Shown here: one piece after another, positions 1-49,846 of the stretch | Numbering within the stretch: the stretch's first letter is position 1 | Layout of the letters: each line of letters begins with the position of its first letter | Assembly (NCBI GenBank): GCA_003248075.1 | Contig: QJYK01000337.1 | Span: 1 to 49,846, forward strand | Reading direction: 5' to 3' | Length of the DNA stretch: 49,846 nt | Origin: Gemmatimonadota bacterium | GTDB taxonomy: Bacteria > Gemmatimonadota > Gemmatimonadetes > Longimicrobiales > Gaopeijiaceae | Made by a program: the position numbers and the translations under genes | Notes under the pieces: generated by a model | Database searches by the model: none | What the model was told of the DNA's origin: nothing | Seen by the model: only the letters and a program-made list of their open reading frames with translations

Positions 1-1
1 C

Positions 2-247
2 GTGGGCAAGCCTCTGATCCTGCTGGCGGACGAGCCGACGGGTAACCTGGACTCGAAGAACGGCAACGCGGTGATGGACCTGCTGAAGGAGCTGCACGCG
101 GACGGCGCGACGATCTGCATGGTGACGCACGATCCGCGGTACGCCCACGAGGCCGATCGCTCGATCCACCTCTTCGACGGTCAGGTCGTCAGCGAGGACG
201 ATGCGAAACGTCACTCCCTGGAGGAAGCCGGCTTCGACGTCGCCTGA
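2..247 (+). CDS. ABC transporter ATP-binding protein (LolD/MacB type), 3' part only
   Basis: This is the end of a nucleotide-binding subunit that powers an export or lipoprotein-release type ABC transporter at the inner membrane. The 5' part lies outside the window. The visible 81 residues contain the Walker B and D-loop segment LLADEPTGNLDS and the H-loop VTHD, in the order and spacing seen in the LolD/MacB/FtsE subfamily. The GTG at base 2 codes for an internal Val of the usual VGKP stretch and is not a start. The C-terminal tail is short, as expected when the permease is a separate protein. The partner permease is not visible here and probably lies upstream. Family assignment is secure; the substrate is unknown. 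Confidence 0.93.
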   Translation: MGKPLILLADEPTGNLDSKNGNAVMDLLKELHADGATICMVTHDPRYAHEADRSIHLFDGQVVSEDDAKRHSLEEAGFDVA

Positions 248-313
248 GGAGGGTCCGCGCTTGAAGGCGTCCGCACTCGAGGGAGGCCTTTCGATCCCTG
301 GCTGACGACCGCC

Positions 314-703
314 TCACTCCGGGGGATTGTACGCCCGCGCGATGAACTCCGGGTCGTCCTGGTAGCGCCGTTCCGCCATCAGGAACGCATAGTAGTGGCA
401 GGTGGAGCTACCAGGATGGTCGCGGCATATCTGCGGCCGTGCGGCGTGCACGGTGCACATGCGCGTCCCGAGGTCGAGGAAGCGACAGGCGGTGCCGAAC
501 GTCTCGTCCTTCTGATGACGCAAGATGACCTCGCCTGGCTCCTCCCCCTTGCGTGTGAACCGGCGCCGGGCCGCCTCGGGAGTGATGCCGAAATGCTTCG
601 CCAGGCGTCGGACGTCCCTGGCCGTCACCTCGATGCGCGGATAGGTGCAGCAGTAGGAGGGGCAATTGTGGCAGTCGTAGAAGACCGGGAGCGGCGTTCT
701 CAT
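314..703 (-). CDS. YkgJ-family cysteine-cluster protein
   Basis: A small 129-residue cytoplasmic protein of the YkgJ (zinc- or iron-chelating, CxxCxxxCC) family, whose biochemical role is not established. The N-terminus carries C11-x2-C14-x3-C18-C19, followed by C73, C83, C93 and C102, with the segment RMCTVHAARPQICRDHP typical of the family. These eight cysteines could hold a metal ion or an Fe-S cluster; that is inference. The gene stands alone on the minus strand, with its 3' end facing the ABC ATPase gene and its 5' end facing the M14 peptidase gene across a 225-base divergent gap. The ATG at 703 is used because the conserved cysteine motif begins only ten residues later. Confidence 0.88.
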   Translation of the reverse strand: MRTPLPVFYDCHNCPSYCCTYPRIEVTARDVRRLAKHFGITPEAARRRFTRKGEEPGEVILRHQKDETFGTACRFLDLGTRMCTVHAARPQICRDHPGSSTCHYYAFLMAERRYQDDPEFIARAYNPPE

Positions 704-912
704 CGGGCGAAGCGGCCGTAACGAAGGGCGGAAGGGGCCGAACAGTAAACCGTTCCGGAGGTCGCAACCAGGGGCAGGACATCGGGCACCAGGCCGAGGT
801 GGCCGTGCCTCGCGACGGCGCGAAGTCGGACGGTCCGGTTGGCCATGTTCCGGCCGGCGGCATAGGTTGCCGCCATCGCTCCGTCACCGCGATCCTCGAT
901 CGATTCGACGAC

Positions 913-921
913 TGCTACCAT
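913..921 (+). promoter_or_regulatory. Extended -10 promoter candidate for the M14 peptidase gene
   Basis: TGCTACCAT reads as TGn plus a -10 hexamer (TACCAT) ending seven bases before the GTG at 929. If used, transcription would begin at or next to that GTG, giving a leaderless message, or a 15-base leader if the ATG at 944 is the true start. No convincing -35 box is seen. Motif-based only. Confidence 0.35.
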
Positions 922-928
922 CCTCAGC

Positions 929-2527
929 GTGGAGCTACTCCCCATGTGGTCGCGTCCCCTCGCCCTCGGTCTGGTCGGGGCAAGTGCGCTCCTGTTCCCG
1001 GACCTGGCGGGGGCCCAGGGGAGCGACCTCGATCTTCTGCTCACGCGGGCGGAGCGAACCGATTTCCACGAGACCACACGCTACGACGAGGTCATGGAGC
1101 TCGTCGAGCGTTTGGCCGAGCGGAGCCCGGACATCCATCTGACGACCTTCGGCTACACGTCGGAAGGCCGCCCACTCCCGTTGCTGGTTCTCGGTGCCCG
1201 TGACGCGACGCCGGAGTCGGTGAGGTCGACGGGCAAGACGCGCGTCTACGTCCAGGGCAACATCCACGGAGGGGAGGTATGTGGGAAGGAGGCGCTTCTG
1301 ATGCTCCTTCGCCGACATACCGCCGGTGAGTACGCGACCTGGACGGACTCACTGGTCCTCCTCATCGCCCCCATCTACAACGCGGATGGCAACGAGCGCG
1401 TGCGCCTCGACAATCGCCCGCGGCAGAACGGTCCTGTCGGGGGCATGGGGCAGCGACCCAACGCACAGGGGCTGGACCTCAATCGCGACCACACCAAGCT
1501 CGACTCCCCGGAGGCCCGCTCGCTCGTTCGGCTGATGAACGAGTACGACCCGCACGTCGTGGTGGACCTGCACACGACGAACGGGACGCGGCACGCATAC
1601 CACCTGACCTACGCGCCTCCCCTCCACCCGAACACCCCCGAGGCCATCGACCGATTTCTCCGAGGCCGCTGGCTACCCGAGCTGACCGCTCGCATCAAGG
1701 AGAAACACGGCTGGGACTACTACTACTACGGCAACGCGCAACCAAGGGAAGGCTCTTCCGCCTGGGTGACGTTCGATCATCGACCGCGCTTCAACAACAA
1801 CTATGCGGGGCTGCGAAATCGGATCGGCATTCTGAGCGAGGCATACGCATACGCCTCGTTCGAAGACCGCGTGCGTGCCACCCTCTGGTTCGTCGAGGAA
1901 ACCCTGGACTTCGCGCTGCAGCATTCCAGCCAGATCAGACGACTCGTCGAGGATGCGGACCGAGACAGCGTCGTTGGACGGAGTCTGGCGACGCGCGCGG
2001 TACTCCACCGATCACCCGAGGTGACGATTCTCCTCGGCGAGGTGGACGAGACCAGACATCCGTTCACCGGAGCAGTCGTCTTGCAGCGCCGCGATGTCTC
2101 CAACCCGGTCAGAATGCCCGAATACGGATCCTTCGAGACCAGCGAGTTGGCCACCGCTCCCGTCGCGTATTACCTGCTGCCGGAGGCCGCGGACGCGATC
2201 GATCGACTCGAGGCGCACGGGGTCGCCGTCGTGCGGTACGCGTCGGCACGCGAGGTGAGGGTGGAGCGCTTCGCGTTGGACTCCTCGGCGGTCACGGAGC
2301 GCGAGTTCCAGGGCCGCCGGGAGCGGACGGTGTGGGGAAGGTGGGTATCGGAGTCGACCAGCCTCCCCCCCGGGAGCGCGTACGTGTCGCTGGATCAGCC
2401 CCTGGGTCGCCTGGCCTTCACGCTCCTCGAGCCCCGCTCGGACGACGGCTTCGTCTCCTGGGGCCTCGTGGACGAGTCCATCGAGGCGGGCCGGCTGCCG
2501 ATCCTGCGGGCACCGACCGGTCGCTGA
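929..2527 (+). CDS. Exported M14-family zinc carboxypeptidase
   Basis: A secreted or periplasmic metallopeptidase of family M14 (carboxypeptidase A-like), 532 residues from the GTG at 929. An N-terminal signal peptide is evident (hydrophobic LALGLVGASALLF, then AGAQG). Zinc ligands fit H113-x2-E116 in NIHGGE and H215 in VVDLHTTNG, with DLNRDHTK between them. A glutamate in the later segment SEAYAYASFEDR (about 303-314) is a candidate for the catalytic Glu. The remaining 200 residues form a C-terminal region without an obvious second domain. The ATG at 944 would give a cleaner signal peptide starting MWSRP and is a real alternative start. The gene stands alone, convergent with the dehydrogenase-like gene 20 bases downstream. 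Substrate unknown. Confidence 0.9.
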   Translation: MELLPMWSRPLALGLVGASALLFPDLAGAQGSDLDLLLTRAERTDFHETTRYDEVMELVERLAERSPDIHLTTFGYTSEGRPLPLLVLGARDATPESVRSTGKTRVYVQGNIHGGEVCGKEALLMLLRRHTAGEYATWTDSLVLLIAPIYNADGNERVRLDNRPRQNGPVGGMGQRPNAQGLDLNRDHTKLDSPEARSLVRLMNEYDPHVVVDLHTTNGTRHAYHLTYAPPLHPNTPEAIDRFLRGRWLPELTARIKEKHGWDYYYYGNAQPREGSSAWVTFDHRPRFNNNYAGLRNRIGILSEAYAYASFEDRVRATLWFVEETLDFALQHSSQIRRLVEDADRDSVVGRSLATRAVLHRSPEVTILLGEVDETRHPFTGAVVLQRRDVSNPVRMPEYGSFETSELATAPVAYYLLPEAADAIDRLEAHGVAVVRYASAREVRVERFALDSSAVTEREFQGRRERTVWGRWVSESTSLPPGSAYVSLDQPLGRLAFTLLEPRSDDGFVSWGLVDESIEAGRLPILRAPTGR

Positions 2528-2547
2528 CCCTCCCGGGGACGCGCGGC

Positions 2548-3687
2548 CTACCCGTCCAGCGAGTCGACGTGATGGAAGATGTGGACGCCCCGCTCCTCGA
2601 GGTGTCTCAGCACCGCGTCGAAGCACGCCTCGTGGGCTCCGACCGCCTCCGGGGGCGCCACGCCAGCCCTCGACCATAGCCGGTCGGTCACCAGGTGGGT
2701 CATGGCCGTGCACATATACCCCGTCGTTCGTGCCATGGAAGACGTCTCGGTGTCGGGATCATAGTAGTCGAGCAGATTGAAGACGTGACGGATCCGTGCA
2801 CCGTCCTTCTCGCCGTCGATCTCGAGTCGCATCACCGTAAGGTCGGGCTCACCCTCCTCGAACTGCCACTGGTCGAAGAGCAACGCCGATGTGACGTCGA
2901 GCGGACGGACCTTCCCGGACGCGGCCTGGATCTCCTTGCGCGAGAAGAAGCCCGAGTCCCGGAGGATGCGCATGAGCTCGGCGTGCCCGGGGTAGCGCAT
3001 CGTCTTTTCCACCATCTCCGGCGTCCTGCAGGTGCGGAGGAGGGACCGGAGTCCGTCCGTCGCGAAAGCCTCCAGCGTTCCCAGCCCGGGAAAGTGAACC
3101 AGCTCCACGTCGGACAGCGCCGGGACCACCACCTCCTCGCCACGCCGCCGGAAGCGGGCCGGGCGCGTGTATTCTTCCAAAACGTCCGCGGGGGAAAACG
3201 GAGCCTTGTAGTCCCACGGCCAATCGCGCTCCACCGGCAGGCCACCGACCAGGCATCGGAACGAGTCCGTGCGGTCGAGAGAGGCTTCCATTCGCCCCAG
3301 CACCAGGTTGCTGAACCCGGGGGCGATGCCGCAGTCCACGAGGCACGGGACGCCGGCCTCCGCGGCCTTCTCGGAAAGGCCGAACGCGTCCTCCGGGAAG
3401 AACGAGATGTCGACGATCGGCTTGCGAGCATGCAGCACGCGCTCGACGGTCCGATAGCCCATGAACCCGGGGACCGCCCCCACCACCAGGTCCGCATCCG
3501 CGATGGCGCGGTCGACGTTTGCGGGCTCGGAGAGATCCAGGCACATCCCGTCCGCCCCGTCTTCCATGAGGCGGTCGACGGCAACAGGGTCAACGTCGGC
3601 GACGGTCACGGAGAAGTCGTCCACCGCGGTCAGGTCGCGCACGATGGCGCCTCCGACGCGGCCTCCTCCAAGCACCACGATGTTCAG
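2548..3687 (-). CDS. Saccharopine dehydrogenase-family NAD(P)-binding protein
   Basis: An oxidoreductase of the saccharopine dehydrogenase/homospermidine synthase-like superfamily, about 379 residues. The N-terminal Rossmann fold shows IVVLGGGRVGG and a later acidic VADVDP stretch, which favours NAD as cofactor. A characteristic DISFFPED segment and CGIAPGFSN follow. The reaction is uncertain: relatives act on lysine or carboxynorspermidine pathways, or are uncharacterised. Start choice matters. Between an in-frame TGA upstream and the GTG at 3678 there is no ATG, GTG or TTG. GGAGG at 3693-3697 is 14 bases from that GTG but only 5 from a CTG at 3687, which gives the family-typical MNIVVLGGG start. 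The CTG is therefore preferred. The gene diverges from the VIT/vWA operon. Confidence 0.86.
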   Translation of the reverse strand: MNIVVLGGGRVGGAIVRDLTAVDDFSVTVADVDPVAVDRLMEDGADGMCLDLSEPANVDRAIADADLVVGAVPGFMGYRTVERVLHARKPIVDISFFPEDAFGLSEKAAEAGVPCLVDCGIAPGFSNLVLGRMEASLDRTDSFRCLVGGLPVERDWPWDYKAPFSPADVLEEYTRPARFRRRGEEVVVPALSDVELVHFPGLGTLEAFATDGLRSLLRTCRTPEMVEKTMRYPGHAELMRILRDSGFFSRKEIQAASGKVRPLDVTSALLFDQWQFEEGEPDLTVMRLEIDGEKDGARIRHVFNLLDYYDPDTETSSMARTTGYMCTAMTHLVTDRLWSRAGVAPPEAVGAHEACFDAVLRHLEERGVHIFHHVDSLDG

Positions 3688-3836
3688 GGTTGCCTCCTTG
3701 CGGTGACGTCAGGATCCGGAACGCGGAATCAGTAAAACACGCGGCGCATGTGCAAGGGGGTGCCACTCGTTCGTCATCCGGGGTGAAAGGCATTGGCCTG
3801 GCCCGCGTGACCGGGCAGCCCCGACGAGGAGGAGAC

Positions 3837-6071
3837 ATGATCCGAGCGCGACCGAGTCTCAAGTGGGTGGCGGCGGCCCTGGCGCTCTCCCCGGCCTCCG
3901 CGAGAGGCCAGGGGTGGATCGAGCCACCGCCCGGAATGAGCCCCGGGTCGGCGGTGGAGCGCGTTCGCGGTGAGGTTCACGTGCGGATCGACGGTCGCGT
4001 CGCGCTCGTCGAGGTCTCCGAGTGGTTCCGCAACGTCGGCCCTCGGGTGGCCGAGGGACACTACCTCTACCCCTTGCCGCGGGAAGCTGTCTTCCGGGGG
4101 TTTTCCCTGTTCCAGGGAGACGCAGAGCTCCGCGGAGAGATCATGGACGCCGATCGGGCGCGCTCCATCTACGAGGAGATCGTGCGCCGTCGCGCCGATC
4201 CCGCGCTGATCGAGTTGGCGGGGCAGGGTCTTCTGCGGGCCCGCGTCTTTCCGATCGAGCCCGGAGCGGAGCGTAAGGTGACCCTGCGGTACACGCAGCT
4301 CCTGGGGCGTGCAGGCGATGCGCTCCAGCTCGACTGGGTCGGGGCACGGGGCGGCAGCGACCGGCCGGGCCACGAGGGACCCGCCGGTCCGCCCTCACTC
4401 CAGAGTCTGACCACCTTCGACCTGCGCGTCGACGACGGGGGAGCCTTCCTCGACCCCTTCTCCCCGACGCACGCCCTGGAGGTCGAGAGGGAAGGCGGTG
4501 CGTTGCTCGTACGGCTCGCGGACGCCCTCGCCGGACGGCTCTCGCTGTTCTTCCCGTTGGCCCGGGACGCCATCGGATTGTCCGTCGTCGCACATCGGCC
4601 GGCCGGCGAGGACGGGTACGTCATGCTGACGCTCTCGCCAGGACGTGGCACGGCGCCGACCCAGCCGCGCGACCTGACGGTGGTGCTCGACGTGTCCGGA
4701 TCGATGTCCGGCGAGAAGATCGCGCAAGCACAGGAGGCGCTCCGCGGCCTGCTCGGTACGCTCGACCGGCGCGATCGCTTCCGTCTGGTCGCCTTTTCGA
4801 ACGCGGTACACATGCACAGCGCCGACTGGGTCGAGCCCACCGCGCGCACACTTCGGGACGCTCGCGCGTGGGTCGACGGCCTGGTGGCCGACGGGGGTAC
4901 CAACATCGGCGGCGCGTTGAGTGAGGCGTTTCGCCTCGTATCACCCCCGCAGCGCCTTCCCATCGTCGTCTTTCTCACCGACGGTCTGCCCTCCGTGGGC
5001 GAGCAGTCTCCGGAGCGGCTCGCCGACATGGCGGAGGAGCGGGCCGGCCGGGCGCGGGTCTTCGCGTTCGGCGTCGGCCACGACGTGAATACGCACCTGC
5101 TCGATCGCCTTGGGGAGGCGGGACGGGGCAGCACCCAGTACGTCCAGCCGGGCGAAAACGTCGAGCGGGCGCTCGGACTCCTCGCCGCCAAGGTCCAGCA
5201 TCCGGTTCTCACCGATGTCGAGATCGCCGGCGCACCCGTCCGTCTCACGGAGATGTACCCCGTGCGATTGCCCGACGTGTTCGCCGGGGACGAGCTCGTG
5301 ATCTTCGCGCGCTACCAGGGAGCCGGTGAAGGGCGACTCCGGGTCCGGGGGCAGCGCGCCGGACGCGAGGCCTTCTTCGAGACCTCGGCAAGCCTGCCTG
5401 GCCGAACGGACGCCAACGCCTACATCCCGCGTCTGTGGGCCTCCCGGAAGCTGGGGCATCTCATGCGACAGCTCTGGACCGAAGGCGAGACCGAGAGCCT
5501 GGTTCGGCAGATCCGGGAGGTTGCCACTCGCTACGGACTGCCAAGTCCCTATACGTCGTACCTCGTGCAAGAGCCCGACGTCCTCGCGGACCGCCGGTTC
5601 TTTCCCTTGGGCTTCCAACGTGGCGACGGGGTTCAGGTGCCGCCCGCGTCGCCTGCGGCGGCGTCGGGGGAAGCGGCGGTTCGACGGGCCCAGGAGGCGC
5701 GGTCCCTCCGGGAAGCCAAGACCGTCGACGCCCTGCAGGCGGCGGAAAGGGACATGGTCGGACGCCTCGGGAACGGTGCGATGGAGACACGGACGGCGGG
5801 CGGCCGCATCTTCCGCTCGAAGGACGGGGTATGGGTGGACGTCGCCCTCGACCCCGCCACGGAGGTGGTGCAGGTGAAGGCCTTCAGCCCGGCGTGGCTC
5901 CGTCTTACCGAGGCTCTGCCCGAGATCCGCCCGGTTCTGCGGGAGTTGACCCACGTGACGCTGGCCGGCGAGGCGGTGGCCCTGGAGATCGGCCCGGAAG
6001 GGGTGGAGTCGCTCGACGACCGGGCCCTGTCCCGACTCGTGACGCGTTTCAGGAGGAGCGGGACTCGGTGA
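3837..6071 (+). CDS. Exported VIT and von Willebrand factor A domain protein
   Basis: A 744-residue exported protein. The ATG at 3837 follows a GAGGAGG ribosome site and gives a signal peptide (KWVAAALALSPASARGQG). A VIT domain spans about residues 35-160, marked by the typical RARSIYEEIVRRRADPALIE stretch. A vWA domain follows from about 278 to 450, with an intact MIDAS metal site: DVSGS at 285-289, the Thr in DGGTNIGG and the Asp in LTDGLPS. The C-terminal third is Arg/Ala-rich and ends in an unassigned region. There is no sortase motif or C-terminal membrane anchor, unlike many VIT/vWA proteins. It is the first gene of an operon whose next gene, a sigma factor, overlaps it by four bases, which suggests a role in envelope sensing or in the sigma regulon. 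Function inferred only. Confidence 0.9.
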   Translation: MIRARPSLKWVAAALALSPASARGQGWIEPPPGMSPGSAVERVRGEVHVRIDGRVALVEVSEWFRNVGPRVAEGHYLYPLPREAVFRGFSLFQGDAELRGEIMDADRARSIYEEIVRRRADPALIELAGQGLLRARVFPIEPGAERKVTLRYTQLLGRAGDALQLDWVGARGGSDRPGHEGPAGPPSLQSLTTFDLRVDDGGAFLDPFSPTHALEVEREGGALLVRLADALAGRLSLFFPLARDAIGLSVVAHRPAGEDGYVMLTLSPGRGTAPTQPRDLTVVLDVSGSMSGEKIAQAQEALRGLLGTLDRRDRFRLVAFSNAVHMHSADWVEPTARTLRDARAWVDGLVADGGTNIGGALSEAFRLVSPPQRLPIVVFLTDGLPSVGEQSPERLADMAEERAGRARVFAFGVGHDVNTHLLDRLGEAGRGSTQYVQPGENVERALGLLAAKVQHPVLTDVEIAGAPVRLTEMYPVRLPDVFAGDELVIFARYQGAGEGRLRVRGQRAGREAFFETSASLPGRTDANAYIPRLWASRKLGHLMRQLWTEGETESLVRQIREVATRYGLPSPYTSYLVQEPDVLADRRFFPLGFQRGDGVQVPPASPAAASGEAAVRRAQEARSLREAKTVDALQAAERDMVGRLGNGAMETRTAGGRIFRSKDGVWVDVALDPATEVVQVKAFSPAWLRLTEALPEIRPVLRELTHVTLAGEAVALEIGPEGVESLDDRALSRLVTRFRRSGTR

Positions 6072-6577
6072 GCACCGACTGGAGCGAGCTGTATCGCGCC
6101 GTCTTCCCGGACCTGGTCCGGTTCCTCCACCGCAAGGTGTGGGACAGCGACCGCGCTCGGGATCTCGCCCAGGAGGCGTTCGTCAGGGCGCTCCAGCACG
6201 AACCGAGGAAGCCGCGTGCCTGGCTCTTCCAGGTCGCCTCCAACCTCGCCCGGGACGAGGCTCGTACCGTGGTGCGGCGCAAGCGTCACCTTGCGCTTCT
6301 CAAGGCGGAGGAGCTGGGCCGCGGGGAAGACGCACCGGATCCCGTGGAGGCCCTGGCGGACGAGGAGCGTGAGCGGAGGGTGCGGGCGGCGCTGGCAGCA
6401 TTGAGCGAAACGGACCGCGAAACCCTACTACTCTGGGACGCGGGCATGAGCTACACGGAGATCGCTCGGCAGGTCGGACTTGCCGTCGGCGCGGTCGGGA
6501 CGACCCTGTCCCGGGCGCGACGGCGGTTGGCCGAGGCCTACCGCGACAAGGAGCGGACTGATGTCGCACGTGGATGA
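6068..6577 (+). CDS. ECF-type RNA polymerase sigma factor
   Basis: A 169-residue sigma-70-family factor of the ECF group, which directs RNA polymerase to a specific promoter set and is normally held inactive by an anti-sigma partner. Region 2 lies at about residues 8-75, with SDRARDLAQEAFVRALQ and RAWLFQVASNLARDE. Region 4 lies at about 108-160 and ends in a helix-turn-helix (SYTEIARQVGLAVGAVGTTL). The GTG start overlaps the stop of the vWA gene (GTGA), so translation is probably coupled. The end overlaps the anti-sigma gene by 17 bases. No promoter of its own is needed; it depends on the operon promoter upstream of 3837. Confidence 0.93.
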   Translation: MSTDWSELYRAVFPDLVRFLHRKVWDSDRARDLAQEAFVRALQHEPRKPRAWLFQVASNLARDEARTVVRRKRHLALLKAEELGRGEDAPDPVEALADEERERRVRAALAALSETDRETLLLWDAGMSYTEIARQVGLAVGAVGTTLSRARRRLAEAYRDKERTDVARG

Positions 6578-7724
6578 CGGAGATCTTCACGCCTTTCTGG
6601 ACGGCGCCCTCGAGGCGCTGGCCGCCGAAGAGGCGAGGCGCATTCGTGAGCACCTCGCGGCGTGCCCCGCGTGCGCTGTGCGCCTCGAGGAGGCGCGCGA
6701 AGCCAGGTCGGAGGCGTCGAGGATCCTGGAGGGCGCCGCTCCGACGCTGGACGGGCTGCCTTCGTTCGAGGAGCTCAGATCCCAGGCGGCCGCGCGGGGG
6801 CGTCCTGGGACGCAGGGCCGGGCTGGTCGCGTGCAGAGGATGGCGTGGGCGGCGTCCGTGGTCTTGGCCCTGGGAGCCGGCTGGATGCTCCGCGCAGCGA
6901 CAGCGCCGGGGGCGCCCCTCCAGCGGGCCCTTCAGGAGGCTCCCGGGGACGGCCCCGTGACCCCGTCCCGGCCGGATCGGGCGCGCAACGAGTCGTCCCC
7001 GCTCGAATCGGACGCGCTGGCGCCTTCGCTGTCGCCCGGTGAGCCACCCACCGAAGCCGAAGCCGAGCCGGCCGACGATCGGTCGCTCGAAGCGTCCGAG
7101 CAGGTTACCGTGCGCGCCGTCGACACCGACGTCGCGCGGGGCGGCCTCGCGGCGGAGGCCAAGGTGACGCTTCCCCGCCTCGAGCGGCCCCGGAGCGCCG
7201 ATGTCACGGCCGCATCCCTCACGGTGCGTACCGACAGTGCGGGTGGGCGTCCGGACGACCTGCTCGCCTCGCGCGATTCCGTTCGAGGGGCGCAAGCCCG
7301 CGCGGCGTCCGAAGCACGCCGCGCGACCGCGCCGGAGCAGCTGAGCGAGCCCCGGCCGGCGGTGCTCGATGCCGCGGTCGCTCGCAGGTCTATGGCGTCT
7401 CCGGCGGCGGTCGCACAACCCGGACGGGACCTCGATCCGAAGGCCTCGCTCGTGGTCCCGGGCCTGCAGGTCCTGTCCGTGACCTGGCTCGACGAGAATG
7501 GCCTCGTGGGTGTGGTACGCGTCCGCCAGTTGTTGGAAGGAGGCGACACTTTGGAGCTCCTGCATCTCCCTCCGGGGTTCGGTCCGACCGAGCTCGGCGT
7601 GGACTCGACGGACGGCCGCACCGAACTGGTGGTTCCTCGTGAGGAGGGATGGCTGGTGGCCCGTGCGCGGACCACGAGCGACAGGCTGAGGGAGCTGGTG
7701 GATCGGCTGCTGTCCATGCCTTGA
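6561..7724 (+). CDS. Transmembrane anti-sigma factor with zf-HC2 domain and long periplasmic part
   Basis: The partner anti-sigma factor of the ECF protein encoded just upstream; 387 residues. The N-terminal zinc-binding anti-sigma domain has the H-x3-C-x2-C motif at H31, C35 and C38 (EHLAACPAC). One transmembrane helix lies at about 94-111 (MAWAASVVLALGAGWML). The remaining roughly 275 residues would be periplasmic. Most of that stretch is low-complexity, rich in Ala, Arg, Glu and Pro, but a folded-looking module of about 85 residues closes the protein (SLVVPGLQVLSVTWLDENG to the end). That module may sense a signal or be released by proteolysis; this is inference. The ATG at 6561 places the zinc motif at its usual distance from the start. 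Confidence 0.88.
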   Translation: MSHVDDGDLHAFLDGALEALAAEEARRIREHLAACPACAVRLEEAREARSEASRILEGAAPTLDGLPSFEELRSQAAARGRPGTQGRAGRVQRMAWAASVVLALGAGWMLRAATAPGAPLQRALQEAPGDGPVTPSRPDRARNESSPLESDALAPSLSPGEPPTEAEAEPADDRSLEASEQVTVRAVDTDVARGGLAAEAKVTLPRLERPRSADVTAASLTVRTDSAGGRPDDLLASRDSVRGAQARAASEARRATAPEQLSEPRPAVLDAAVARRSMASPAAVAQPGRDLDPKASLVVPGLQVLSVTWLDENGLVGVVRVRQLLEGGDTLELLHLPPGFGPTELGVDSTDGRTELVVPREEGWLVARARTTSDRLRELVDRLLSMP

Positions 7725-7848
7725 GCGGATTCCGTAGGCGATCGCCACCCGGGGGCTGGTGCAGGTCGGGGACTCCAGGCACACTTGTAGGGAGCTTCCC
7801 TAGCCTGAACCATCGAGCCGCTTCTATCCGGAACCGGGGACCGATTTC

Positions 7849-9381
7849 ATGACCAAGACCGTTGCGGCCGTCGTGGTCGCCCTCACGCTCCCCGCATCCG
7901 CCGCCGCCCGTCAGGCGGGCCTCGAGGCGGCGGCCGCCACGATCACTCCGGCCGACTACGCGAGACGCATCGGGGTCATCGCCCACGACTCCATGCAGGG
8001 ACGTGATACGCCCGGTCCGGGGCTGGAGAAGACCGCCGCCTGGATCGCTTCCGAGTTCCGGCGCATGGGGCTGCGCGGCGGTGCTGTGGATGGGAGCTTC
8101 ATCCAGCGGTATCCACTGGAGCAGGCCACGCTCGACGTCGACGCCTCGAGCATCAGGGTAAGCGGTGTCCGGCTCGCGTTCGGCTCCCAGGTGAGCCCGC
8201 TGTTCGGCGCTGCCGACGATGCCGAGGTGACGGGTGGGGTCGCGCTCGTGACCGGTGACGTTTCCAGCGCGTCACTTCCCGCTGGCTCGTTGGCGGGGAA
8301 GCACGCCCTGATCGTGCTGCCACCGGGCGCGGAGGTGAGCGGGCGGGCGGCGTTCTCCCTCGCAGGGATCGCCAGGGAGGCAGGGGCGCTCTCGGCATTG
8401 ATCGCGACCGACCTGGACGCGGAAGGCTGGAGGCGCCGGACGGCACGAGCCCTTCGCCCGGCCGTTCGCCGCCCCGGGGAAGGCGCCGGGCGCCGCGCCG
8501 GGACGCCGCTCCTGCTCGTGCGGGATCAGGCGTTGGTCGGGGTTCTCCAGGGGGCTGGCGTCGACCTCGGAGCGCTCAGGAGCAGGGGGGCGGCTGCGCC
8601 TGCGGTGCAGGACCTCGTTGGATTGACGCTCGAGATCGTCCAGCGGGTTCGCATATCCACGACGAGCGCGCCGAACGTCGTCGGGGTCCTGGACGGGAGC
8701 GACCCGGCCTTGAGGAACGAGTACGTCGTCTACTCCGGACACATGGATCACGTCGGCATCGGGACCCCCGACGAGAACGGAGACTCCATCTTCAACGGGG
8801 CGGACGACGACGCCTCCGGGACCGTGTCCGTGATGGAGGTGGCGGAGGCGATGGCGTCGATGCCGGTGGCGCCGAAGCGCTCGGGGATCTTCCTCCTCGT
8901 GAGCGGGGAGGAGAAGGGGCTGTGGGGAAGCGAGTATTACGCGGCCAACCCCACGGTGCCGATGGAGGCCATTGTCGCGAATCTCAACACGGACATGGTG
9001 GGCCGGAACTGGCCCGATACGATCGTGGCGATCGGCAAGGAGCACTCGGACCTCGGCGCGACGCTCGAGCGGGTCAACGCGCGCCATCCCGAACTGAACA
9101 TGACCGCCATCGACGACCTGTGGCCCGACCAGCGGTTCTACTTCCGCTCCGACCACTACAACTTCGCACGGAAGGGCGTACCGATCCTCTTCTTCTTCAA
9201 CGGCACGCACGAGGACTATCACGGGCTCGACGACGAGCCTGAGCGGATCGACTCGGAGAAGGCGGCCCGAATCACACGCCTGGTGTTCTATCTCGGGGTC
9301 GAGGTCGCGAATGCCGCGGATCGCCCTCGTTGGAATCCCGAGAGCTTCCGCCAGATCGTCTCGGATCGAGACAGATACTGA
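7849..9381 (+). CDS. Exported M28-family aminopeptidase
   Basis: A 510-residue secreted zinc aminopeptidase of family M28. A signal peptide is clear (VAAVVVALTLPASAAARQ). A protease-associated (PA)-like insert occupies about residues 110-235. The catalytic domain carries the family zinc ligands in YSGHMDHVG (His), NGADDDASG (bridging Asp), SGEEKGLWGSEYY (Glu pair) and NTDMVGR (Asp), with a late His in FNGTHEDYHG, so the enzyme should be active. It likely trims peptides in the periplasm or outside the cell. It lies 124 bases after the anti-sigma gene and is probably transcribed separately; a strong hairpin follows its stop codon. Confidence 0.92.
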   Translation: MTKTVAAVVVALTLPASAAARQAGLEAAAATITPADYARRIGVIAHDSMQGRDTPGPGLEKTAAWIASEFRRMGLRGGAVDGSFIQRYPLEQATLDVDASSIRVSGVRLAFGSQVSPLFGAADDAEVTGGVALVTGDVSSASLPAGSLAGKHALIVLPPGAEVSGRAAFSLAGIAREAGALSALIATDLDAEGWRRRTARALRPAVRRPGEGAGRRAGTPLLLVRDQALVGVLQGAGVDLGALRSRGAAAPAVQDLVGLTLEIVQRVRISTTSAPNVVGVLDGSDPALRNEYVVYSGHMDHVGIGTPDENGDSIFNGADDDASGTVSVMEVAEAMASMPVAPKRSGIFLLVSGEEKGLWGSEYYAANPTVPMEAIVANLNTDMVGRNWPDTIVAIGKEHSDLGATLERVNARHPELNMTAIDDLWPDQRFYFRSDHYNFARKGVPILFFFNGTHEDYHGLDDEPERIDSEKAARITRLVFYLGVEVANAADRPRWNPESFRQIVSDRDRY

Positions 9382-9386
9382 TCGAG

Positions 9387-9404
9387 TGTCCCCCACGGGG
9401 GACA
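9387..9404. terminator. Terminator-like hairpin between convergent genes
   Basis: A near-perfect palindrome of 8 pairs (TGTCCCCC / GGGGGACA) around AC begins five bases after the M28 stop codon and lies before the end of the opposing STAS-like gene. There is no T-run on either side, so it is either a weak bidirectional terminator or an mRNA 3'-end stabiliser. Confidence 0.5.
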
Positions 9405-9442
9405 TCCGGACGACAGCTCCCCTCGGGCGAGGCGCCGCTTCG

Positions 9443-9745
9443 TCAGTCGATCGTTCCCTCGCCGTGCGGATACACCCGGAAAAGATGATCCAGTCCCAGG
9501 GCGTGCAGGAGCGACCACGTCTGGAAGGGTAGCGCGCGCACCCAGACCCGGTCCCCAGGGGCGGACTGCAGTCGCGCCGTGAGGATCAGACCGAGATCCC
9601 GCACATCCGGCCTCCGTAGGCCCGTGAAGTCGAAGACGACATCCGTCGTACGCTCGCGGTCCGTCGCGCCATCGACCTCGGACTCCTGCCGGAGGAGTCG
9701 AGGGCGCGGGACGCGTCCCGCTGGGTCTCCTCCGTCCGGTCTCAT
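9443..9745 (-). CDS. Small STAS-like domain protein
   Basis: A 100-residue protein resembling the STAS (anti-sigma-factor antagonist) fold. After a charged 30-residue N-terminus comes TTDVVFDFTGLRRPD, then DLGLILTARLQSAPGDRVWV and TWSLLHALGLDHLFRVYP, which matches the strand-helix-strand-helix order of STAS proteins and their typical C-terminal helix ending near LF.VYP. The Ser that is phosphorylated in SpoIIAA-type proteins is not obvious; an Asp-Leu-Gly stands at that place. The start at 9745 has GGGAGG five bases upstream. No kinase partner is visible nearby. It converges with the M28 gene and diverges from the small exported protein gene. The STAS assignment is moderately supported. Confidence 0.62.
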   Translation of the reverse strand: MRPDGGDPAGRVPRPRLLRQESEVDGATDRERTTDVVFDFTGLRRPDVRDLGLILTARLQSAPGDRVWVRALPFQTWSLLHALGLDHLFRVYPHGEGTID

Positions 9746-9939
9746 GGTCGCCTCCCTGGGTTGTGACCCCCACCGCTGACCACTTTTTATCAAGAGTCGT
9801 GCCGCGGATTTCCGGCCCCGATCGGCCATGGTGGCAGGCCTCCTCGCCGTGCGACTCAAGCTCGTCCCCAACCGAGGGCGGCACCATGCCAGAACCGGTC
9901 GCCCTGGCCTCGATCCTGTAACGACCGAAGATTGGATGC

Positions 9940-10536
9940 ATGAGTCGGAGGATTGCATCGAGCCGGCAGGACCGGTCCAGCCACCGGACCCCGAATGTCG
10001 TTCGCGGAATCGCGTTGGCGGTGGGGACCCTCCTGGTCGGCACCGGAAACGCGACGGCCCAGGGCGGCGGCGCGCCCGAGGCCTATTACAGGGCCGTGGC
10101 GGAGTTCTTCCAGCTGCCGCGCTCCGAAATCTCGATCCTGAGCGATTGGCACCTGCCCGCTCAGGAAATTCCCGTGGTCCTGTTCATCGCCCGACGAGCG
10201 GGCGTCTCGGCGGAGGCGCTGGTGGCGCTCCGGCGTTCCGGCCAGGGTTGGCAGTCCATGGCCGGTCGATACAGGGTGGACGCGAGCCACATGTACGTGC
10301 CGCTGCCCGAAGGCGCCCCCGCGGGGAGACTGGAGGGAGCGTACGGGCGGTATCGGTCCACCCCTCCCGGGAGTTGGTCGTCGGTGACGCTGGGAGACCA
10401 GGAGATCCTGGATCTGGTGAACCTGCGGCTCCTGGCCCAGGTTCTCCACATGGCCCCCGAGACCGTGCTGCGTCAGGCCGGCTCCGGGAGCTGGGACGAG
10501 ATCTACGCTCGCCTCCTCGGGAGGGAGACGCGCTGA
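9940..10536 (+). CDS. Exported protein of unknown function
   Basis: A 198-residue protein with a long basic N-terminus and a signal peptide ([21 protein letters not shown], cleavage near residue 41). The mature part is compact and mostly helical, with the segments [36 protein letters not shown] and [19 protein letters not shown]. The last two could be paired helical modules of DNA-binding or LysM-like shape, but no known domain can be named. The pattern resembles uncharacterised small secreted proteins that I associate with Gemmatimonadota; I cannot verify this. It is followed after 4 bases by the nitroreductase gene, so the two are probably co-transcribed. Confidence 0.75.
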
Positions 10537-10540
10537 ACCG

Positions 10541-11221
10541 GTGTCACCTTTGAGCTCCTACCGACCGGTTCCCCTCCCGGGGTACCAAGAGCTGCCTACG
10601 AGCGAGATGCGCCGAGCGGCGACGGCCTTCCTCGAGCGCATGCGTCTACGACGAACCGTGCGCGACTTCTCCGACCGTCCGGTGCCGCGCGACATCATCG
10701 AGCGGTGCCTGTTGGCGGCGGGCACGGCGCCCAACGGCGCGAACCGCCAGCCGTGGCGCTTCGTTGCGGTGGCCGACCCCGAGATCAAGCGCCGCATCCG
10801 AGAGGCGGCAGAGGAGGAGGAGCGGGAGTTCTATCGGAGTCGCGCCCCGAAGGAGTGGCTGGCGGCGCTCGAGCTCCTCGGGACGGACGAGCACAAGCCG
10901 TTTCTCGAGCGTGCCCCTTGGCTGATCGCGGTCTTCGCCGAGAGCTATGAGGTCGCCGCCGACGGCACCAAGCTGAAGAACTACTATGTCACCGAGTCGG
11001 TGGGCATTGCCACCGGATTCCTGATCACCGCGCTGCACCATGCCGGTCTGGTCTCGCTCACCCATACGCCTTCCCCGATGAGGTTCCTCAACGACTTGCT
11101 CGGTCGACCCGACAACGAACGACCCTTCCTGCTGCTCGTGGTCGGGTATCCTGAGCAAGGAGCCACCGTGCCGGAGATCACGAAGAAGCCCCTCGAGGAC
11201 ATCGCAGTGTTCGTGGAGTAG
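10541..11221 (+). CDS. Nitroreductase-family flavoprotein
   Basis: A 226-residue FMN-dependent oxidoreductase of the nitroreductase superfamily, closest in pattern to the iodotyrosine-deiodinase-like/BluB-neighbouring branch. Visible features are the FMN-binding start [17 protein letters not shown], then [15 protein letters not shown], and the later [19 protein letters not shown] and THTPSPM. Such proteins act as dimers on nitro-aromatics, quinones or halogenated tyrosines; the substrate here is unknown. The GTG at 10541 is 4 bases past the previous stop. The conserved core begins about residue 20, so a shorter start at the ATG for MRRAA (residue 22) cannot be excluded. Confidence 0.9.
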
Positions 11222-11284
11222 CCAGGGCAGGCGGGCAGCCCTAGACTCACGGAATCCACGGACTTTTCCCCCACTTTCCAGTTC

Positions 11285-13201
11285 ATGGGCCAGGACGTAT
11301 CCGGCGAACCGACCGGTCCCGAAGCGGTACGCGCCTTCACGAGGGCACTGCTGCGTGACCTCCAGGCGCTCGAGCAGATGCTCCAGCAGGACATGTTCGA
11401 GAGCGGTGTGCGGCGAATCGGTGTGGAGCAGGAGATGTTCCTGGTCAACCGTGGCTGGCGTCCTGCACCGGTGTCCCTGGAGGTATTGGAACGCCTGGAG
11501 GGGCCGTACACCACCGAGTTGGGCCTCTTCAACCTGGAGGCGAACGTCGAGCCGCGGGTCCTCGAGGGCAGGTGCTTCTCCGCCATCGAGGATCGCATGG
11601 CCGAGCTCGTGGAGGGAGCGCGGCGCGCTGCCGAGCCCTCCGGGGCCGATATCGCGCTGGTCGGGATCCTCCCGACCCTGTCCAAGTCGGACCTCTCACT
11701 GGACAACATCACGCCGAAGACGCGCTACTACGCGCTGAACGACGCGCTGTCCAAGATGCGCGGCGGCGACCCCTACAAGCTCCGAATCGAGGGGACGGAC
11801 GAGCTCTATATCGAGCACGAATCCGTCATGCTCGAGGCGTGCAACACGAGTTGTCAGGTCCACCTCCAGGTCGAGGCGAGGGATTTCGCCGACGTGTACA
11901 ACGTGGCCCAGGTGGTCACGGCTCCGGTGCTGGCCGCGTCCGTGAACTCGCCCGTGCTGTTCGCAAAGCGGCTATGGGACGAGACGCGCATCGCGCTGTT
12001 CCAGCAGTCGGTCGACACCCGCAGCGCCACCGTACACATGAGGGAGCTCGCCCCCCGCGTCCGATTCGGGGAGCAGTGGGTCCGGGAGTCGGTGACGGAG
12101 CTCTTCCAGGAAGACGTCGCGCGCTTCCGGGTCCTGCTCACCAGCAAGGTCGACGAGGACCCGATCGCTCGACTCCGTGGGGGGCAGATCCCCGAGCTCG
12201 TGGCACTTCAGCTGCATAACAGCACCATCTACCGGTGGAACCGGCCCTGCTACGGGGTGGGATCCAACGGCCGACCGCACCTTCGCATCGAGTGCCGCGT
12301 CCTTCCGTCCGGACCGACCATCGTCGACGAGGTCGCGAACGCGGCCTTCTGGATCGGCCTCGTGACCGGTGGGTCGGACACGCTCGGCGACATCACCGAG
12401 CGCATCGGCTTCGACGAAGTGAAGGAGAACTTCCTCGCGGCTTCCCGGCATGGTCTCAAGGCGGGTTTTCATTGGCTGGACGGGACGACGTACCCGGCGC
12501 CCCGGCTCATCCTGGACGAGCTGATCCCGCTGGCCCGCTCGGGCCTCGCCGCTGCGGGCGTGGATCCCGAGGACATCGACCGCTACCTGGGTATCGTGCA
12601 CGAGCGGGTCGAGAGCGGGAATACCGGAAGCCAGTGGATGATGCGATCGTTCACCGCCATGAAAGACCAGGGCACCAGGGCCGAGAGGCTTGCCGCCGTC
12701 ACGGGCGCGCTCGTTCGCCGGCAGCGCGAGGGCTCGCCGGTGCACGCATGGGAGGTCGCGGAACTCCACGAGGCCGGCGGGTGGAGGCTGAACTACCTGC
12801 GGGTCGAGCAGTACATGACCACCCAGCTGTTCACGGTCCACGAGGACGAGCTCGTGGACATGGTGGCGTTCCTCATGGACAGAAAGACCATTCGCCACGT
12901 CCTGGTCGAGGACGACCAGCACCGGCTGGTGGGGATCGTCTCGTACCGGTCGCTCATCCGTTTGATGGCCGAGGACTTCGACCGTGAAGAAGAGGCACCA
13001 CCGGTGAGGGCGATCATGGAGCGGGACCCGATCTCGGTGGCTCCGGAGACTCCGACCTTGGAGGCGATCGACCTCATGCGCCGGCATCGTGTTTCGTGCC
13101 TGCCCGTGGTCAAGCACGGAAAGCTGGTGGGCATCGTCAGCGAGCGTGATTTCATGCCCATCGCCTACGAGCTCCTGGAAGAGAAGCTGCGCCAGGCGTG
13201 A
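11285..13201 (+). CDS. GCS2-type carboxylate-amine ligase fused to tandem CBS domains
   Basis: A 638-residue two-part protein. Residues 1 to about 490 belong to the glutamate-cysteine ligase family 2 (GCS2/YbdK-like carboxylate-amine ligases), seen in RIGVEQEMFLVNRG, FNLEANVEPRVLEG, LEACNTSCQVHLQVEARDF and ASVNSPVLFAKRLWDETR. These ligases use ATP to join a carboxylate to an amine; the substrate pair is unknown. Residues from about 508 to 630 are two CBS domains (VEQYMTTQLFTV... and VRAIMERDPISV...ERDF), which usually bind adenosine nucleotides and regulate the attached enzyme. Its stop overlaps the start of the deacylase gene (GTGA). The combination is discussed as a finding. A -10-like TAGACT lies at 11243-11248. 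Confidence 0.9.
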   Translation: MGQDVSGEPTGPEAVRAFTRALLRDLQALEQMLQQDMFESGVRRIGVEQEMFLVNRGWRPAPVSLEVLERLEGPYTTELGLFNLEANVEPRVLEGRCFSAIEDRMAELVEGARRAAEPSGADIALVGILPTLSKSDLSLDNITPKTRYYALNDALSKMRGGDPYKLRIEGTDELYIEHESVMLEACNTSCQVHLQVEARDFADVYNVAQVVTAPVLAASVNSPVLFAKRLWDETRIALFQQSVDTRSATVHMRELAPRVRFGEQWVRESVTELFQEDVARFRVLLTSKVDEDPIARLRGGQIPELVALQLHNSTIYRWNRPCYGVGSNGRPHLRIECRVLPSGPTIVDEVANAAFWIGLVTGGSDTLGDITERIGFDEVKENFLAASRHGLKAGFHWLDGTTYPAPRLILDELIPLARSGLAAAGVDPEDIDRYLGIVHERVESGNTGSQWMMRSFTAMKDQGTRAERLAAVTGALVRRQREGSPVHAWEVAELHEAGGWRLNYLRVEQYMTTQLFTVHEDELVDMVAFLMDRKTIRHVLVEDDQHRLVGIVSYRSLIRLMAEDFDREEEAPPVRAIMERDPISVAPETPTLEAIDLMRRHRVSCLPVVKHGKLVGIVSERDFMPIAYELLEEKLRQA

Positions 13202-14418
13202 GCTCGACGCCGGAGGTCGTGGACGTTCCGGGCGAGAGAACGAGCCTCGCGCCCCGGATTCTCGGGCGTGTGAGGGGGGAGCGCGCGGGCTCGACCCTAA
13301 TCTGCATCGGGGCGCTGCACGGCAACGAACCGGCCGGCGTGGAGGGCCTGGAGCGAGTCCTGCCGAAGCTGAGGGAGCGGGCCACGCACCTCCGCGGCGA
13401 ATTCGTGGCGCTCATCGGGAATCGCACGGCGCTCGCCCAGGGCCGGCGTTTCGTGGATCGCGACCTGAATCGCGCCTGGACGCAGGAGCGCCTTGGTCGC
13501 CTCCGCACCGAGGGGCGACTGAACGGGTTCGCGGAGGACCGCGAGCAGGTCGAGCTCCTCGAGGCGATCGAGGCCGTCGTCGCCGACGCTCGAGGCCCGG
13601 TGTACGTCCTGGATCTCCACACGACGTCGGGGCACGGCGGGCCGTTCTCCACGTTCGGCGACACCCTCCCCAATCGGGACTTCGCCGCCCACATCCCGGT
13701 GCCGATGATCCTCGGGCTGGAGGAGCTCGTCGACGGCACGCTCCTCGCCTTCCTGGGGAGCCATGGAATGATCGCCGTCGTGCTGGAGTGCGGGCAGCAC
13801 CAGGAGCCCCGTGCGGCGGACCGCGCGGAGGCCGGGAGCTGGCTGGCCATCGCCTCGGCCGGACTCCTGCCGGAGGGTCGCCTTCCCGAGGCGGCCCGCG
13901 GTCGAAAGCTTCTGGAGCGGGAGTCGCGGCGCCTCCCGCGGGTCATGGAGATGCGCTACCGGCACGACATCGGGACGCTGGACGGATTCCGGATGGACCC
14001 GGGGTACGAGAACTTCCAGCCGGTCGTCGCGGGTCAGGCCGTGGCCCGGGACGCGCGGGGGCCGGTACGTGTCGGGATGGACGCGAGGATCCTCATGCCC
14101 CTCTACCAGGCGCAGGGCGAGGACGGCTTCTTTCTCATCCGGGAGTTCCATCCGCTGTGGCTGCGCGCCTCGACCATCCTGCGGCGCCTGCGGGTGGACA
14201 GGGTCGCGCATTGGCTGCCCGGTGTCGCGCGCGACCCGTCTCTACCCGACGAGATGGTGGTGGACAAGCGTGTGGCCCGCTGGGGCGCGCTGCAGCTCTT
14301 CCACCTGCTCGGGTTCCGAAGGCTGGAGGACGCGGGCACGCGCCTGGTCATGCGCCGGCGACCGTACGACGAGTTCCGTTCCGTCGGGAGGCCACCCCCG
14401 CCGGAGTCGCTGCGGTAG
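13198..14418 (+). CDS. Succinylglutamate desuccinylase/aspartoacylase-family zinc hydrolase
   Basis: A 406-residue zinc hydrolase of the AstE/AspA family, within the M14 clan, which removes acyl groups from N-acylated amino acids. Zinc ligands are H41 and E44 in GALHGNEPAG and H141 in VLDLHTTSGHGG; DRDLNRAW supplies the conserved Asn-Arg substrate-binding pair. The last 150 residues have the beta-rich C-terminal domain layout (MEMRYRHDI, FRMDPGYENFQPV, GFFLIREFHPLW). The GTG start overlaps the stop of the GCS2-CBS gene, a sign of coupled translation and a shared pathway. No arginine-degradation (ast) genes are nearby, so true succinylglutamate turnover is unlikely; the acyl-amino acid made by the upstream ligase is a better guess. 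Confidence 0.9.
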   Translation: MSSTPEVVDVPGERTSLAPRILGRVRGERAGSTLICIGALHGNEPAGVEGLERVLPKLRERATHLRGEFVALIGNRTALAQGRRFVDRDLNRAWTQERLGRLRTEGRLNGFAEDREQVELLEAIEAVVADARGPVYVLDLHTTSGHGGPFSTFGDTLPNRDFAAHIPVPMILGLEELVDGTLLAFLGSHGMIAVVLECGQHQEPRAADRAEAGSWLAIASAGLLPEGRLPEAARGRKLLERESRRLPRVMEMRYRHDIGTLDGFRMDPGYENFQPVVAGQAVARDARGPVRVGMDARILMPLYQAQGEDGFFLIREFHPLWLRASTILRRLRVDRVAHWLPGVARDPSLPDEMVVDKRVARWGALQLFHLLGFRRLEDAGTRLVMRRRPYDEFRSVGRPPPPESLR

Positions 14419-14422
14419 ACCC

Positions 14423-15079
14423 ATGTGCGGACGGTACTCGTTGGCCGCGTCCACCGAGGAGCTGGTCGAGACCTTCGACGTCCCCGGCCTGACGTTCGAG
14501 CACCGACCCCGCTACAACATCGCGCCAGGCCAGGACGCGCCGGTGGTTGCCGAGGACCGACGGGGTCGACGCATGGGGCTCCTCCGCTGGGGATTCGTGC
14601 CCTCCTGGGCGGACCGGGTGCGGGGCGGCTTCGTGAACGCGCGGGCCGAAAGCGTCGGAGAGACACCGTCCTTCAGGGAGGCGTTCCGGGCGAGACGCTG
14701 CCTGGTGCCCGCAGACGGGTTCTACGAGTGGCGCAGAGGCGAGCACGGACGCGCTCCCCACTGGTTCCAGCCGGTGGGGGGCGGCCTGCTCGCGCTGGGG
14801 GGGATCTGGGAGCGGTGGACGGGACCCGGCTCCGAAGACTGCTTCTCGTTCGCGATCCTCACGGTCCAGGCGAACGCGGACGTCGCACCGATCCACCTGC
14901 GCATGCCGCTCATTCTCCGGTCGGAAACCTGGGATGCGTGGCTGGACCGGAGCACCCCGGTCCGGGAGCTTCGGGTGAGCATGGTGCCCGCCGCCGCCGG
15001 GACCCTGCGCGCGCATCGGGTCACGACCCGGGTCAACTCGGCGACTTCGGAGGGCCCGGATCTGGTCCAACCGGTGTAG
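14423..15079 (+). CDS. SRAP (YedK/HMCES) family DNA-protein crosslink protein
   Basis: A 218-residue SOS response-associated peptidase (SRAP) protein. This family covalently traps abasic sites in single-stranded DNA through its second residue. The essential Cys2 is exposed after Met removal (MCGRYSL), and N72 (NARAE), E102 (ADGFYEW) and H158 (IHLRMPLIL) match the known active-site set. Length and order are standard, so function is expected to be intact. It begins 4 bases after the deacylase stop and may share its transcript, though a functional link to amide chemistry is not evident. No LexA-type box is seen in front. It converges with the AAA ATPase gene. Confidence 0.94.
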   Translation: MCGRYSLAASTEELVETFDVPGLTFEHRPRYNIAPGQDAPVVAEDRRGRRMGLLRWGFVPSWADRVRGGFVNARAESVGETPSFREAFRARRCLVPADGFYEWRRGEHGRAPHWFQPVGGGLLALGGIWERWTGPGSEDCFSFAILTVQANADVAPIHLRMPLILRSETWDAWLDRSTPVRELRVSMVPAAAGTLRAHRVTTRVNSATSEGPDLVQPV

Positions 15080-15097
15080 CCCGCGGACGGGGCGAGC

Positions 15098-16588
15098 TCA
15101 GTTCGCGCGCACGGCGCGCCCGTCCGCCCACGCACGCAATGCGGTCACCCGCTCGGCCATCGTCACCGAAAGGGGTCTCGTCCCGCGCACCTCGGCAAGG
15201 AGCGCCGCGTCGTCGATCCCGACACCGGAGGCGAACGCGGTGTAGAGTGCTGACACGACCACCTCCTCGATCTCGGATCCGCTGAAGCCCACGGTCGCCG
15301 CCGCGAGCGCGACGAGATCGAAAGCGGAGGGGGTATGTCCCCGCGCGCCAAGGTGGATCCTGAAGACCTCTTCCCGCGTGTCCTGGTCGGGAAGGTCGAC
15401 GAAGAAGATCTCGTCGAACCGCCCTTTGCGCAGAAGCTCCGGGGGGAGTCGCTGAATGTCGTTCGCCGTCGCCACCACGAAGACGTCCCCACGTCGGTCC
15501 TGCATCCACCCGAGGAAGCTGCCCAGGATGCGCTGGGACACCCCGCCGTCCTCGCTTCCCCCGCTCGCGAACGCCTTCTCGAGCTCATCCACCCAGAGCA
15601 CAACGGGCGCCATGCGCTCGGCGGTGACCATGGCGCGCTTGAAGTTCGACTCGCTCTCGCCGATGTACTTGTTATAGAGGTTGGAGGGGTCGAGCTTGAG
15701 GAGCGGAAGCCCCCATTCCGAGGCGACTGCCTTCGCGGACAAGCTCTTCCCGCATCCGGGGACCCCGAGGAGGAGCACCCCGCGTGGAAACGCGAGCCCG
15801 AACTCCTCGGCGCGGGCGGGCTCCTCCACCACGGCCTTCCGCTTGGCGAGCCAGGTCTTGAGCGTGCGCAGGTCGGCGACGCCCGCCATCGTCGTCTCCA
15901 CCGGGTAGTATTCGAGCAGCCCCTCGCGTTCTACGACGGCCCGCTTCGCAGAGATGACATGGCGAATATCGGCCGAAGTCAGCGCACCGTCCTCCACGAT
16001 CGCTTTGGTCAGGATCTTCTCGGCCTCCATGAGCGTGAGCCCGGACAGGTGCTTCACCAGGGCCTCCGTCTCCGACCGGGTCAGCGCCACCTCGACATGG
16101 CGCCGCGCCGAGATGTCCCGCACGATCCGGGCGAGAAGCTCCCGGAACTCGTCGTCCGTCGGCCCGGGAAGCGTCAGTCGGGCGGCTACCTCCTCGAGGG
16201 TCCGCGGCAGCGCCGACCCGTCGCCGGTGAGGACGATGGAGCCGTCCACGTCCCGCAGGCCCAAAGCCGCCTCCCGAATGAGCGAGATCAGGAGGTCCTT
16301 GCCCTCGAGCGTTCCCAGGAGCCCCTGGAAGTGGTAGATGGCGCCGTGGAGGGCCGACGCGATGTGTGAGAACGCCTTGGTGGGGTCCTTGGTGTCGTAG
16401 GCACTCCCGGGCACGTCGAGGCGGACCAGCCCCCGCGCACGCGTCCAGCCGAAGAATGGCAGCCGCTGAGCGTCGGCGACCCAGCGGAGAAGGGCATGCG
16501 CGCGCTCCTCCTCGTTCGTGTCGAGGACGATGAGTCCATGGCGGGCCCGGACCAGAAGCTCGAGGTCTTTGATCGCGTCCTTGGGCAT
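15098..16588 (-). CDS. Ycf46-like AAA+ ATPase
   Basis: A 496-residue AAA+ ATPase with the layout of the Ycf46 family (uncharacterised or CO2-response-linked proteins of cyanobacteria and plastids). Residues 1-230 form an N-terminal domain beginning DLELLVRARHGLIVLDTNEEERA, a degenerate P-loop-like half. The AAA core follows: Walker A GVPGCGKS at 275-282, Walker B VVLWVDE at 329-335, sensor 1 in ATANDIQRLP, arginine fingers in LLRKGRFDEIF, and a sensor-2/lid helix (TVGFSGSEIEEVV). All catalytic residues are present. It lies 4 bases after the MscS gene on the same strand, without a clear ribosome site of its own, so translation is probably coupled. Confidence 0.9.
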   Translation of the reverse strand: MPKDAIKDLELLVRARHGLIVLDTNEEERAHALLRWVADAQRLPFFGWTRARGLVRLDVPGSAYDTKDPTKAFSHIASALHGAIYHFQGLLGTLEGKDLLISLIREAALGLRDVDGSIVLTGDGSALPRTLEEVAARLTLPGPTDDEFRELLARIVRDISARRHVEVALTRSETEALVKHLSGLTLMEAEKILTKAIVEDGALTSADIRHVISAKRAVVEREGLLEYYPVETTMAGVADLRTLKTWLAKRKAVVEEPARAEEFGLAFPRGVLLLGVPGCGKSLSAKAVASEWGLPLLKLDPSNLYNKYIGESESNFKRAMVTAERMAPVVLWVDELEKAFASGGSEDGGVSQRILGSFLGWMQDRRGDVFVVATANDIQRLPPELLRKGRFDEIFFVDLPDQDTREEVFRIHLGARGHTPSAFDLVALAAATVGFSGSEIEEVVVSALYTAFASGVGIDDAALLAEVRGTRPLSVTMAERVTALRAWADGRAVRAN

Positions 16589-16592
16589 GCGG

Positions 16593-17480
16593 TCAGGAGG
16601 CTCTGGGTAGACGCGCGATCGATTCCTCCACTCTTGACGACAGGTGGACGTCCAGCTGTGGGAACGCGATCACGATACCCTCCTTCTTGAGCTCCCACCA
16701 CACCGACTCGTGGAGCTCCGACGCGAGGCTGCGCGCGCCCCAGGGGTCGTCGGTCCACACCGAGATCTCGAAGTCCACCGACGAGCTCCCGAACCCGATC
16801 ATGAGCACGAGCGGCTCGCGTGCCGCGACCCTCCATGGCCGCGCCCTGGCCGTCCGCTCCAGGGCCTCGCGCACGATTCTCATGTCCGAGTCGTAGGTGA
16901 CCCCCACGACGATCCGGATCCGGAAGAGAACGTCGTTCATGGTGAAGTTGACGACCGTGCTCTGGGCGAGCGTCGAGTTCGGGATGATGAGCTGCTCATC
17001 GTCACGCGTGCGCGCCACCGTGCTCCGGATGCCCAGATCCTCGACGCGGACGACCCGGCCCTCGACCTCGAGGACATCGCCGGGCCGGATCGAGCGCTCG
17101 AAGAGGAGGAGCAGCCCGGACACGAAGTTCTGTGCCACGCTCTGGAAAGCGAAGCCCAGCCCCACGCCCAGGACCGCGCCGGCGGCGAGTACCGCCGAGA
17201 GGTTGACCCCGAGGTTGTTCACCGCGGTCCCGAGCCCCACGGCGAGCACGGCGTAATGGATGAGACGCCGCGCGATCATGTGGGTGCCTGAATCGTCGAC
17301 CCCTCGTCGAGACAGGGCCTTGAGGGCGCTGCGCGTCAGGACCCGGGAGACCAGGAGCGTGGCTACCACTACGATGGCGAAGGTGGCCAGATCCATCGGC
17401 GTGATCGCTTGCCCCTGGATGGTGAAGATCGGGTACTTGATGACGCGTCCTACGAGTCGCAGTAGCTCGGTGAAGGGCAT
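16593..17480 (-). CDS. MscS-family small-conductance mechanosensitive channel
   Basis: A 295-residue inner-membrane channel of the MscS family that releases solutes under hypo-osmotic shock. Three predicted membrane helices lie at about 28-48, 72-90 and 93-125. The third holds the Gly/Ala-rich pore segment GAVLGVGLGFAFQSVAQNF, followed by the conserved LLLLFERSIRPGDVLEVEG start of the cytoplasmic beta domain and IIPNSTLAQSTVVNF. Size and topology match standard three-helix MscS. It is the first gene of a two-gene minus-strand unit with the AAA ATPase, and diverges from the FecI-type sigma gene. Confidence 0.94.
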   Translation of the reverse strand: MPFTELLRLVGRVIKYPIFTIQGQAITPMDLATFAIVVVATLLVSRVLTRSALKALSRRGVDDSGTHMIARRLIHYAVLAVGLGTAVNNLGVNLSAVLAAGAVLGVGLGFAFQSVAQNFVSGLLLLFERSIRPGDVLEVEGRVVRVEDLGIRSTVARTRDDEQLIIPNSTLAQSTVVNFTMNDVLFRIRIVVGVTYDSDMRIVREALERTARARPWRVAAREPLVLMIGFGSSSVDFEISVWTDDPWGARSLASELHESVWWELKKEGIVIAFPQLDVHLSSRVEESIARLPRAS

Positions 17481-17621
17481 GGTGTCTCCGGGTTCGAGTG
17501 CGCCAGCGCCGCGAAGCTGCCCCGGATCCGGGATGGTGTCCAGGCGGGGCCCTCCGTCCGTTGTGCGGCGCCTGTCGACGGGGCGCCGACGGGTGCGCTC
17601 GCGCGCGGGCGCCGGAGGAGA

Positions 17622-17630
17622 TGGTAGAAT
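17622..17630 (+). promoter_or_regulatory. Extended -10 promoter candidate for the FecI-type sigma gene
   Basis: TGGTAGAAT is a good extended -10 (TGn plus TAGAAT, five of six matches to TATAAT). It ends seven bases before the GTG at 17638, so the predicted transcript would begin at or beside the start codon, a leaderless message. No -35 box is recognisable in the very GC-rich sequence upstream. Confidence 0.45.
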
Positions 17631-17637
17631 CGGTGCG

Positions 17638-18264
17638 GTGACACGTCATAGGGATGGAAGCGGCTCGAACGCGTCGTGGTGCGGAGGGTGCTTGGAGCTC
17701 GATCGCGTCAGGAATGGGGACCCGACGGCATTCCGTGTCCTGGTGCGCACCACGTGGGCCGGCCTGGTCGGGTACGCGCGACGGATCACGCGGTCGGAGG
17801 ATCTGGCCCAGGACATAGCCCAGGAGGCCCTCGTGCGGCTGTGGGAGCATCGCGAGCGTTGGGGTGAAGGATCGGCGCGTGCCGTCCTCTTCCGAATCGC
17901 GCGCAACCTGGCCCTCGACGAATGCAGGAAAGCCGAAGTTCGATCCCGGAGTGCCGACGCGGTGGCCGCGGAGGCATCGGCGCCCGTGCCGACGCCCGAG
18001 GACGAACTGCGGGCCTCCGGGCTGCATGAACGCGTTGCTGCGGCAGTGGCGTCCCTCCCGGCCCGCCGACGCGAGGTCTTCGAGCTGATCCGGAGGGAGG
18101 GTCTCTCCTACCGTGAGGCGTCCGACGTCATGGGGGTCTCCGCGCAGACCGTGGCGAACCAGATGCGCCTCGCCATGCGCGATCTACGGGCGCTGCTGGT
18201 CGACGTTCTCGACCAGGCACCCCCTGACGCCGGCGCCGAAGACAGGAGGACCGTCGATGGATGA
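17638..18264 (+). CDS. FecI-type ECF RNA polymerase sigma factor
   Basis: A 208-residue ECF sigma factor of the FecI-like group, expected to transcribe the receptor genes that follow when its FecR partner relays a signal. Region 2 spans about residues 28-95 (SEDLAQDIAQEALVRLWE, ARAVLFRIARNLALDE). Region 4 spans about 130-185 (LPARRREVFELIRREGLSYREASDVM). The GTG at 17638 has no nearby ribosome site. A TTG in TGCTTGGAG, with GGAGGG close upstream, would start at the conserved LELDRV and is an alternative. The gene overlaps fecR by eight bases. It is divergent from the MscS gene. Confidence 0.92.
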   Translation: MTRHRDGSGSNASWCGGCLELDRVRNGDPTAFRVLVRTTWAGLVGYARRITRSEDLAQDIAQEALVRLWEHRERWGEGSARAVLFRIARNLALDECRKAEVRSRSADAVAAEASAPVPTPEDELRASGLHERVAAAVASLPARRREVFELIRREGLSYREASDVMGVSAQTVANQMRLAMRDLRALLVDVLDQAPPDAGAEDRRTVDG

Positions 18265-19225
18265 GCTGATCGTGCGACTCCTCCGGGGCGAGAGCTCGGA
18301 CATCGAAGCGCGGCAGGTCGAGCGGTGGCGAGCCACCGCGCCCGAGAACGAGCGTTCTTTCCAGGAGACCCGCGCGGTGTGGCTCCTGGCGGAGGAGCTG
18401 GCGACGCGCCCGGAGGCGTCCCCCGATGCCGACGACCTGATGGCGCAGGCCGAGCAGAGGCGTCGGGAGGCGGCGTCGCGCCAACGCCGCCGGAGGCTCC
18501 TTCGGTCACCGTGGTGGGGCTACGGCCTCGCCGCCGCCGCTCTGGCGGCGCTGACGGTGCTGGCGACGGAGCGCGGGTCCGACGGGCCCCGGACTTCCCC
18601 GCGCCTCGCGCCACTCGAGTCGGAGTCGGGCCCGGGCGACGTCGTGACGATGAGCCTCTCGGACGGGAGCGTCGTCCGCATCGCCGGCGCATCTTCGATC
18701 GAGTTCCCACCGGACCCCGCCTTCCGCCGGGTCGTTCTTCAGGGTCGGGCGTTCTTCGCGGTCCCCGAGTCGGATCGGCCGTTCCGGGTGGCTACCCGGG
18801 ACGGCGAGGTGACCGTGCTCGGCACCCGCTTCGAGGTCCGGCAGGGCGAGGAGGGGCTGCGGGTGGTGGTGGTGGAAGGCGTGGTGACCGTCGCCGGAGG
18901 GGGCACGGAGGTCCGTGCGTCGCCCGGGCAGGTGGCCTTCGTCCCTTCCGGGGCGGTGCCGCGGGTGCAGGACCACGAGGACGTGTGGTCCCTCCTCGAT
19001 TGGGACGGCGGTCTGCTGGTCTTCCAGGCCACGCCGCTGGCCTCGGTCATCGACGAGGTGAGCCGGCACTTCGATCGGCCTCTGGCGGTGGCCGACCCGT
19101 CACTCCGGGCCCGGCGCATCACGGCATGGTTCGGTGGAGAGTCGCTCGAGGAAGTCGTGGCAGCCGTGTGCCTGGTGGCCGGCGCGCGCTGCGGGGTCGA
19201 GGGTGACATCGTTGTCGGGCGCTGA
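18257..19225 (+). CDS. FecR-type transmembrane sensor/anti-sigma protein
   Basis: A 322-residue FecR-family protein that spans the inner membrane, binds the FecI-type sigma factor in the cytoplasm and touches the TonB receptor in the periplasm. Residues 1-75 form the N-terminal domain (DELIVRLLRGESS...WLLAEEL). A helix at about 92-110 (GYGLAAAALAALTVLA) crosses the membrane. The periplasmic FecR domain follows, with GDVVTMSLSDGSVVRI, FRVATRDGEVTVLGTRFEVR and the C-terminal STN-like segment FQATPLASVIDEVSRHFDRPL. Start and stop overlap both neighbours, which fixes its place in a FecI-FecR-receptor unit. Confidence 0.93.
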   Translation: MDELIVRLLRGESSDIEARQVERWRATAPENERSFQETRAVWLLAEELATRPEASPDADDLMAQAEQRRREAASRQRRRRLLRSPWWGYGLAAAALAALTVLATERGSDGPRTSPRLAPLESESGPGDVVTMSLSDGSVVRIAGASSIEFPPDPAFRRVVLQGRAFFAVPESDRPFRVATRDGEVTVLGTRFEVRQGEEGLRVVVVEGVVTVAGGGTEVRASPGQVAFVPSGAVPRVQDHEDVWSLLDWDGGLLVFQATPLASVIDEVSRHFDRPLAVADPSLRARRITAWFGGESLEEVVAAVCLVAGARCGVEGDIVVGR

Positions 19226-21809
19226 GTTTGGCGCCCGGCTCGCGGTGGTCCTGGTGTCCTCGGCCGCGGGCGTCGGATCCCTGGCCGCGCAGGACCGTCC
19301 GCTGTTGGAGCGTCCTGCGAGGCTGGATGTCCGAGCCGTTCCGCTGGAACAAGGCCTGCGGGCGCTCCAGCGCAGCTCGGGCGTCCCGGTGGCGTATAGC
19401 CCCGACCTCCTTCCGGGCGAGGCGCGGGTGGACTGCCCGTGCAGCGACCTGACGGTGGCCGGGGCGCTGGATCGCCTGCTCCTTGGAACGGGGCTGACCT
19501 ATACGGAGGGTCGGCGACAGGTGCTCATCGGTCTCGAGCGGCCGGGCAGGGTCGGGTCCACGTTGGTGGGCACCGTCGTCGAGCGCGCCAGCGGGCGACC
19601 GATCCCGGCCGCCGAGGTGGCCGTCGCGGCCCGGAGGGTGCTCACTGGTGACGATGGGCGCTTCGTGCTCCCAGGGCTGACCCCCGGTGAGGTCACGGTC
19701 ACGGTACAGGCCCTGGGATACCGGTCGACGACGCGCAGCGCGTCCGTCGGCGGTGTCGGGGCCCTTCGGGTCGAGCTGGAGAGGGAGCCGATCCCGCTCG
19801 CCGAGATCGTCATCGCTCCGGGCAGCTTCGGAATCCTCGAGGTGACCCCGTCGGCGGCGGGCACGACGGTGAGCCGGGAGGACATCGAGGCGATCCCTCA
19901 GTTCGGCGACGACGTCTTCCGGACCCTCAAGCGCATGCCGGGAGTGAGCACCGACGACGTCTCCACGAGGCTGAGCGTGAGGGGTGGGGCCCCCCGGGAC
20001 GTGCTGGTGCGTCTGGACGGTCTCGAGTTGTTCGAGCCGTACCATCTGAAGGACCTGGACGGGGCGCTCGGCATCGTGGACGTGCAGTCCCTGGGAAGCG
20101 TCGACCTGGTGACCGGCGGCTTTCCCGTGGACTTCGGTGACAAGACAGGCGCCATCTTCGACATGCATACGCGCCGTCCGCCGTCGGTAGGAACGCGTAC
20201 CACCCTCGGAATGAGCCTGAGCTCCCTGTCCGCGATCAGCCAGGGGACGTTCGCCGCCGACCGCGGCCAATGGCTGACCTCTCTGCGGCGCGGCTTCCTC
20301 GAGTACGTGCTCGCCGTGACGGACGTGGACGGCGACCTGTCTCCGTCCTACTGGGACGTGCTGACCCGCGCCCAGTACCTGCTGTCGGACGACCACTCGC
20401 TGTCGGCCCAGGTCCTCATGGCTGGCGACCACATGCGCTGGAACGATCCCGACAGTGGCTCGGGTGTGAACAGCTCCTGGTCCAGCGGATACGCCTGGCT
20501 GACGTGGAAGGGCGCCAGCGATCGGGGCGTGCGCGGGGAGACCGTTGTTTCCGCGGGGCGGCTGACGCGCGACCGAAACGGCGACGCCATCAGTCCGGGG
20601 CGGGGAGAGTTCACGCCTCTCTCCTCGACCGTGCGGGACGACGCCACGATCGACTTCGCCGGGTTCCGTCAGGACGTGCTCGTACAGATCGGCCCCGAGC
20701 TGCTGGTGAAGGCGGGCGTGGAGGTTCGCGCGAGCTCGGCGAAGTACGACTACTTCGGCGCGGCGACTCGCTGGGCGCTCGACGAACAGGATCATCTCGT
20801 CCAGGTTGGGGACACGACCACGGTGCGGGTCACGCCGTCCGGCGACGAGCTGGCAGGGTGGGCAGCCCTCCGAGGGCGCGCGGGGCCCGTCACCCTGGAG
20901 GGCGGTGTCCGATATGACCGCCACTCGCTGACCGGCGATGCGCGATGGTCTCCCCGAGTCCTCGTGCGCTGGGACCCGCGGGTCGGCACCAGCGTCAAGG
21001 CGAGTGTGGGGCTCTATACACAAAGCCACGGGATCCACGAGCTCCAGACGCAGGACGGGCAGTCGTCCTTCGACCCCCTCGCTGTGGCGCATCAGAGTGC
21101 GTTGGGCCTCGAGCATCGCTGGGGACGGGGGTGGGCCGTCCGGGCCGAGGCCTACCGTCGGACGGTGGACGGCCCCCTGCCTGAGTGGGTGAATCTGTCG
21201 CGCGAGGTGAATCCCATTCCCGAGGTCGAATCGGACCGGAGGCGCATCGCCGGTGACAGGGCGCGGGCGCACGGCCTCGAGCTCCTCCTGGCCAGGGAAG
21301 GCACGGGTCGCGTGTCCTGGTCGGGCGGGTATGCATTGGCCTGGAGCGAGGTCCGGCTCGACGGGGTCTGGCGCCCGCGGACGTTGGACCAACGGCATAC
21401 CGTCAACCTGGCCTGGGCCTGGCGGATCGGCGAGAACTGGCAGTTGTCCAGCTCCTGGCAGTACCACACCGGGTGGCCCTTCACCGATCAGGTTCTGGAC
21501 CTGGTCGTAACGCCGGATCCCGACGGGAACGAGTCGGTCAACGTCGTCCGGCGCGGCTTCGGCGAGCTCAACGCGGATCGCCTGCCTCCCTATCACCGGC
21601 TGGACCTGCGGCTGACCCGCACCTTCACCTTCGAGCGCAGTCGGCTGGAGCTTTTCCTCGACGTATTCAACGCATACGACCGCACGAACCTGCGGGGTTG
21701 GCAGTGGCACCTGCGGCCTGCCGGCGACGGGTCGTTCCGGGCCGTGAAGGACACCGGAGAGGAACAGCTCCCCATCATGCCCACGCTGGGCTTCCGGTGG
21801 GTCTTCTGA
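19212..21809 (+). CDS. TonB-dependent receptor with N-terminal STN signalling domain
   Basis: An 865-residue outer-membrane transporter. After a signal peptide (residues 1-27) an STN signalling domain (about 38-108, including CPCSDL with two close cysteines) contacts the FecR protein. A carboxypeptidase-regulatory-like beta domain covers about 117-190 (GTVVERASGRPIPAAEVAV). The plug domain follows (SREDIEAIPQFGDDVFRTLKRMPGV, LSVRGGAPRDVLVRLDGLELF), then a beta-barrel ending in the classic aromatic terminus GFRWVF. The ligand is unknown; no siderophore or sugar genes are near. TTG at 19212 is chosen because GAGGG lies eight bases upstream; GTG at 19203 is possible. Both starts overlap the end of fecR, so expression is linked. 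Confidence 0.92.
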   Translation: MSGAEFGARLAVVLVSSAAGVGSLAAQDRPLLERPARLDVRAVPLEQGLRALQRSSGVPVAYSPDLLPGEARVDCPCSDLTVAGALDRLLLGTGLTYTEGRRQVLIGLERPGRVGSTLVGTVVERASGRPIPAAEVAVAARRVLTGDDGRFVLPGLTPGEVTVTVQALGYRSTTRSASVGGVGALRVELEREPIPLAEIVIAPGSFGILEVTPSAAGTTVSREDIEAIPQFGDDVFRTLKRMPGVSTDDVSTRLSVRGGAPRDVLVRLDGLELFEPYHLKDLDGALGIVDVQSLGSVDLVTGGFPVDFGDKTGAIFDMHTRRPPSVGTRTTLGMSLSSLSAISQGTFAADRGQWLTSLRRGFLEYVLAVTDVDGDLSPSYWDVLTRAQYLLSDDHSLSAQVLMAGDHMRWNDPDSGSGVNSSWSSGYAWLTWKGASDRGVRGETVVSAGRLTRDRNGDAISPGRGEFTPLSSTVRDDATIDFAGFRQDVLVQIGPELLVKAGVEVRASSAKYDYFGAATRWALDEQDHLVQVGDTTTVRVTPSGDELAGWAALRGRAGPVTLEGGVRYDRHSLTGDARWSPRVLVRWDPRVGTSVKASVGLYTQSHGIHELQTQDGQSSFDPLAVAHQSALGLEHRWGRGWAVRAEAYRRTVDGPLPEWVNLSREVNPIPEVESDRRRIAGDRARAHGLELLLAREGTGRVSWSGGYALAWSEVRLDGVWRPRTLDQRHTVNLAWAWRIGENWQLSSSWQYHTGWPFTDQVLDLVVTPDPDGNESVNVVRRGFGELNADRLPPYHRLDLRLTRTFTFERSRLELFLDVFNAYDRTNLRGWQWHLRPAGDGSFRAVKDTGEEQLPIMPTLGFRWVF

Positions 21810-21847
21810 TCCCTTCCAACCTTCCAAGGGCTCGATCCGTCCATTAG

Positions 21848-21869
21848 TATAGCAGCGCTATAGTATAGC
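21848..21869. promoter_or_regulatory. PadR operator with three TATAGC half-sites overlapping a -10 box
   Basis: TATAGC occurs at 21848-21853 and 21864-21869, and its reverse complement GCTATA at 21857-21862. This makes an inverted pair with a 3-base spacer and a second with a 1-base spacer. The overlapping hexamer TATAGT at 21859-21864 fits a -10 box. The site lies 24 bases before the padR start, where an autoregulatory PadR dimer would be expected to bind. The binding claim is inference. Confidence 0.65.
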
Positions 21870-21892
21870 GCCGCAAGCCTACTGGAGGAGCC

Positions 21893-22219
21893 ATGGGCCG
21901 GAGCGCCCTGGGGGAGTTCGAGCACCAGATCCTGCTGACCATCCTGCGGCTGGGGAAGGAGGCCTATTCGGTCTCGATCGTCTCCGAGCTGGATGCGCGT
22001 ACGGGCCGGGAAGCCGCGACCGCCGCCGTCTACATCGCACTCCGCCGCCTCGAGGCGAAGGGGCTTCTCGTGTCCCGACTCGAGTCGCCCGAGGAGAGCG
22101 GGGAGCCCTACCCGCGCAGGTACTTCGCGCTCACGGATGCCGCGTTGGACCCACTCAAGGAGGCGCGTCGCTCCTATCTGAGTCTCTGGGAGGGGCTGGA
22201 GCCCCAACTGGACGATTGA
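21893..22219 (+). CDS. PadR-family transcriptional regulator
   Basis: A 108-residue winged-helix repressor of the short PadR subfamily. Visible are the N-terminal LGEFEHQILLTILRLGKEAYSV, the recognition helix region TAAVYIALRRLEAKGL and the wing SPEESGEPYPRRYFALTDAA. The C-terminal dimerisation helix is short. The ATG follows GGAGGAG with a 3-base gap. Its stop overlaps the permease start by one base (TGATG), so the two are translated together. PadR proteins of this type commonly control the adjacent ABC-permease gene, and the TATAGC repeat in front fits this. The effector is unknown. Confidence 0.92.
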   Translation: MGRSALGEFEHQILLTILRLGKEAYSVSIVSELDARTGREAATAAVYIALRRLEAKGLLVSRLESPEESGEPYPRRYFALTDAALDPLKEARRSYLSLWEGLEPQLDD

Positions 22220-24891
22220 TGCGCGCCGGGGAGGGGGGGATCGAGATGCCGCCACGCCGTTGGAGGCGGTGGCTTGCCCGCGTCGCGCCGCCGGAGGAGC
22301 GCGAAGTGGTCTTGGGCGAGCTGGACGAGCTCTACCGTGACCGTGCGGCCCGGGAGGGGCGTGGTGCCGCGGACGGCTGGTACCGCCGTCAGGTGGCGGG
22401 ATTCATCGCCCGAGCGTGGAGCACGCGACGCGCCACGGCCGACGACTCGAGCAGGGAGGGAGGGATGGGGTGGTTGGAGAGCTTCGCCGGCGACGTCCGC
22501 TGGGCACTCCGCGGGATCCGGAAGCGCCCTGGCTTCACGCTCGTCGCGGTGGCGACGCTGGCGCTCGGCGTCGGCGCGAACTCGGCGGTGTTCACCCTGT
22601 TGAACGCGCATTTCCTCTCTCCGCTCCCCTACGACCGTCCGGACGAGCTGGTGCTGCTGTGGGAGACGAAGCGCAACGACGACGAGGTCACGACGGTTTC
22701 CCCGGGCAACTACTTCACATGGCGGGAGCGGGCCCGGTCGTTCTCGGACATCGCCGCGTTCAACGTCGACTTCGCGACCCTCTCGGGCGACGGGGCGGCG
22801 GAGCGCGTGAACGCCGCGGTCGTCGCGCCGCACTTCTTCGGTCTCCTCGGGGTCGCGCTGGCCCTGGGCTCGGGCTTCGACGAGGCGTCCGCGCGTGCCG
22901 CGGACGGGAATCTGGTCGTCCTGAGCGACGGGCTCTGGCGTCGACGCTACGGCGCGGACCCCCAGATCCTGGGGAAGGACATCCGCATCGACGGTCGTCC
23001 GCACACCGTGGTGGGCGTGGCGCCGGCGTCATTCCGCCAGCCAGAGAAGACGATCACCTGGCAGGGCACGGAGCTGTGGCGCCCCCAACTCCTGGACGAC
23101 GAGCGCAACGCGTTCGGCTCCCGCTATCTGCGCACGATCGCGCGCCTCGCTCCGGGTGCCACCGTACGGCAGGCCCGCGACGAGATGGACGCCATGGCCA
23201 TCCGCATGGAGGAGGCGTATCCGGAGGCCAATGCCGGGCGGCGCATCCAGGTGTGGACGCTGGGGGACTACCTGATGGGAGAATCCCGCCCCGTCCTCCT
23301 GATGCTGCTCGCGGCCGGCGCGGCGGTGCTGCTCATCGTGTGCGCCAACGTGGCGAACCTCACGCTCGCGCGGGGGCAGGAGCGCAGGCGCGAATTCGCG
23401 GTCCGCGCCGCGCTGGGCTCCGGGCGCCGTCGCCTCCTGCGCCAGGTGCTCGTAGAGTCGGTGGTGCTCGCGCTCGTCGGGGGACTCGTCGGGGCCGCGA
23501 TGGTATACGGGGGCCGCGGCGTCCTGGAGCTCGCCCAGGAGCGGTTCTTCAGCACGCTCGTTCCCGCGGCCGTGGACGTCCGTGTCCTCGTCGGCACCAC
23601 CGGGGTGGCCCTGATGGCCGGCCTGCTCTTCGGGCTCCCCTTGGCGCTGGGCGCGTCGTCAGAGGAGCTTCGGGGCGCCCTCGTGCAGGGTGGCGAGCGG
23701 GCGGGACGGGGCACGGGAGCCGCTCAGCACCTGCTGATCGTGGGGCAGGTCGCGCTCGCGAGCACCCTGCTGATCACGGCGCTCCTGCTCACACGCTCGT
23801 TCGGCGCACTCGTGAACGTCGCGCCGGGCTTCGACGCGGGCGGCCTGCTCACGTTCGCGGTGTCGGCGCCGTCGAGTGGCTACGAGGGGCGCGCCGACGT
23901 CGAGGCGTACTATCGCGACGTCTGGCGGGAGCTCGGCACGGTGCCTGGAGTGCGCGCCGTGGGGATGGTATCGGACCTTCCGTTCACGACCGAGAATCGG
24001 TGGACGAACCTCGAGCCGGATGGCGTCGTCGTCGATCCCGCCGATCCGCCGGTGTCCGAGTACAAGGTCGCGATGCCGGAGTACTTCGCGGTCATGGGAA
24101 TCCCCGTTCTCTCCGGCGCGCTGGAGCGGGACGGTTGGGCGTCCGTCGAGGGGGAGATCCCGGTTGCCGTCAACGAGCGAATGGCGGAGATGTACTGGCC
24201 GGGGGACGACCCGCTCGGCAAGGGGCTGTCGCTGCCCTGGGACCCGCCCCGACGTCTGCGGGTCGCGGCCGTCGTCGGCAACGTACTGGACGACGGGTTC
24301 GAGGCGGCCCCCGAGCCGCTCTTCTACGTGCCGTGGGGTGGGATGCCGCAACGGCGCATGTCGGTCGTGGTGGAGGCCGCGACGCTGGGGCCCGAGACGA
24401 CGTCGGCGGTGCGCGCGGCGATCGGCCGCGTCGACCCCGATATCCCGGCGGCGGATCTGCTCCCGCTGGACGAGCTCCTTGCATCGACGGTCGTGCGCCC
24501 CCGCGCCGCCTCGCTCATCGGCGGCGTGTTCGCGCTCATCGCGCTGCTCGTCGCCGCGGCCGGCATCTACGGCGTGCTGAGCTACATGGTGCAGCGGCGC
24601 ACCCGGGAGCTCGGGATCCGCTCGGCGCTCGGGGCGTCGGGACGGCAGCTGGTCGGCATGGTCCTGAGGCATTCCTCCCGACTCACCGCGCTGGGCCTCG
24701 TCCTTGGGGGCCTCGGTGCCCTGGCGACCGGGAGGGCTCTCTCCGGGATCCTGTTCGGCGTGGGCGCGTTCGACCCCGCGAGCCTGCTCTGGGCCACCTT
24801 GCTGCTCGGCGTGGTCGCAACGCTCGCCGCGTGGCTCCCCGCCCGGCGGACCGTGCGCGTGGATCCACGAGAGGCGCTCCGGACCGACTGA
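22219..24891 (+). CDS. ADOP-type (duplicated MacB/FtsX) ABC transporter permease
   Basis: An 890-residue inner-membrane permease of the ADOP layout (acidobacterial duplicated orphan permease). A short cytoplasmic N-terminal segment (about 1-85) is typical of members linked to PadR. Then come two MacB-like periplasmic domain and FtsX-core repeats. The first membrane helix is near 110-132 (LVAVATLALGVGANSAVF). A helix bundle lies around 355-480 (LLAAGAAVLLIVCANVANLTLA), and the second copy ends near 770-885 (LIALLVAAAGIYGVLSYMV, ARRTVRVDPREALRTD). No ATPase gene accompanies it, as is usual for orphans. Substrate unknown; macrolide-like or lipid export is a family-level guess. ATG at 22219 is preferred to the TTG just before it. 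Confidence 0.92.
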   Translation: MRAGEGGIEMPPRRWRRWLARVAPPEEREVVLGELDELYRDRAAREGRGAADGWYRRQVAGFIARAWSTRRATADDSSREGGMGWLESFAGDVRWALRGIRKRPGFTLVAVATLALGVGANSAVFTLLNAHFLSPLPYDRPDELVLLWETKRNDDEVTTVSPGNYFTWRERARSFSDIAAFNVDFATLSGDGAAERVNAAVVAPHFFGLLGVALALGSGFDEASARAADGNLVVLSDGLWRRRYGADPQILGKDIRIDGRPHTVVGVAPASFRQPEKTITWQGTELWRPQLLDDERNAFGSRYLRTIARLAPGATVRQARDEMDAMAIRMEEAYPEANAGRRIQVWTLGDYLMGESRPVLLMLLAAGAAVLLIVCANVANLTLARGQERRREFAVRAALGSGRRRLLRQVLVESVVLALVGGLVGAAMVYGGRGVLELAQERFFSTLVPAAVDVRVLVGTTGVALMAGLLFGLPLALGASSEELRGALVQGGERAGRGTGAAQHLLIVGQVALASTLLITALLLTRSFGALVNVAPGFDAGGLLTFAVSAPSSGYEGRADVEAYYRDVWRELGTVPGVRAVGMVSDLPFTTENRWTNLEPDGVVVDPADPPVSEYKVAMPEYFAVMGIPVLSGALERDGWASVEGEIPVAVNERMAEMYWPGDDPLGKGLSLPWDPPRRLRVAAVVGNVLDDGFEAAPEPLFYVPWGGMPQRRMSVVVEAATLGPETTSAVRAAIGRVDPDIPAADLLPLDELLASTVVRPRAASLIGGVFALIALLVAAAGIYGVLSYMVQRRTRELGIRSALGASGRQLVGMVLRHSSRLTALGLVLGGLGALATGRALSGILFGVGAFDPASLLWATLLLGVVATLAAWLPARRTVRVDPREALRTD

Positions 24892-24943
24892 ATGGGGGCG
24901 CGGCCGCGTGCCTGCTGCGCGGGCGTAACCGGGTTGCCCGAAC

Positions 24944-26065
24944 TCAGCCCACCGCCACCTGGTCGAACGCCTCGCGGATGCGACGGAGCCCCTCGAGGAG
25001 CTCGCTCTCGGGGTTGCCGAAGCCGACGCGCAGATAGGCGTCCATCCCGAAGTGGTCGCCCGGGACGACGAGCACGCTCTTCTCCGTCCGCAGCGTCTCG
25101 GCGAGCTCGGTCGATCCCACCGGTGCGTCGTACCGGACGTAGCAGATCGCGCCCGCGTCCGGCGGACGGTAGGAGAAGCGCCCTTCCTGACCGTCCATCC
25201 ACTCGCGCAGCAGGCCGAGGTTCGCGCGCACGATGGCCTGGGTGCGACTCAGGATCTTCGGCCGGACCCCCGGCGAGAGCGCGATCGTGGCGAGGGCGTC
25301 GGAGAGCGAGTTCGGGCTGATCGTCGTGTAATCCGTGCGACCCCACAGGTCTCCGACCCGTTCGGTGGGCCCCACGATCCAGCCCAGCCGCAGCCCCGGC
25401 AGCCCATAGGCCTTCGACAGCGAGTTGGTCACGAGCACGCGCTCGTGGCACCCCCAGAAGCTGGGCGTGTGCGCGCCCGCGACCTCGGCGCCCGCATACA
25501 CCTCGTCCGCCAGGATCCATGCTTCGTGTCGCTCGGTCAGCGACGCGATCGCCGCCATCGATTCCGGGGTCAGCGCGGCGCCGGTCGGGTTGTTCGGATT
25601 CGTCACCAGTACGAAGCGCGCCCCGTCGGCCAACGCGTCGGCGAGCGCGTCCAGGTCCGGCTGCCAGGCGGCCTCCTCCAGCAGGGGGACGGGAAGCAGC
25701 CGGGACCCGAACGTCTCGAGCAGCCCGGGTACCTGCCCGTAGTTCGGCACGATCACGGCGGCTTTGCCTCCGTCTTCGAGCAGGTGCCAGAACGACGTGA
25801 AATTGGCTTCCGCGCCGCCCACCGTCACCAGCACCGACGCTTCGGTGGCTCCCGGATAGAGGGCCGCGATGCGCTCCCTCAGCGCGTCCGAGCCGTTCGA
25901 CTGACCATAGCCCAGGCGAACGCCCAACACGTCGAGGTCCGAGTCGGCCAGGTCCAGGAGCTCCCGGGTCGTGAGCGGATGCACGCCCGACTCGGAGAGG
26001 TTGATCTGGACGCGGTGCTCCCAGGTGGACTGGTACCGCTCCATGCGGAAAGGCGTGTAGCGCAC
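24944..26065 (-). CDS. Class I/II PLP-dependent aminotransferase
   Basis: A 373-residue fold-type I aminotransferase. Recognisable parts are NLSESGVHPLT at the N-terminus, VTVGGAEANFTSFWHLL (phosphate-binding region), NPNNPTGAAL, ILADEVYAGAE (cofactor Asp and Tyr), SLSKAYGLPGLRLGW (PLP-binding Lys) and LRVGFGNPE (substrate-carboxylate Arg). The substrate cannot be read from sequence; the NLSESG variant is typical of a subgroup of uncertain specificity. The GTG at 26065, with GGAG seven bases upstream, gives the start MRYTPF; an ATG lies at 26044. The gene is alone on the minus strand, converging with the permease gene. Confidence 0.9.
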   Translation of the reverse strand: MRYTPFRMERYQSTWEHRVQINLSESGVHPLTTRELLDLADSDLDVLGVRLGYGQSNGSDALRERIAALYPGATEASVLVTVGGAEANFTSFWHLLEDGGKAAVIVPNYGQVPGLLETFGSRLLPVPLLEEAAWQPDLDALADALADGARFVLVTNPNNPTGAALTPESMAAIASLTERHEAWILADEVYAGAEVAGAHTPSFWGCHERVLVTNSLSKAYGLPGLRLGWIVGPTERVGDLWGRTDYTTISPNSLSDALATIALSPGVRPKILSRTQAIVRANLGLLREWMDGQEGRFSYRPPDAGAICYVRYDAPVGSTELAETLRTEKSVLVVPGDHFGMDAYLRVGFGNPESELLEGLRRIREAFDQVAVG

Positions 26066-26126
26066 GACGGGTCTCCGTGGGACGACGAGGTGCTGGGGGC
26101 GCGGGCCGCGCGCCCGGCGGGAGGGA

Positions 26127-26135
26127 AATATAGCA
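26127..26135 (-). promoter_or_regulatory. Extended -10 promoter for the aminotransferase gene
   Basis: Read on the minus strand, TGCTATATT is a strong extended -10 (TGn plus TATATT, five of six matches). Transcription would start near 26120, leaving a leader of about 55 bases before the GTG at 26065. No -35 element stands out. This is the most AT-rich spot in the divergent gap. Confidence 0.55.
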
Positions 26136-26203
26136 AGGCCGGAGCCGAGGCCGCCTGCCGCCAACCGCGCGGCCCTTGAAGAAACCGTGCCACCCCCCGC
26201 ATA

Positions 26204-28589
26204 GTGACGGGCGACTCGCCCCTCGCCGGAGGCCCAGGGACCCGTTCAAGCACGTCATCGTCGAGCTGCACTGGCGCTCGATATGGCAGGTGCTGTCGAT
26301 CTACCTGGTGGGCTCCTGGGGTGCGCTCGAAGTCGTGGACGGGGTCACCGCGAACGCCGGCCTCCCGGACTGGGTCCCGCCATTCGCGCTGTGCTGCTCG
26401 TCATCGGACTCCCGATCGTGCTGGCCACCGCCTTCGTGCAGGAGGGGATGCCGGGGAGCGGGAGTGATCGGACGGAGCCCGCCGCGGCCGTGTCGACGGA
26501 CGACGGGGCCGAAGTGGAGGCGCAGCCGGCCCCCGCGCCCGCCGCATCCGGCCCCGAACGGGTGGGGGCCCACTCCGATGGCGTCCGGGGGCTCTTCACC
26601 TGGCGCAACGCGATCGGAGGCGGCGTGGGCGCCGGTCTCCTGCTCGCGACGGCCGTCGTCGCCTATTTCGTGATGCGCGTCACCGGCCTCGGGCCGGTGG
26701 CGTCGCTCGCCGCGCACGGCGTGATCGACGCCGGCGAGCCGATCATCCTGGCCGAGTTCGCGAACACGTCCAACGACCCCTCCCTGGCGAGCGTGGTCAC
26801 GGAGGCGCTTCGGGTCGACCTGGGCTCGTCGCGGGCCCTCACGCTCGTCGAGGAGGGAAGGGTCCGCGAGACGCTCGGTCGCATGCAGCGCGATCCCGCC
26901 ACGCCGCTCACCGCCGACCTGGCCGCCGAGGTCGCCGTCCGCGAGGGGATCAAGGCCGTGATCGACGGCGAGGTCGGCTCCGCCGGATCAGGCTACATCC
27001 TGGTGGCGACGCTGCGCGACGCCGACTCCGGCGCGCCGCTCGCCACCTTCCGGCGCACCGCCGCCGGTCCCGACGACGTCATCCAGGCCATCGACGGGCT
27101 GTCGCAGGACATCCGCGAGAAGGCGGGCGAGTCGCTGCGCTCGATCAAGGGCGAACAGCCGCTCATGGCCGTCACGACGTCCTCGCTCGAGGCGTTGCGG
27201 CTCACCACGGAGGCGGAGAGCCTTTCCGAGACCGGTGAGGAGCGCCGGGCAAAGGAGCTCCTGGAGCGCGCGCTCGAGCTCGACCCGGAGTTCGCGATGG
27301 CGTGGCGCAAGCTGGCGGTCGTGCTCGTGACGGCGGGCGGGGACCATCCGGGCCAACGGCAGGCCGCCGCGAAGCGTGCCTGGGAGCTGCGCGACCGGCT
27401 CACCGAACGGGAGCGCTATCTGGCCACCGCCTACTACCACCAGGAGGTCACCGGCGACCTGGACGCGGAGATGCGCGCCTACCAGAGCGTGCTCGACAAG
27501 TACCCGGACGACCGCAGCTCGCTGACAACCTGTCGATCGTCTTCCAGACCCTCACGCGCTACGAAGACGCGCTGGCGCTGTTGGAGCGGGCGATCGGCGG
27601 TCCCGGCTCGTCGGCTCCGGCGTACACGAACTGGGTGGTCGTGCTCGCGTATCTGGGGCGCACCGACGAGGCGCGCGCGGCGCTCGACTCGATGAACGCG
27701 GTCTATCCGGACCGGAGCGAGTGGCCGCTCTTCAACGAGTGGCAGGTCACCGCGATCGACGGAGACATCGAGGGAGCGACGGCCTCCGCCCGCGCGCTCA
27801 TGACGGCCCCGACGTCGACGCGGGGTGGAGAGCCGCAGCGGAACGGGAGCTCGCGGTGACCGACGCGATGCAGGGCCACCTGGCGGCCTCGCGGGCGCGG
27901 CTGGAGGACGTCGGTGCGTGGGCGCTCGCCGAGGGCGCGACTACGACGCGTGGTTCAGGGTCACCTGGGCGGCCGTTCACCGCATGGTGTACGCGGACCC
28001 CGCCGGAGCGGTCGAGACGCTCAAGGTGTTCCTCGCCGCGGACGATCGGCTGTCCTACCCGCCGGAGGTGGATCGATACATGAAGCTCGTGCGCGACCTC
28101 GCGTTCACGGGCCAGCTCCCGGCCGCCCGCGCCGTCCTGGACGAATGGCAGGAGCGATCGGCAGGCGCGGCCGATGCGCTCATCCGGCAGGGGCGGCGCA
28201 TGGTGGCCGCGCTCGAGAGCCTTGACACCGATCCGGGCGGGACCCTCGCCTCGCTCGACCGCCTCGTGTCGGAGCTCGGCTGTCCGCGCTGTCTCCACTG
28301 GGAGCGGGCCGAGATCGCGGAGCGCGCCGGCGACCTGACCCGCGCCGAGGAGCTCTGCGTGGAGAGCATGTCGGTGGCGGACGACTGGAGGACCTTCCCC
28401 CTCCACCGCGTCATGGGCCACGAGCGGCTCGGTCGCGTCTACGAGGCCATGGGACGCAACCGCGCCGCCGCCGCGCACTACGCCCGCTTCTCAGAGCTGT
28501 GGGCCGACGCCGACCCGGACCTGCAGCCGCGCGTGCGGGCCGCGCGGGTCAAGGCCGCCACGCTCGCGGCCTCCGTCGGGGAGGACTGA
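26204..28589 (+). pseudogene. Membrane TPR-repeat protein gene, interrupted by five apparent -1 frameshifts
   Basis: Read straight through, no long frame exists, yet the product is recognisable by moving between frames. Pieces run from the GTG at 26204 through ELHWRSIWQVLSIYLVGSWG and LVIGLPIVLATAFVQEG (membrane helices), a further helix GAGLLLATAVVAYFVM, a FlgO/TolB-N-like part (DPSLASVVTEALRVDLGSSR, GIKAVIDGEV) and TPR-type repeats to the stop at 28589. Every switch needs one extra base and each lies at a G or C run: near 26219-26222, 26391, 27524, 27807-27810 and 27933-27935. With five bases restored the frame is open for about 796 residues. This may be a dying gene or, equally likely, sequencing or assembly undercalls. 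The intact protein would be an inner-membrane TPR protein of unknown role. Confidence 0.8.
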
Positions 28590-28679
28590 CCCCTCCCGGA
28601 GCGCCCCCGGGCCCGCCTGGCCGCCCTCGGAGGCTGATCGGCCGCGCCCGTCCCGCGCCGCTTCCGTTCCCGCCCGACC

Positions 28680-28688
28680 TGTTAGATT
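28680..28688 (+). promoter_or_regulatory. Extended -10 promoter candidate upstream of gpmI
   Basis: TGTTAGATT (TGn plus TAGATT) lies 66 bases before the gpmI start in an otherwise very GC-rich gap and would drive the gpmI-TPR-M16 series. It resembles the elements at 17622 and 26135. The -35 region is poor (CTTCC around 28661). Confidence 0.45.
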
Positions 28689-28754
28689 CCCGACCGACAG
28701 AGCGCCGTCCCTCCGAGGTCGACGCTCGCGCTTCTCCGCCGCAACCCCACGCGC

Positions 28755-30290
28755 ATGAGCCACGTCCTTCTGGTCATCCTCGACGGTTGGGGTCACTCCG
28801 ACTTCGGTCCGGAGCCCGACCCGGGCAACGCGGTGGAGCTGGCGTCCGTGCCGCGCTTCCGGGACCTGTACGACCACCGGCCGCGCACGCGGCTCGCCTG
28901 CTCCGGGGAGGACGTCGGCCTTCCCGCCGGCCAGATGGGGAACTCCGAGGTCGGCCACCTCAACCTCGGAGCGGGTCGCGTGGTCTACCAGTCGATCGCG
29001 CGCATCGACCGGGCGGTGGCGGACGGGTCGCTCGCCGAGCGCCTGGGGCTCGACGGCCTCGTGCGAGGGGTCCAAGCGCGCGGTGGCGCGCTCCATCTCC
29101 TCGGCCTCGTCTCCGACGGGGGCGTGCACAGCCACATCCGTCACCTCGAGGCGATTCTGGAGGTGCTCCCCCCGGACCTCGCCGTTCGCGTCCATTGCAT
29201 CACGGATGGCCGCGACACGTCTCCCACCAGCGGGGCCCGCTTCGTGAGGCGTATCGCCGAGCGTTGCGCGGGCGCACCCGGCTGGTCCATCGCGACGGTC
29301 AGCGGCCGCTACTACGCGATGGACCGGGACAAGCGCTGGGACCGGACGGAGCGGGCGTGGCGCTGCATCGCGCGCGGGGAGAGCGACGCGGTCGAGCGGG
29401 AGCCCGACTTCCTCGCGCGACGCTATGCGGAGGACGTGACCGACGAATTCGTGCCGCCCACCGTGATCGCCGGGGTCGGCGAGCGCGGGATCCGGGCAGG
29501 CGACGCGGTCGTCTTCTTCAACTTCCGTGCGGACCGTATGCGCCAGATCTGTTCGGCGCTCACGGTGTCGGATTTCACGGGCTTCGTGCGCCCGGGCCCG
29601 CTGGTCGAGGACGCGGTGACGTTCACCGAGTACGAGCCCGACTTTCCCGTGACGGTGGCGTTTCCGCCCGAAGCCGTCAGCAACGGGCTAGGTGAGGTGG
29701 TCGCGGACGCGGGTCTGGCGCAGCTGCGCGTCGCGGAGACGGAGAAGTACGCCCACGTGACATACTTCTTCAACGGCGGGGAGGAGACACCATTCCCGGG
29801 CGAGGACCGCACGCTCATCCCCTCGCCCAAGGTGGCGACCTACGATCTACAGCCCGAGATGAGCGCGACGGGCGTGTGCGACGCGGTCGTCGCAGGGATC
29901 GACTCGGGCGACTACGGCTTCATCCTGGTGAACTTCGCCAACCCGGACATGGTCGGTCACACCGGCGTGATCCCGGCGGCGGTGAAGGCCGTCGAGGTCG
30001 TCGACGCCTGTCTCGGTCGGCTCGTCGATGCCGTCGAGGCACGCGGCGATTGGGTCGCCCTGGTCACCGCGGACCACGGCAACTGCGAGAAGATGCTCGA
30101 GCCGGACGGGAGCCCCCACACCGCCCACACGACGGAGCCGGTCGACCTCATGGTCGTGGACCCGACCGGCGCCACCGGGGCGCTCGTGCACGGCGGCCGG
30201 TTGGCCGACGTGGCGCCGACCGTGCTGCGCTACCTGGGGATCGACGCCCCGTCGGAGATGACGGGACACTGCCTGGTGGCCGAGCCCTGA
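28755..30290 (+). CDS. gpmI: 2,3-bisphosphoglycerate-independent phosphoglycerate mutase
   Basis: A 511-residue glycolytic enzyme that interconverts 3- and 2-phosphoglycerate using two metal ions and a phosphoserine intermediate. The alkaline-phosphatase-superfamily start VILDGWG and the catalytic serine S64 in QMGNSEVGHLNLGAGR are present. Others are ITDGRDTSPTSG, the metal-site runs FNFRADRMRQI and VNFANPDMVGHTG, and ADHGNCEKM near the end. Length is standard (about 510), so the enzyme should be functional. It is the first gene of a packed series: its TGA overlaps the ATG of the TPR gene by one base. The pairing with peptidase genes is probably just operon packing. Confidence 0.96.
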   Translation: MSHVLLVILDGWGHSDFGPEPDPGNAVELASVPRFRDLYDHRPRTRLACSGEDVGLPAGQMGNSEVGHLNLGAGRVVYQSIARIDRAVADGSLAERLGLDGLVRGVQARGGALHLLGLVSDGGVHSHIRHLEAILEVLPPDLAVRVHCITDGRDTSPTSGARFVRRIAERCAGAPGWSIATVSGRYYAMDRDKRWDRTERAWRCIARGESDAVEREPDFLARRYAEDVTDEFVPPTVIAGVGERGIRAGDAVVFFNFRADRMRQICSALTVSDFTGFVRPGPLVEDAVTFTEYEPDFPVTVAFPPEAVSNGLGEVVADAGLAQLRVAETEKYAHVTYFFNGGEETPFPGEDRTLIPSPKVATYDLQPEMSATGVCDAVVAGIDSGDYGFILVNFANPDMVGHTGVIPAAVKAVEVVDACLGRLVDAVEARGDWVALVTADHGNCEKMLEPDGSPHTAHTTEPVDLMVVDPTGATGALVHGGRLADVAPTVLRYLGIDAPSEMTGHCLVAEP

Positions 30291-31129
30291 TGGAGCTCGA
30301 GCAGCTCCTGCAGCGTGCGCTCGACCTCGGGGACGAGGGGGACTGGGAGGGCGCGGCCGCACTCCTGCGCGAGCACCTCGCCGACTTCGAGGAAGAGCCG
30401 GCGGTGCACTGTTGGCTGGGTGTCGCGGAGCGCGAGCTCGGGCTCGACGGCGTCGCGTACGAACGATTCAAGCGGACGCTCGCGCTCGGGCCGGAGGATC
30501 CCTATGTGCTGGCGACCGCCGGAAACGGGATTGCGGCGTTCGACGATCCAGACGCCGAGCAGGCGTTGCGCACGGCGGCGCTGATGGCCCCGGAGCTGCC
30601 GGTGGTACGCCTCCTGTACGGCGCGTTCCTCGCGCGCGAAGGGTTTCCCGCCGATGCCCGGCGCGAGCTCGACGCTGCCCGTGCCCTGGAACCCGAAGAC
30701 GCGCAGATCGCCTACGAGCAGGGTATCGCACGCTTCCTGGCGGCGGACGTCGATGCGGCCGTCGACTCGGTCGGCGAGGCGGTGGCGCTCGATCCGGAAG
30801 ACGCGTGGGCGCGTGTGGTCTTCGGGCTCCTGCTGCTCGAGGCGGGGCGCGAGGAGGAGGCGGCCGGGGAGCTGACCGAGGCGGCCCGGATGGTCCCGGA
30901 GGATGTGGAGGCGCAGGCAGCGGCCGCGCTCGCGGCGAGCGCGATCGGTGCCGACGACCTCGCCTGGGAGATGTTGGAGCGGGCCCGGGTGCGCTCGCTC
31001 GAGGGTGACCAGGACCTGGTCGAGGCTGTGGAAGAGCGGCTCGATGCAGGTGCAGAGGCGTCGCGACGCTTCCTGGCGGAGGACGTCGGACCGGACCTGC
31101 TCCGCGAGCGCGCTGGGCAGCGGCCGTGA
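30290..31129 (+). CDS. Tetratricopeptide-repeat protein
   Basis: A 279-residue cytoplasmic protein built almost wholly of about six TPR-like helix pairs (for example ALDLGDEGDWEGAAALLREHL, YERFKRTLALGPEDPYVL, ARRELDAARALEPEDAQIAY, VDSVGEAVALDPEDAWARV). It is very acidic and has no signal peptide or membrane helix. TPR arrays bind partner proteins; the partner is unknown. Its start overlaps the gpmI stop and it ends 50 bases before the first M16 gene, so it is probably made from the same transcript as both. Confidence 0.85.
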   Translation: MELEQLLQRALDLGDEGDWEGAAALLREHLADFEEEPAVHCWLGVAERELGLDGVAYERFKRTLALGPEDPYVLATAGNGIAAFDDPDAEQALRTAALMAPELPVVRLLYGAFLAREGFPADARRELDAARALEPEDAQIAYEQGIARFLAADVDAAVDSVGEAVALDPEDAWARVVFGLLLLEAGREEEAAGELTEAARMVPEDVEAQAAAALAASAIGADDLAWEMLERARVRSLEGDQDLVEAVEERLDAGAEASRRFLAEDVGPDLLRERAGQRP

Positions 31130-31179
31130 CCGTTCGCCGCGCGAAGCGGGAGGACCCGGGGGAAGGGAGGAGGTGCAGG

Positions 31180-32589
31180 ATGGAAGGGACACTGGGAAGG
31201 ACGGCTGGTATGCTGCTCGGCGGGGCGCTCCTCGCCGCGCCCGTGCATGCTCAGGAGGGGGACCGAGTGGAGGTGTACATCCCATACACGCAGTTCACGC
31301 TCGCCAACGGGCTAAACGTCATCGTCCACCGAGACCCGTCGCTGCCGATCGCCAGTGTGAATGTCTGGTATCACGTCGGCTCCAAGAACGAGCTTCCGGG
31401 GCGCACCGGCTTCGCCCACCTCTTCGAGCACATCATGTTCGAAGGGTCCGCCCATGTCCCCGAGGGAGACTTCGACAACCACCTGGAGGCCGCCGGCGGG
31501 ATCAACAACGGCTCGACCAGCAACGACCGCACGAACTATTGGGAGAATGTCCCGTCCAACGCGGTCGAGCTGGCGCTCTGGCTCGAGGCCGACCGGATGG
31601 GGTTCCTCCTCGAGACGATGACCCAGGAGAAGCTCGACCTGCAGCGCGAGGTCGTGAAGAACGAGCGCCGCCAGAGCGTCGACAACCAGCCCTACGGGCG
31701 CGCCTTCGAGACCGTCTACGAGAATCTCTATCCGGCGGACCACCCCTACCGCTGGCCGGTCATCGGCTCCATGGAGGACCTGTCCGCCGCGACCCTCGAC
31801 GACGTGAAGGCTTTCTTTCGCACGTATTACGCACCCAACAACGCGAGCATCGCGGTAGCGGGCGACGTCCGTGAGTCCGAGGTGCGCCGGTTGATCGAGA
31901 AGTACTTCCTGGACATCCCACCCGGGCCGGCGATTCCCGAGGTCCACGTCCCGGACGCGACGCTCGCGGCGGATGTCCCGCTCACGCTGGAGGACGCGGT
32001 TCAGCTCCCGCGGTTGTATCTGTCGTGGCATTCGACCGGAGGGTACACCGACGATGACGCGGCTCTGGACGTGCTGGCCTCGGTGCTCGCGTCCGGTAAG
32101 ACCTCACGTCTTTATCGCCGGCTGGTGTACGAAAGCCAGGTTGCCCAGGACGTCTCAGCGTTCCAGGACGGCGGAGAGATCGCGGGCGCATTCTGGATCA
32201 TCGCGACGGCGAAGCCCGACGTCCCCCTCTCACTGCTCCAGACGTCGATCGAGGAGGAGCTCCGGAGCCTCTCTTCGGACGGCGTGACCAGCGACGAGCT
32301 GGAGCGCGCGCTGAGCGGGATCCAGACGGACTTCGTCCGCTCCCTCGAGCACGTCGGCGGATTCGGCGGCAAGGCCGACCGGTTGAACGAATACCATTTC
32401 ATGGCCGGTTCCCCAGGGTGGTTGCGGCGCGATGTGGCTCGCTACCAGGCGGTGACGCCGGAGCTCGTCGTGGCGCTGGCGGATCGGTGGATCGTGGGCC
32501 GGCCTGCGGTGCGGCTCAGCGTCGTTCCGCGGGGGCGTGCCGACTTGGCGGCTGCTCCGGGCGTCGAAGGCGTGGACGAAGGGCGATGA
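31180..32589 (+). CDS. Exported M16-family zinc peptidase, catalytic subunit (pair 1)
   Basis: A 469-residue inverzincin (M16) peptidase with an intact active site: HLFEH at residues 80-84 and the downstream Glu in KNERRQS. A signal peptide (MLLGGALLAAPVHAQEG) sends it to the periplasm. The C-terminal half is the paired beta-alpha domain (LPRLYLSWHSTGGYTDDDAAL). ATG at 31180 has GGGAGGAGG seven bases upstream; the GTG at 31126 would spoil the signal peptide. Its stop overlaps the start of the next gene, which encodes a related protein without the zinc motif, as in two-subunit M16B enzymes such as mitochondrial processing peptidase. Confidence 0.93.
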   Translation: MEGTLGRTAGMLLGGALLAAPVHAQEGDRVEVYIPYTQFTLANGLNVIVHRDPSLPIASVNVWYHVGSKNELPGRTGFAHLFEHIMFEGSAHVPEGDFDNHLEAAGGINNGSTSNDRTNYWENVPSNAVELALWLEADRMGFLLETMTQEKLDLQREVVKNERRQSVDNQPYGRAFETVYENLYPADHPYRWPVIGSMEDLSAATLDDVKAFFRTYYAPNNASIAVAGDVRESEVRRLIEKYFLDIPPGPAIPEVHVPDATLAADVPLTLEDAVQLPRLYLSWHSTGGYTDDDAALDVLASVLASGKTSRLYRRLVYESQVAQDVSAFQDGGEIAGAFWIIATAKPDVPLSLLQTSIEEELRSLSSDGVTSDELERALSGIQTDFVRSLEHVGGFGGKADRLNEYHFMAGSPGWLRRDVARYQAVTPELVVALADRWIVGRPAVRLSVVPRGRADLAAAPGVEGVDEGR

Positions 32590-34112
32590 GGACGGTCGAC
32601 GGAGCGATGGTCATGGGGACGATCTGGGCGGCGGTTTCCCTCGTAGGATGCGCGGTGGGCATGTCCACCACGGGGTCCGACGACGGCTCGGGCTCGGTGG
32701 AAGTGGGCATGGGCTCGGGCGGGGGACCGTCGCGGGGCCGGCAGGCCCTGGACCGCGACCGGGTCCCCGCGGTGGGGCAGCCCGGATCGATGTCGATGCC
32801 CGAAGCCCAGGACTACACACTCGACAATGGTCTCCGCGTGGTCCTGGTCCGACGCTCCGCTCTGCCTCTCGTGAGCCTGGCCTTTCAGTTCCGGGGTGGC
32901 GCGTCCGGTCACCCCGCGTCTCAGGCGGGACTGGCCGCGCTCGCGGCAGACATGATCGACGAGGGGACGACGCGTCGCAGTGCCCTCGAGGTCGCGGAGG
33001 CCGTCGATCGCATCGGTGCGACCCTGACCAGCGTGGCCGGCTACGACGTCAGCGCGGTGCGCATGACCACCCTCCGCTCCCACCTGCGCGAGGCCCTGGA
33101 CGTCGCGGCCGACGTCATCATGAATCCCACGTTCCCGCCGACGGAGCTCGAGCGTGTTCGAGCCGAGCGCATCGCCCGCGTCATACAGCGCGGCGATCAG
33201 CCCGCGGCGCTCGCGGACGACGCGTTCGCGCGTGCGCTCTACGGCGACGCGCACCCGTACGGAGCTCCTTTGCTGGGCACGCGCGAGAGCCTGTCGGCGC
33301 TGACCGCAGACGACGTCCGCGGTTATCATGCGGCCCGCTACGCTCCGGGACAGGCTACCCTGGTGGCCGTGGGTGACGTCGAGCGCGAGGCGTTGGACTC
33401 ACTTCTCGCTGAGAAGTTCGCCGGTTGGTCGGGTCCGGGTGAGGACCCGCCTCCGCTCCCGGACGCCCACGCCTCCGGCGGCGGGCGAACGATCTACGTC
33501 GTGGACAGGCCCGGCGCCGCCCAGAGCGAGATCCGCGTCGGGCGCGTCGCGCGAGCCTGGGACACCCAGGGATACCACGAGGTCCAGGTCACCAACACGA
33601 TCCTGGGGGGGGCGTTCACGAGCCGTCTGAACATGAAGCTCCGCGAGGAGAAGGGATACACCTATGGAGCGTACTCCTACTTCGACCAACGACGGGGGCG
33701 AGGTCCTTTCGAGGCCGGAGCGGCCGTGGCCACGTCGGTGACGGACAGCGCGGTCGCGGACTTCATGACGGAGATCGGCCGCATCGCCGCGGAGCCGGTC
33801 CCCCAAGACGAGCTCATCCGGGCCCGCAACTACCTGGCCCGAAGGCTGCCCCAGCGATTCGAGTCGGTGGACGACGTCGGCGCGCGGTTGGCGGAGCTCG
33901 TGGCCTTCGATGCCCCGCTGGACTTCTATGTCACCTACGTCGACTCCGTGTTGGCGGTGGGAGCCGACCGCGTCCGAGCGACTGGACGCGCTGAGCTGGT
34001 GGCCGACGATATGCTCATCGTGATCGCGGGGGACCGGTCCCTGATCGAAGATCCCCTGCGCGCGCTCGGAGTCGGTCCTGTGGAGATCCTCGGTCGTGGG
34101 CCCAGCTCATGA
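32586..34112 (+). CDS. M16-family lipoprotein, non-catalytic partner subunit (pair 1)
   Basis: A 508-residue M16-like protein with a lipoprotein signal (WAAVSLVGCAVG; lipobox LVGC) and a Gly/Ser-rich linker of about 40 residues before the first M16 domain (YTLDNGLRVVLVRRSALP). Where HxxEH should lie it reads AGLAALAADMIDEGT, so it cannot hold zinc. The Arg/Tyr-bearing element of the second domain is present (TSRLNMKLREEKGYTYGAYS), which is known in partner subunits to complete the active site. It overlaps the genes on both sides by four bases. Best read as the alpha-like subunit that anchors pair 1 to a membrane; the complex is inferred. Confidence 0.9.
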   Translation: MRTVDGAMVMGTIWAAVSLVGCAVGMSTTGSDDGSGSVEVGMGSGGGPSRGRQALDRDRVPAVGQPGSMSMPEAQDYTLDNGLRVVLVRRSALPLVSLAFQFRGGASGHPASQAGLAALAADMIDEGTTRRSALEVAEAVDRIGATLTSVAGYDVSAVRMTTLRSHLREALDVAADVIMNPTFPPTELERVRAERIARVIQRGDQPAALADDAFARALYGDAHPYGAPLLGTRESLSALTADDVRGYHAARYAPGQATLVAVGDVEREALDSLLAEKFAGWSGPGEDPPPLPDAHASGGGRTIYVVDRPGAAQSEIRVGRVARAWDTQGYHEVQVTNTILGGAFTSRLNMKLREEKGYTYGAYSYFDQRRGRGPFEAGAAVATSVTDSAVADFMTEIGRIAAEPVPQDELIRARNYLARRLPQRFESVDDVGARLAELVAFDAPLDFYVTYVDSVLAVGADRVRATGRAELVADDMLIVIAGDRSLIEDPLRALGVGPVEILGRGPSS

Positions 34113-35386
34113 GCGACCTGTCGATTCCGTTCGAGCGACACCGACTCGGCAACGGATTGCGCATCATCCTGTCGCACGACTCCTCTGTCCCGGTCGTCGC
34201 GGTCAACCTCTGGTACGGTGTCGGCTCTCGAAACGAGCCGCAGGGCCGCACGGGGTTCGCCCACCTCTTCGAGCACATGATGTTCCAGGGCTCGGCCCAT
34301 GTGCCCAAGAACCGTCACTTCGAGCTTGTCGAGCGCGCGGGCGGGACGCTGAATGCCACGACCTGGTTCGATCGAACCAACTACTTCGAGTCCCTGCCCT
34401 CGAACCAGCTCGAACTCGCTCTTTGGCTCGAGTCGGACCGGATGGGCTGGATGCTACCGGCCATGGATCAGGAAAAGCTGGACAACCAGCGGGACGTGGT
34501 GAAGAACGAGAAGCGCCAGCGCTACGACAACCAACCGTACGGCGATTGGGACGAGCGGCTGCAGGCCCTCGTCTTCCCCGAAGCGCACCCCTACCACCAC
34601 ACCGTCATCGGCTCCATGGAGGACCTGGACGCTGCCACGCTGGACGACGTGGAGGCGTTCTTTCGGACGTACTACGTGCCGAACAACGCCGTGCTCACGG
34701 TGGCCGGAGACTTCGAGCGCAGCCGTACGCTCGACGCGATCGATGCCTATTTCGGCGAGATTCCGGCCGGCCGTCCGATCCCGCCCGTGCCCGGAGATCC
34801 GACCCTGCCCCCTCGCATCGGCGAGACGGTGCGGGACCGTGTGGTCGCCGACGTCCCGCTGCCGAGGGTCATCCTGGCCTCCCGCATCCCGCCGTACTCC
34901 TCTCCCGAGTTCGCCGTTGCCGAGGTAGCGCGCGGCGTCCTGGGCACGGGAAGGGCCTCACGCCTCTATCGGCGGCTGGTTCGCGAGCGGAAGGTGGCAA
35001 AGGACGTGGTGTCCTACGCGTTCCCCCTCCTGACGGGTGCATCCATGCTGCTGGTGTGGGCCACGGGGTACGAGGACACGCGTGCCGAGGACCTCGAGCG
35101 CGCGGTGGCCCTCGAGCTTGAGGGGCTGTCGGACGCCGAGGACGCCGAGATCGCCCGGGCGATCGCGGTCACCGAGACGGACCTGGTCCGCTCTCTCGAG
35201 CGCGTGGGCGAGCGCGCCGATCTCCTGTCGATGTTCGAGCTGTACTTCGATGACCCCGGTCGACTGAATCGCGAGTTGGACCGACTCAGGGCCGTGACCT
35301 CGGGAGACGTTCGGCGCTTCGCGGCCGAACGGCTCGGTCCGGACAACAGGGCGGTGTTGACCTACGTTCCGGAGGCACAGCGGTGA
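34109..35386 (+). CDS. M16-family zinc peptidase, catalytic subunit (pair 2)
   Basis: A 425-residue M16 peptidase with HLFEH at residues 52-56 and the matching KNEKRQ Glu segment; both halves are standard. It is clearly similar to the catalytic member of pair 1 (RTGFAHLFEH, ELALWLESDRMGW, HTVIGSMEDL) but has no signal peptide, so it appears cytoplasmic. The ATGA overlap with the gene before it ties it to the same transcript. It probably works with the next, zinc-less protein. Confidence 0.92.
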   Translation: MSDLSIPFERHRLGNGLRIILSHDSSVPVVAVNLWYGVGSRNEPQGRTGFAHLFEHMMFQGSAHVPKNRHFELVERAGGTLNATTWFDRTNYFESLPSNQLELALWLESDRMGWMLPAMDQEKLDNQRDVVKNEKRQRYDNQPYGDWDERLQALVFPEAHPYHHTVIGSMEDLDAATLDDVEAFFRTYYVPNNAVLTVAGDFERSRTLDAIDAYFGEIPAGRPIPPVPGDPTLPPRIGETVRDRVVADVPLPRVILASRIPPYSSPEFAVAEVARGVLGTGRASRLYRRLVRERKVAKDVVSYAFPLLTGASMLLVWATGYEDTRAEDLERAVALELEGLSDAEDAEIARAIAVTETDLVRSLERVGERADLLSMFELYFDDPGRLNRELDRLRAVTSGDVRRFAAERLGPDNRAVLTYVPEAQR

Positions 35387-36741
35387 GCGACATGGACCGG
35401 AATCGCGTGCCCGAGGCCGGGCCGCTCCGTAGCTTCGAGTTCCCCGACATCGACCGTCGGCGACTGGAAAACGGCCTCGAGGTGCGCGTGGCACGCACCG
35501 CGCGCCTTCCGATCGTCAGCGCGAGCCTCTTCGTACGTGCGGGCGAATCGTCACTGAAGCACGAGAAGGCGGGCCTGTCCGTGCTCTCGGGTGACGCCCT
35601 CGAGGGCGGATCGCGTCGACGGAGCGGGACCGAGCTGGCCGAGTCCCTCGAGGGCATCGGGGCACGGCTCGACGTCTCGACGGGCTGGGAGGGGACCAGT
35701 GTGTCCGTGTCGTGCCTGGCGGAGCGACTGGCCGAGGCGATGGCGATCCTGGCCGAGACCCTCTTGGAGCCCGAGTTCCCGGAGGGGGAGGTGGTGCGCG
35801 CGCGGAGCCAGGCGCTGGCGAGCATCCGACAGCGGTCGATGGACCCCGCGTCCCTCGCCTCCGATGCGGCGGTACGCCGGTACTTCTCGGCCGGCGTCCC
35901 CTTCGCGCGGCCGCTCGAGGGCACGCAGGAGACGGTGGAGCCACTGGGCCGGAATCACGTGCGGGGATATGCAGAGGCCTTCTACCGCCCCGTCGAGGGC
36001 GGGCTGGTCGTGGTCGGCGATGTCCACACCGACGAGATCGAAGCGCTGGTCGCCTCCTGCTTCCAGGGCTGGGAAGGGGAGCCCCCGGTCCAGGGAGACT
36101 TTGGGGTGGAGCCCAGGACACGGGAGCGGACTTTGCTGGTCGTTGACCGTCCGGGCTCGGTGCAATCCGAGGTGCGGGTGGGTCACGTGGGCCCGGAGCG
36201 GTCCCACCCCGACGTGTTCCCGCTGACGGTCCTCAATACCCTCCTCGGGGGCGCGTTCACGAGCCGGCTCAACCTGAATCTCCGAGAGCGACACGGCTTC
36301 ACGTACGGGGTGCGCTCGCGTTTCGCGCTGCGGAGGCGACCGGGCTTCTTCCAGGTGGGCACCGCGGTCGGCACGGAGGTCACGGCCCCGGCCGTGAAGG
36401 AGATCCTCGGCGAGCTGGAGGGGCTCGTGGAGGGCGGGCCCACCGAGGCCGAGGTCGAGGCCGCGCGCGACTATATCGCAGGGGTGTTCCCGCTCCGCCT
36501 CGAGACCGCCGGCCAGGTCGCGTCGCGGATCGCCGAGCTCCTCATCTATGGTCTCCCCGATGACTACCACGCGACCTACCGCGATCGCATCAGGGCCGTG
36601 ACGGTCGAGGACGCAGCGGAGGCCGGAGGCCGCCACATACGGCCGAGCGAGGCCCAGGTGGTCGTGGTCGGCGACGCCCAGGCGATCAGGGTGCCCCTGG
36701 AGGCGCTCGGGGTGGGGCCTGTGGAAGTGATTCCGGCCTAG
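35383..36741 (+). CDS. M16-family protein, non-catalytic partner subunit (pair 2)
   Basis: A 452-residue M16-like protein starting with GTG inside the previous stop (GTGA). The zinc motif is replaced by AGLSVLSGDALEGGS, so no peptidase activity is expected alone. The second-domain element SRLNLNLRERHGFTYGVRS is kept. There is no signal peptide, matching its catalytic partner. Similar C-termini in the two inactive proteins (ALGVGPVEI and ALGVGPVEV) suggest that the pair arose by tandem duplication of the pair 1 genes. A 119-base gap follows before the Nudix gene. Confidence 0.9.
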   Translation: MSDMDRNRVPEAGPLRSFEFPDIDRRRLENGLEVRVARTARLPIVSASLFVRAGESSLKHEKAGLSVLSGDALEGGSRRRSGTELAESLEGIGARLDVSTGWEGTSVSVSCLAERLAEAMAILAETLLEPEFPEGEVVRARSQALASIRQRSMDPASLASDAAVRRYFSAGVPFARPLEGTQETVEPLGRNHVRGYAEAFYRPVEGGLVVVGDVHTDEIEALVASCFQGWEGEPPVQGDFGVEPRTRERTLLVVDRPGSVQSEVRVGHVGPERSHPDVFPLTVLNTLLGGAFTSRLNLNLRERHGFTYGVRSRFALRRRPGFFQVGTAVGTEVTAPAVKEILGELEGLVEGGPTEAEVEAARDYIAGVFPLRLETAGQVASRIAELLIYGLPDDYHATYRDRIRAVTVEDAAEAGGRHIRPSEAQVVVVGDAQAIRVPLEALGVGPVEVIPA

Positions 36742-36860
36742 GAGGCTGTCCGGGTGTCGGGGTGCGCCCCGGGGCTGACCACCGTAAGCAACCGATCCGT
36801 GACCGGGTCGTATCGAATTCAGGCAGGGGGCCGCCCGGTGGCAACTGACAGGAGGGTCGA

Positions 36861-37433
36861 GTGAGCGAGGCCACCGAGACGGGACGGCTCTCGTCGCGTG
36901 ACGTCCACCGCGGACGGATCCTGAAGCTCAGCCTGGACACGGTGCGGTTTCCCGACGGATCGACGGGTGAGCTGGAGATGATCCGACACCCCGGAGCCGC
37001 CGCGGTCCTCCCGCTGTTCGGCTCCCTGGGGCAGTCCGATCCCGACGTCCTGCTGCTGCGTCAGTATCGGTATGCGACCGGAGGCTACCTCTACGAGGTC
37101 CCGGCCGGTCTGCCCCTGGGGCCCGAGGAGCCGTGGATCACCTGCGCCCACAGGGAGCTCGAAGAGGAAACCGGCTACCGGGCGGCAACCATGACTCCGC
37201 TGACACGGATCTACACGACGCCGGGATTCACCGACGAGGTGATCCACCTCTTTCTGGCGACCGATCTGTCGCCTGGGGCGGCCAACCTGGACGATGACGA
37301 GTTCGTGGAGGTCGAGCGGATGCGCCTCTCGGAGGTGTTGGAACGGGTGCGGGAGGGGGACATCGTGGACGCCAAGAGCGTTGCGACGATCCTATTCGTT
37401 GCGACCTTCGTCCTCCGCTCGGGGCGGGCGTAG
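36861..37433 (+). CDS. Nudix hydrolase, ADP-ribose pyrophosphatase-like
   Basis: A 190-residue Nudix enzyme of the ADP-ribose/nucleotide-sugar pyrophosphatase type, hydrolysing X-P-P-nucleoside bonds. It has the MIRHPGAAAVLPLF strand and the LLRQYRYATGGYLYEVPAG lead-in of ADPRases. The catalytic helix HRELEEETGY supplies REx2EE, but there is one extra residue between the box glycine of PAGL and the helix compared with the usual spacing. The GTG start follows GGAGGG. Substrate preference is not readable. The gene is flanked by gaps and appears to be transcribed alone. Confidence 0.88.
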   Translation: MSEATETGRLSSRDVHRGRILKLSLDTVRFPDGSTGELEMIRHPGAAAVLPLFGSLGQSDPDVLLLRQYRYATGGYLYEVPAGLPLGPEEPWITCAHRELEEETGYRAATMTPLTRIYTTPGFTDEVIHLFLATDLSPGAANLDDDEFVEVERMRLSEVLERVREGDIVDAKSVATILFVATFVLRSGRA

Positions 37434-37530
37434 CGCCCCGACACGACCGGGTGTCCCAAATTGCCCCGCTCGTGCGTCATATAGGTGGGACGGGAGCGTC
37501 GGGAAGCCGCGCCGGCAAAGAGAATAGGGC

Positions 37531-37547
37531 CTGGCACGGCGCGTGCA
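37531..37547 (+). promoter_or_regulatory. Sigma-54-type (-24/-12) promoter candidate
   Basis: CTGGCACGGCGCGTGCA matches the sigma-54 consensus YTGGCACGRNNNTTGCW at all but one defined position. The invariant GG and GC are ten bases apart as required. It lies about 70 bases upstream of the ECF sigma gene at 37617, in the 183-base gap after the Nudix gene. No enhancer-binding site has been identified. Confidence 0.5.
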
Positions 37548-37616
37548 GGATCAGGGGGTTGGAGGTGCGCGCCTGTCATTCGGGCAGGAGCGTCCTCGAA
37601 ACAGTGAGGTGGCGAC

Positions 37617-38270
37617 GTGGCGAGGGTTAGCGCGAAGAAGCCCAGCACAGGGTCGGCGTTCGTCGGCGAAGCGGCCGAGCATCGAAAGCTGTTGAGCGAG
37701 CTCGGAGACAGCCAGGTCGTACAGCGCTCCCTGGATGGTGATTCGAGGGCGTTCGGGGAGCTCGTGGCCCGATACGATCAGCGGCTCCTCAACTTCGTGT
37801 ACCGCACGATCGGCGATCGGGAGCGCGCGCAGGATCTGGTCCAGGAGACCTTCGTTCGGGTCTACCGCCACCTGCAACGGTTCGACCAGTCGAAGAAGTT
37901 CTCCACGTGGATCTACACCATCGCCAGCAATCTGGCGAAGAACGAGCTGCGGAACCGATCCCGGAACCCGTTGGTGCTCTTCCAGACCATCAAGAAGAAC
38001 TGGGACGCGGACCACCGGCCGCTCGAGTGGGAGGACACGGCGTACAAGCCCGACGACCTCTTCCGCAAGCGACACCTTCGCGAGAAGGTCGAGGAGGCGG
38101 TCACGCACCTTCCCGAGCATCACCGGATCGTATTCGTGCTTCGTGAGCTCGAAGGGAAGACCTACGAGGAGATTGCCGAGATCACGGGGTGCAACCTCGG
38201 GACCGTAAAGAGCCGCCTGAACCGTGCGAGAAACAACTTCGCCACGATCATCGCGCCCATGATCGACTGA
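37617..38270 (+). CDS. ECF RNA polymerase sigma factor (SigE/SigW-like)
   Basis: A 217-residue sigma factor with a 40-residue N-terminal extension. Region 2 is strong (about 45-115: DSRAFGELVARYDQRLLNFV, AQDLVQETFVRVYRHLQRFD, FSTWIYTIASNLAKNELRN). Region 4 is at about 155-210 (LPEHHRIVFVLRELEGKTYEEIAE, GTVKSRLNRARN). These patterns are those of general envelope-stress ECF factors. The GTG at 37617 has GAGGTG seven bases before it. The anti-sigma gene follows. The sigma-54-like site upstream suggests that this factor may itself be made on command of another sigma factor; that is inference. Confidence 0.94.
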   Translation: MARVSAKKPSTGSAFVGEAAEHRKLLSELGDSQVVQRSLDGDSRAFGELVARYDQRLLNFVYRTIGDRERAQDLVQETFVRVYRHLQRFDQSKKFSTWIYTIASNLAKNELRNRSRNPLVLFQTIKKNWDADHRPLEWEDTAYKPDDLFRKRHLREKVEEAVTHLPEHHRIVFVLRELEGKTYEEIAEITGCNLGTVKSRLNRARNNFATIIAPMID

Positions 38271-38444
38271 CGGAGGCCCCCCCTCCCCGAGGCGGCGAGA
38301 AGGGCAGGGACGGGCGTCTCCGAGGTCGTGGAGCACCGTGTCCCGGAGGGACCGTGGAACCCCTTCGCCAGCCGGGCAGTATCAACTCGCGAACCGTTCC
38401 GTTCGAGGGAAGGGTCCCCACGTGGCGCGGAGCGCTCGCAAGAG

Positions 38445-38993
38445 ATGACGTGCACCGAGTTCGTCGCCGGTTTCAGCGACTATTACGACGGGACCGCGAC
38501 CGAGGAGGTCGTAGCGGCGGCCGAGGAGCACCTTCAGGAGTGCGAGTCGTGCCGTCGGTATCGCCACGTGGTCGCGTCCGGAGCTCATGTGCTTCGAGGG
38601 CTGCCCGGCGTCGAGCTAAGGGAGGACTTCCACCCGCGGCTGCGCCACAACCTGTTCCATGTGGACGACGAGATCCTCCTTCGTCGACACACATCGTCCG
38701 GAACCACGGTGCTCGTCGTGGCGGGCATGGCGACCTTCCTCTCGGCTCTTGCGTGGTCGCCGACCCTGAGGCCCTCTGCGCCGGTCGTCGAGCTGGCGCC
38801 GATCGTGGTCTCCAGGCCGGTCGCCGTGCGGGCTGCGGGTCTGGGATTCGAGTCCTACCTCGGGGTAGCGACGTACGCCCAGCGGGGGCTGTGGGAGGAC
38901 GCGCACCGGCTGTTCCTCGAGTATTCCGCCCTCTCCCGCCGCTACTCGCAGCGGCCGACGCTGGTCAGCACCGGGCTTGAAGAAGACCACTAG
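38445..38993 (+). CDS. Transmembrane anti-sigma factor, zf-HC2 type
   Basis: A 182-residue partner of the ECF factor encoded upstream. The N-terminus carries C3 and the zinc motif H29-x3-C33-x2-C36 (EEHLQECESC). One membrane helix is at about 86-104 (TTVLVVAGMATFLSALAW). The short periplasmic tail contains AAGLGFESYLGVATYAQRGLW. A GTG at 38328 would add 39 unconserved residues; the ATG at 38445 is preferred because it places the first cysteine at position 3 as in relatives, though its ribosome site is weak (AAGAG directly before). The 3' end overlaps holA by 17 bases. Confidence 0.86.
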   Translation: MTCTEFVAGFSDYYDGTATEEVVAAAEEHLQECESCRRYRHVVASGAHVLRGLPGVELREDFHPRLRHNLFHVDDEILLRRHTSSGTTVLVVAGMATFLSALAWSPTLRPSAPVVELAPIVVSRPVAVRAAGLGFESYLGVATYAQRGLWEDAHRLFLEYSALSRRYSQRPTLVSTGLEEDH

Positions 38994-39993
38994 CCGCATC
39001 TTGGACGAGGTCCCCGAGCTCACGAGCGCGCGAGGGGGAGCGTTCTACGTCCACGGCGAGGATGCCTTCCGAAAGGAGGAGGCGGTCCGCGCCCTGGTCG
39101 AGGCACACGTCGATCCGGCGACGCGGGACTTCAACCTCGATCCCCTCCGGGGCGACGAGGTCGACACCGAGACGCTCGCCTCGGTGCTCGGGACCCCACC
39201 GATGATGGCCGAGTGGAGGGTGGTCGTCGTCCGCGACGTCGAGGGTCTGGCTTCCAGTGCGAGAAGCAGGGATGTCCTGTTGGCGGCGGTTACGTCGCCG
39301 CCCCCCGGATTGGCGCTGATCCTCTCCGCCACCGTGCCGCAGGGGTCGAGGGCCAAGTTCTACAAGGACCTCGCGCGAAGCGCCCGATCCGTGGAGTTCA
39401 AGCCGTTTGGCGCCGACGACGTGGTCGGGTGGCTCATGTCCAGGGTCCGCGGCCGGTTCGACATCGACATCGAGCCGGACGCGGCGCGCGCGCTGGGCTC
39501 GGCAATCGGCTCGGACCTCGGTGTCCTGGCTCGCGAGCTCGAGAAGCTGGTGGACTTCGTAGGGGAGCGTCGGGGAATCACCCTGGCCGACGTGGAAGCG
39601 GCGGGGACGAGGCTCCCGCGGCAGGACCGCTGGCGTTGGTTCGATCTCGTGGGGGACGGCCGTATCGACGAGGCCGTGGCGACGCTCGACGTCCTGTTCG
39701 GGGAAGGAGAAAGCGGTGTGGGGCTCGTGATCGGGCTCACGACGCACTTGCTCCGCCTCGGCGTGATCGCAGAGGTGGGAGCGGGCGCGCTCGAGCGCGC
39801 GCTGCCGCCGCACCAGCGATGGCTCGCGAACAAGCTGGCGACGCAGGCGAAGCGATGGCGGGCCGAGGACATCGATGCGGCGCTCGAGGGTTTGCTTCGC
39901 GTGGACCGCCTCCTCAAGGCGAGCCCACTCAAGCAGGAACACCTCCTGGAGGATTGGCTGCTGACCTTGATCACGAGGAGGGCGGCGGCATGA
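38977..39993 (+). CDS. holA: DNA polymerase III delta subunit
   Basis: A 338-residue clamp-loader delta subunit, which opens the beta sliding clamp. It shows the N-terminal FYVHGEDAFRKEEAVRAL, then TPPMMAEWRVVVVRDVEGL (clamp-interaction region), LILSATVPQGSRAKFYKDL, the domain II-III run GSDLGVLARELEKLVDFVG and a C-terminal collar ending LKQEHLLEDWLLTLI. Length fits. The TTG at 38977 lies inside the anti-sigma gene; no better start precedes the conserved region. Its stop overlaps the SPOR gene by four bases. As an essential replication gene in an ECF operon it may also have a constitutive promoter that I could not find. Confidence 0.94.
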   Translation: MKKTTSRILDEVPELTSARGGAFYVHGEDAFRKEEAVRALVEAHVDPATRDFNLDPLRGDEVDTETLASVLGTPPMMAEWRVVVVRDVEGLASSARSRDVLLAAVTSPPPGLALILSATVPQGSRAKFYKDLARSARSVEFKPFGADDVVGWLMSRVRGRFDIDIEPDAARALGSAIGSDLGVLARELEKLVDFVGERRGITLADVEAAGTRLPRQDRWRWFDLVGDGRIDEAVATLDVLFGEGESGVGLVIGLTTHLLRLGVIAEVGAGALERALPPHQRWLANKLATQAKRWRAEDIDAALEGLLRVDRLLKASPLKQEHLLEDWLLTLITRRAAA

Positions 39994-40862
39994 GGAGACC
40001 AGCGATGGGCGTGTCTATTCTGTTCGCGATCGCCTTCACCATGACGTCTGCGGGCGCCCAAACGCCTCCCTCTCTGGACCGCGTCGAGGATCTGGCGCGC
40101 GCCGGTAGAGCGGAGGAGGCGCGCGCGATGCTGATGCGCTGGTGGGAGTCGGCGCAGCCCACGGCATCACGTCGGGACCTGCAACGGGGCCTCTGGCTGC
40201 GCGGTCGGCTCACCGTCGACCCCGTCCAGGCCGAGCTGGACTACCGCCGGCTCGCGATCGAGTACCCCGGGGATCGATACTCCGACGAGGCGTTGCTCCG
40301 CCTCGCGCAGTCCGCGCACGCCCGCGGGGCCCTCAGCGCCGCCGCCCTCGCGTTACGCCGGCTGCGCGCGGAGAACCCGTCCGGCTCGGTTCGGAGGGCG
40401 ACGGAGGCATGGTTGGCGCGGGTCGGTCCCCTGCCGGAAGCCGTCCTCGCGACGGACGAAGTCGAAACCTCCCTCGAGCCCGCCGAGACCCGACCCCAGC
40501 CCACGGCGGTCGAGACACGGCCGCCGCCGCCGGTGCGGCCGATCGCCGACACGCTGGCGGTCACCGCGCCCAGGTCGGTGCCGACCGCTACCACTCCCGC
40601 TCCGTCCGCACCGGCGACCTTCGCCGTCCAGCTGGGGGCATTCTCGGATCCGGCCGGAGCGAGGCGCGTCCTTGCCGGCCTCGTGTCCTCCGGGGTCGAG
40701 GGACGGCTGGTGCGTCTCGACGGCAGCCCCCTCATGCGCGTGCGCACCGGGCGCTTCCGTACCCGGGAGGCGGCCGCAGCCGAGGCGCGGCGCCTCTCGG
40801 GTCGCGGCTTCGCCGTGATGGTCGTGAGCGACGTCGACAAGGAGCGCTTGGTCGGTCGCTGA
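39990..40862 (+). CDS. SPOR-domain envelope protein
   Basis: A 290-residue exported protein. Signal peptide at residues 1-23 (MGVSILFAIAFTMTSAGAQ). A helical TPR-like part covers about 28-140 (EDLARAGRAEEARAMLMRW, DRYSDEALLRLAQSAHARG). A Pro/Thr-rich linker runs from 155 to 210. A C-terminal SPOR domain is at about 212-285 (FAVQLGAFSDPAGARRVLAGL, RVRTGRFRTREAAAAEARRL). SPOR domains bind denuded septal peptidoglycan, so a role at the division site is likely. The start overlaps the holA stop (ATGA). Convergent with the DUF302 gene. Confidence 0.92.
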   Translation: MRRPAMGVSILFAIAFTMTSAGAQTPPSLDRVEDLARAGRAEEARAMLMRWWESAQPTASRRDLQRGLWLRGRLTVDPVQAELDYRRLAIEYPGDRYSDEALLRLAQSAHARGALSAAALALRRLRAENPSGSVRRATEAWLARVGPLPEAVLATDEVETSLEPAETRPQPTAVETRPPPPVRPIADTLAVTAPRSVPTATTPAPSAPATFAVQLGAFSDPAGARRVLAGLVSSGVEGRLVRLDGSPLMRVRTGRFRTREAAAAEARRLSGRGFAVMVVSDVDKERLVGR

Positions 40863-40887
40863 GGTGCGAAACAGACTGCGGGCGCCT

Positions 40888-41289
40888 TCAGAGGGAGGCC
40901 AGCACTCGCTCCATGCGGGAGCGCACGTCCTCGGCCAGCGGCGCGAGGTCCTCTCGACCGGCGATGCCGAGCTGCTGCGCCGGGTCCAGAATCGAGACGA
41001 CGCTGGTCCCCTCCTGGTCGCCCTGGTACACCACGACATTGCAGGGAAGCAGGAGCCCGATATCGAGCTCCTCGCTGAGCGCGCGGTGGGCCAACGGCGG
41101 GTTGCAGGCGCCGAGGATCCGATAGGGTCGGAACTCGATGCCGAGCTTTGCCCGGAGCGTCCGCTCCACGTCGATCTCGGTGAGCACGCCGAAACCTTCC
41201 TGGCGGAGCGCTTCGCGCACCAGCGCGTCGGCTCGCTCCACCGGAAGGTGCACGATCTTCTTGAGTCCGTAGGTGGTTCGTGTAGACAT
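40888..41289 (-). CDS. DUF302-family protein
   Basis: A 133-residue cytoplasmic protein of the DUF302 family, function unknown. It carries the expected pattern: an N-terminal strand (YGLKKIVHLPVERADALV), EGFGVLTEIDVERTLRAKLG, then YRILGACNPPLAHRALSEE with a lone Cys, and IGLLLPCNVVVYQGDQEGTSVV with a second Cys. The two cysteines are typical and could form a redox or metal pair. It diverges from the SLC12-type transporter gene; no functional link is known. Confidence 0.92.
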   Translation of the reverse strand: MSTRTTYGLKKIVHLPVERADALVREALRQEGFGVLTEIDVERTLRAKLGIEFRPYRILGACNPPLAHRALSEELDIGLLLPCNVVVYQGDQEGTSVVSILDPAQQLGIAGREDLAPLAEDVRSRMERVLASL

Positions 41290-41411
41290 CGCAGGGTCTG
41301 GTCGTGGATCTTGGGGAAGGCGGAGGGTCCCACGAGAAAGCTAGCCAGGTACGCTTCGGTCGGTAGGGACTCGACCCTCCGTCTTGTCGGCCCCGCGAGG
41401 GAGCCGGCACC

Positions 41412-43682
41412 TTGCCACCGCCCTTCGGACACTCGTCGACAACCGCGATGACACCAAATTCGGCCGAATCGTACGACGCCAGCCGTGGACACGGATTCGG
41501 CACGGGCCCCGTCTTCCTGGCGAGCATCAGCACGATCCTCGGCGCCATCATGTTCCTGCGCTTCGGCTACGCAGTCGGGAACGTGGGGCTGCTGGGGGCG
41601 CTGCTGATCATCTTGCTCGGCCATGCGGTCACGATACCGACCGCGCTCGCCATCGCCGAGATCGCGACCAACCGCCGGGTGGAGGGCGGCGGGGAGTACT
41701 TCATCATCTCGCGCTCGTTCGGAACCACGATCGGGGGCGCGATCGGGATCAGCCTCTACCTCTCGCAGGCCATCTCGGTCGCTTTCTACATGATCGCGTT
41801 CGCGGAGGCCTTTCGACCCCTGTCGGGCTGGTGGGAGGCGACCGTCGGCCTTCCCTTCGATCCGCGTATCGTCTCCCTTCCGGCCACGGTCGGTCTGGTG
41901 GTGCTCGTCGTGTCCCGCGGCGCGGACCTGGGTGTGAAGGCGCTGTGGGGCGTCGTGGCGGTGCTCGCGCTGTCCCTCGCCATGTTCTTTGCCGGTTCCC
42001 CGCCGCCTGACATCGTCCCCGACGGGGTGACCGTCGTGTCGGACCTTCCGGATGCGGACCCGTTCATCCTGGTCTTCGCCATCGTCTTCCCCGCCTTCAC
42101 CGGAATGACCGCCGGCGTCGGACTCTCAGGGGACCTTTCGAATCCGAGGAGGTCCATTCCCCTTGGGATCATGTCTGCGACGTTCTCGGGCATCATCGTC
42201 TACGTGCTGGTGGTGACCAAGCTGGCGGCCTCGGCGAACGTGGCGACCCTCGACGCCGACCAGCTCGTGATGAGCCGGATCGCCATCTGGGGTCCCATCA
42301 TCCCCATCGGGCTCGCCTCGGCGACCCTGTCCTCCGCCCTCGGGTCCATTCTGGTCGCGCCGCGCACCCTCCAAGCGCTGGGGGGCGACGGCATCGCCCC
42401 GTGGGGGCGGGTCAACGCCTACGTCTCCTCCGGAGAGGGGGCTGCGAACGAGCCGCGCAACGCGACGCTGATCACATCGGCGGTGGCGCTGGTCTTCGTC
42501 CTGCTCGGCAACGTGAACCTGGTGGCCCGAATCGTGTCGATGTTCTTCATGGTCACCTACGGTGCCCTGTGCGCGATCTCGTTCCTGGAGCACTTCGCCG
42601 CGCGGCCCTCGTATCGGCCCTCGTTCCGCTCCAAGTGGTACCTCAGCCTGTTCGGCGCCGTGATGTGCCTCATGCTGATGCTTCAGATGGACCTGGTCTA
42701 CGCGGTGCTCGCCATCGCGGCCATGGCGGGTCTGTATCTCGTGATCCGCAAGAGCCGAGGCGGCGTGGACGACCTCGCGTCCATCTTCCACGGGGTGATG
42801 ACGCAGGCGACCCGGTACCTGCAGATCCGTCTGCAGAAGATCCCGCCGGACGACTGGCGGCCCAGCGTGATCACGATCACGCCTCGGACCTTCGATCGAT
42901 CCTCTCCGGTGCAGCTGCTCGACTGGATCTGCCATCGGTACGGATTCGGCACATACCTCCACTACATCCGCGGGCGGCTCGAGCCCGAGAGCTTCCAGGA
43001 GAGCCTGGAGGTGCAGGACCGCTTGGTGCGAGCGATGAAGGATCGGCGCGGAGCCATCTACGTCGACACCATGATCAGTCCGTCCATGGCGTCGGCACTG
43101 GCCCAGAGCCTCCAGATGCCCGGCGTTTCCGGGATGGACAACAACACCATCCTCTTCGAGTTCGGCGTCCACGACCCGCCGGCCGTTCTGGACGAGGTCG
43201 TGGAAGGGCTGGCGTTGTCGGGTGTGCCCCACATGAACCGACTGGTGCTCAGGCACGGAGACAACTTCTTCGGTGCACGGAAGAGCATCCACATCTGGCT
43301 CACGTGGCACGACGCTCGCAACGCGAATCTGATGATCCTGTTGGCATATATCCTGCTAGGCCACCGGGACTGGCACGGGGCGGAGATCAGCATCTTCGCG
43401 GCCTACCCCCGGCCCGAGGTTCGAGAGCGGTCGGAGGAGCTGCGCCAGATGATCGCGGATGGCCGACTGCTCATCTCCGAGAAGAACGTCAAGGTCATTC
43501 CCACGGACGACAGCATCGACTTTCCGCGCCTGGTGGATGCCCGCTCGGGTGCTGCCGACCTGGTGATCATGGGGTTCACCACCGAGCGTCTGGAGCGGAA
43601 AGGCGGGGCGCTCTTCAAGCGGTTCACGGAGCTCCGGGACGTGCTGTTCGTGTCCGCCGAGGAGACCATCTTCATCGAGTGA
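41412..43682 (+). CDS. SLC12-type (cation-chloride cotransporter-like) APC-superfamily permease
   Basis: A 756-residue inner-membrane transporter related to the SLC12 cation-chloride cotransporters. The membrane part starts at about residue 33 with GPVFLASISTILGAIMFLRFG, the conserved first helix of this family. About twelve helices follow to roughly residue 440 (for example LLGALLIILLGHAVTIPTAL, FILVFAIVFPAFTGMTAGVG). A 300-residue cytoplasmic C-terminal region follows, as in cotransporters. Substrate: K+/Na+/Cl- or an amino acid; not determinable. Start: TTG at 41412 has GAGGGAG eight bases upstream, while ATG at 41448 lacks a ribosome site but leaves the whole first helix. The TTG is given here. 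Confidence 0.92.
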   Translation: MPPPFGHSSTTAMTPNSAESYDASRGHGFGTGPVFLASISTILGAIMFLRFGYAVGNVGLLGALLIILLGHAVTIPTALAIAEIATNRRVEGGGEYFIISRSFGTTIGGAIGISLYLSQAISVAFYMIAFAEAFRPLSGWWEATVGLPFDPRIVSLPATVGLVVLVVSRGADLGVKALWGVVAVLALSLAMFFAGSPPPDIVPDGVTVVSDLPDADPFILVFAIVFPAFTGMTAGVGLSGDLSNPRRSIPLGIMSATFSGIIVYVLVVTKLAASANVATLDADQLVMSRIAIWGPIIPIGLASATLSSALGSILVAPRTLQALGGDGIAPWGRVNAYVSSGEGAANEPRNATLITSAVALVFVLLGNVNLVARIVSMFFMVTYGALCAISFLEHFAARPSYRPSFRSKWYLSLFGAVMCLMLMLQMDLVYAVLAIAAMAGLYLVIRKSRGGVDDLASIFHGVMTQATRYLQIRLQKIPPDDWRPSVITITPRTFDRSSPVQLLDWICHRYGFGTYLHYIRGRLEPESFQESLEVQDRLVRAMKDRRGAIYVDTMISPSMASALAQSLQMPGVSGMDNNTILFEFGVHDPPAVLDEVVEGLALSGVPHMNRLVLRHGDNFFGARKSIHIWLTWHDARNANLMILLAYILLGHRDWHGAEISIFAAYPRPEVRERSEELRQMIADGRLLISEKNVKVIPTDDSIDFPRLVDARSGAADLVIMGFTTERLERKGGALFKRFTELRDVLFVSAEETIFIE

Positions 43683-43707
43683 GAGCGGCCTCACACGTCC
43701 CGGTCGG

Positions 43708-43737
43708 TTGATCCCCCCGGGCGGGGCGGATTATCGT
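43708..43737 (+). promoter_or_regulatory. Promoter candidate for mutS
   Basis: TTGATC (43708-43713) and TATCGT (43732-43737) are separated by 18 bases and resemble -35 and -10 boxes (four of six matches each). The start point would be about 43744, so the mutS leader would contain the hairpin at 43771-43802. Confidence 0.35.
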
Positions 43738-43770
43738 ACCGATCCGGCGCCCGAGCGGCGTCGACACCGT

Positions 43771-43802
43771 CGGGAGCCGGCCCTCCGGGCGGCTCCCGTT
43801 TT
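43771..43802 (+). terminator. Rho-independent terminator directly before mutS
   Basis: A perfect 9-pair stem (CGGGAGCCG / CGGCTCCCG) closes a small inner hairpin (CCC TCC GGG) and is followed at once by TTTT. It lies 89 bases after the transporter stop and ends 10 bases before the mutS ATG. It is the clearest intrinsic terminator in the window. It may end the transporter transcript, or act as an attenuator in a mutS leader. Confidence 0.8.
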
Positions 43803-43812
43803 GCCGAGGCGC

Positions 43813-46422
43813 ATGTCCGCTACCGAAGACACGCCCCTGATGCAGCAGTGGCGCGATGCGAAGTCCCGTCACCCGGACGCGCTCCTCTTCTTCCGGGTGG
43901 GCGATTTCTACGAGCTCTTCAACGCCGATGCCGAGGAGGGCGCCCGGCTCCTCGGGCTGACGCTCACGTCGAGGAACAACGGAGCCGCGGCGCGCGTGCC
44001 CCTGGCGGGGGTCCCCGCCAAGGCGCTCGACGACTACCTCGCCCGACTCGTTCGCCTGGGGCGCCGGGTGGCCATCTGTGATCAAGTCGAGGATCCGGCG
44101 CTGGCCAAGGGGATCGTCCGCCGCGAGGTGACCGAGACGGTGACGCCGGGCACCGTCCTGGCGGATGCGCTTCTCTCCGCCCGGCGCAACAACTTCCTGG
44201 TGTCACTCGTGGAAGACCGGGACGACGGCTTTGGACTGGCCGCTCTCGACGTTTCCACCGGAGAGATGGTGGTACAACGGGTGGACGGCGACGCGCTCAG
44301 CGCCGAGATGGGCCGTCTCGAAGCCACCGAGGTGCTCGTGCCGAGGGCGCTCGCGGACACGGGGTTGGGGGGAGACGAGGAGAGATCAGTCGCCCGCACG
44401 GTTCGTGACGACTGGATGTTCGACGAGGACGTGTGTTCCCACGCCCTGATCCGGACGTACCGCATCCAGTCCCTCGAGGGCCTGGGCTTCCAGTCCGGCG
44501 ACTCGGTGTTGGCGCGCGCGGCGGGTGCCCTTGTCCAGTACCTGGACGAGATTCGCCCCGGTGGCGTCGCCCATCTGAGGCCGGTCCGCATTCGTCGGCC
44601 CGGTTCCGCCATGTTGCTGGACGAGATGACGCGTCGGAACCTCGAGCTCGTCGAGGCGTTGCGCCCGGGACAGGAGGGCGGCACGCTGCTCGACGTCCTC
44701 GACCGGACCGTCACGGCGATGGGCGCCCGTATGCTCCGCCGCTGGGTCCTCGAGCCCCTCGTCCGTCCGGAGGACATCTGGCTTCGCCAGGCGGCTGTCG
44801 CGGAGCTTGTGGAACGGCCGGACCTCCAGCGGGACCTCCGCGAAGCGCTGAAGGGTGTCACCGATCTGGAGCGGATCGCCGGGAAGCTCGGGACCGGCCG
44901 GGCGTCTCCCCGCGATCTCGTAGGCTTGCGACGCTCCCTTGGAAAGCTGCCGGCGATCCACGATTCGGTGGCGTCCGCGCAGTCGGAGCTCCTCCGGTCC
45001 CTCGGGACGGAGCTCGACACGCTCGCAGACGTCAGTGGACTGCTCACCCGGGGCCTGGCCGACGAGCCACCGGCTGCGCTCGTCGATGGCGGGGTCATCC
45101 GAACCGGGTGGTCGGACGAGCTGGACGAGCTCCGTGCCGTCCGCGACGGCGCGGTCGATTTCATCGCGCGACTCCAGGCCTCCGAGCGCGAGCGCACCGG
45201 CATAGCTTCGCTGAAGGTCGGCTTCAACAAGGTCTTCGGGTACTACCTGGAGGTCACGCGATCCAATCTGGATCGCGTCCCGGACGACTTCGTGCGCAAG
45301 CAGACCCTGGCGAACGCCGAGCGCTACTTCACACCCGAGTTGAAGGAGTGGGAGGAAAGGGTCTTCGGGGCAGAGGACCGTATCGCGCAGCTGGAGGCGG
45401 AGCTGTTCTCGAGCCTGCGGTCCGAGGTCGCGGCGTCCGTCGCCCGCGTGCAGGAGGCCGGCGCCCGCATCGCTACCCTCGACGTGCTGGCGACGTTCGC
45501 GCTCGTGGCCAAGGGCAACGCCTGGGTGCGGCCGGAGGTACACACGGGCTTCGACCTGGAGATCGCGGCGGGGCGGCACCCGGTCGTCGAGACCATGATG
45601 CCCCGGGATGAGTTCATCCCGAACGACCTCCGACTGGACGAGGACGGGTGGATCGTCGTGCTGACGGGCCCGAACATGGCAGGCAAGAGCACGGTCCTCC
45701 GCCAGGTGGGACTCATCCAGCTCCTGGCACAGGTCGGCTCCTTCGTGCCGGCTGACCGAGCGCGCCTTCCCGTGACCGACCGCATTTTCACCCGGGTCGG
45801 CGCCTCGGACAACCTGTCCCGCGGACAGTCGACCTTCATGGTCGAGATGAGTGAGACGGCCGCCATCGTGCACGGTGCCACGGAGCGCTCCCTGGTCCTG
45901 CTCGACGAGATCGGAAGGGGTACGTCCACCTACGACGGGGTCTCGATCGCCTGGGCGGTCACGGAGCACGTCCACGAGCGGTTGGGTGCCAAGACCATCT
46001 TCGCCACCCACTACCACGAGCTTACGCAGCTCGGAGACCTGCTGCCGGGCGTCAAGAACATGAACGTCCTGGTGAAGGAGGTGGGCGACGACATCGTCTT
46101 CCTCCGGCGCCTCGTGAACGGCGGTGCCGACCGGTCCTACGGGATCCAGGTCGCGCGGCTGGCCGGGCTCCCTGCGGAGGTGGTCGCCCGGGCCCGGGAA
46201 CTTCTTGCGGAGCTGGAGGGAACACATACCCACGGTGGCGAGGGCCTGGGGCGGCGAGGACGGTACCGACCGGCGTCGGAGCGCCCTCTCGATCAGCTGT
46301 CCATCTTCCATGCGGACCATCCCGTGGTGGAGCGACTTCGGTCGGTGGACCCGGACGCCCTGACGCCGCGTGAGGCGCTGGAGGTTTTGTATCAGCTCAA
46401 GACCGAAACAGACGAGAGGTAG
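43813..46422 (+). CDS. mutS: DNA mismatch repair protein MutS
   Basis: An 869-residue mismatch sensor, standard length for MutS1. The mismatch-reading motif is near the start (FFRVGDFYELF; Phe-x-Glu inside FYE), followed by the connector and clamp region. The ATPase has Walker A GPNMAGKST, Walker B LVLLDEIGRGTSTYDG and the helix-turn-helix/dimer region FATHYHELTQL. The C-terminus ends with the DPDALTPREALEVLYQLK signature of the MutL/beta-clamp-binding tail. The ATG at 43813 follows GAGG. The next gene begins 1 base after its stop. Functional enzyme expected; partner mutL is not in the window. Confidence 0.97.
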   Translation: MSATEDTPLMQQWRDAKSRHPDALLFFRVGDFYELFNADAEEGARLLGLTLTSRNNGAAARVPLAGVPAKALDDYLARLVRLGRRVAICDQVEDPALAKGIVRREVTETVTPGTVLADALLSARRNNFLVSLVEDRDDGFGLAALDVSTGEMVVQRVDGDALSAEMGRLEATEVLVPRALADTGLGGDEERSVARTVRDDWMFDEDVCSHALIRTYRIQSLEGLGFQSGDSVLARAAGALVQYLDEIRPGGVAHLRPVRIRRPGSAMLLDEMTRRNLELVEALRPGQEGGTLLDVLDRTVTAMGARMLRRWVLEPLVRPEDIWLRQAAVAELVERPDLQRDLREALKGVTDLERIAGKLGTGRASPRDLVGLRRSLGKLPAIHDSVASAQSELLRSLGTELDTLADVSGLLTRGLADEPPAALVDGGVIRTGWSDELDELRAVRDGAVDFIARLQASERERTGIASLKVGFNKVFGYYLEVTRSNLDRVPDDFVRKQTLANAERYFTPELKEWEERVFGAEDRIAQLEAELFSSLRSEVAASVARVQEAGARIATLDVLATFALVAKGNAWVRPEVHTGFDLEIAAGRHPVVETMMPRDEFIPNDLRLDEDGWIVVLTGPNMAGKSTVLRQVGLIQLLAQVGSFVPADRARLPVTDRIFTRVGASDNLSRGQSTFMVEMSETAAIVHGATERSLVLLDEIGRGTSTYDGVSIAWAVTEHVHERLGAKTIFATHYHELTQLGDLLPGVKNMNVLVKEVGDDIVFLRRLVNGGADRSYGIQVARLAGLPAEVVARARELLAELEGTHTHGGEGLGRRGRYRPASERPLDQLSIFHADHPVVERLRSVDPDALTPREALEVLYQLKTETDER

Positions 46423-46423
46423 G

Positions 46424-46837
46424 ATGGTGGCGGCACATCCTCTGAAGCCGGGCCGCTCCGGCCAGACCCCCGCGCGCGCGATGCCGGTGCTCGTCCTGCT
46501 CTTCCTGGCGTGCGGCGGTGAGGGGGAGATCGAGCAACCCTCGCCCCTCTATGGGCAGGTACCGATCGACTACCCGCTCCAGCTCTGGGACCAGGACATG
46601 GAGGGCGAGACCCTCCTCCGCGTACGCGTGACCGACACCGGGCAGGTAGACTCCGTCGAGGTGATGGAGAGCTCCGGACACGCCGCGTTCGACTCGGCCG
46701 CCGTGGACGGAGCCAGGGACCTGCGCTTTCGACCCGCCCGCCGTGGCGGCAAGCGCATCCAGGTCTGGGCGAAGGTCCCCGTGCACTTCTCCAAGCGTCC
46801 CCGTCCCGACACCCTCGGGCTGGTCGAGGCCGGATAA
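46424..46837 (+). CDS. Lipoprotein with TonB C-terminal domain
   Basis: A 137-residue protein. The N-terminus is a lipoprotein signal (AMPVLVLLFLACGGEGE; lipobox FLAC, Cys at about residue 32). The rest is one TonB C-terminal (TonB_C) domain: IDYPLQLWDQDMEGETLLRV, DTGQVDSVEVMESSGHAAFD, AAVDGARDLRFRPARRGGKR. Classical TonB needs an inner-membrane anchor and a long Pro-rich reach; both are absent here, so a role as energy transducer is doubtful. It begins 1 base after the mutS stop and is probably co-transcribed. Confidence 0.87.
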   Translation: MVAAHPLKPGRSGQTPARAMPVLVLLFLACGGEGEIEQPSPLYGQVPIDYPLQLWDQDMEGETLLRVRVTDTGQVDSVEVMESSGHAAFDSAAVDGARDLRFRPARRGGKRIQVWAKVPVHFSKRPRPDTLGLVEAG

Positions 46838-46850
46838 CCGATCGTCCCAC

Positions 46851-46881
46851 CCGGGGTCCGGCGTCGGCGTCGGAGCCCCGG
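46851..46881 (+). terminator. Terminator-like hairpin after the TonB_C lipoprotein gene
   Basis: CCGGGG (46851-46856) pairs with CCCCGG (46876-46881), and CCG with CGG just inside, with a 10-base loop. It begins 14 bases after the stop codon and should end the mutS transcript. There is no clear T-run, so terminator strength is uncertain. Confidence 0.4.
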
Positions 46882-46963
46882 CCCCCTTCAAACCGGGAGC
46901 GGTCTGAAACCGTCCAACCTGGCGGCGCCGTAGGGAACGGGTGACTCGGGATGGAGTGGAGAA

Positions 46964-47770
46964 ATGATCGGTAGGGCAGGGCGGTTCGGGATGGCCGTGT
47001 GGGCGGCGGTGATGGCCATGGCCTCGGGGGCCGGCGAGCTCCAGGCGCAGCAGGACTTCTCGTGGAGCGGCACGCTCGCCGCGGGACGGGTGCTCGAGGT
47101 CCGGGGCATCTCGGGTGACGTTCGTGCGACGTTGGCGACGGGGCGGACGGCCGAGGTGACGGCAACGAAGCACGGCCGGGAATCGGACTTCGACCTCGTG
47201 GAGGTCCGGGTGTTCGAGGAGTCCGACCGGGTCGTGATCTGCGCGCTCTACGACCGGCCGGGCGCGGAGTCCTGCGAGCACCGCGACGGTGGTGACGACC
47301 GGCGCGGCCGCGACCGCAACCTCCGTGTCAGCGTCGACTTCGAGGTCGAGGTTCCCGCCGGTGTCGAGTTCATCGGCAGGACCGTCTCGGGCGACGTGGA
47401 TGCCGTGGGCCTTCGCTCCGACGTGGACGCCTCCACCGTGAGCGGGAGCATCATGGTGTCCACCACCGGGGTGGCGCACGGAAGCACGGTGAGCGGAGAG
47501 GTCGAGGTGGAGATGGGCAGCCTGGATTGGGATCGACTGGAGTTCAAGACCGTGAGCGGAGACATCACGCTGCGCGTGCCCGCCGGCCTCGACGCGGATG
47601 TCGACTTCGAGTCCCTTTCGGGCGATTTCTCCACGGACTTCGACATGGAGATCCACCGGCGTCGGGACCGCTTCGTCGGAAGCGAGGTGGAGGGCAGGAT
47701 CGGCTCGGGTCGGGGCAGGCTCAGCTTCCGCACGGTGAGTGGCGACGTCCGACTCCGGCGCGTGCGCTGA
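46964..47770 (+). CDS. Exported DUF4097-type beta-repeat protein
   Basis: A 268-residue exported protein of the DUF4097 putative-adhesin type. Signal peptide at residues 1-27 (FGMAVWAAVMAMASGAG). The mature part is a beta-helix-like array marked by a seven-fold x-S-G-(D/S/E) motif: GISGDV, TVSGDV, TVSGSI, TVSGEV, TVSGDI, SLSGDF, TVSGDV. Such proteins are often found with ECF or anti-sigma genes in related genomes, but this one stands alone. Role unknown; surface or periplasmic location is likely. The 3' end faces the 445-base gap. Confidence 0.85.
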   Translation: MIGRAGRFGMAVWAAVMAMASGAGELQAQQDFSWSGTLAAGRVLEVRGISGDVRATLATGRTAEVTATKHGRESDFDLVEVRVFEESDRVVICALYDRPGAESCEHRDGGDDRRGRDRNLRVSVDFEVEVPAGVEFIGRTVSGDVDAVGLRSDVDASTVSGSIMVSTTGVAHGSTVSGEVEVEMGSLDWDRLEFKTVSGDITLRVPAGLDADVDFESLSGDFSTDFDMEIHRRRDRFVGSEVEGRIGSGRGRLSFRTVSGDVRLRRVR

Positions 47771-47823
47771 CGCGCGTCGAGCCGCGACGCAGCTCTCCCT
47801 GGACCCCCGCGCACGCTGGCGCG

Positions 47824-47913
47824 AGGAGCCAGTCCGAGTAATGGGGCGCGGCCGCGCGCAGGGGGCTCGCGAGGCTCAGGCGCGGAAGGACGAGGAGTCG
47901 TAGCCCAGCTACG
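47824..47913 (+). repeat. Left arm of a diverged inverted repeat
   Basis: Its outer 21 bases (47824-47844) match the reverse complement of 48110-48130 with one mismatch. Its inner end (47901-47913, TAGCCCAGCTACG) matches the reverse complement of 48039-48052 with one extra base. The middle is diverged. Arm lengths (90 and 92) agree, so both arms look like copies of one element facing each other. Confidence 0.7.
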
Positions 47914-48038
47914 GCGACGAGGAGGGACAAAGCTTCAGCCCGCGACCCTCCTGCGCCCACAGCTTCGTGGATAGCTTGCTCTTGCGCGGTTGTGGGTTAC
48001 GGCGGCACGGCCCCATCTTCGTCGTTGATTCGCCTCGA

Positions 48039-48130
48039 CGTAGCTGGGGCTATGCCTTCGGCGAACCGCCTTGAATCTGGGGGCCGTGGCGCTCGTAACG
48101 CGGCTCGCACCATTACTCGGACAGGCTCCT
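48039..48130 (-). repeat. Right arm of a diverged inverted repeat
   Basis: This is the inverted copy of 47824-47913, separated from it by 125 bases. Conserved ends and a diverged middle argue for an old insertion pair or a selected structured RNA rather than a recent duplication. Confidence 0.7.
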
Positions 48131-48140
48131 GGGCTCCGTT

Positions 48141-48171
48141 CGGGGCGGAGGGTGGCACCCCTCTTGCCCCG
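48141..48171 (+). other. Leader hairpin of the cystathionine beta-synthase gene
   Basis: CGGGGC (48141-48146) pairs with GCCCCG (48166-48171) and, inside it, GGGTG (48150-48154) with CACCC (48156-48160). The structure ends 44 bases before the ATG. No T-run follows, so it is not a simple terminator. It could affect translation or mRNA stability. Confidence 0.4.
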
Positions 48172-48215
48172 CTTGGCTCCAGGACGGTCCGTCCCTCGCC
48201 CCGGAGAGCGCCTGG

Positions 48216-49607
48216 ATGCGTGAACGCCACCACCGCCCGTACGCGGACGTCGCCGAGCTGGTAGGCTGGACGCCGCTGGTGCGGCTCAACCGGGTGACGG
48301 ACGGGTGCCGCACGCCCGTCTTCGGCAAGGCCGAGTTCATGAACCCGGGCGGGTCTGTGAAGGACCGCATCGGCCTGGCCATGATCGAAGCGGCGGAACG
48401 CGAGGGGACGCTGCGTCCCGGCGGCGTCATCGTGGAAGGGACCAGCGGCAACACGGGCCTCGCGCTCGCCATGGCCGGGGCGATCAGGGGGTACCGCTGC
48501 ATTTTCACGATGCCCGACAAGATGAGCACGGAGAAGGTGAAGCTGCTCCGCGCCTTCGGGGCCGAGGTGATCATCACTCCGACCGCGGTGCCGCCGGACC
48601 ATCCCGAGAACTACGTCATGAAGGCGAAGGCGATCGTCGCCAACACGCCCGGGGCGGTGCTCGCGAACCAGTTCTACAACCCGGCCAACCCCGAAGCGCA
48701 CTATCGGACCACCGGCCCGGAGCTCTGGGAACAGAGTGAAGGTCGCATCACGCACTTCTACGCCGGGGCAGGTACCGGCGGGACGATCACCGGCACGGCG
48801 CGCTACCTGAAGGAGAAGAACCCCGACGTGAAGATCGTCGGCGTGGATCCCGTCGGGTCCATGATCGCGCCCTTCTTCCGCACAGGCGAGAAGGTGGAGG
48901 GCCATCCGTACAAGGTCGAGGGCCTCGGGAACGACAAGATCCCCGGCACCCTCGACCTGTCCCTCATCGACGATTACGTGACCGTCACTGACCGTGACTC
49001 GTTCCTCATGGCCCGGCGCCTCACCCGGGAGGAGGGACTGTTCGTGGGGGGCTCCTCGGGGCTGATCGTGCATGCGGCCCTCGAGCGCGCGAGGCAGCTC
49101 GACGACCCCGAGGCCTTCGTGGTCGCCGTGCTTTGCGACTGGGGCGAGCACTATCTCAGCAAGGGATTCGACGACGACTGGATGCGGGAAAACGGTTTCC
49201 TCGACCGTCCCAGGAGGCGGAGCGCGGGCGACATGCTGCGTGCCAAGGAAACCCTGGATGGCGTGATCGCTGTTGCTCCCTCGACGAACGTTCGCATGGC
49301 TCTGAGCACCATCACGGCCCACGACATCGGACAGCTCCCGGTCCTGTCGAGCGATCAATGCGTCGGCTCGCTCGCCGAGTCGGACCTGATGGCCAAGGTG
49401 ATCGAAGACCCGCGCATCCTGGACGACGCGGTGGAGTGCCACATGGACGCCCCCTATCCCGTGGTGGAGGCACATGTGGACGCGGATCAGATCACCGCGC
49501 TCCTGCAGCGCGGGAACGCCGCCTGTCTGGTGCGGGAGAACGGAGCCATCTCTGGGATCGTGACTCGCTACGACGTGGTCCGGGCGCTCACGGGGGCCGC
49601 GCTGTGA
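48216..49607 (+). CDS. cbs: Cystathionine beta-synthase (PLP enzyme with C-terminal CBS domains)
   Basis: A 463-residue PLP enzyme that joins serine and homocysteine to cystathionine, or acts as a cysteine synthase. The PLP lysine is K49 in NPGGSVKDR, the substrate loop is EGTSGNTG and the phosphate loop is [10 protein letters not shown], all fold-type II signatures. Two CBS domains fill about residues 335-463 ([21 protein letters not shown]..., [20 protein letters not shown]...TRYDVVRAL). There is no N-terminal heme domain, as in bacterial and yeast forms. GGAGAG lies seven bases before the ATG. It is followed after 19 bases by the D-Ala-D-Ala ligase gene. Confidence 0.92.
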
Positions 49608-49626
49608 GCGTGACCGGGCCGAGCTG

Positions 49627-49846
49627 ATGAAGATCGCCGTCCTCATGGGGGGCAGGTCCGACGAACGCGATGTGTCCCTGTCTTCGGGGGCGCAGGTGGC
49701 GCGGGCGCTGCGTCGGGCAGGACACGAGGTGGTCGCGGTCGACACCGTGCACGGCGCCCTCGCTTCTGCCGACGAGCAGCGCCTGCTCACCGAGGGCGTG
49801 CGGGCATCGCCGCCTCCCGCGGGATCCCTCGGTGTGCTCCACGAGG
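49627..49846 (+). CDS. ddl: D-alanine--D-alanine ligase, N-terminal part (cut by window end)
   Basis: The first 73 residues of a cytoplasmic ATP-grasp ligase that makes the D-Ala-D-Ala dipeptide for peptidoglycan. The start [21 protein letters not shown] is the family's diagnostic N-terminus, with the Glu that positions the first D-alanine. The remainder, with the ATP-binding and catalytic parts, is beyond the window. Ribosome site is weak (GAG). It probably follows cbs on one transcript. Confidence 0.9.

Follow-up and report, generated by a model that had tools for sequence, protein, structure and literature searches.

A ligase of glutamate-cysteine-ligase type with a CBS domain pair, encoded next to an AstE/AspA-family zinc hydrolase in several distant bacterial groups

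A Gemmatimonadota contig (QJYK01000337.1; the whole stretch analysed, 49,846 nucleotides, is called the window below) carries two overlapping genes, one for a carboxylate-amine ligase of GCS2 fold with a C-terminal CBS domain pair and the other for a zinc hydrolase of the AstE/AspA family. The pairing of these genes is conserved across several distant bacterial groups. Given this recurrence, it is probable that the pair produces a small molecule and recycles it. The more specific reading, a make-and-break module in which the pair builds and hydrolyses a single small amide of the gamma-glutamyl type under gating by adenine nucleotides, is in our estimate evenly balanced between right and wrong. 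The features of the locus are as follows.

9940..10536, + strand: small conserved protein, 198 aa, no Pfam family
10541..11221, + strand: nitroreductase-family protein, 226 aa from the GTG at 10541 (PF00881, 8.3e-25)
11285..13201, + strand: ligase ORF, 638 aa, ATG start; carboxylate-amine ligase of GCS2 fold, CBS pair at its C-terminus
11285..12754, + strand: ligase catalytic domain, about residues 1-490 (YbdK match over residues 25-481)
12797..13186, + strand: CBS pair, about residues 505-634; CBS2 with S619-E-R-D622
13198..13201, + strand: GTGA overlap of both genes, read from the DNA
13198..14418, + strand: hydrolase ORF, 406 aa, GTG start; AstE/AspA-family zinc hydrolase
13288..14148, + strand: hydrolase core, about residues 31-317 (hhalign and conservation)
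14149..14415, + strand: hydrolase C-terminal extension, residues 318-406
14423..15079, + strand: SRAP-family protein, 218 aa (PF02586, 2e-64)

The DNA at 13198-13201 reads GTGA, so that the GTG start of the hydrolase and the TGA stop of the ligase overlap by 4 bases, exactly as a sequence-only reading of the window had described. A scan for promoters and terminators returned nothing above shuffled sequences. The starts of the two upstream genes are less certain: the gene caller places that of the small conserved protein at 10015, and favours 10607 over the GTG at 10541 for the nitroreductase.

On its predicted structure, the first protein is a carboxylate-amine ligase of the YbdK/plant glutamate-cysteine ligase (GCL) type. 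The AlphaFold2 model (pLDDT 94.7) exhibits its top VIA fold matches with 1tt4 (Z = 39.1, rmsd 2.3, 343 aligned), YbdK (1r8g, Z = 38.7) and plant GCL (2gwc, Z = 33.2); a family missing from the VIA match lists is not thereby excluded. Dop and PafA are more remote fold matches (Z about 17-22 versus 39), and pupylation-like protein modification was set aside. The GCS2 label of the sequence-only reading is thus right, though not obvious from sequence. PF04107 (GCS2) scores 20.7 bits against residues 1-502 (cut-off 21, E = 2.9e-4), and the full-length ligase has no GCS2 match in Pfam at E 0.1. A PF04107 search of the ligase's own genome missed this gene, though it listed two others. The A1 profile gave no ligase match among PDB sequences, and hhalign of the single sequence to YbdK was uninformative (probability 1.2). 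Of 23 relatives, 20 have a PF04107 match with E no higher than 1, the best at 4.2e-10.

Conserved positions delineate the motifs of the ligase: GxExE at 46-50, R147-Y148, R235 and R334-E336-R338. G46, E48, E50, E85, R147, Y148, R235, R334, E336 and R338 are identical in all 89 aligned ligases. The GRY, SMR and EMR motifs of plant GCL align with R147-Y148, R235 and E336-x-R338, in a weak alignment (probability 59-75); the plant arginines aligned to R147-Y148 and R235 have a substrate role. Both the GhExE signature, named in PMC2588565, and the RxExR-type ATP/metal motifs are present.

The CBS domains, also predicted earlier, are recognised by Pfam in two stretches (E = 5.4e-28). The fold of the pair matches AcuB (2o16, VIA Z = 19.4), and the nearest folds include AcuB with AMP/ADP. 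The nucleotide-type (ribose-type) [ST]xxD motif occurs in CBS2 of 69 of the 89 aligned ligases and in CBS1 of one; the present ligase has it in CBS2 and lacks it in CBS1.

The assignment of the second protein to the AspA/AstE hydrolases is borne out by AstE_AspA_cat (PF24827; 3e-17, 63.2 bits, cut-off 25), by a fold of AstE/AspA/DoeB type (VIA Z = 19-23) and by hhalign to Escherichia coli AstE (probability 98.5). By analogy with aspartoacylase, we take H41, E44 and H141 to be zinc-type positions, and E197, N91, R92 and R84 to be catalytic-type positions. D89, N91, R92, H141, E197 and Y303 are conserved in 42 of 42 aligned hydrolases; H41 and E44 are conserved in all 38 that are not truncated at the N-terminus there (4 of 42 are). 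Catalytic residues are therefore retained in both proteins, as far as the alignments of 89 ligases and 42 hydrolases extend. Most AstE/AspA/DoeB fold matches stop near residue 316-333 of the hydrolase model, and a C-terminal extension of at least 60 aa is found in 29 of 42 homologues. The NCBIfam cut-offs lie far above the observed scores: 43.7 versus 180 bits for aspartoacylase (PRK02259), 42.8 versus 170 bits for succinylglutamate desuccinylase, and 36.4 versus 305.65 bits for TIGR03242 (AstE of arginine catabolism). Judged by these sequence models, the hydrolase would be neither an aspartoacylase equivalog nor the AstE of arginine catabolism. The scan, which covered 18 of the 43 genes called in the window, revealed no ast gene, and to that extent the reported lack of arginine-degradation genes nearby holds. 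The accompanying claim that no RimK-type gene is near holds for the locus within the same 18 genes; the same genome does have RimK elsewhere, in a RimK - GCS2 - N-formylglutamate amidohydrolase triad at a separate locus (contig C149).

The association of the two genes was surveyed in 200 genomes of the phylum. The ligase is present in 55, the hydrolase in 49 and both in 41 (Fisher p = 1e-22, kinship ignored). The pairing exceeds chance, because the genes are adjacent in 38 of the 41 genomes that have both. The ligase search found nothing in one genome, 89% complete, from the same genus as the window.

In named relatives, the two genes are adjacent in 24 of 80 loci. Adjacency, with the same gene order, is found in 11 of 14 named loci of Planctomycetota and 3 of 3 of Balneolota. 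It is scarce in three other groups: Bacteroidota have it in 1 of 26 loci and Myxococcota in 1 of 11, whereas Gammaproteobacteria have it in 0 of 6, with one doubtful MAG in addition. Among 48 pairs, two of which come from duplicate genomes, a 4-base overlap occurs in 8, overlapping or abutting genes in 13, and a gap of at most 50 in 33. In 40 genomes with an unlinked ligase, a strong hydrolase match was found in 18, a weak family-level match only in 7, and none in 15. Among 15 loci of unlinked hydrolases that were inspected, no common neighbour emerged. On the ligase tree the pairing state requires 17 changes, at least 7 of them on supported branches, so pairing has often been gained or lost. 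The co-occurrence for which the sequence-only reading had proposed a search is conserved in the phylum and in other phyla, but not as a strict pair, unpaired ligases being common. Of the two outcomes that would have refuted that reading, absent pairing in other genomes and lost catalytic residues, neither came about.

According to the make-and-break reading, the ligase would phosphorylate a carboxylate at the expense of ATP and join it to an amine, the gamma-carboxylate of glutamate being the likeliest candidate. The second site of the CBS pair may take up an adenine nucleotide, which would tune the activity to the energy state. The zinc enzyme would then cleave the same amide, or a close derivative, and return the amino acids. 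Substrate, direction and CBS ligand are what we infer here. The two folds, the intact catalytic positions, the gene overlap and the conserved co-occurrence speak for this reading. Against it count the scarcity of adjacency in Bacteroidota, Myxococcota and Gammaproteobacteria, the genomes that have one gene without the other, the frequent changes of pairing state on the ligase tree and the missing [ST]xxD motif in CBS1.

A rather unlikely alternative is that the gamma-glutamyl group serves as a handle: the ligase would add it to an amine, another enzyme such as the nitroreductase would modify the product, and the hydrolase would remove the group. A nitroreductase gene is indeed present in 31 of 41 ligase loci of the window's family (L003-L043), and directly upstream of the ligase in 19 places of the 125-locus set. 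This is the third partner for which a search had been proposed, but among the loci examined it is confined to that family, and the Planctomycetota and Balneolota loci exhibit no common third gene beside the pair in their neighbour clusters. The handle scheme is also consistent with the EgtA and EgtD genes that this genome carries together with an EgtC-type gene, and with a C26 peptidase, of the PuuD family, adjacent to CBS-less relatives of the ligase in 5 of 8 genomes of one family. One of these five cases lies at 1.8 kb with an intervening gene, and the remaining three genomes have the C26 peptidase on another contig. In 118 genomes of the family of CBS-less ligases, the C26 gene is found in 52 and a ligase match in 10, of which 2 are the CBS form; many genomes thus carry the C26 gene without the ligase. 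As for the other neighbours, the small conserved protein in the window's family lies mostly two genes 5' of the ligase (its cluster is at -2 in 16 places and at -1 in 3). The SRAP-family gene is a common 3' neighbour in that family, and the 125-locus set has it close to the ligase in 13 places; it probably lies outside the function of the pair.

It is distinctly unlikely that the two enzymes are merely co-expressed and act on separate substrates, the hydrolase deacylating some N-acyl amino acid. Many ligases occur without the hydrolase, and in one genus seven genomes contain a hydrolase gene but no ligase gene; in all four of these that were inspected, the lone hydrolase is 3' of a peroxiredoxin and a pterin dehydratase. 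A peroxiredoxin link was set aside: the gene was seen only beside the lone hydrolase at these four loci or 5' of the ligase in a different genus. Against separate substrates stand the 38 of 41 adjacency and the recurrence of pairing in other phyla. A further point is the Saprospiraceae family, in whose sample of 80 genomes both genes are near-universal (73 and 78 of 80) and mostly unlinked, and the hydrolase is missing as well from the two genomes without the ligase (p = 0.007), although near-universality of each gene alone would also give such joint presence.

Very unlikely, in our view, is that the ligase makes gamma-glutamylcysteine as a thiol buffer, with the hydrolase recycling its cysteine. 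The glutamate-cysteine ligase fold and conserved residues would fit, two CBS-less relatives carry the NCBI name "glutamate-cysteine ligase family protein", and for Planctomycetes a thiol is neither documented nor predicted according to PMC6282198. However, an ergothioneine cluster with EgtA (beside EgtD and the EgtC-type gene) is already found in the own genome, as is BshC; among 50 ligase-bearing genomes, 31 encode BshC, and 11 of the 14 Planctomycetota do so. The ligase therefore fills no obvious thiol gap, and supply of a missing thiol to Planctomycetota is out as a general explanation. Hydrolase and BshC were compared in 48 of these genomes, L100 and L125 being omitted because the hydrolase is unscored there: both are present in 24, the hydrolase only in 6, BshC only in 5 and neither in 13 (Fisher p = 0.0006). 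This raw association is not borne out by independent pairs taken from the ligase tree (3-4 supported pairs, median p = 1), and a hydrolase tracking bacillithiol was rejected as a candidate.

If the make-and-break reading is true, several large, poorly cultured bacterial groups share an ATP-spending pair that makes and breaks an amide, with an energy sensor on the ligase, and the two proteins offer a concrete assay route to a metabolite. A wider version is tentative, and we hold it at clearly less than even: an undescribed nucleotide-gated gamma-glutamyl-amide cycle, which would belong to near-core metabolism in the Saprospiraceae family, would be common in Planctomycetota and in parts of Gemmatimonadota, and would yield a product new for these bacteria. 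A literature search, with subscription journals mostly outside its reach, found no description of the CBS-bearing ligase or of its pairing with the hydrolase.

The ligase shares its catalytic fold (Z = 39-33) and motifs with the YbdK/GCS2 ligases, including plant GCL and EgtA; unlike these, it is borderline to Pfam GCS2 and carries a CBS pair. Likewise, the hydrolase shares the fold and the zinc-type and catalytic-type positions of the AstE/AspA/DoeB deacylases, but differs in falling far below their NCBIfam cut-offs, in the C-terminal extension of many homologues, and in the lack of a recognised arginine-catabolism context. In ergothioneine (EgtA/EgtC) and putrescine (PuuA/PuuD) metabolism, one enzyme attaches a gamma-glutamyl group that a second one later takes off. 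Those systems differ from the present pair in their hydrolase folds, dedicated pathway neighbours and absence of CBS domains. The own genome holds parallels, namely the EgtA/EgtD/EgtC-type set and the GCS2 gene with RimK and N-formylglutamate amidohydrolase. The C26 peptidase next to CBS-less ligase relatives is a further one.

CphA1 has another fold than the GCS2-type ligases, and the cyanophycin system also differs in yielding a polymer and in having no CBS domain. CphZ, the cyanophycin dipeptide hydrolase, is among the fold matches of the hydrolase (Z = 19.3). According to PMC10206079, CphZ is an AstE/AspA-like isopeptide hydrolase acting on the product of an amide ligase, so that in the series CphA1 - cyanophycinase - CphZ an amide ligase product is likewise finally cut by such an enzyme. 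Ligases of GCS2 fold beside amide hydrolases have already been described: in Iyer et al. 2008 (PMC2588565), GCS2-sized ligases adjoin glutamine-amidotransferase-like thiol peptidases or gamma-glutamyl cyclotransferases. There too, the conserved neighbourhood of a GS-fold ligase includes an enzyme that cleaves gamma-glutamyl bonds. The partner in those systems is a cysteine peptidase or a cyclotransferase, as opposed to an M14-type zinc hydrolase in the present pair, whose ligase in addition bears CBS domains. If the proposed function is right, the pattern of a GCS2-fold ligase with an amide hydrolase would reach a new hydrolase class and a regulated ligase.

In the window, the two genes lie on the same strand and their reading frames overlap by GTGA, the junction that the sequence-only reading had described:

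11285-13201, same strand as the hydrolase: ligase ORF, 638 aa
13198-14418, same strand as the ligase: hydrolase ORF, 406 aa

Elsewhere in the window, a cystathionine-beta-synthase-like PLP-dependent enzyme (48216-49607, + strand) carries a CBS domain at its C-terminus, and an M14 zinc carboxypeptidase (929-2527, + strand), which matches AstE_AspA_cat weakly, is possibly a distant relative of the hydrolase.

The CBS pair of the ligase is recognized by Pfam (E-value = 5.4e-28), and the corresponding part of the structure model matches AcuB (Z = 19.4). The full-length protein exhibits no GCS2 match in Pfam at E 0.1; the first 502 aa alone reach 20.7 bits where the cut-off is 21, and GCS2 is matched by 20 of 23 relatives at E-values up to 1. 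A PF04107 search of the same genome returned two other genes and not the window ligase. The structure model (pLDDT 94.7) nevertheless matches 1tt4 (Z = 39.1), YbdK (1r8g, Z = 38.7) and plant GCL (2gwc, Z = 33.2). Residues E48, E50, E85, R147, Y148, R235, R334, E336 and R338 are invariant in all 89 aligned homologues, and N83 is kept in 87. A weak profile alignment (probability 59-75) places R147-Y148, R235 and E336/R338 on the GRY, SMR and EMR motifs of plant GCL. The [ST]xxD motif is found in CBS2 of 69 of the 89 homologues and in CBS1 of one. A Natrinema plasmid (L048, 7503-9056) encodes a haloarchaeal protein related to the ligase domain (25-28% identity) and annotated as hypothetical.

The hydrolase exhibits an AstE_AspA_cat match (Pfam E-value = 3e-17) and aligns with E. 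coli AstE at a probability of 98.5. Its structure model (pLDDT 91.8) matches 3cdx (Z = 23.0), DoeB (6twm, 22.9), E. coli AstE (1yw6, 22.0), human AspA (20.3) and CphZ (19.3). Of 42 homologues, 29 carry a C-terminal extension no shorter than 60 aa. D89, N91, R92, R84, H141, E197 and Y303 are present in all 42 aligned hydrolases, and H41/E44 in 38, the remaining four being gaps due to short gene starts. Loss of catalytic residues, which the sequence-only reading had named as a refutation, is seen at the key positions of neither enzyme.

Conservation of the pairing, for which that reading had advised a search, was found both within the phylum and beyond it. A first search of 59 genomes identified the ligase in 24; it was not found in a same-genus genome that is 89% complete. 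Of 200 genomes sampled from the phylum, 55 contain the ligase domain and 49 the hydrolase. Both occur in 41 genomes (Fisher p = 1e-22, uncorrected for kinship), and are adjacent in 38 of these (exceptions G028, G161 and G166). The 14 genomes with the ligase only include five CBS-less relatives, one 44-residue match and one gene cut at a contig end. Eight genomes have the hydrolase only; in one of them (G228) the hydrolase sits at a contig end, so that the ligase may be missing merely from the assembly. Seven genomes of one genus carry the hydrolase without the ligase, showing that it can also function by itself. At four loci (L169, L170, L171 and L179) such a ligase-less hydrolase lies directly 3' of peroxiredoxin-type and pterin-4a-carbinolamine-dehydratase genes. 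Across 41 ligase loci (L003-L043, window included), the hydrolase was detected in 33, the nitroreductase, which lies just upstream of the ligase in the window, in 31, and both in 25.

A scan of named genomes returned at least 594 ligase relatives; the analysis used the 80 best, with phyla taken from record titles. In 24 of these 80 loci a hydrolase is encoded on the ligase strand, no further than two genes downstream: Planctomycetota 11/14, Gemmatimonadota 4/4, Balneolota 3/3, Chlorobi 1/1, Acidobacteriota 1/8 (three further Acidobacteriota have less than 900 bases downstream), Myxococcota 1/11, other Bacteroidota 1/26, unclassified 1/2, and a MAG titled Gammaproteobacteria (1/1), 65% identical to the window and doubtful in its label. 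Among the same 80, no pairing was found in the six other Gammaproteobacteria or in the single loci of KSB1, Calditrichota, Rhodothermota and Verrucomicrobiota. In a set of 125 loci, 46 of the 128 ligase genes are followed directly by the hydrolase (+1) and 19 are preceded directly by the nitroreductase (-1). Of 48 pairs (L090 and L105 repeating genomes already counted), eight overlap by 4 bases, 13 leave no gap between the two genes, and in 33 any gap is at most 50 bases. Pairing is found on either side of the midpoint root of the ligase tree and requires 17 changes on that tree, at least seven of them on supported branches. At three Balneolaceae loci (L109, L120 and L128), a tandem pair of CBS ligases precedes the hydrolase; in the one scanned, the gene after the hydrolase is ScpB.

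Forty genomes have a ligase with no hydrolase adjacent: 18 exhibit a strong hydrolase match elsewhere (E-value at most 1e-79), seven only a weak one and 15 none. In a sample of 80 genomes from the family of L136, a locus titled Saprospiraceae, the ligase is present in 78 and the hydrolase in 73; both ligase-negative genomes also lack the hydrolase (p = 0.007), and five have the ligase alone. The evidential value of this sample for co-occurrence is limited, because each gene is near-universal there. On the eight contigs carrying both, the spacing ranges from 8.4 kb to 1.5 Mb. Several genomes of this family sample (e.g. G340, G379, G382) possess an additional CBS ligase, a more distantly related paralogue that is 38-44% identical to the query.

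These observations are best fitted by a module in which the ligase makes and the hydrolase hydrolyses one amide; family membership and parallel systems suggest that this amide would be of gamma-glutamyl type. At loci with the nitroreductase, a sequential handle pathway would explain the data nearly as well. A role of the ligase product as a thiol buffer is weakened, since BshC occurs in 31 of 50 ligase genomes and the window's own genome already has EgtA and BshC. Hydrolase presence parallels BshC presence in the raw table of 48 ligase genomes (p = 0.0006), an association not upheld by independent pairs on the ligase tree.

The proposed synthesis/hydrolysis module has parallels. The same genome (G000) encodes two GCS2 ligases besides that of the window. 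Its contig C149 (L002:1-3094) carries a triad of RimK-type ATP-grasp, GCS2 ligase and N-formylglutamate amidohydrolase genes, a second ligase-hydrolase set. On contig C162 (L001:409-3458), an EgtA-type ligase adjoins an EgtD-type methyltransferase specific for histidine and an EgtC-type gene resembling class II amidotransferases; this is an ergothioneine cluster. CBS-less relatives of the window ligase adjoin a C26 peptidase in five of eight genomes of one family; the Peptidase C26 gene is upstream of such a relative at L053, L055, L056 and L057. Iyer et al. 2008 (PMC2588565) describe GCS2-sized ligases adjoining a thiol peptidase or gamma-glutamyl cyclotransferase, and PMC10206079 identifies AstE/AspA-annotated enzymes of cyanophycin clusters as isoaspartyl dipeptidases. 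The component families and the general idea of ligase-hydrolase pairing are already known. No description of a CBS-regulated ligase with an M14-type hydrolase was found in the literature searched, whose coverage mostly excludes subscription journals; what is new is this combination, with its predicted CBS regulation, found across several phyla.
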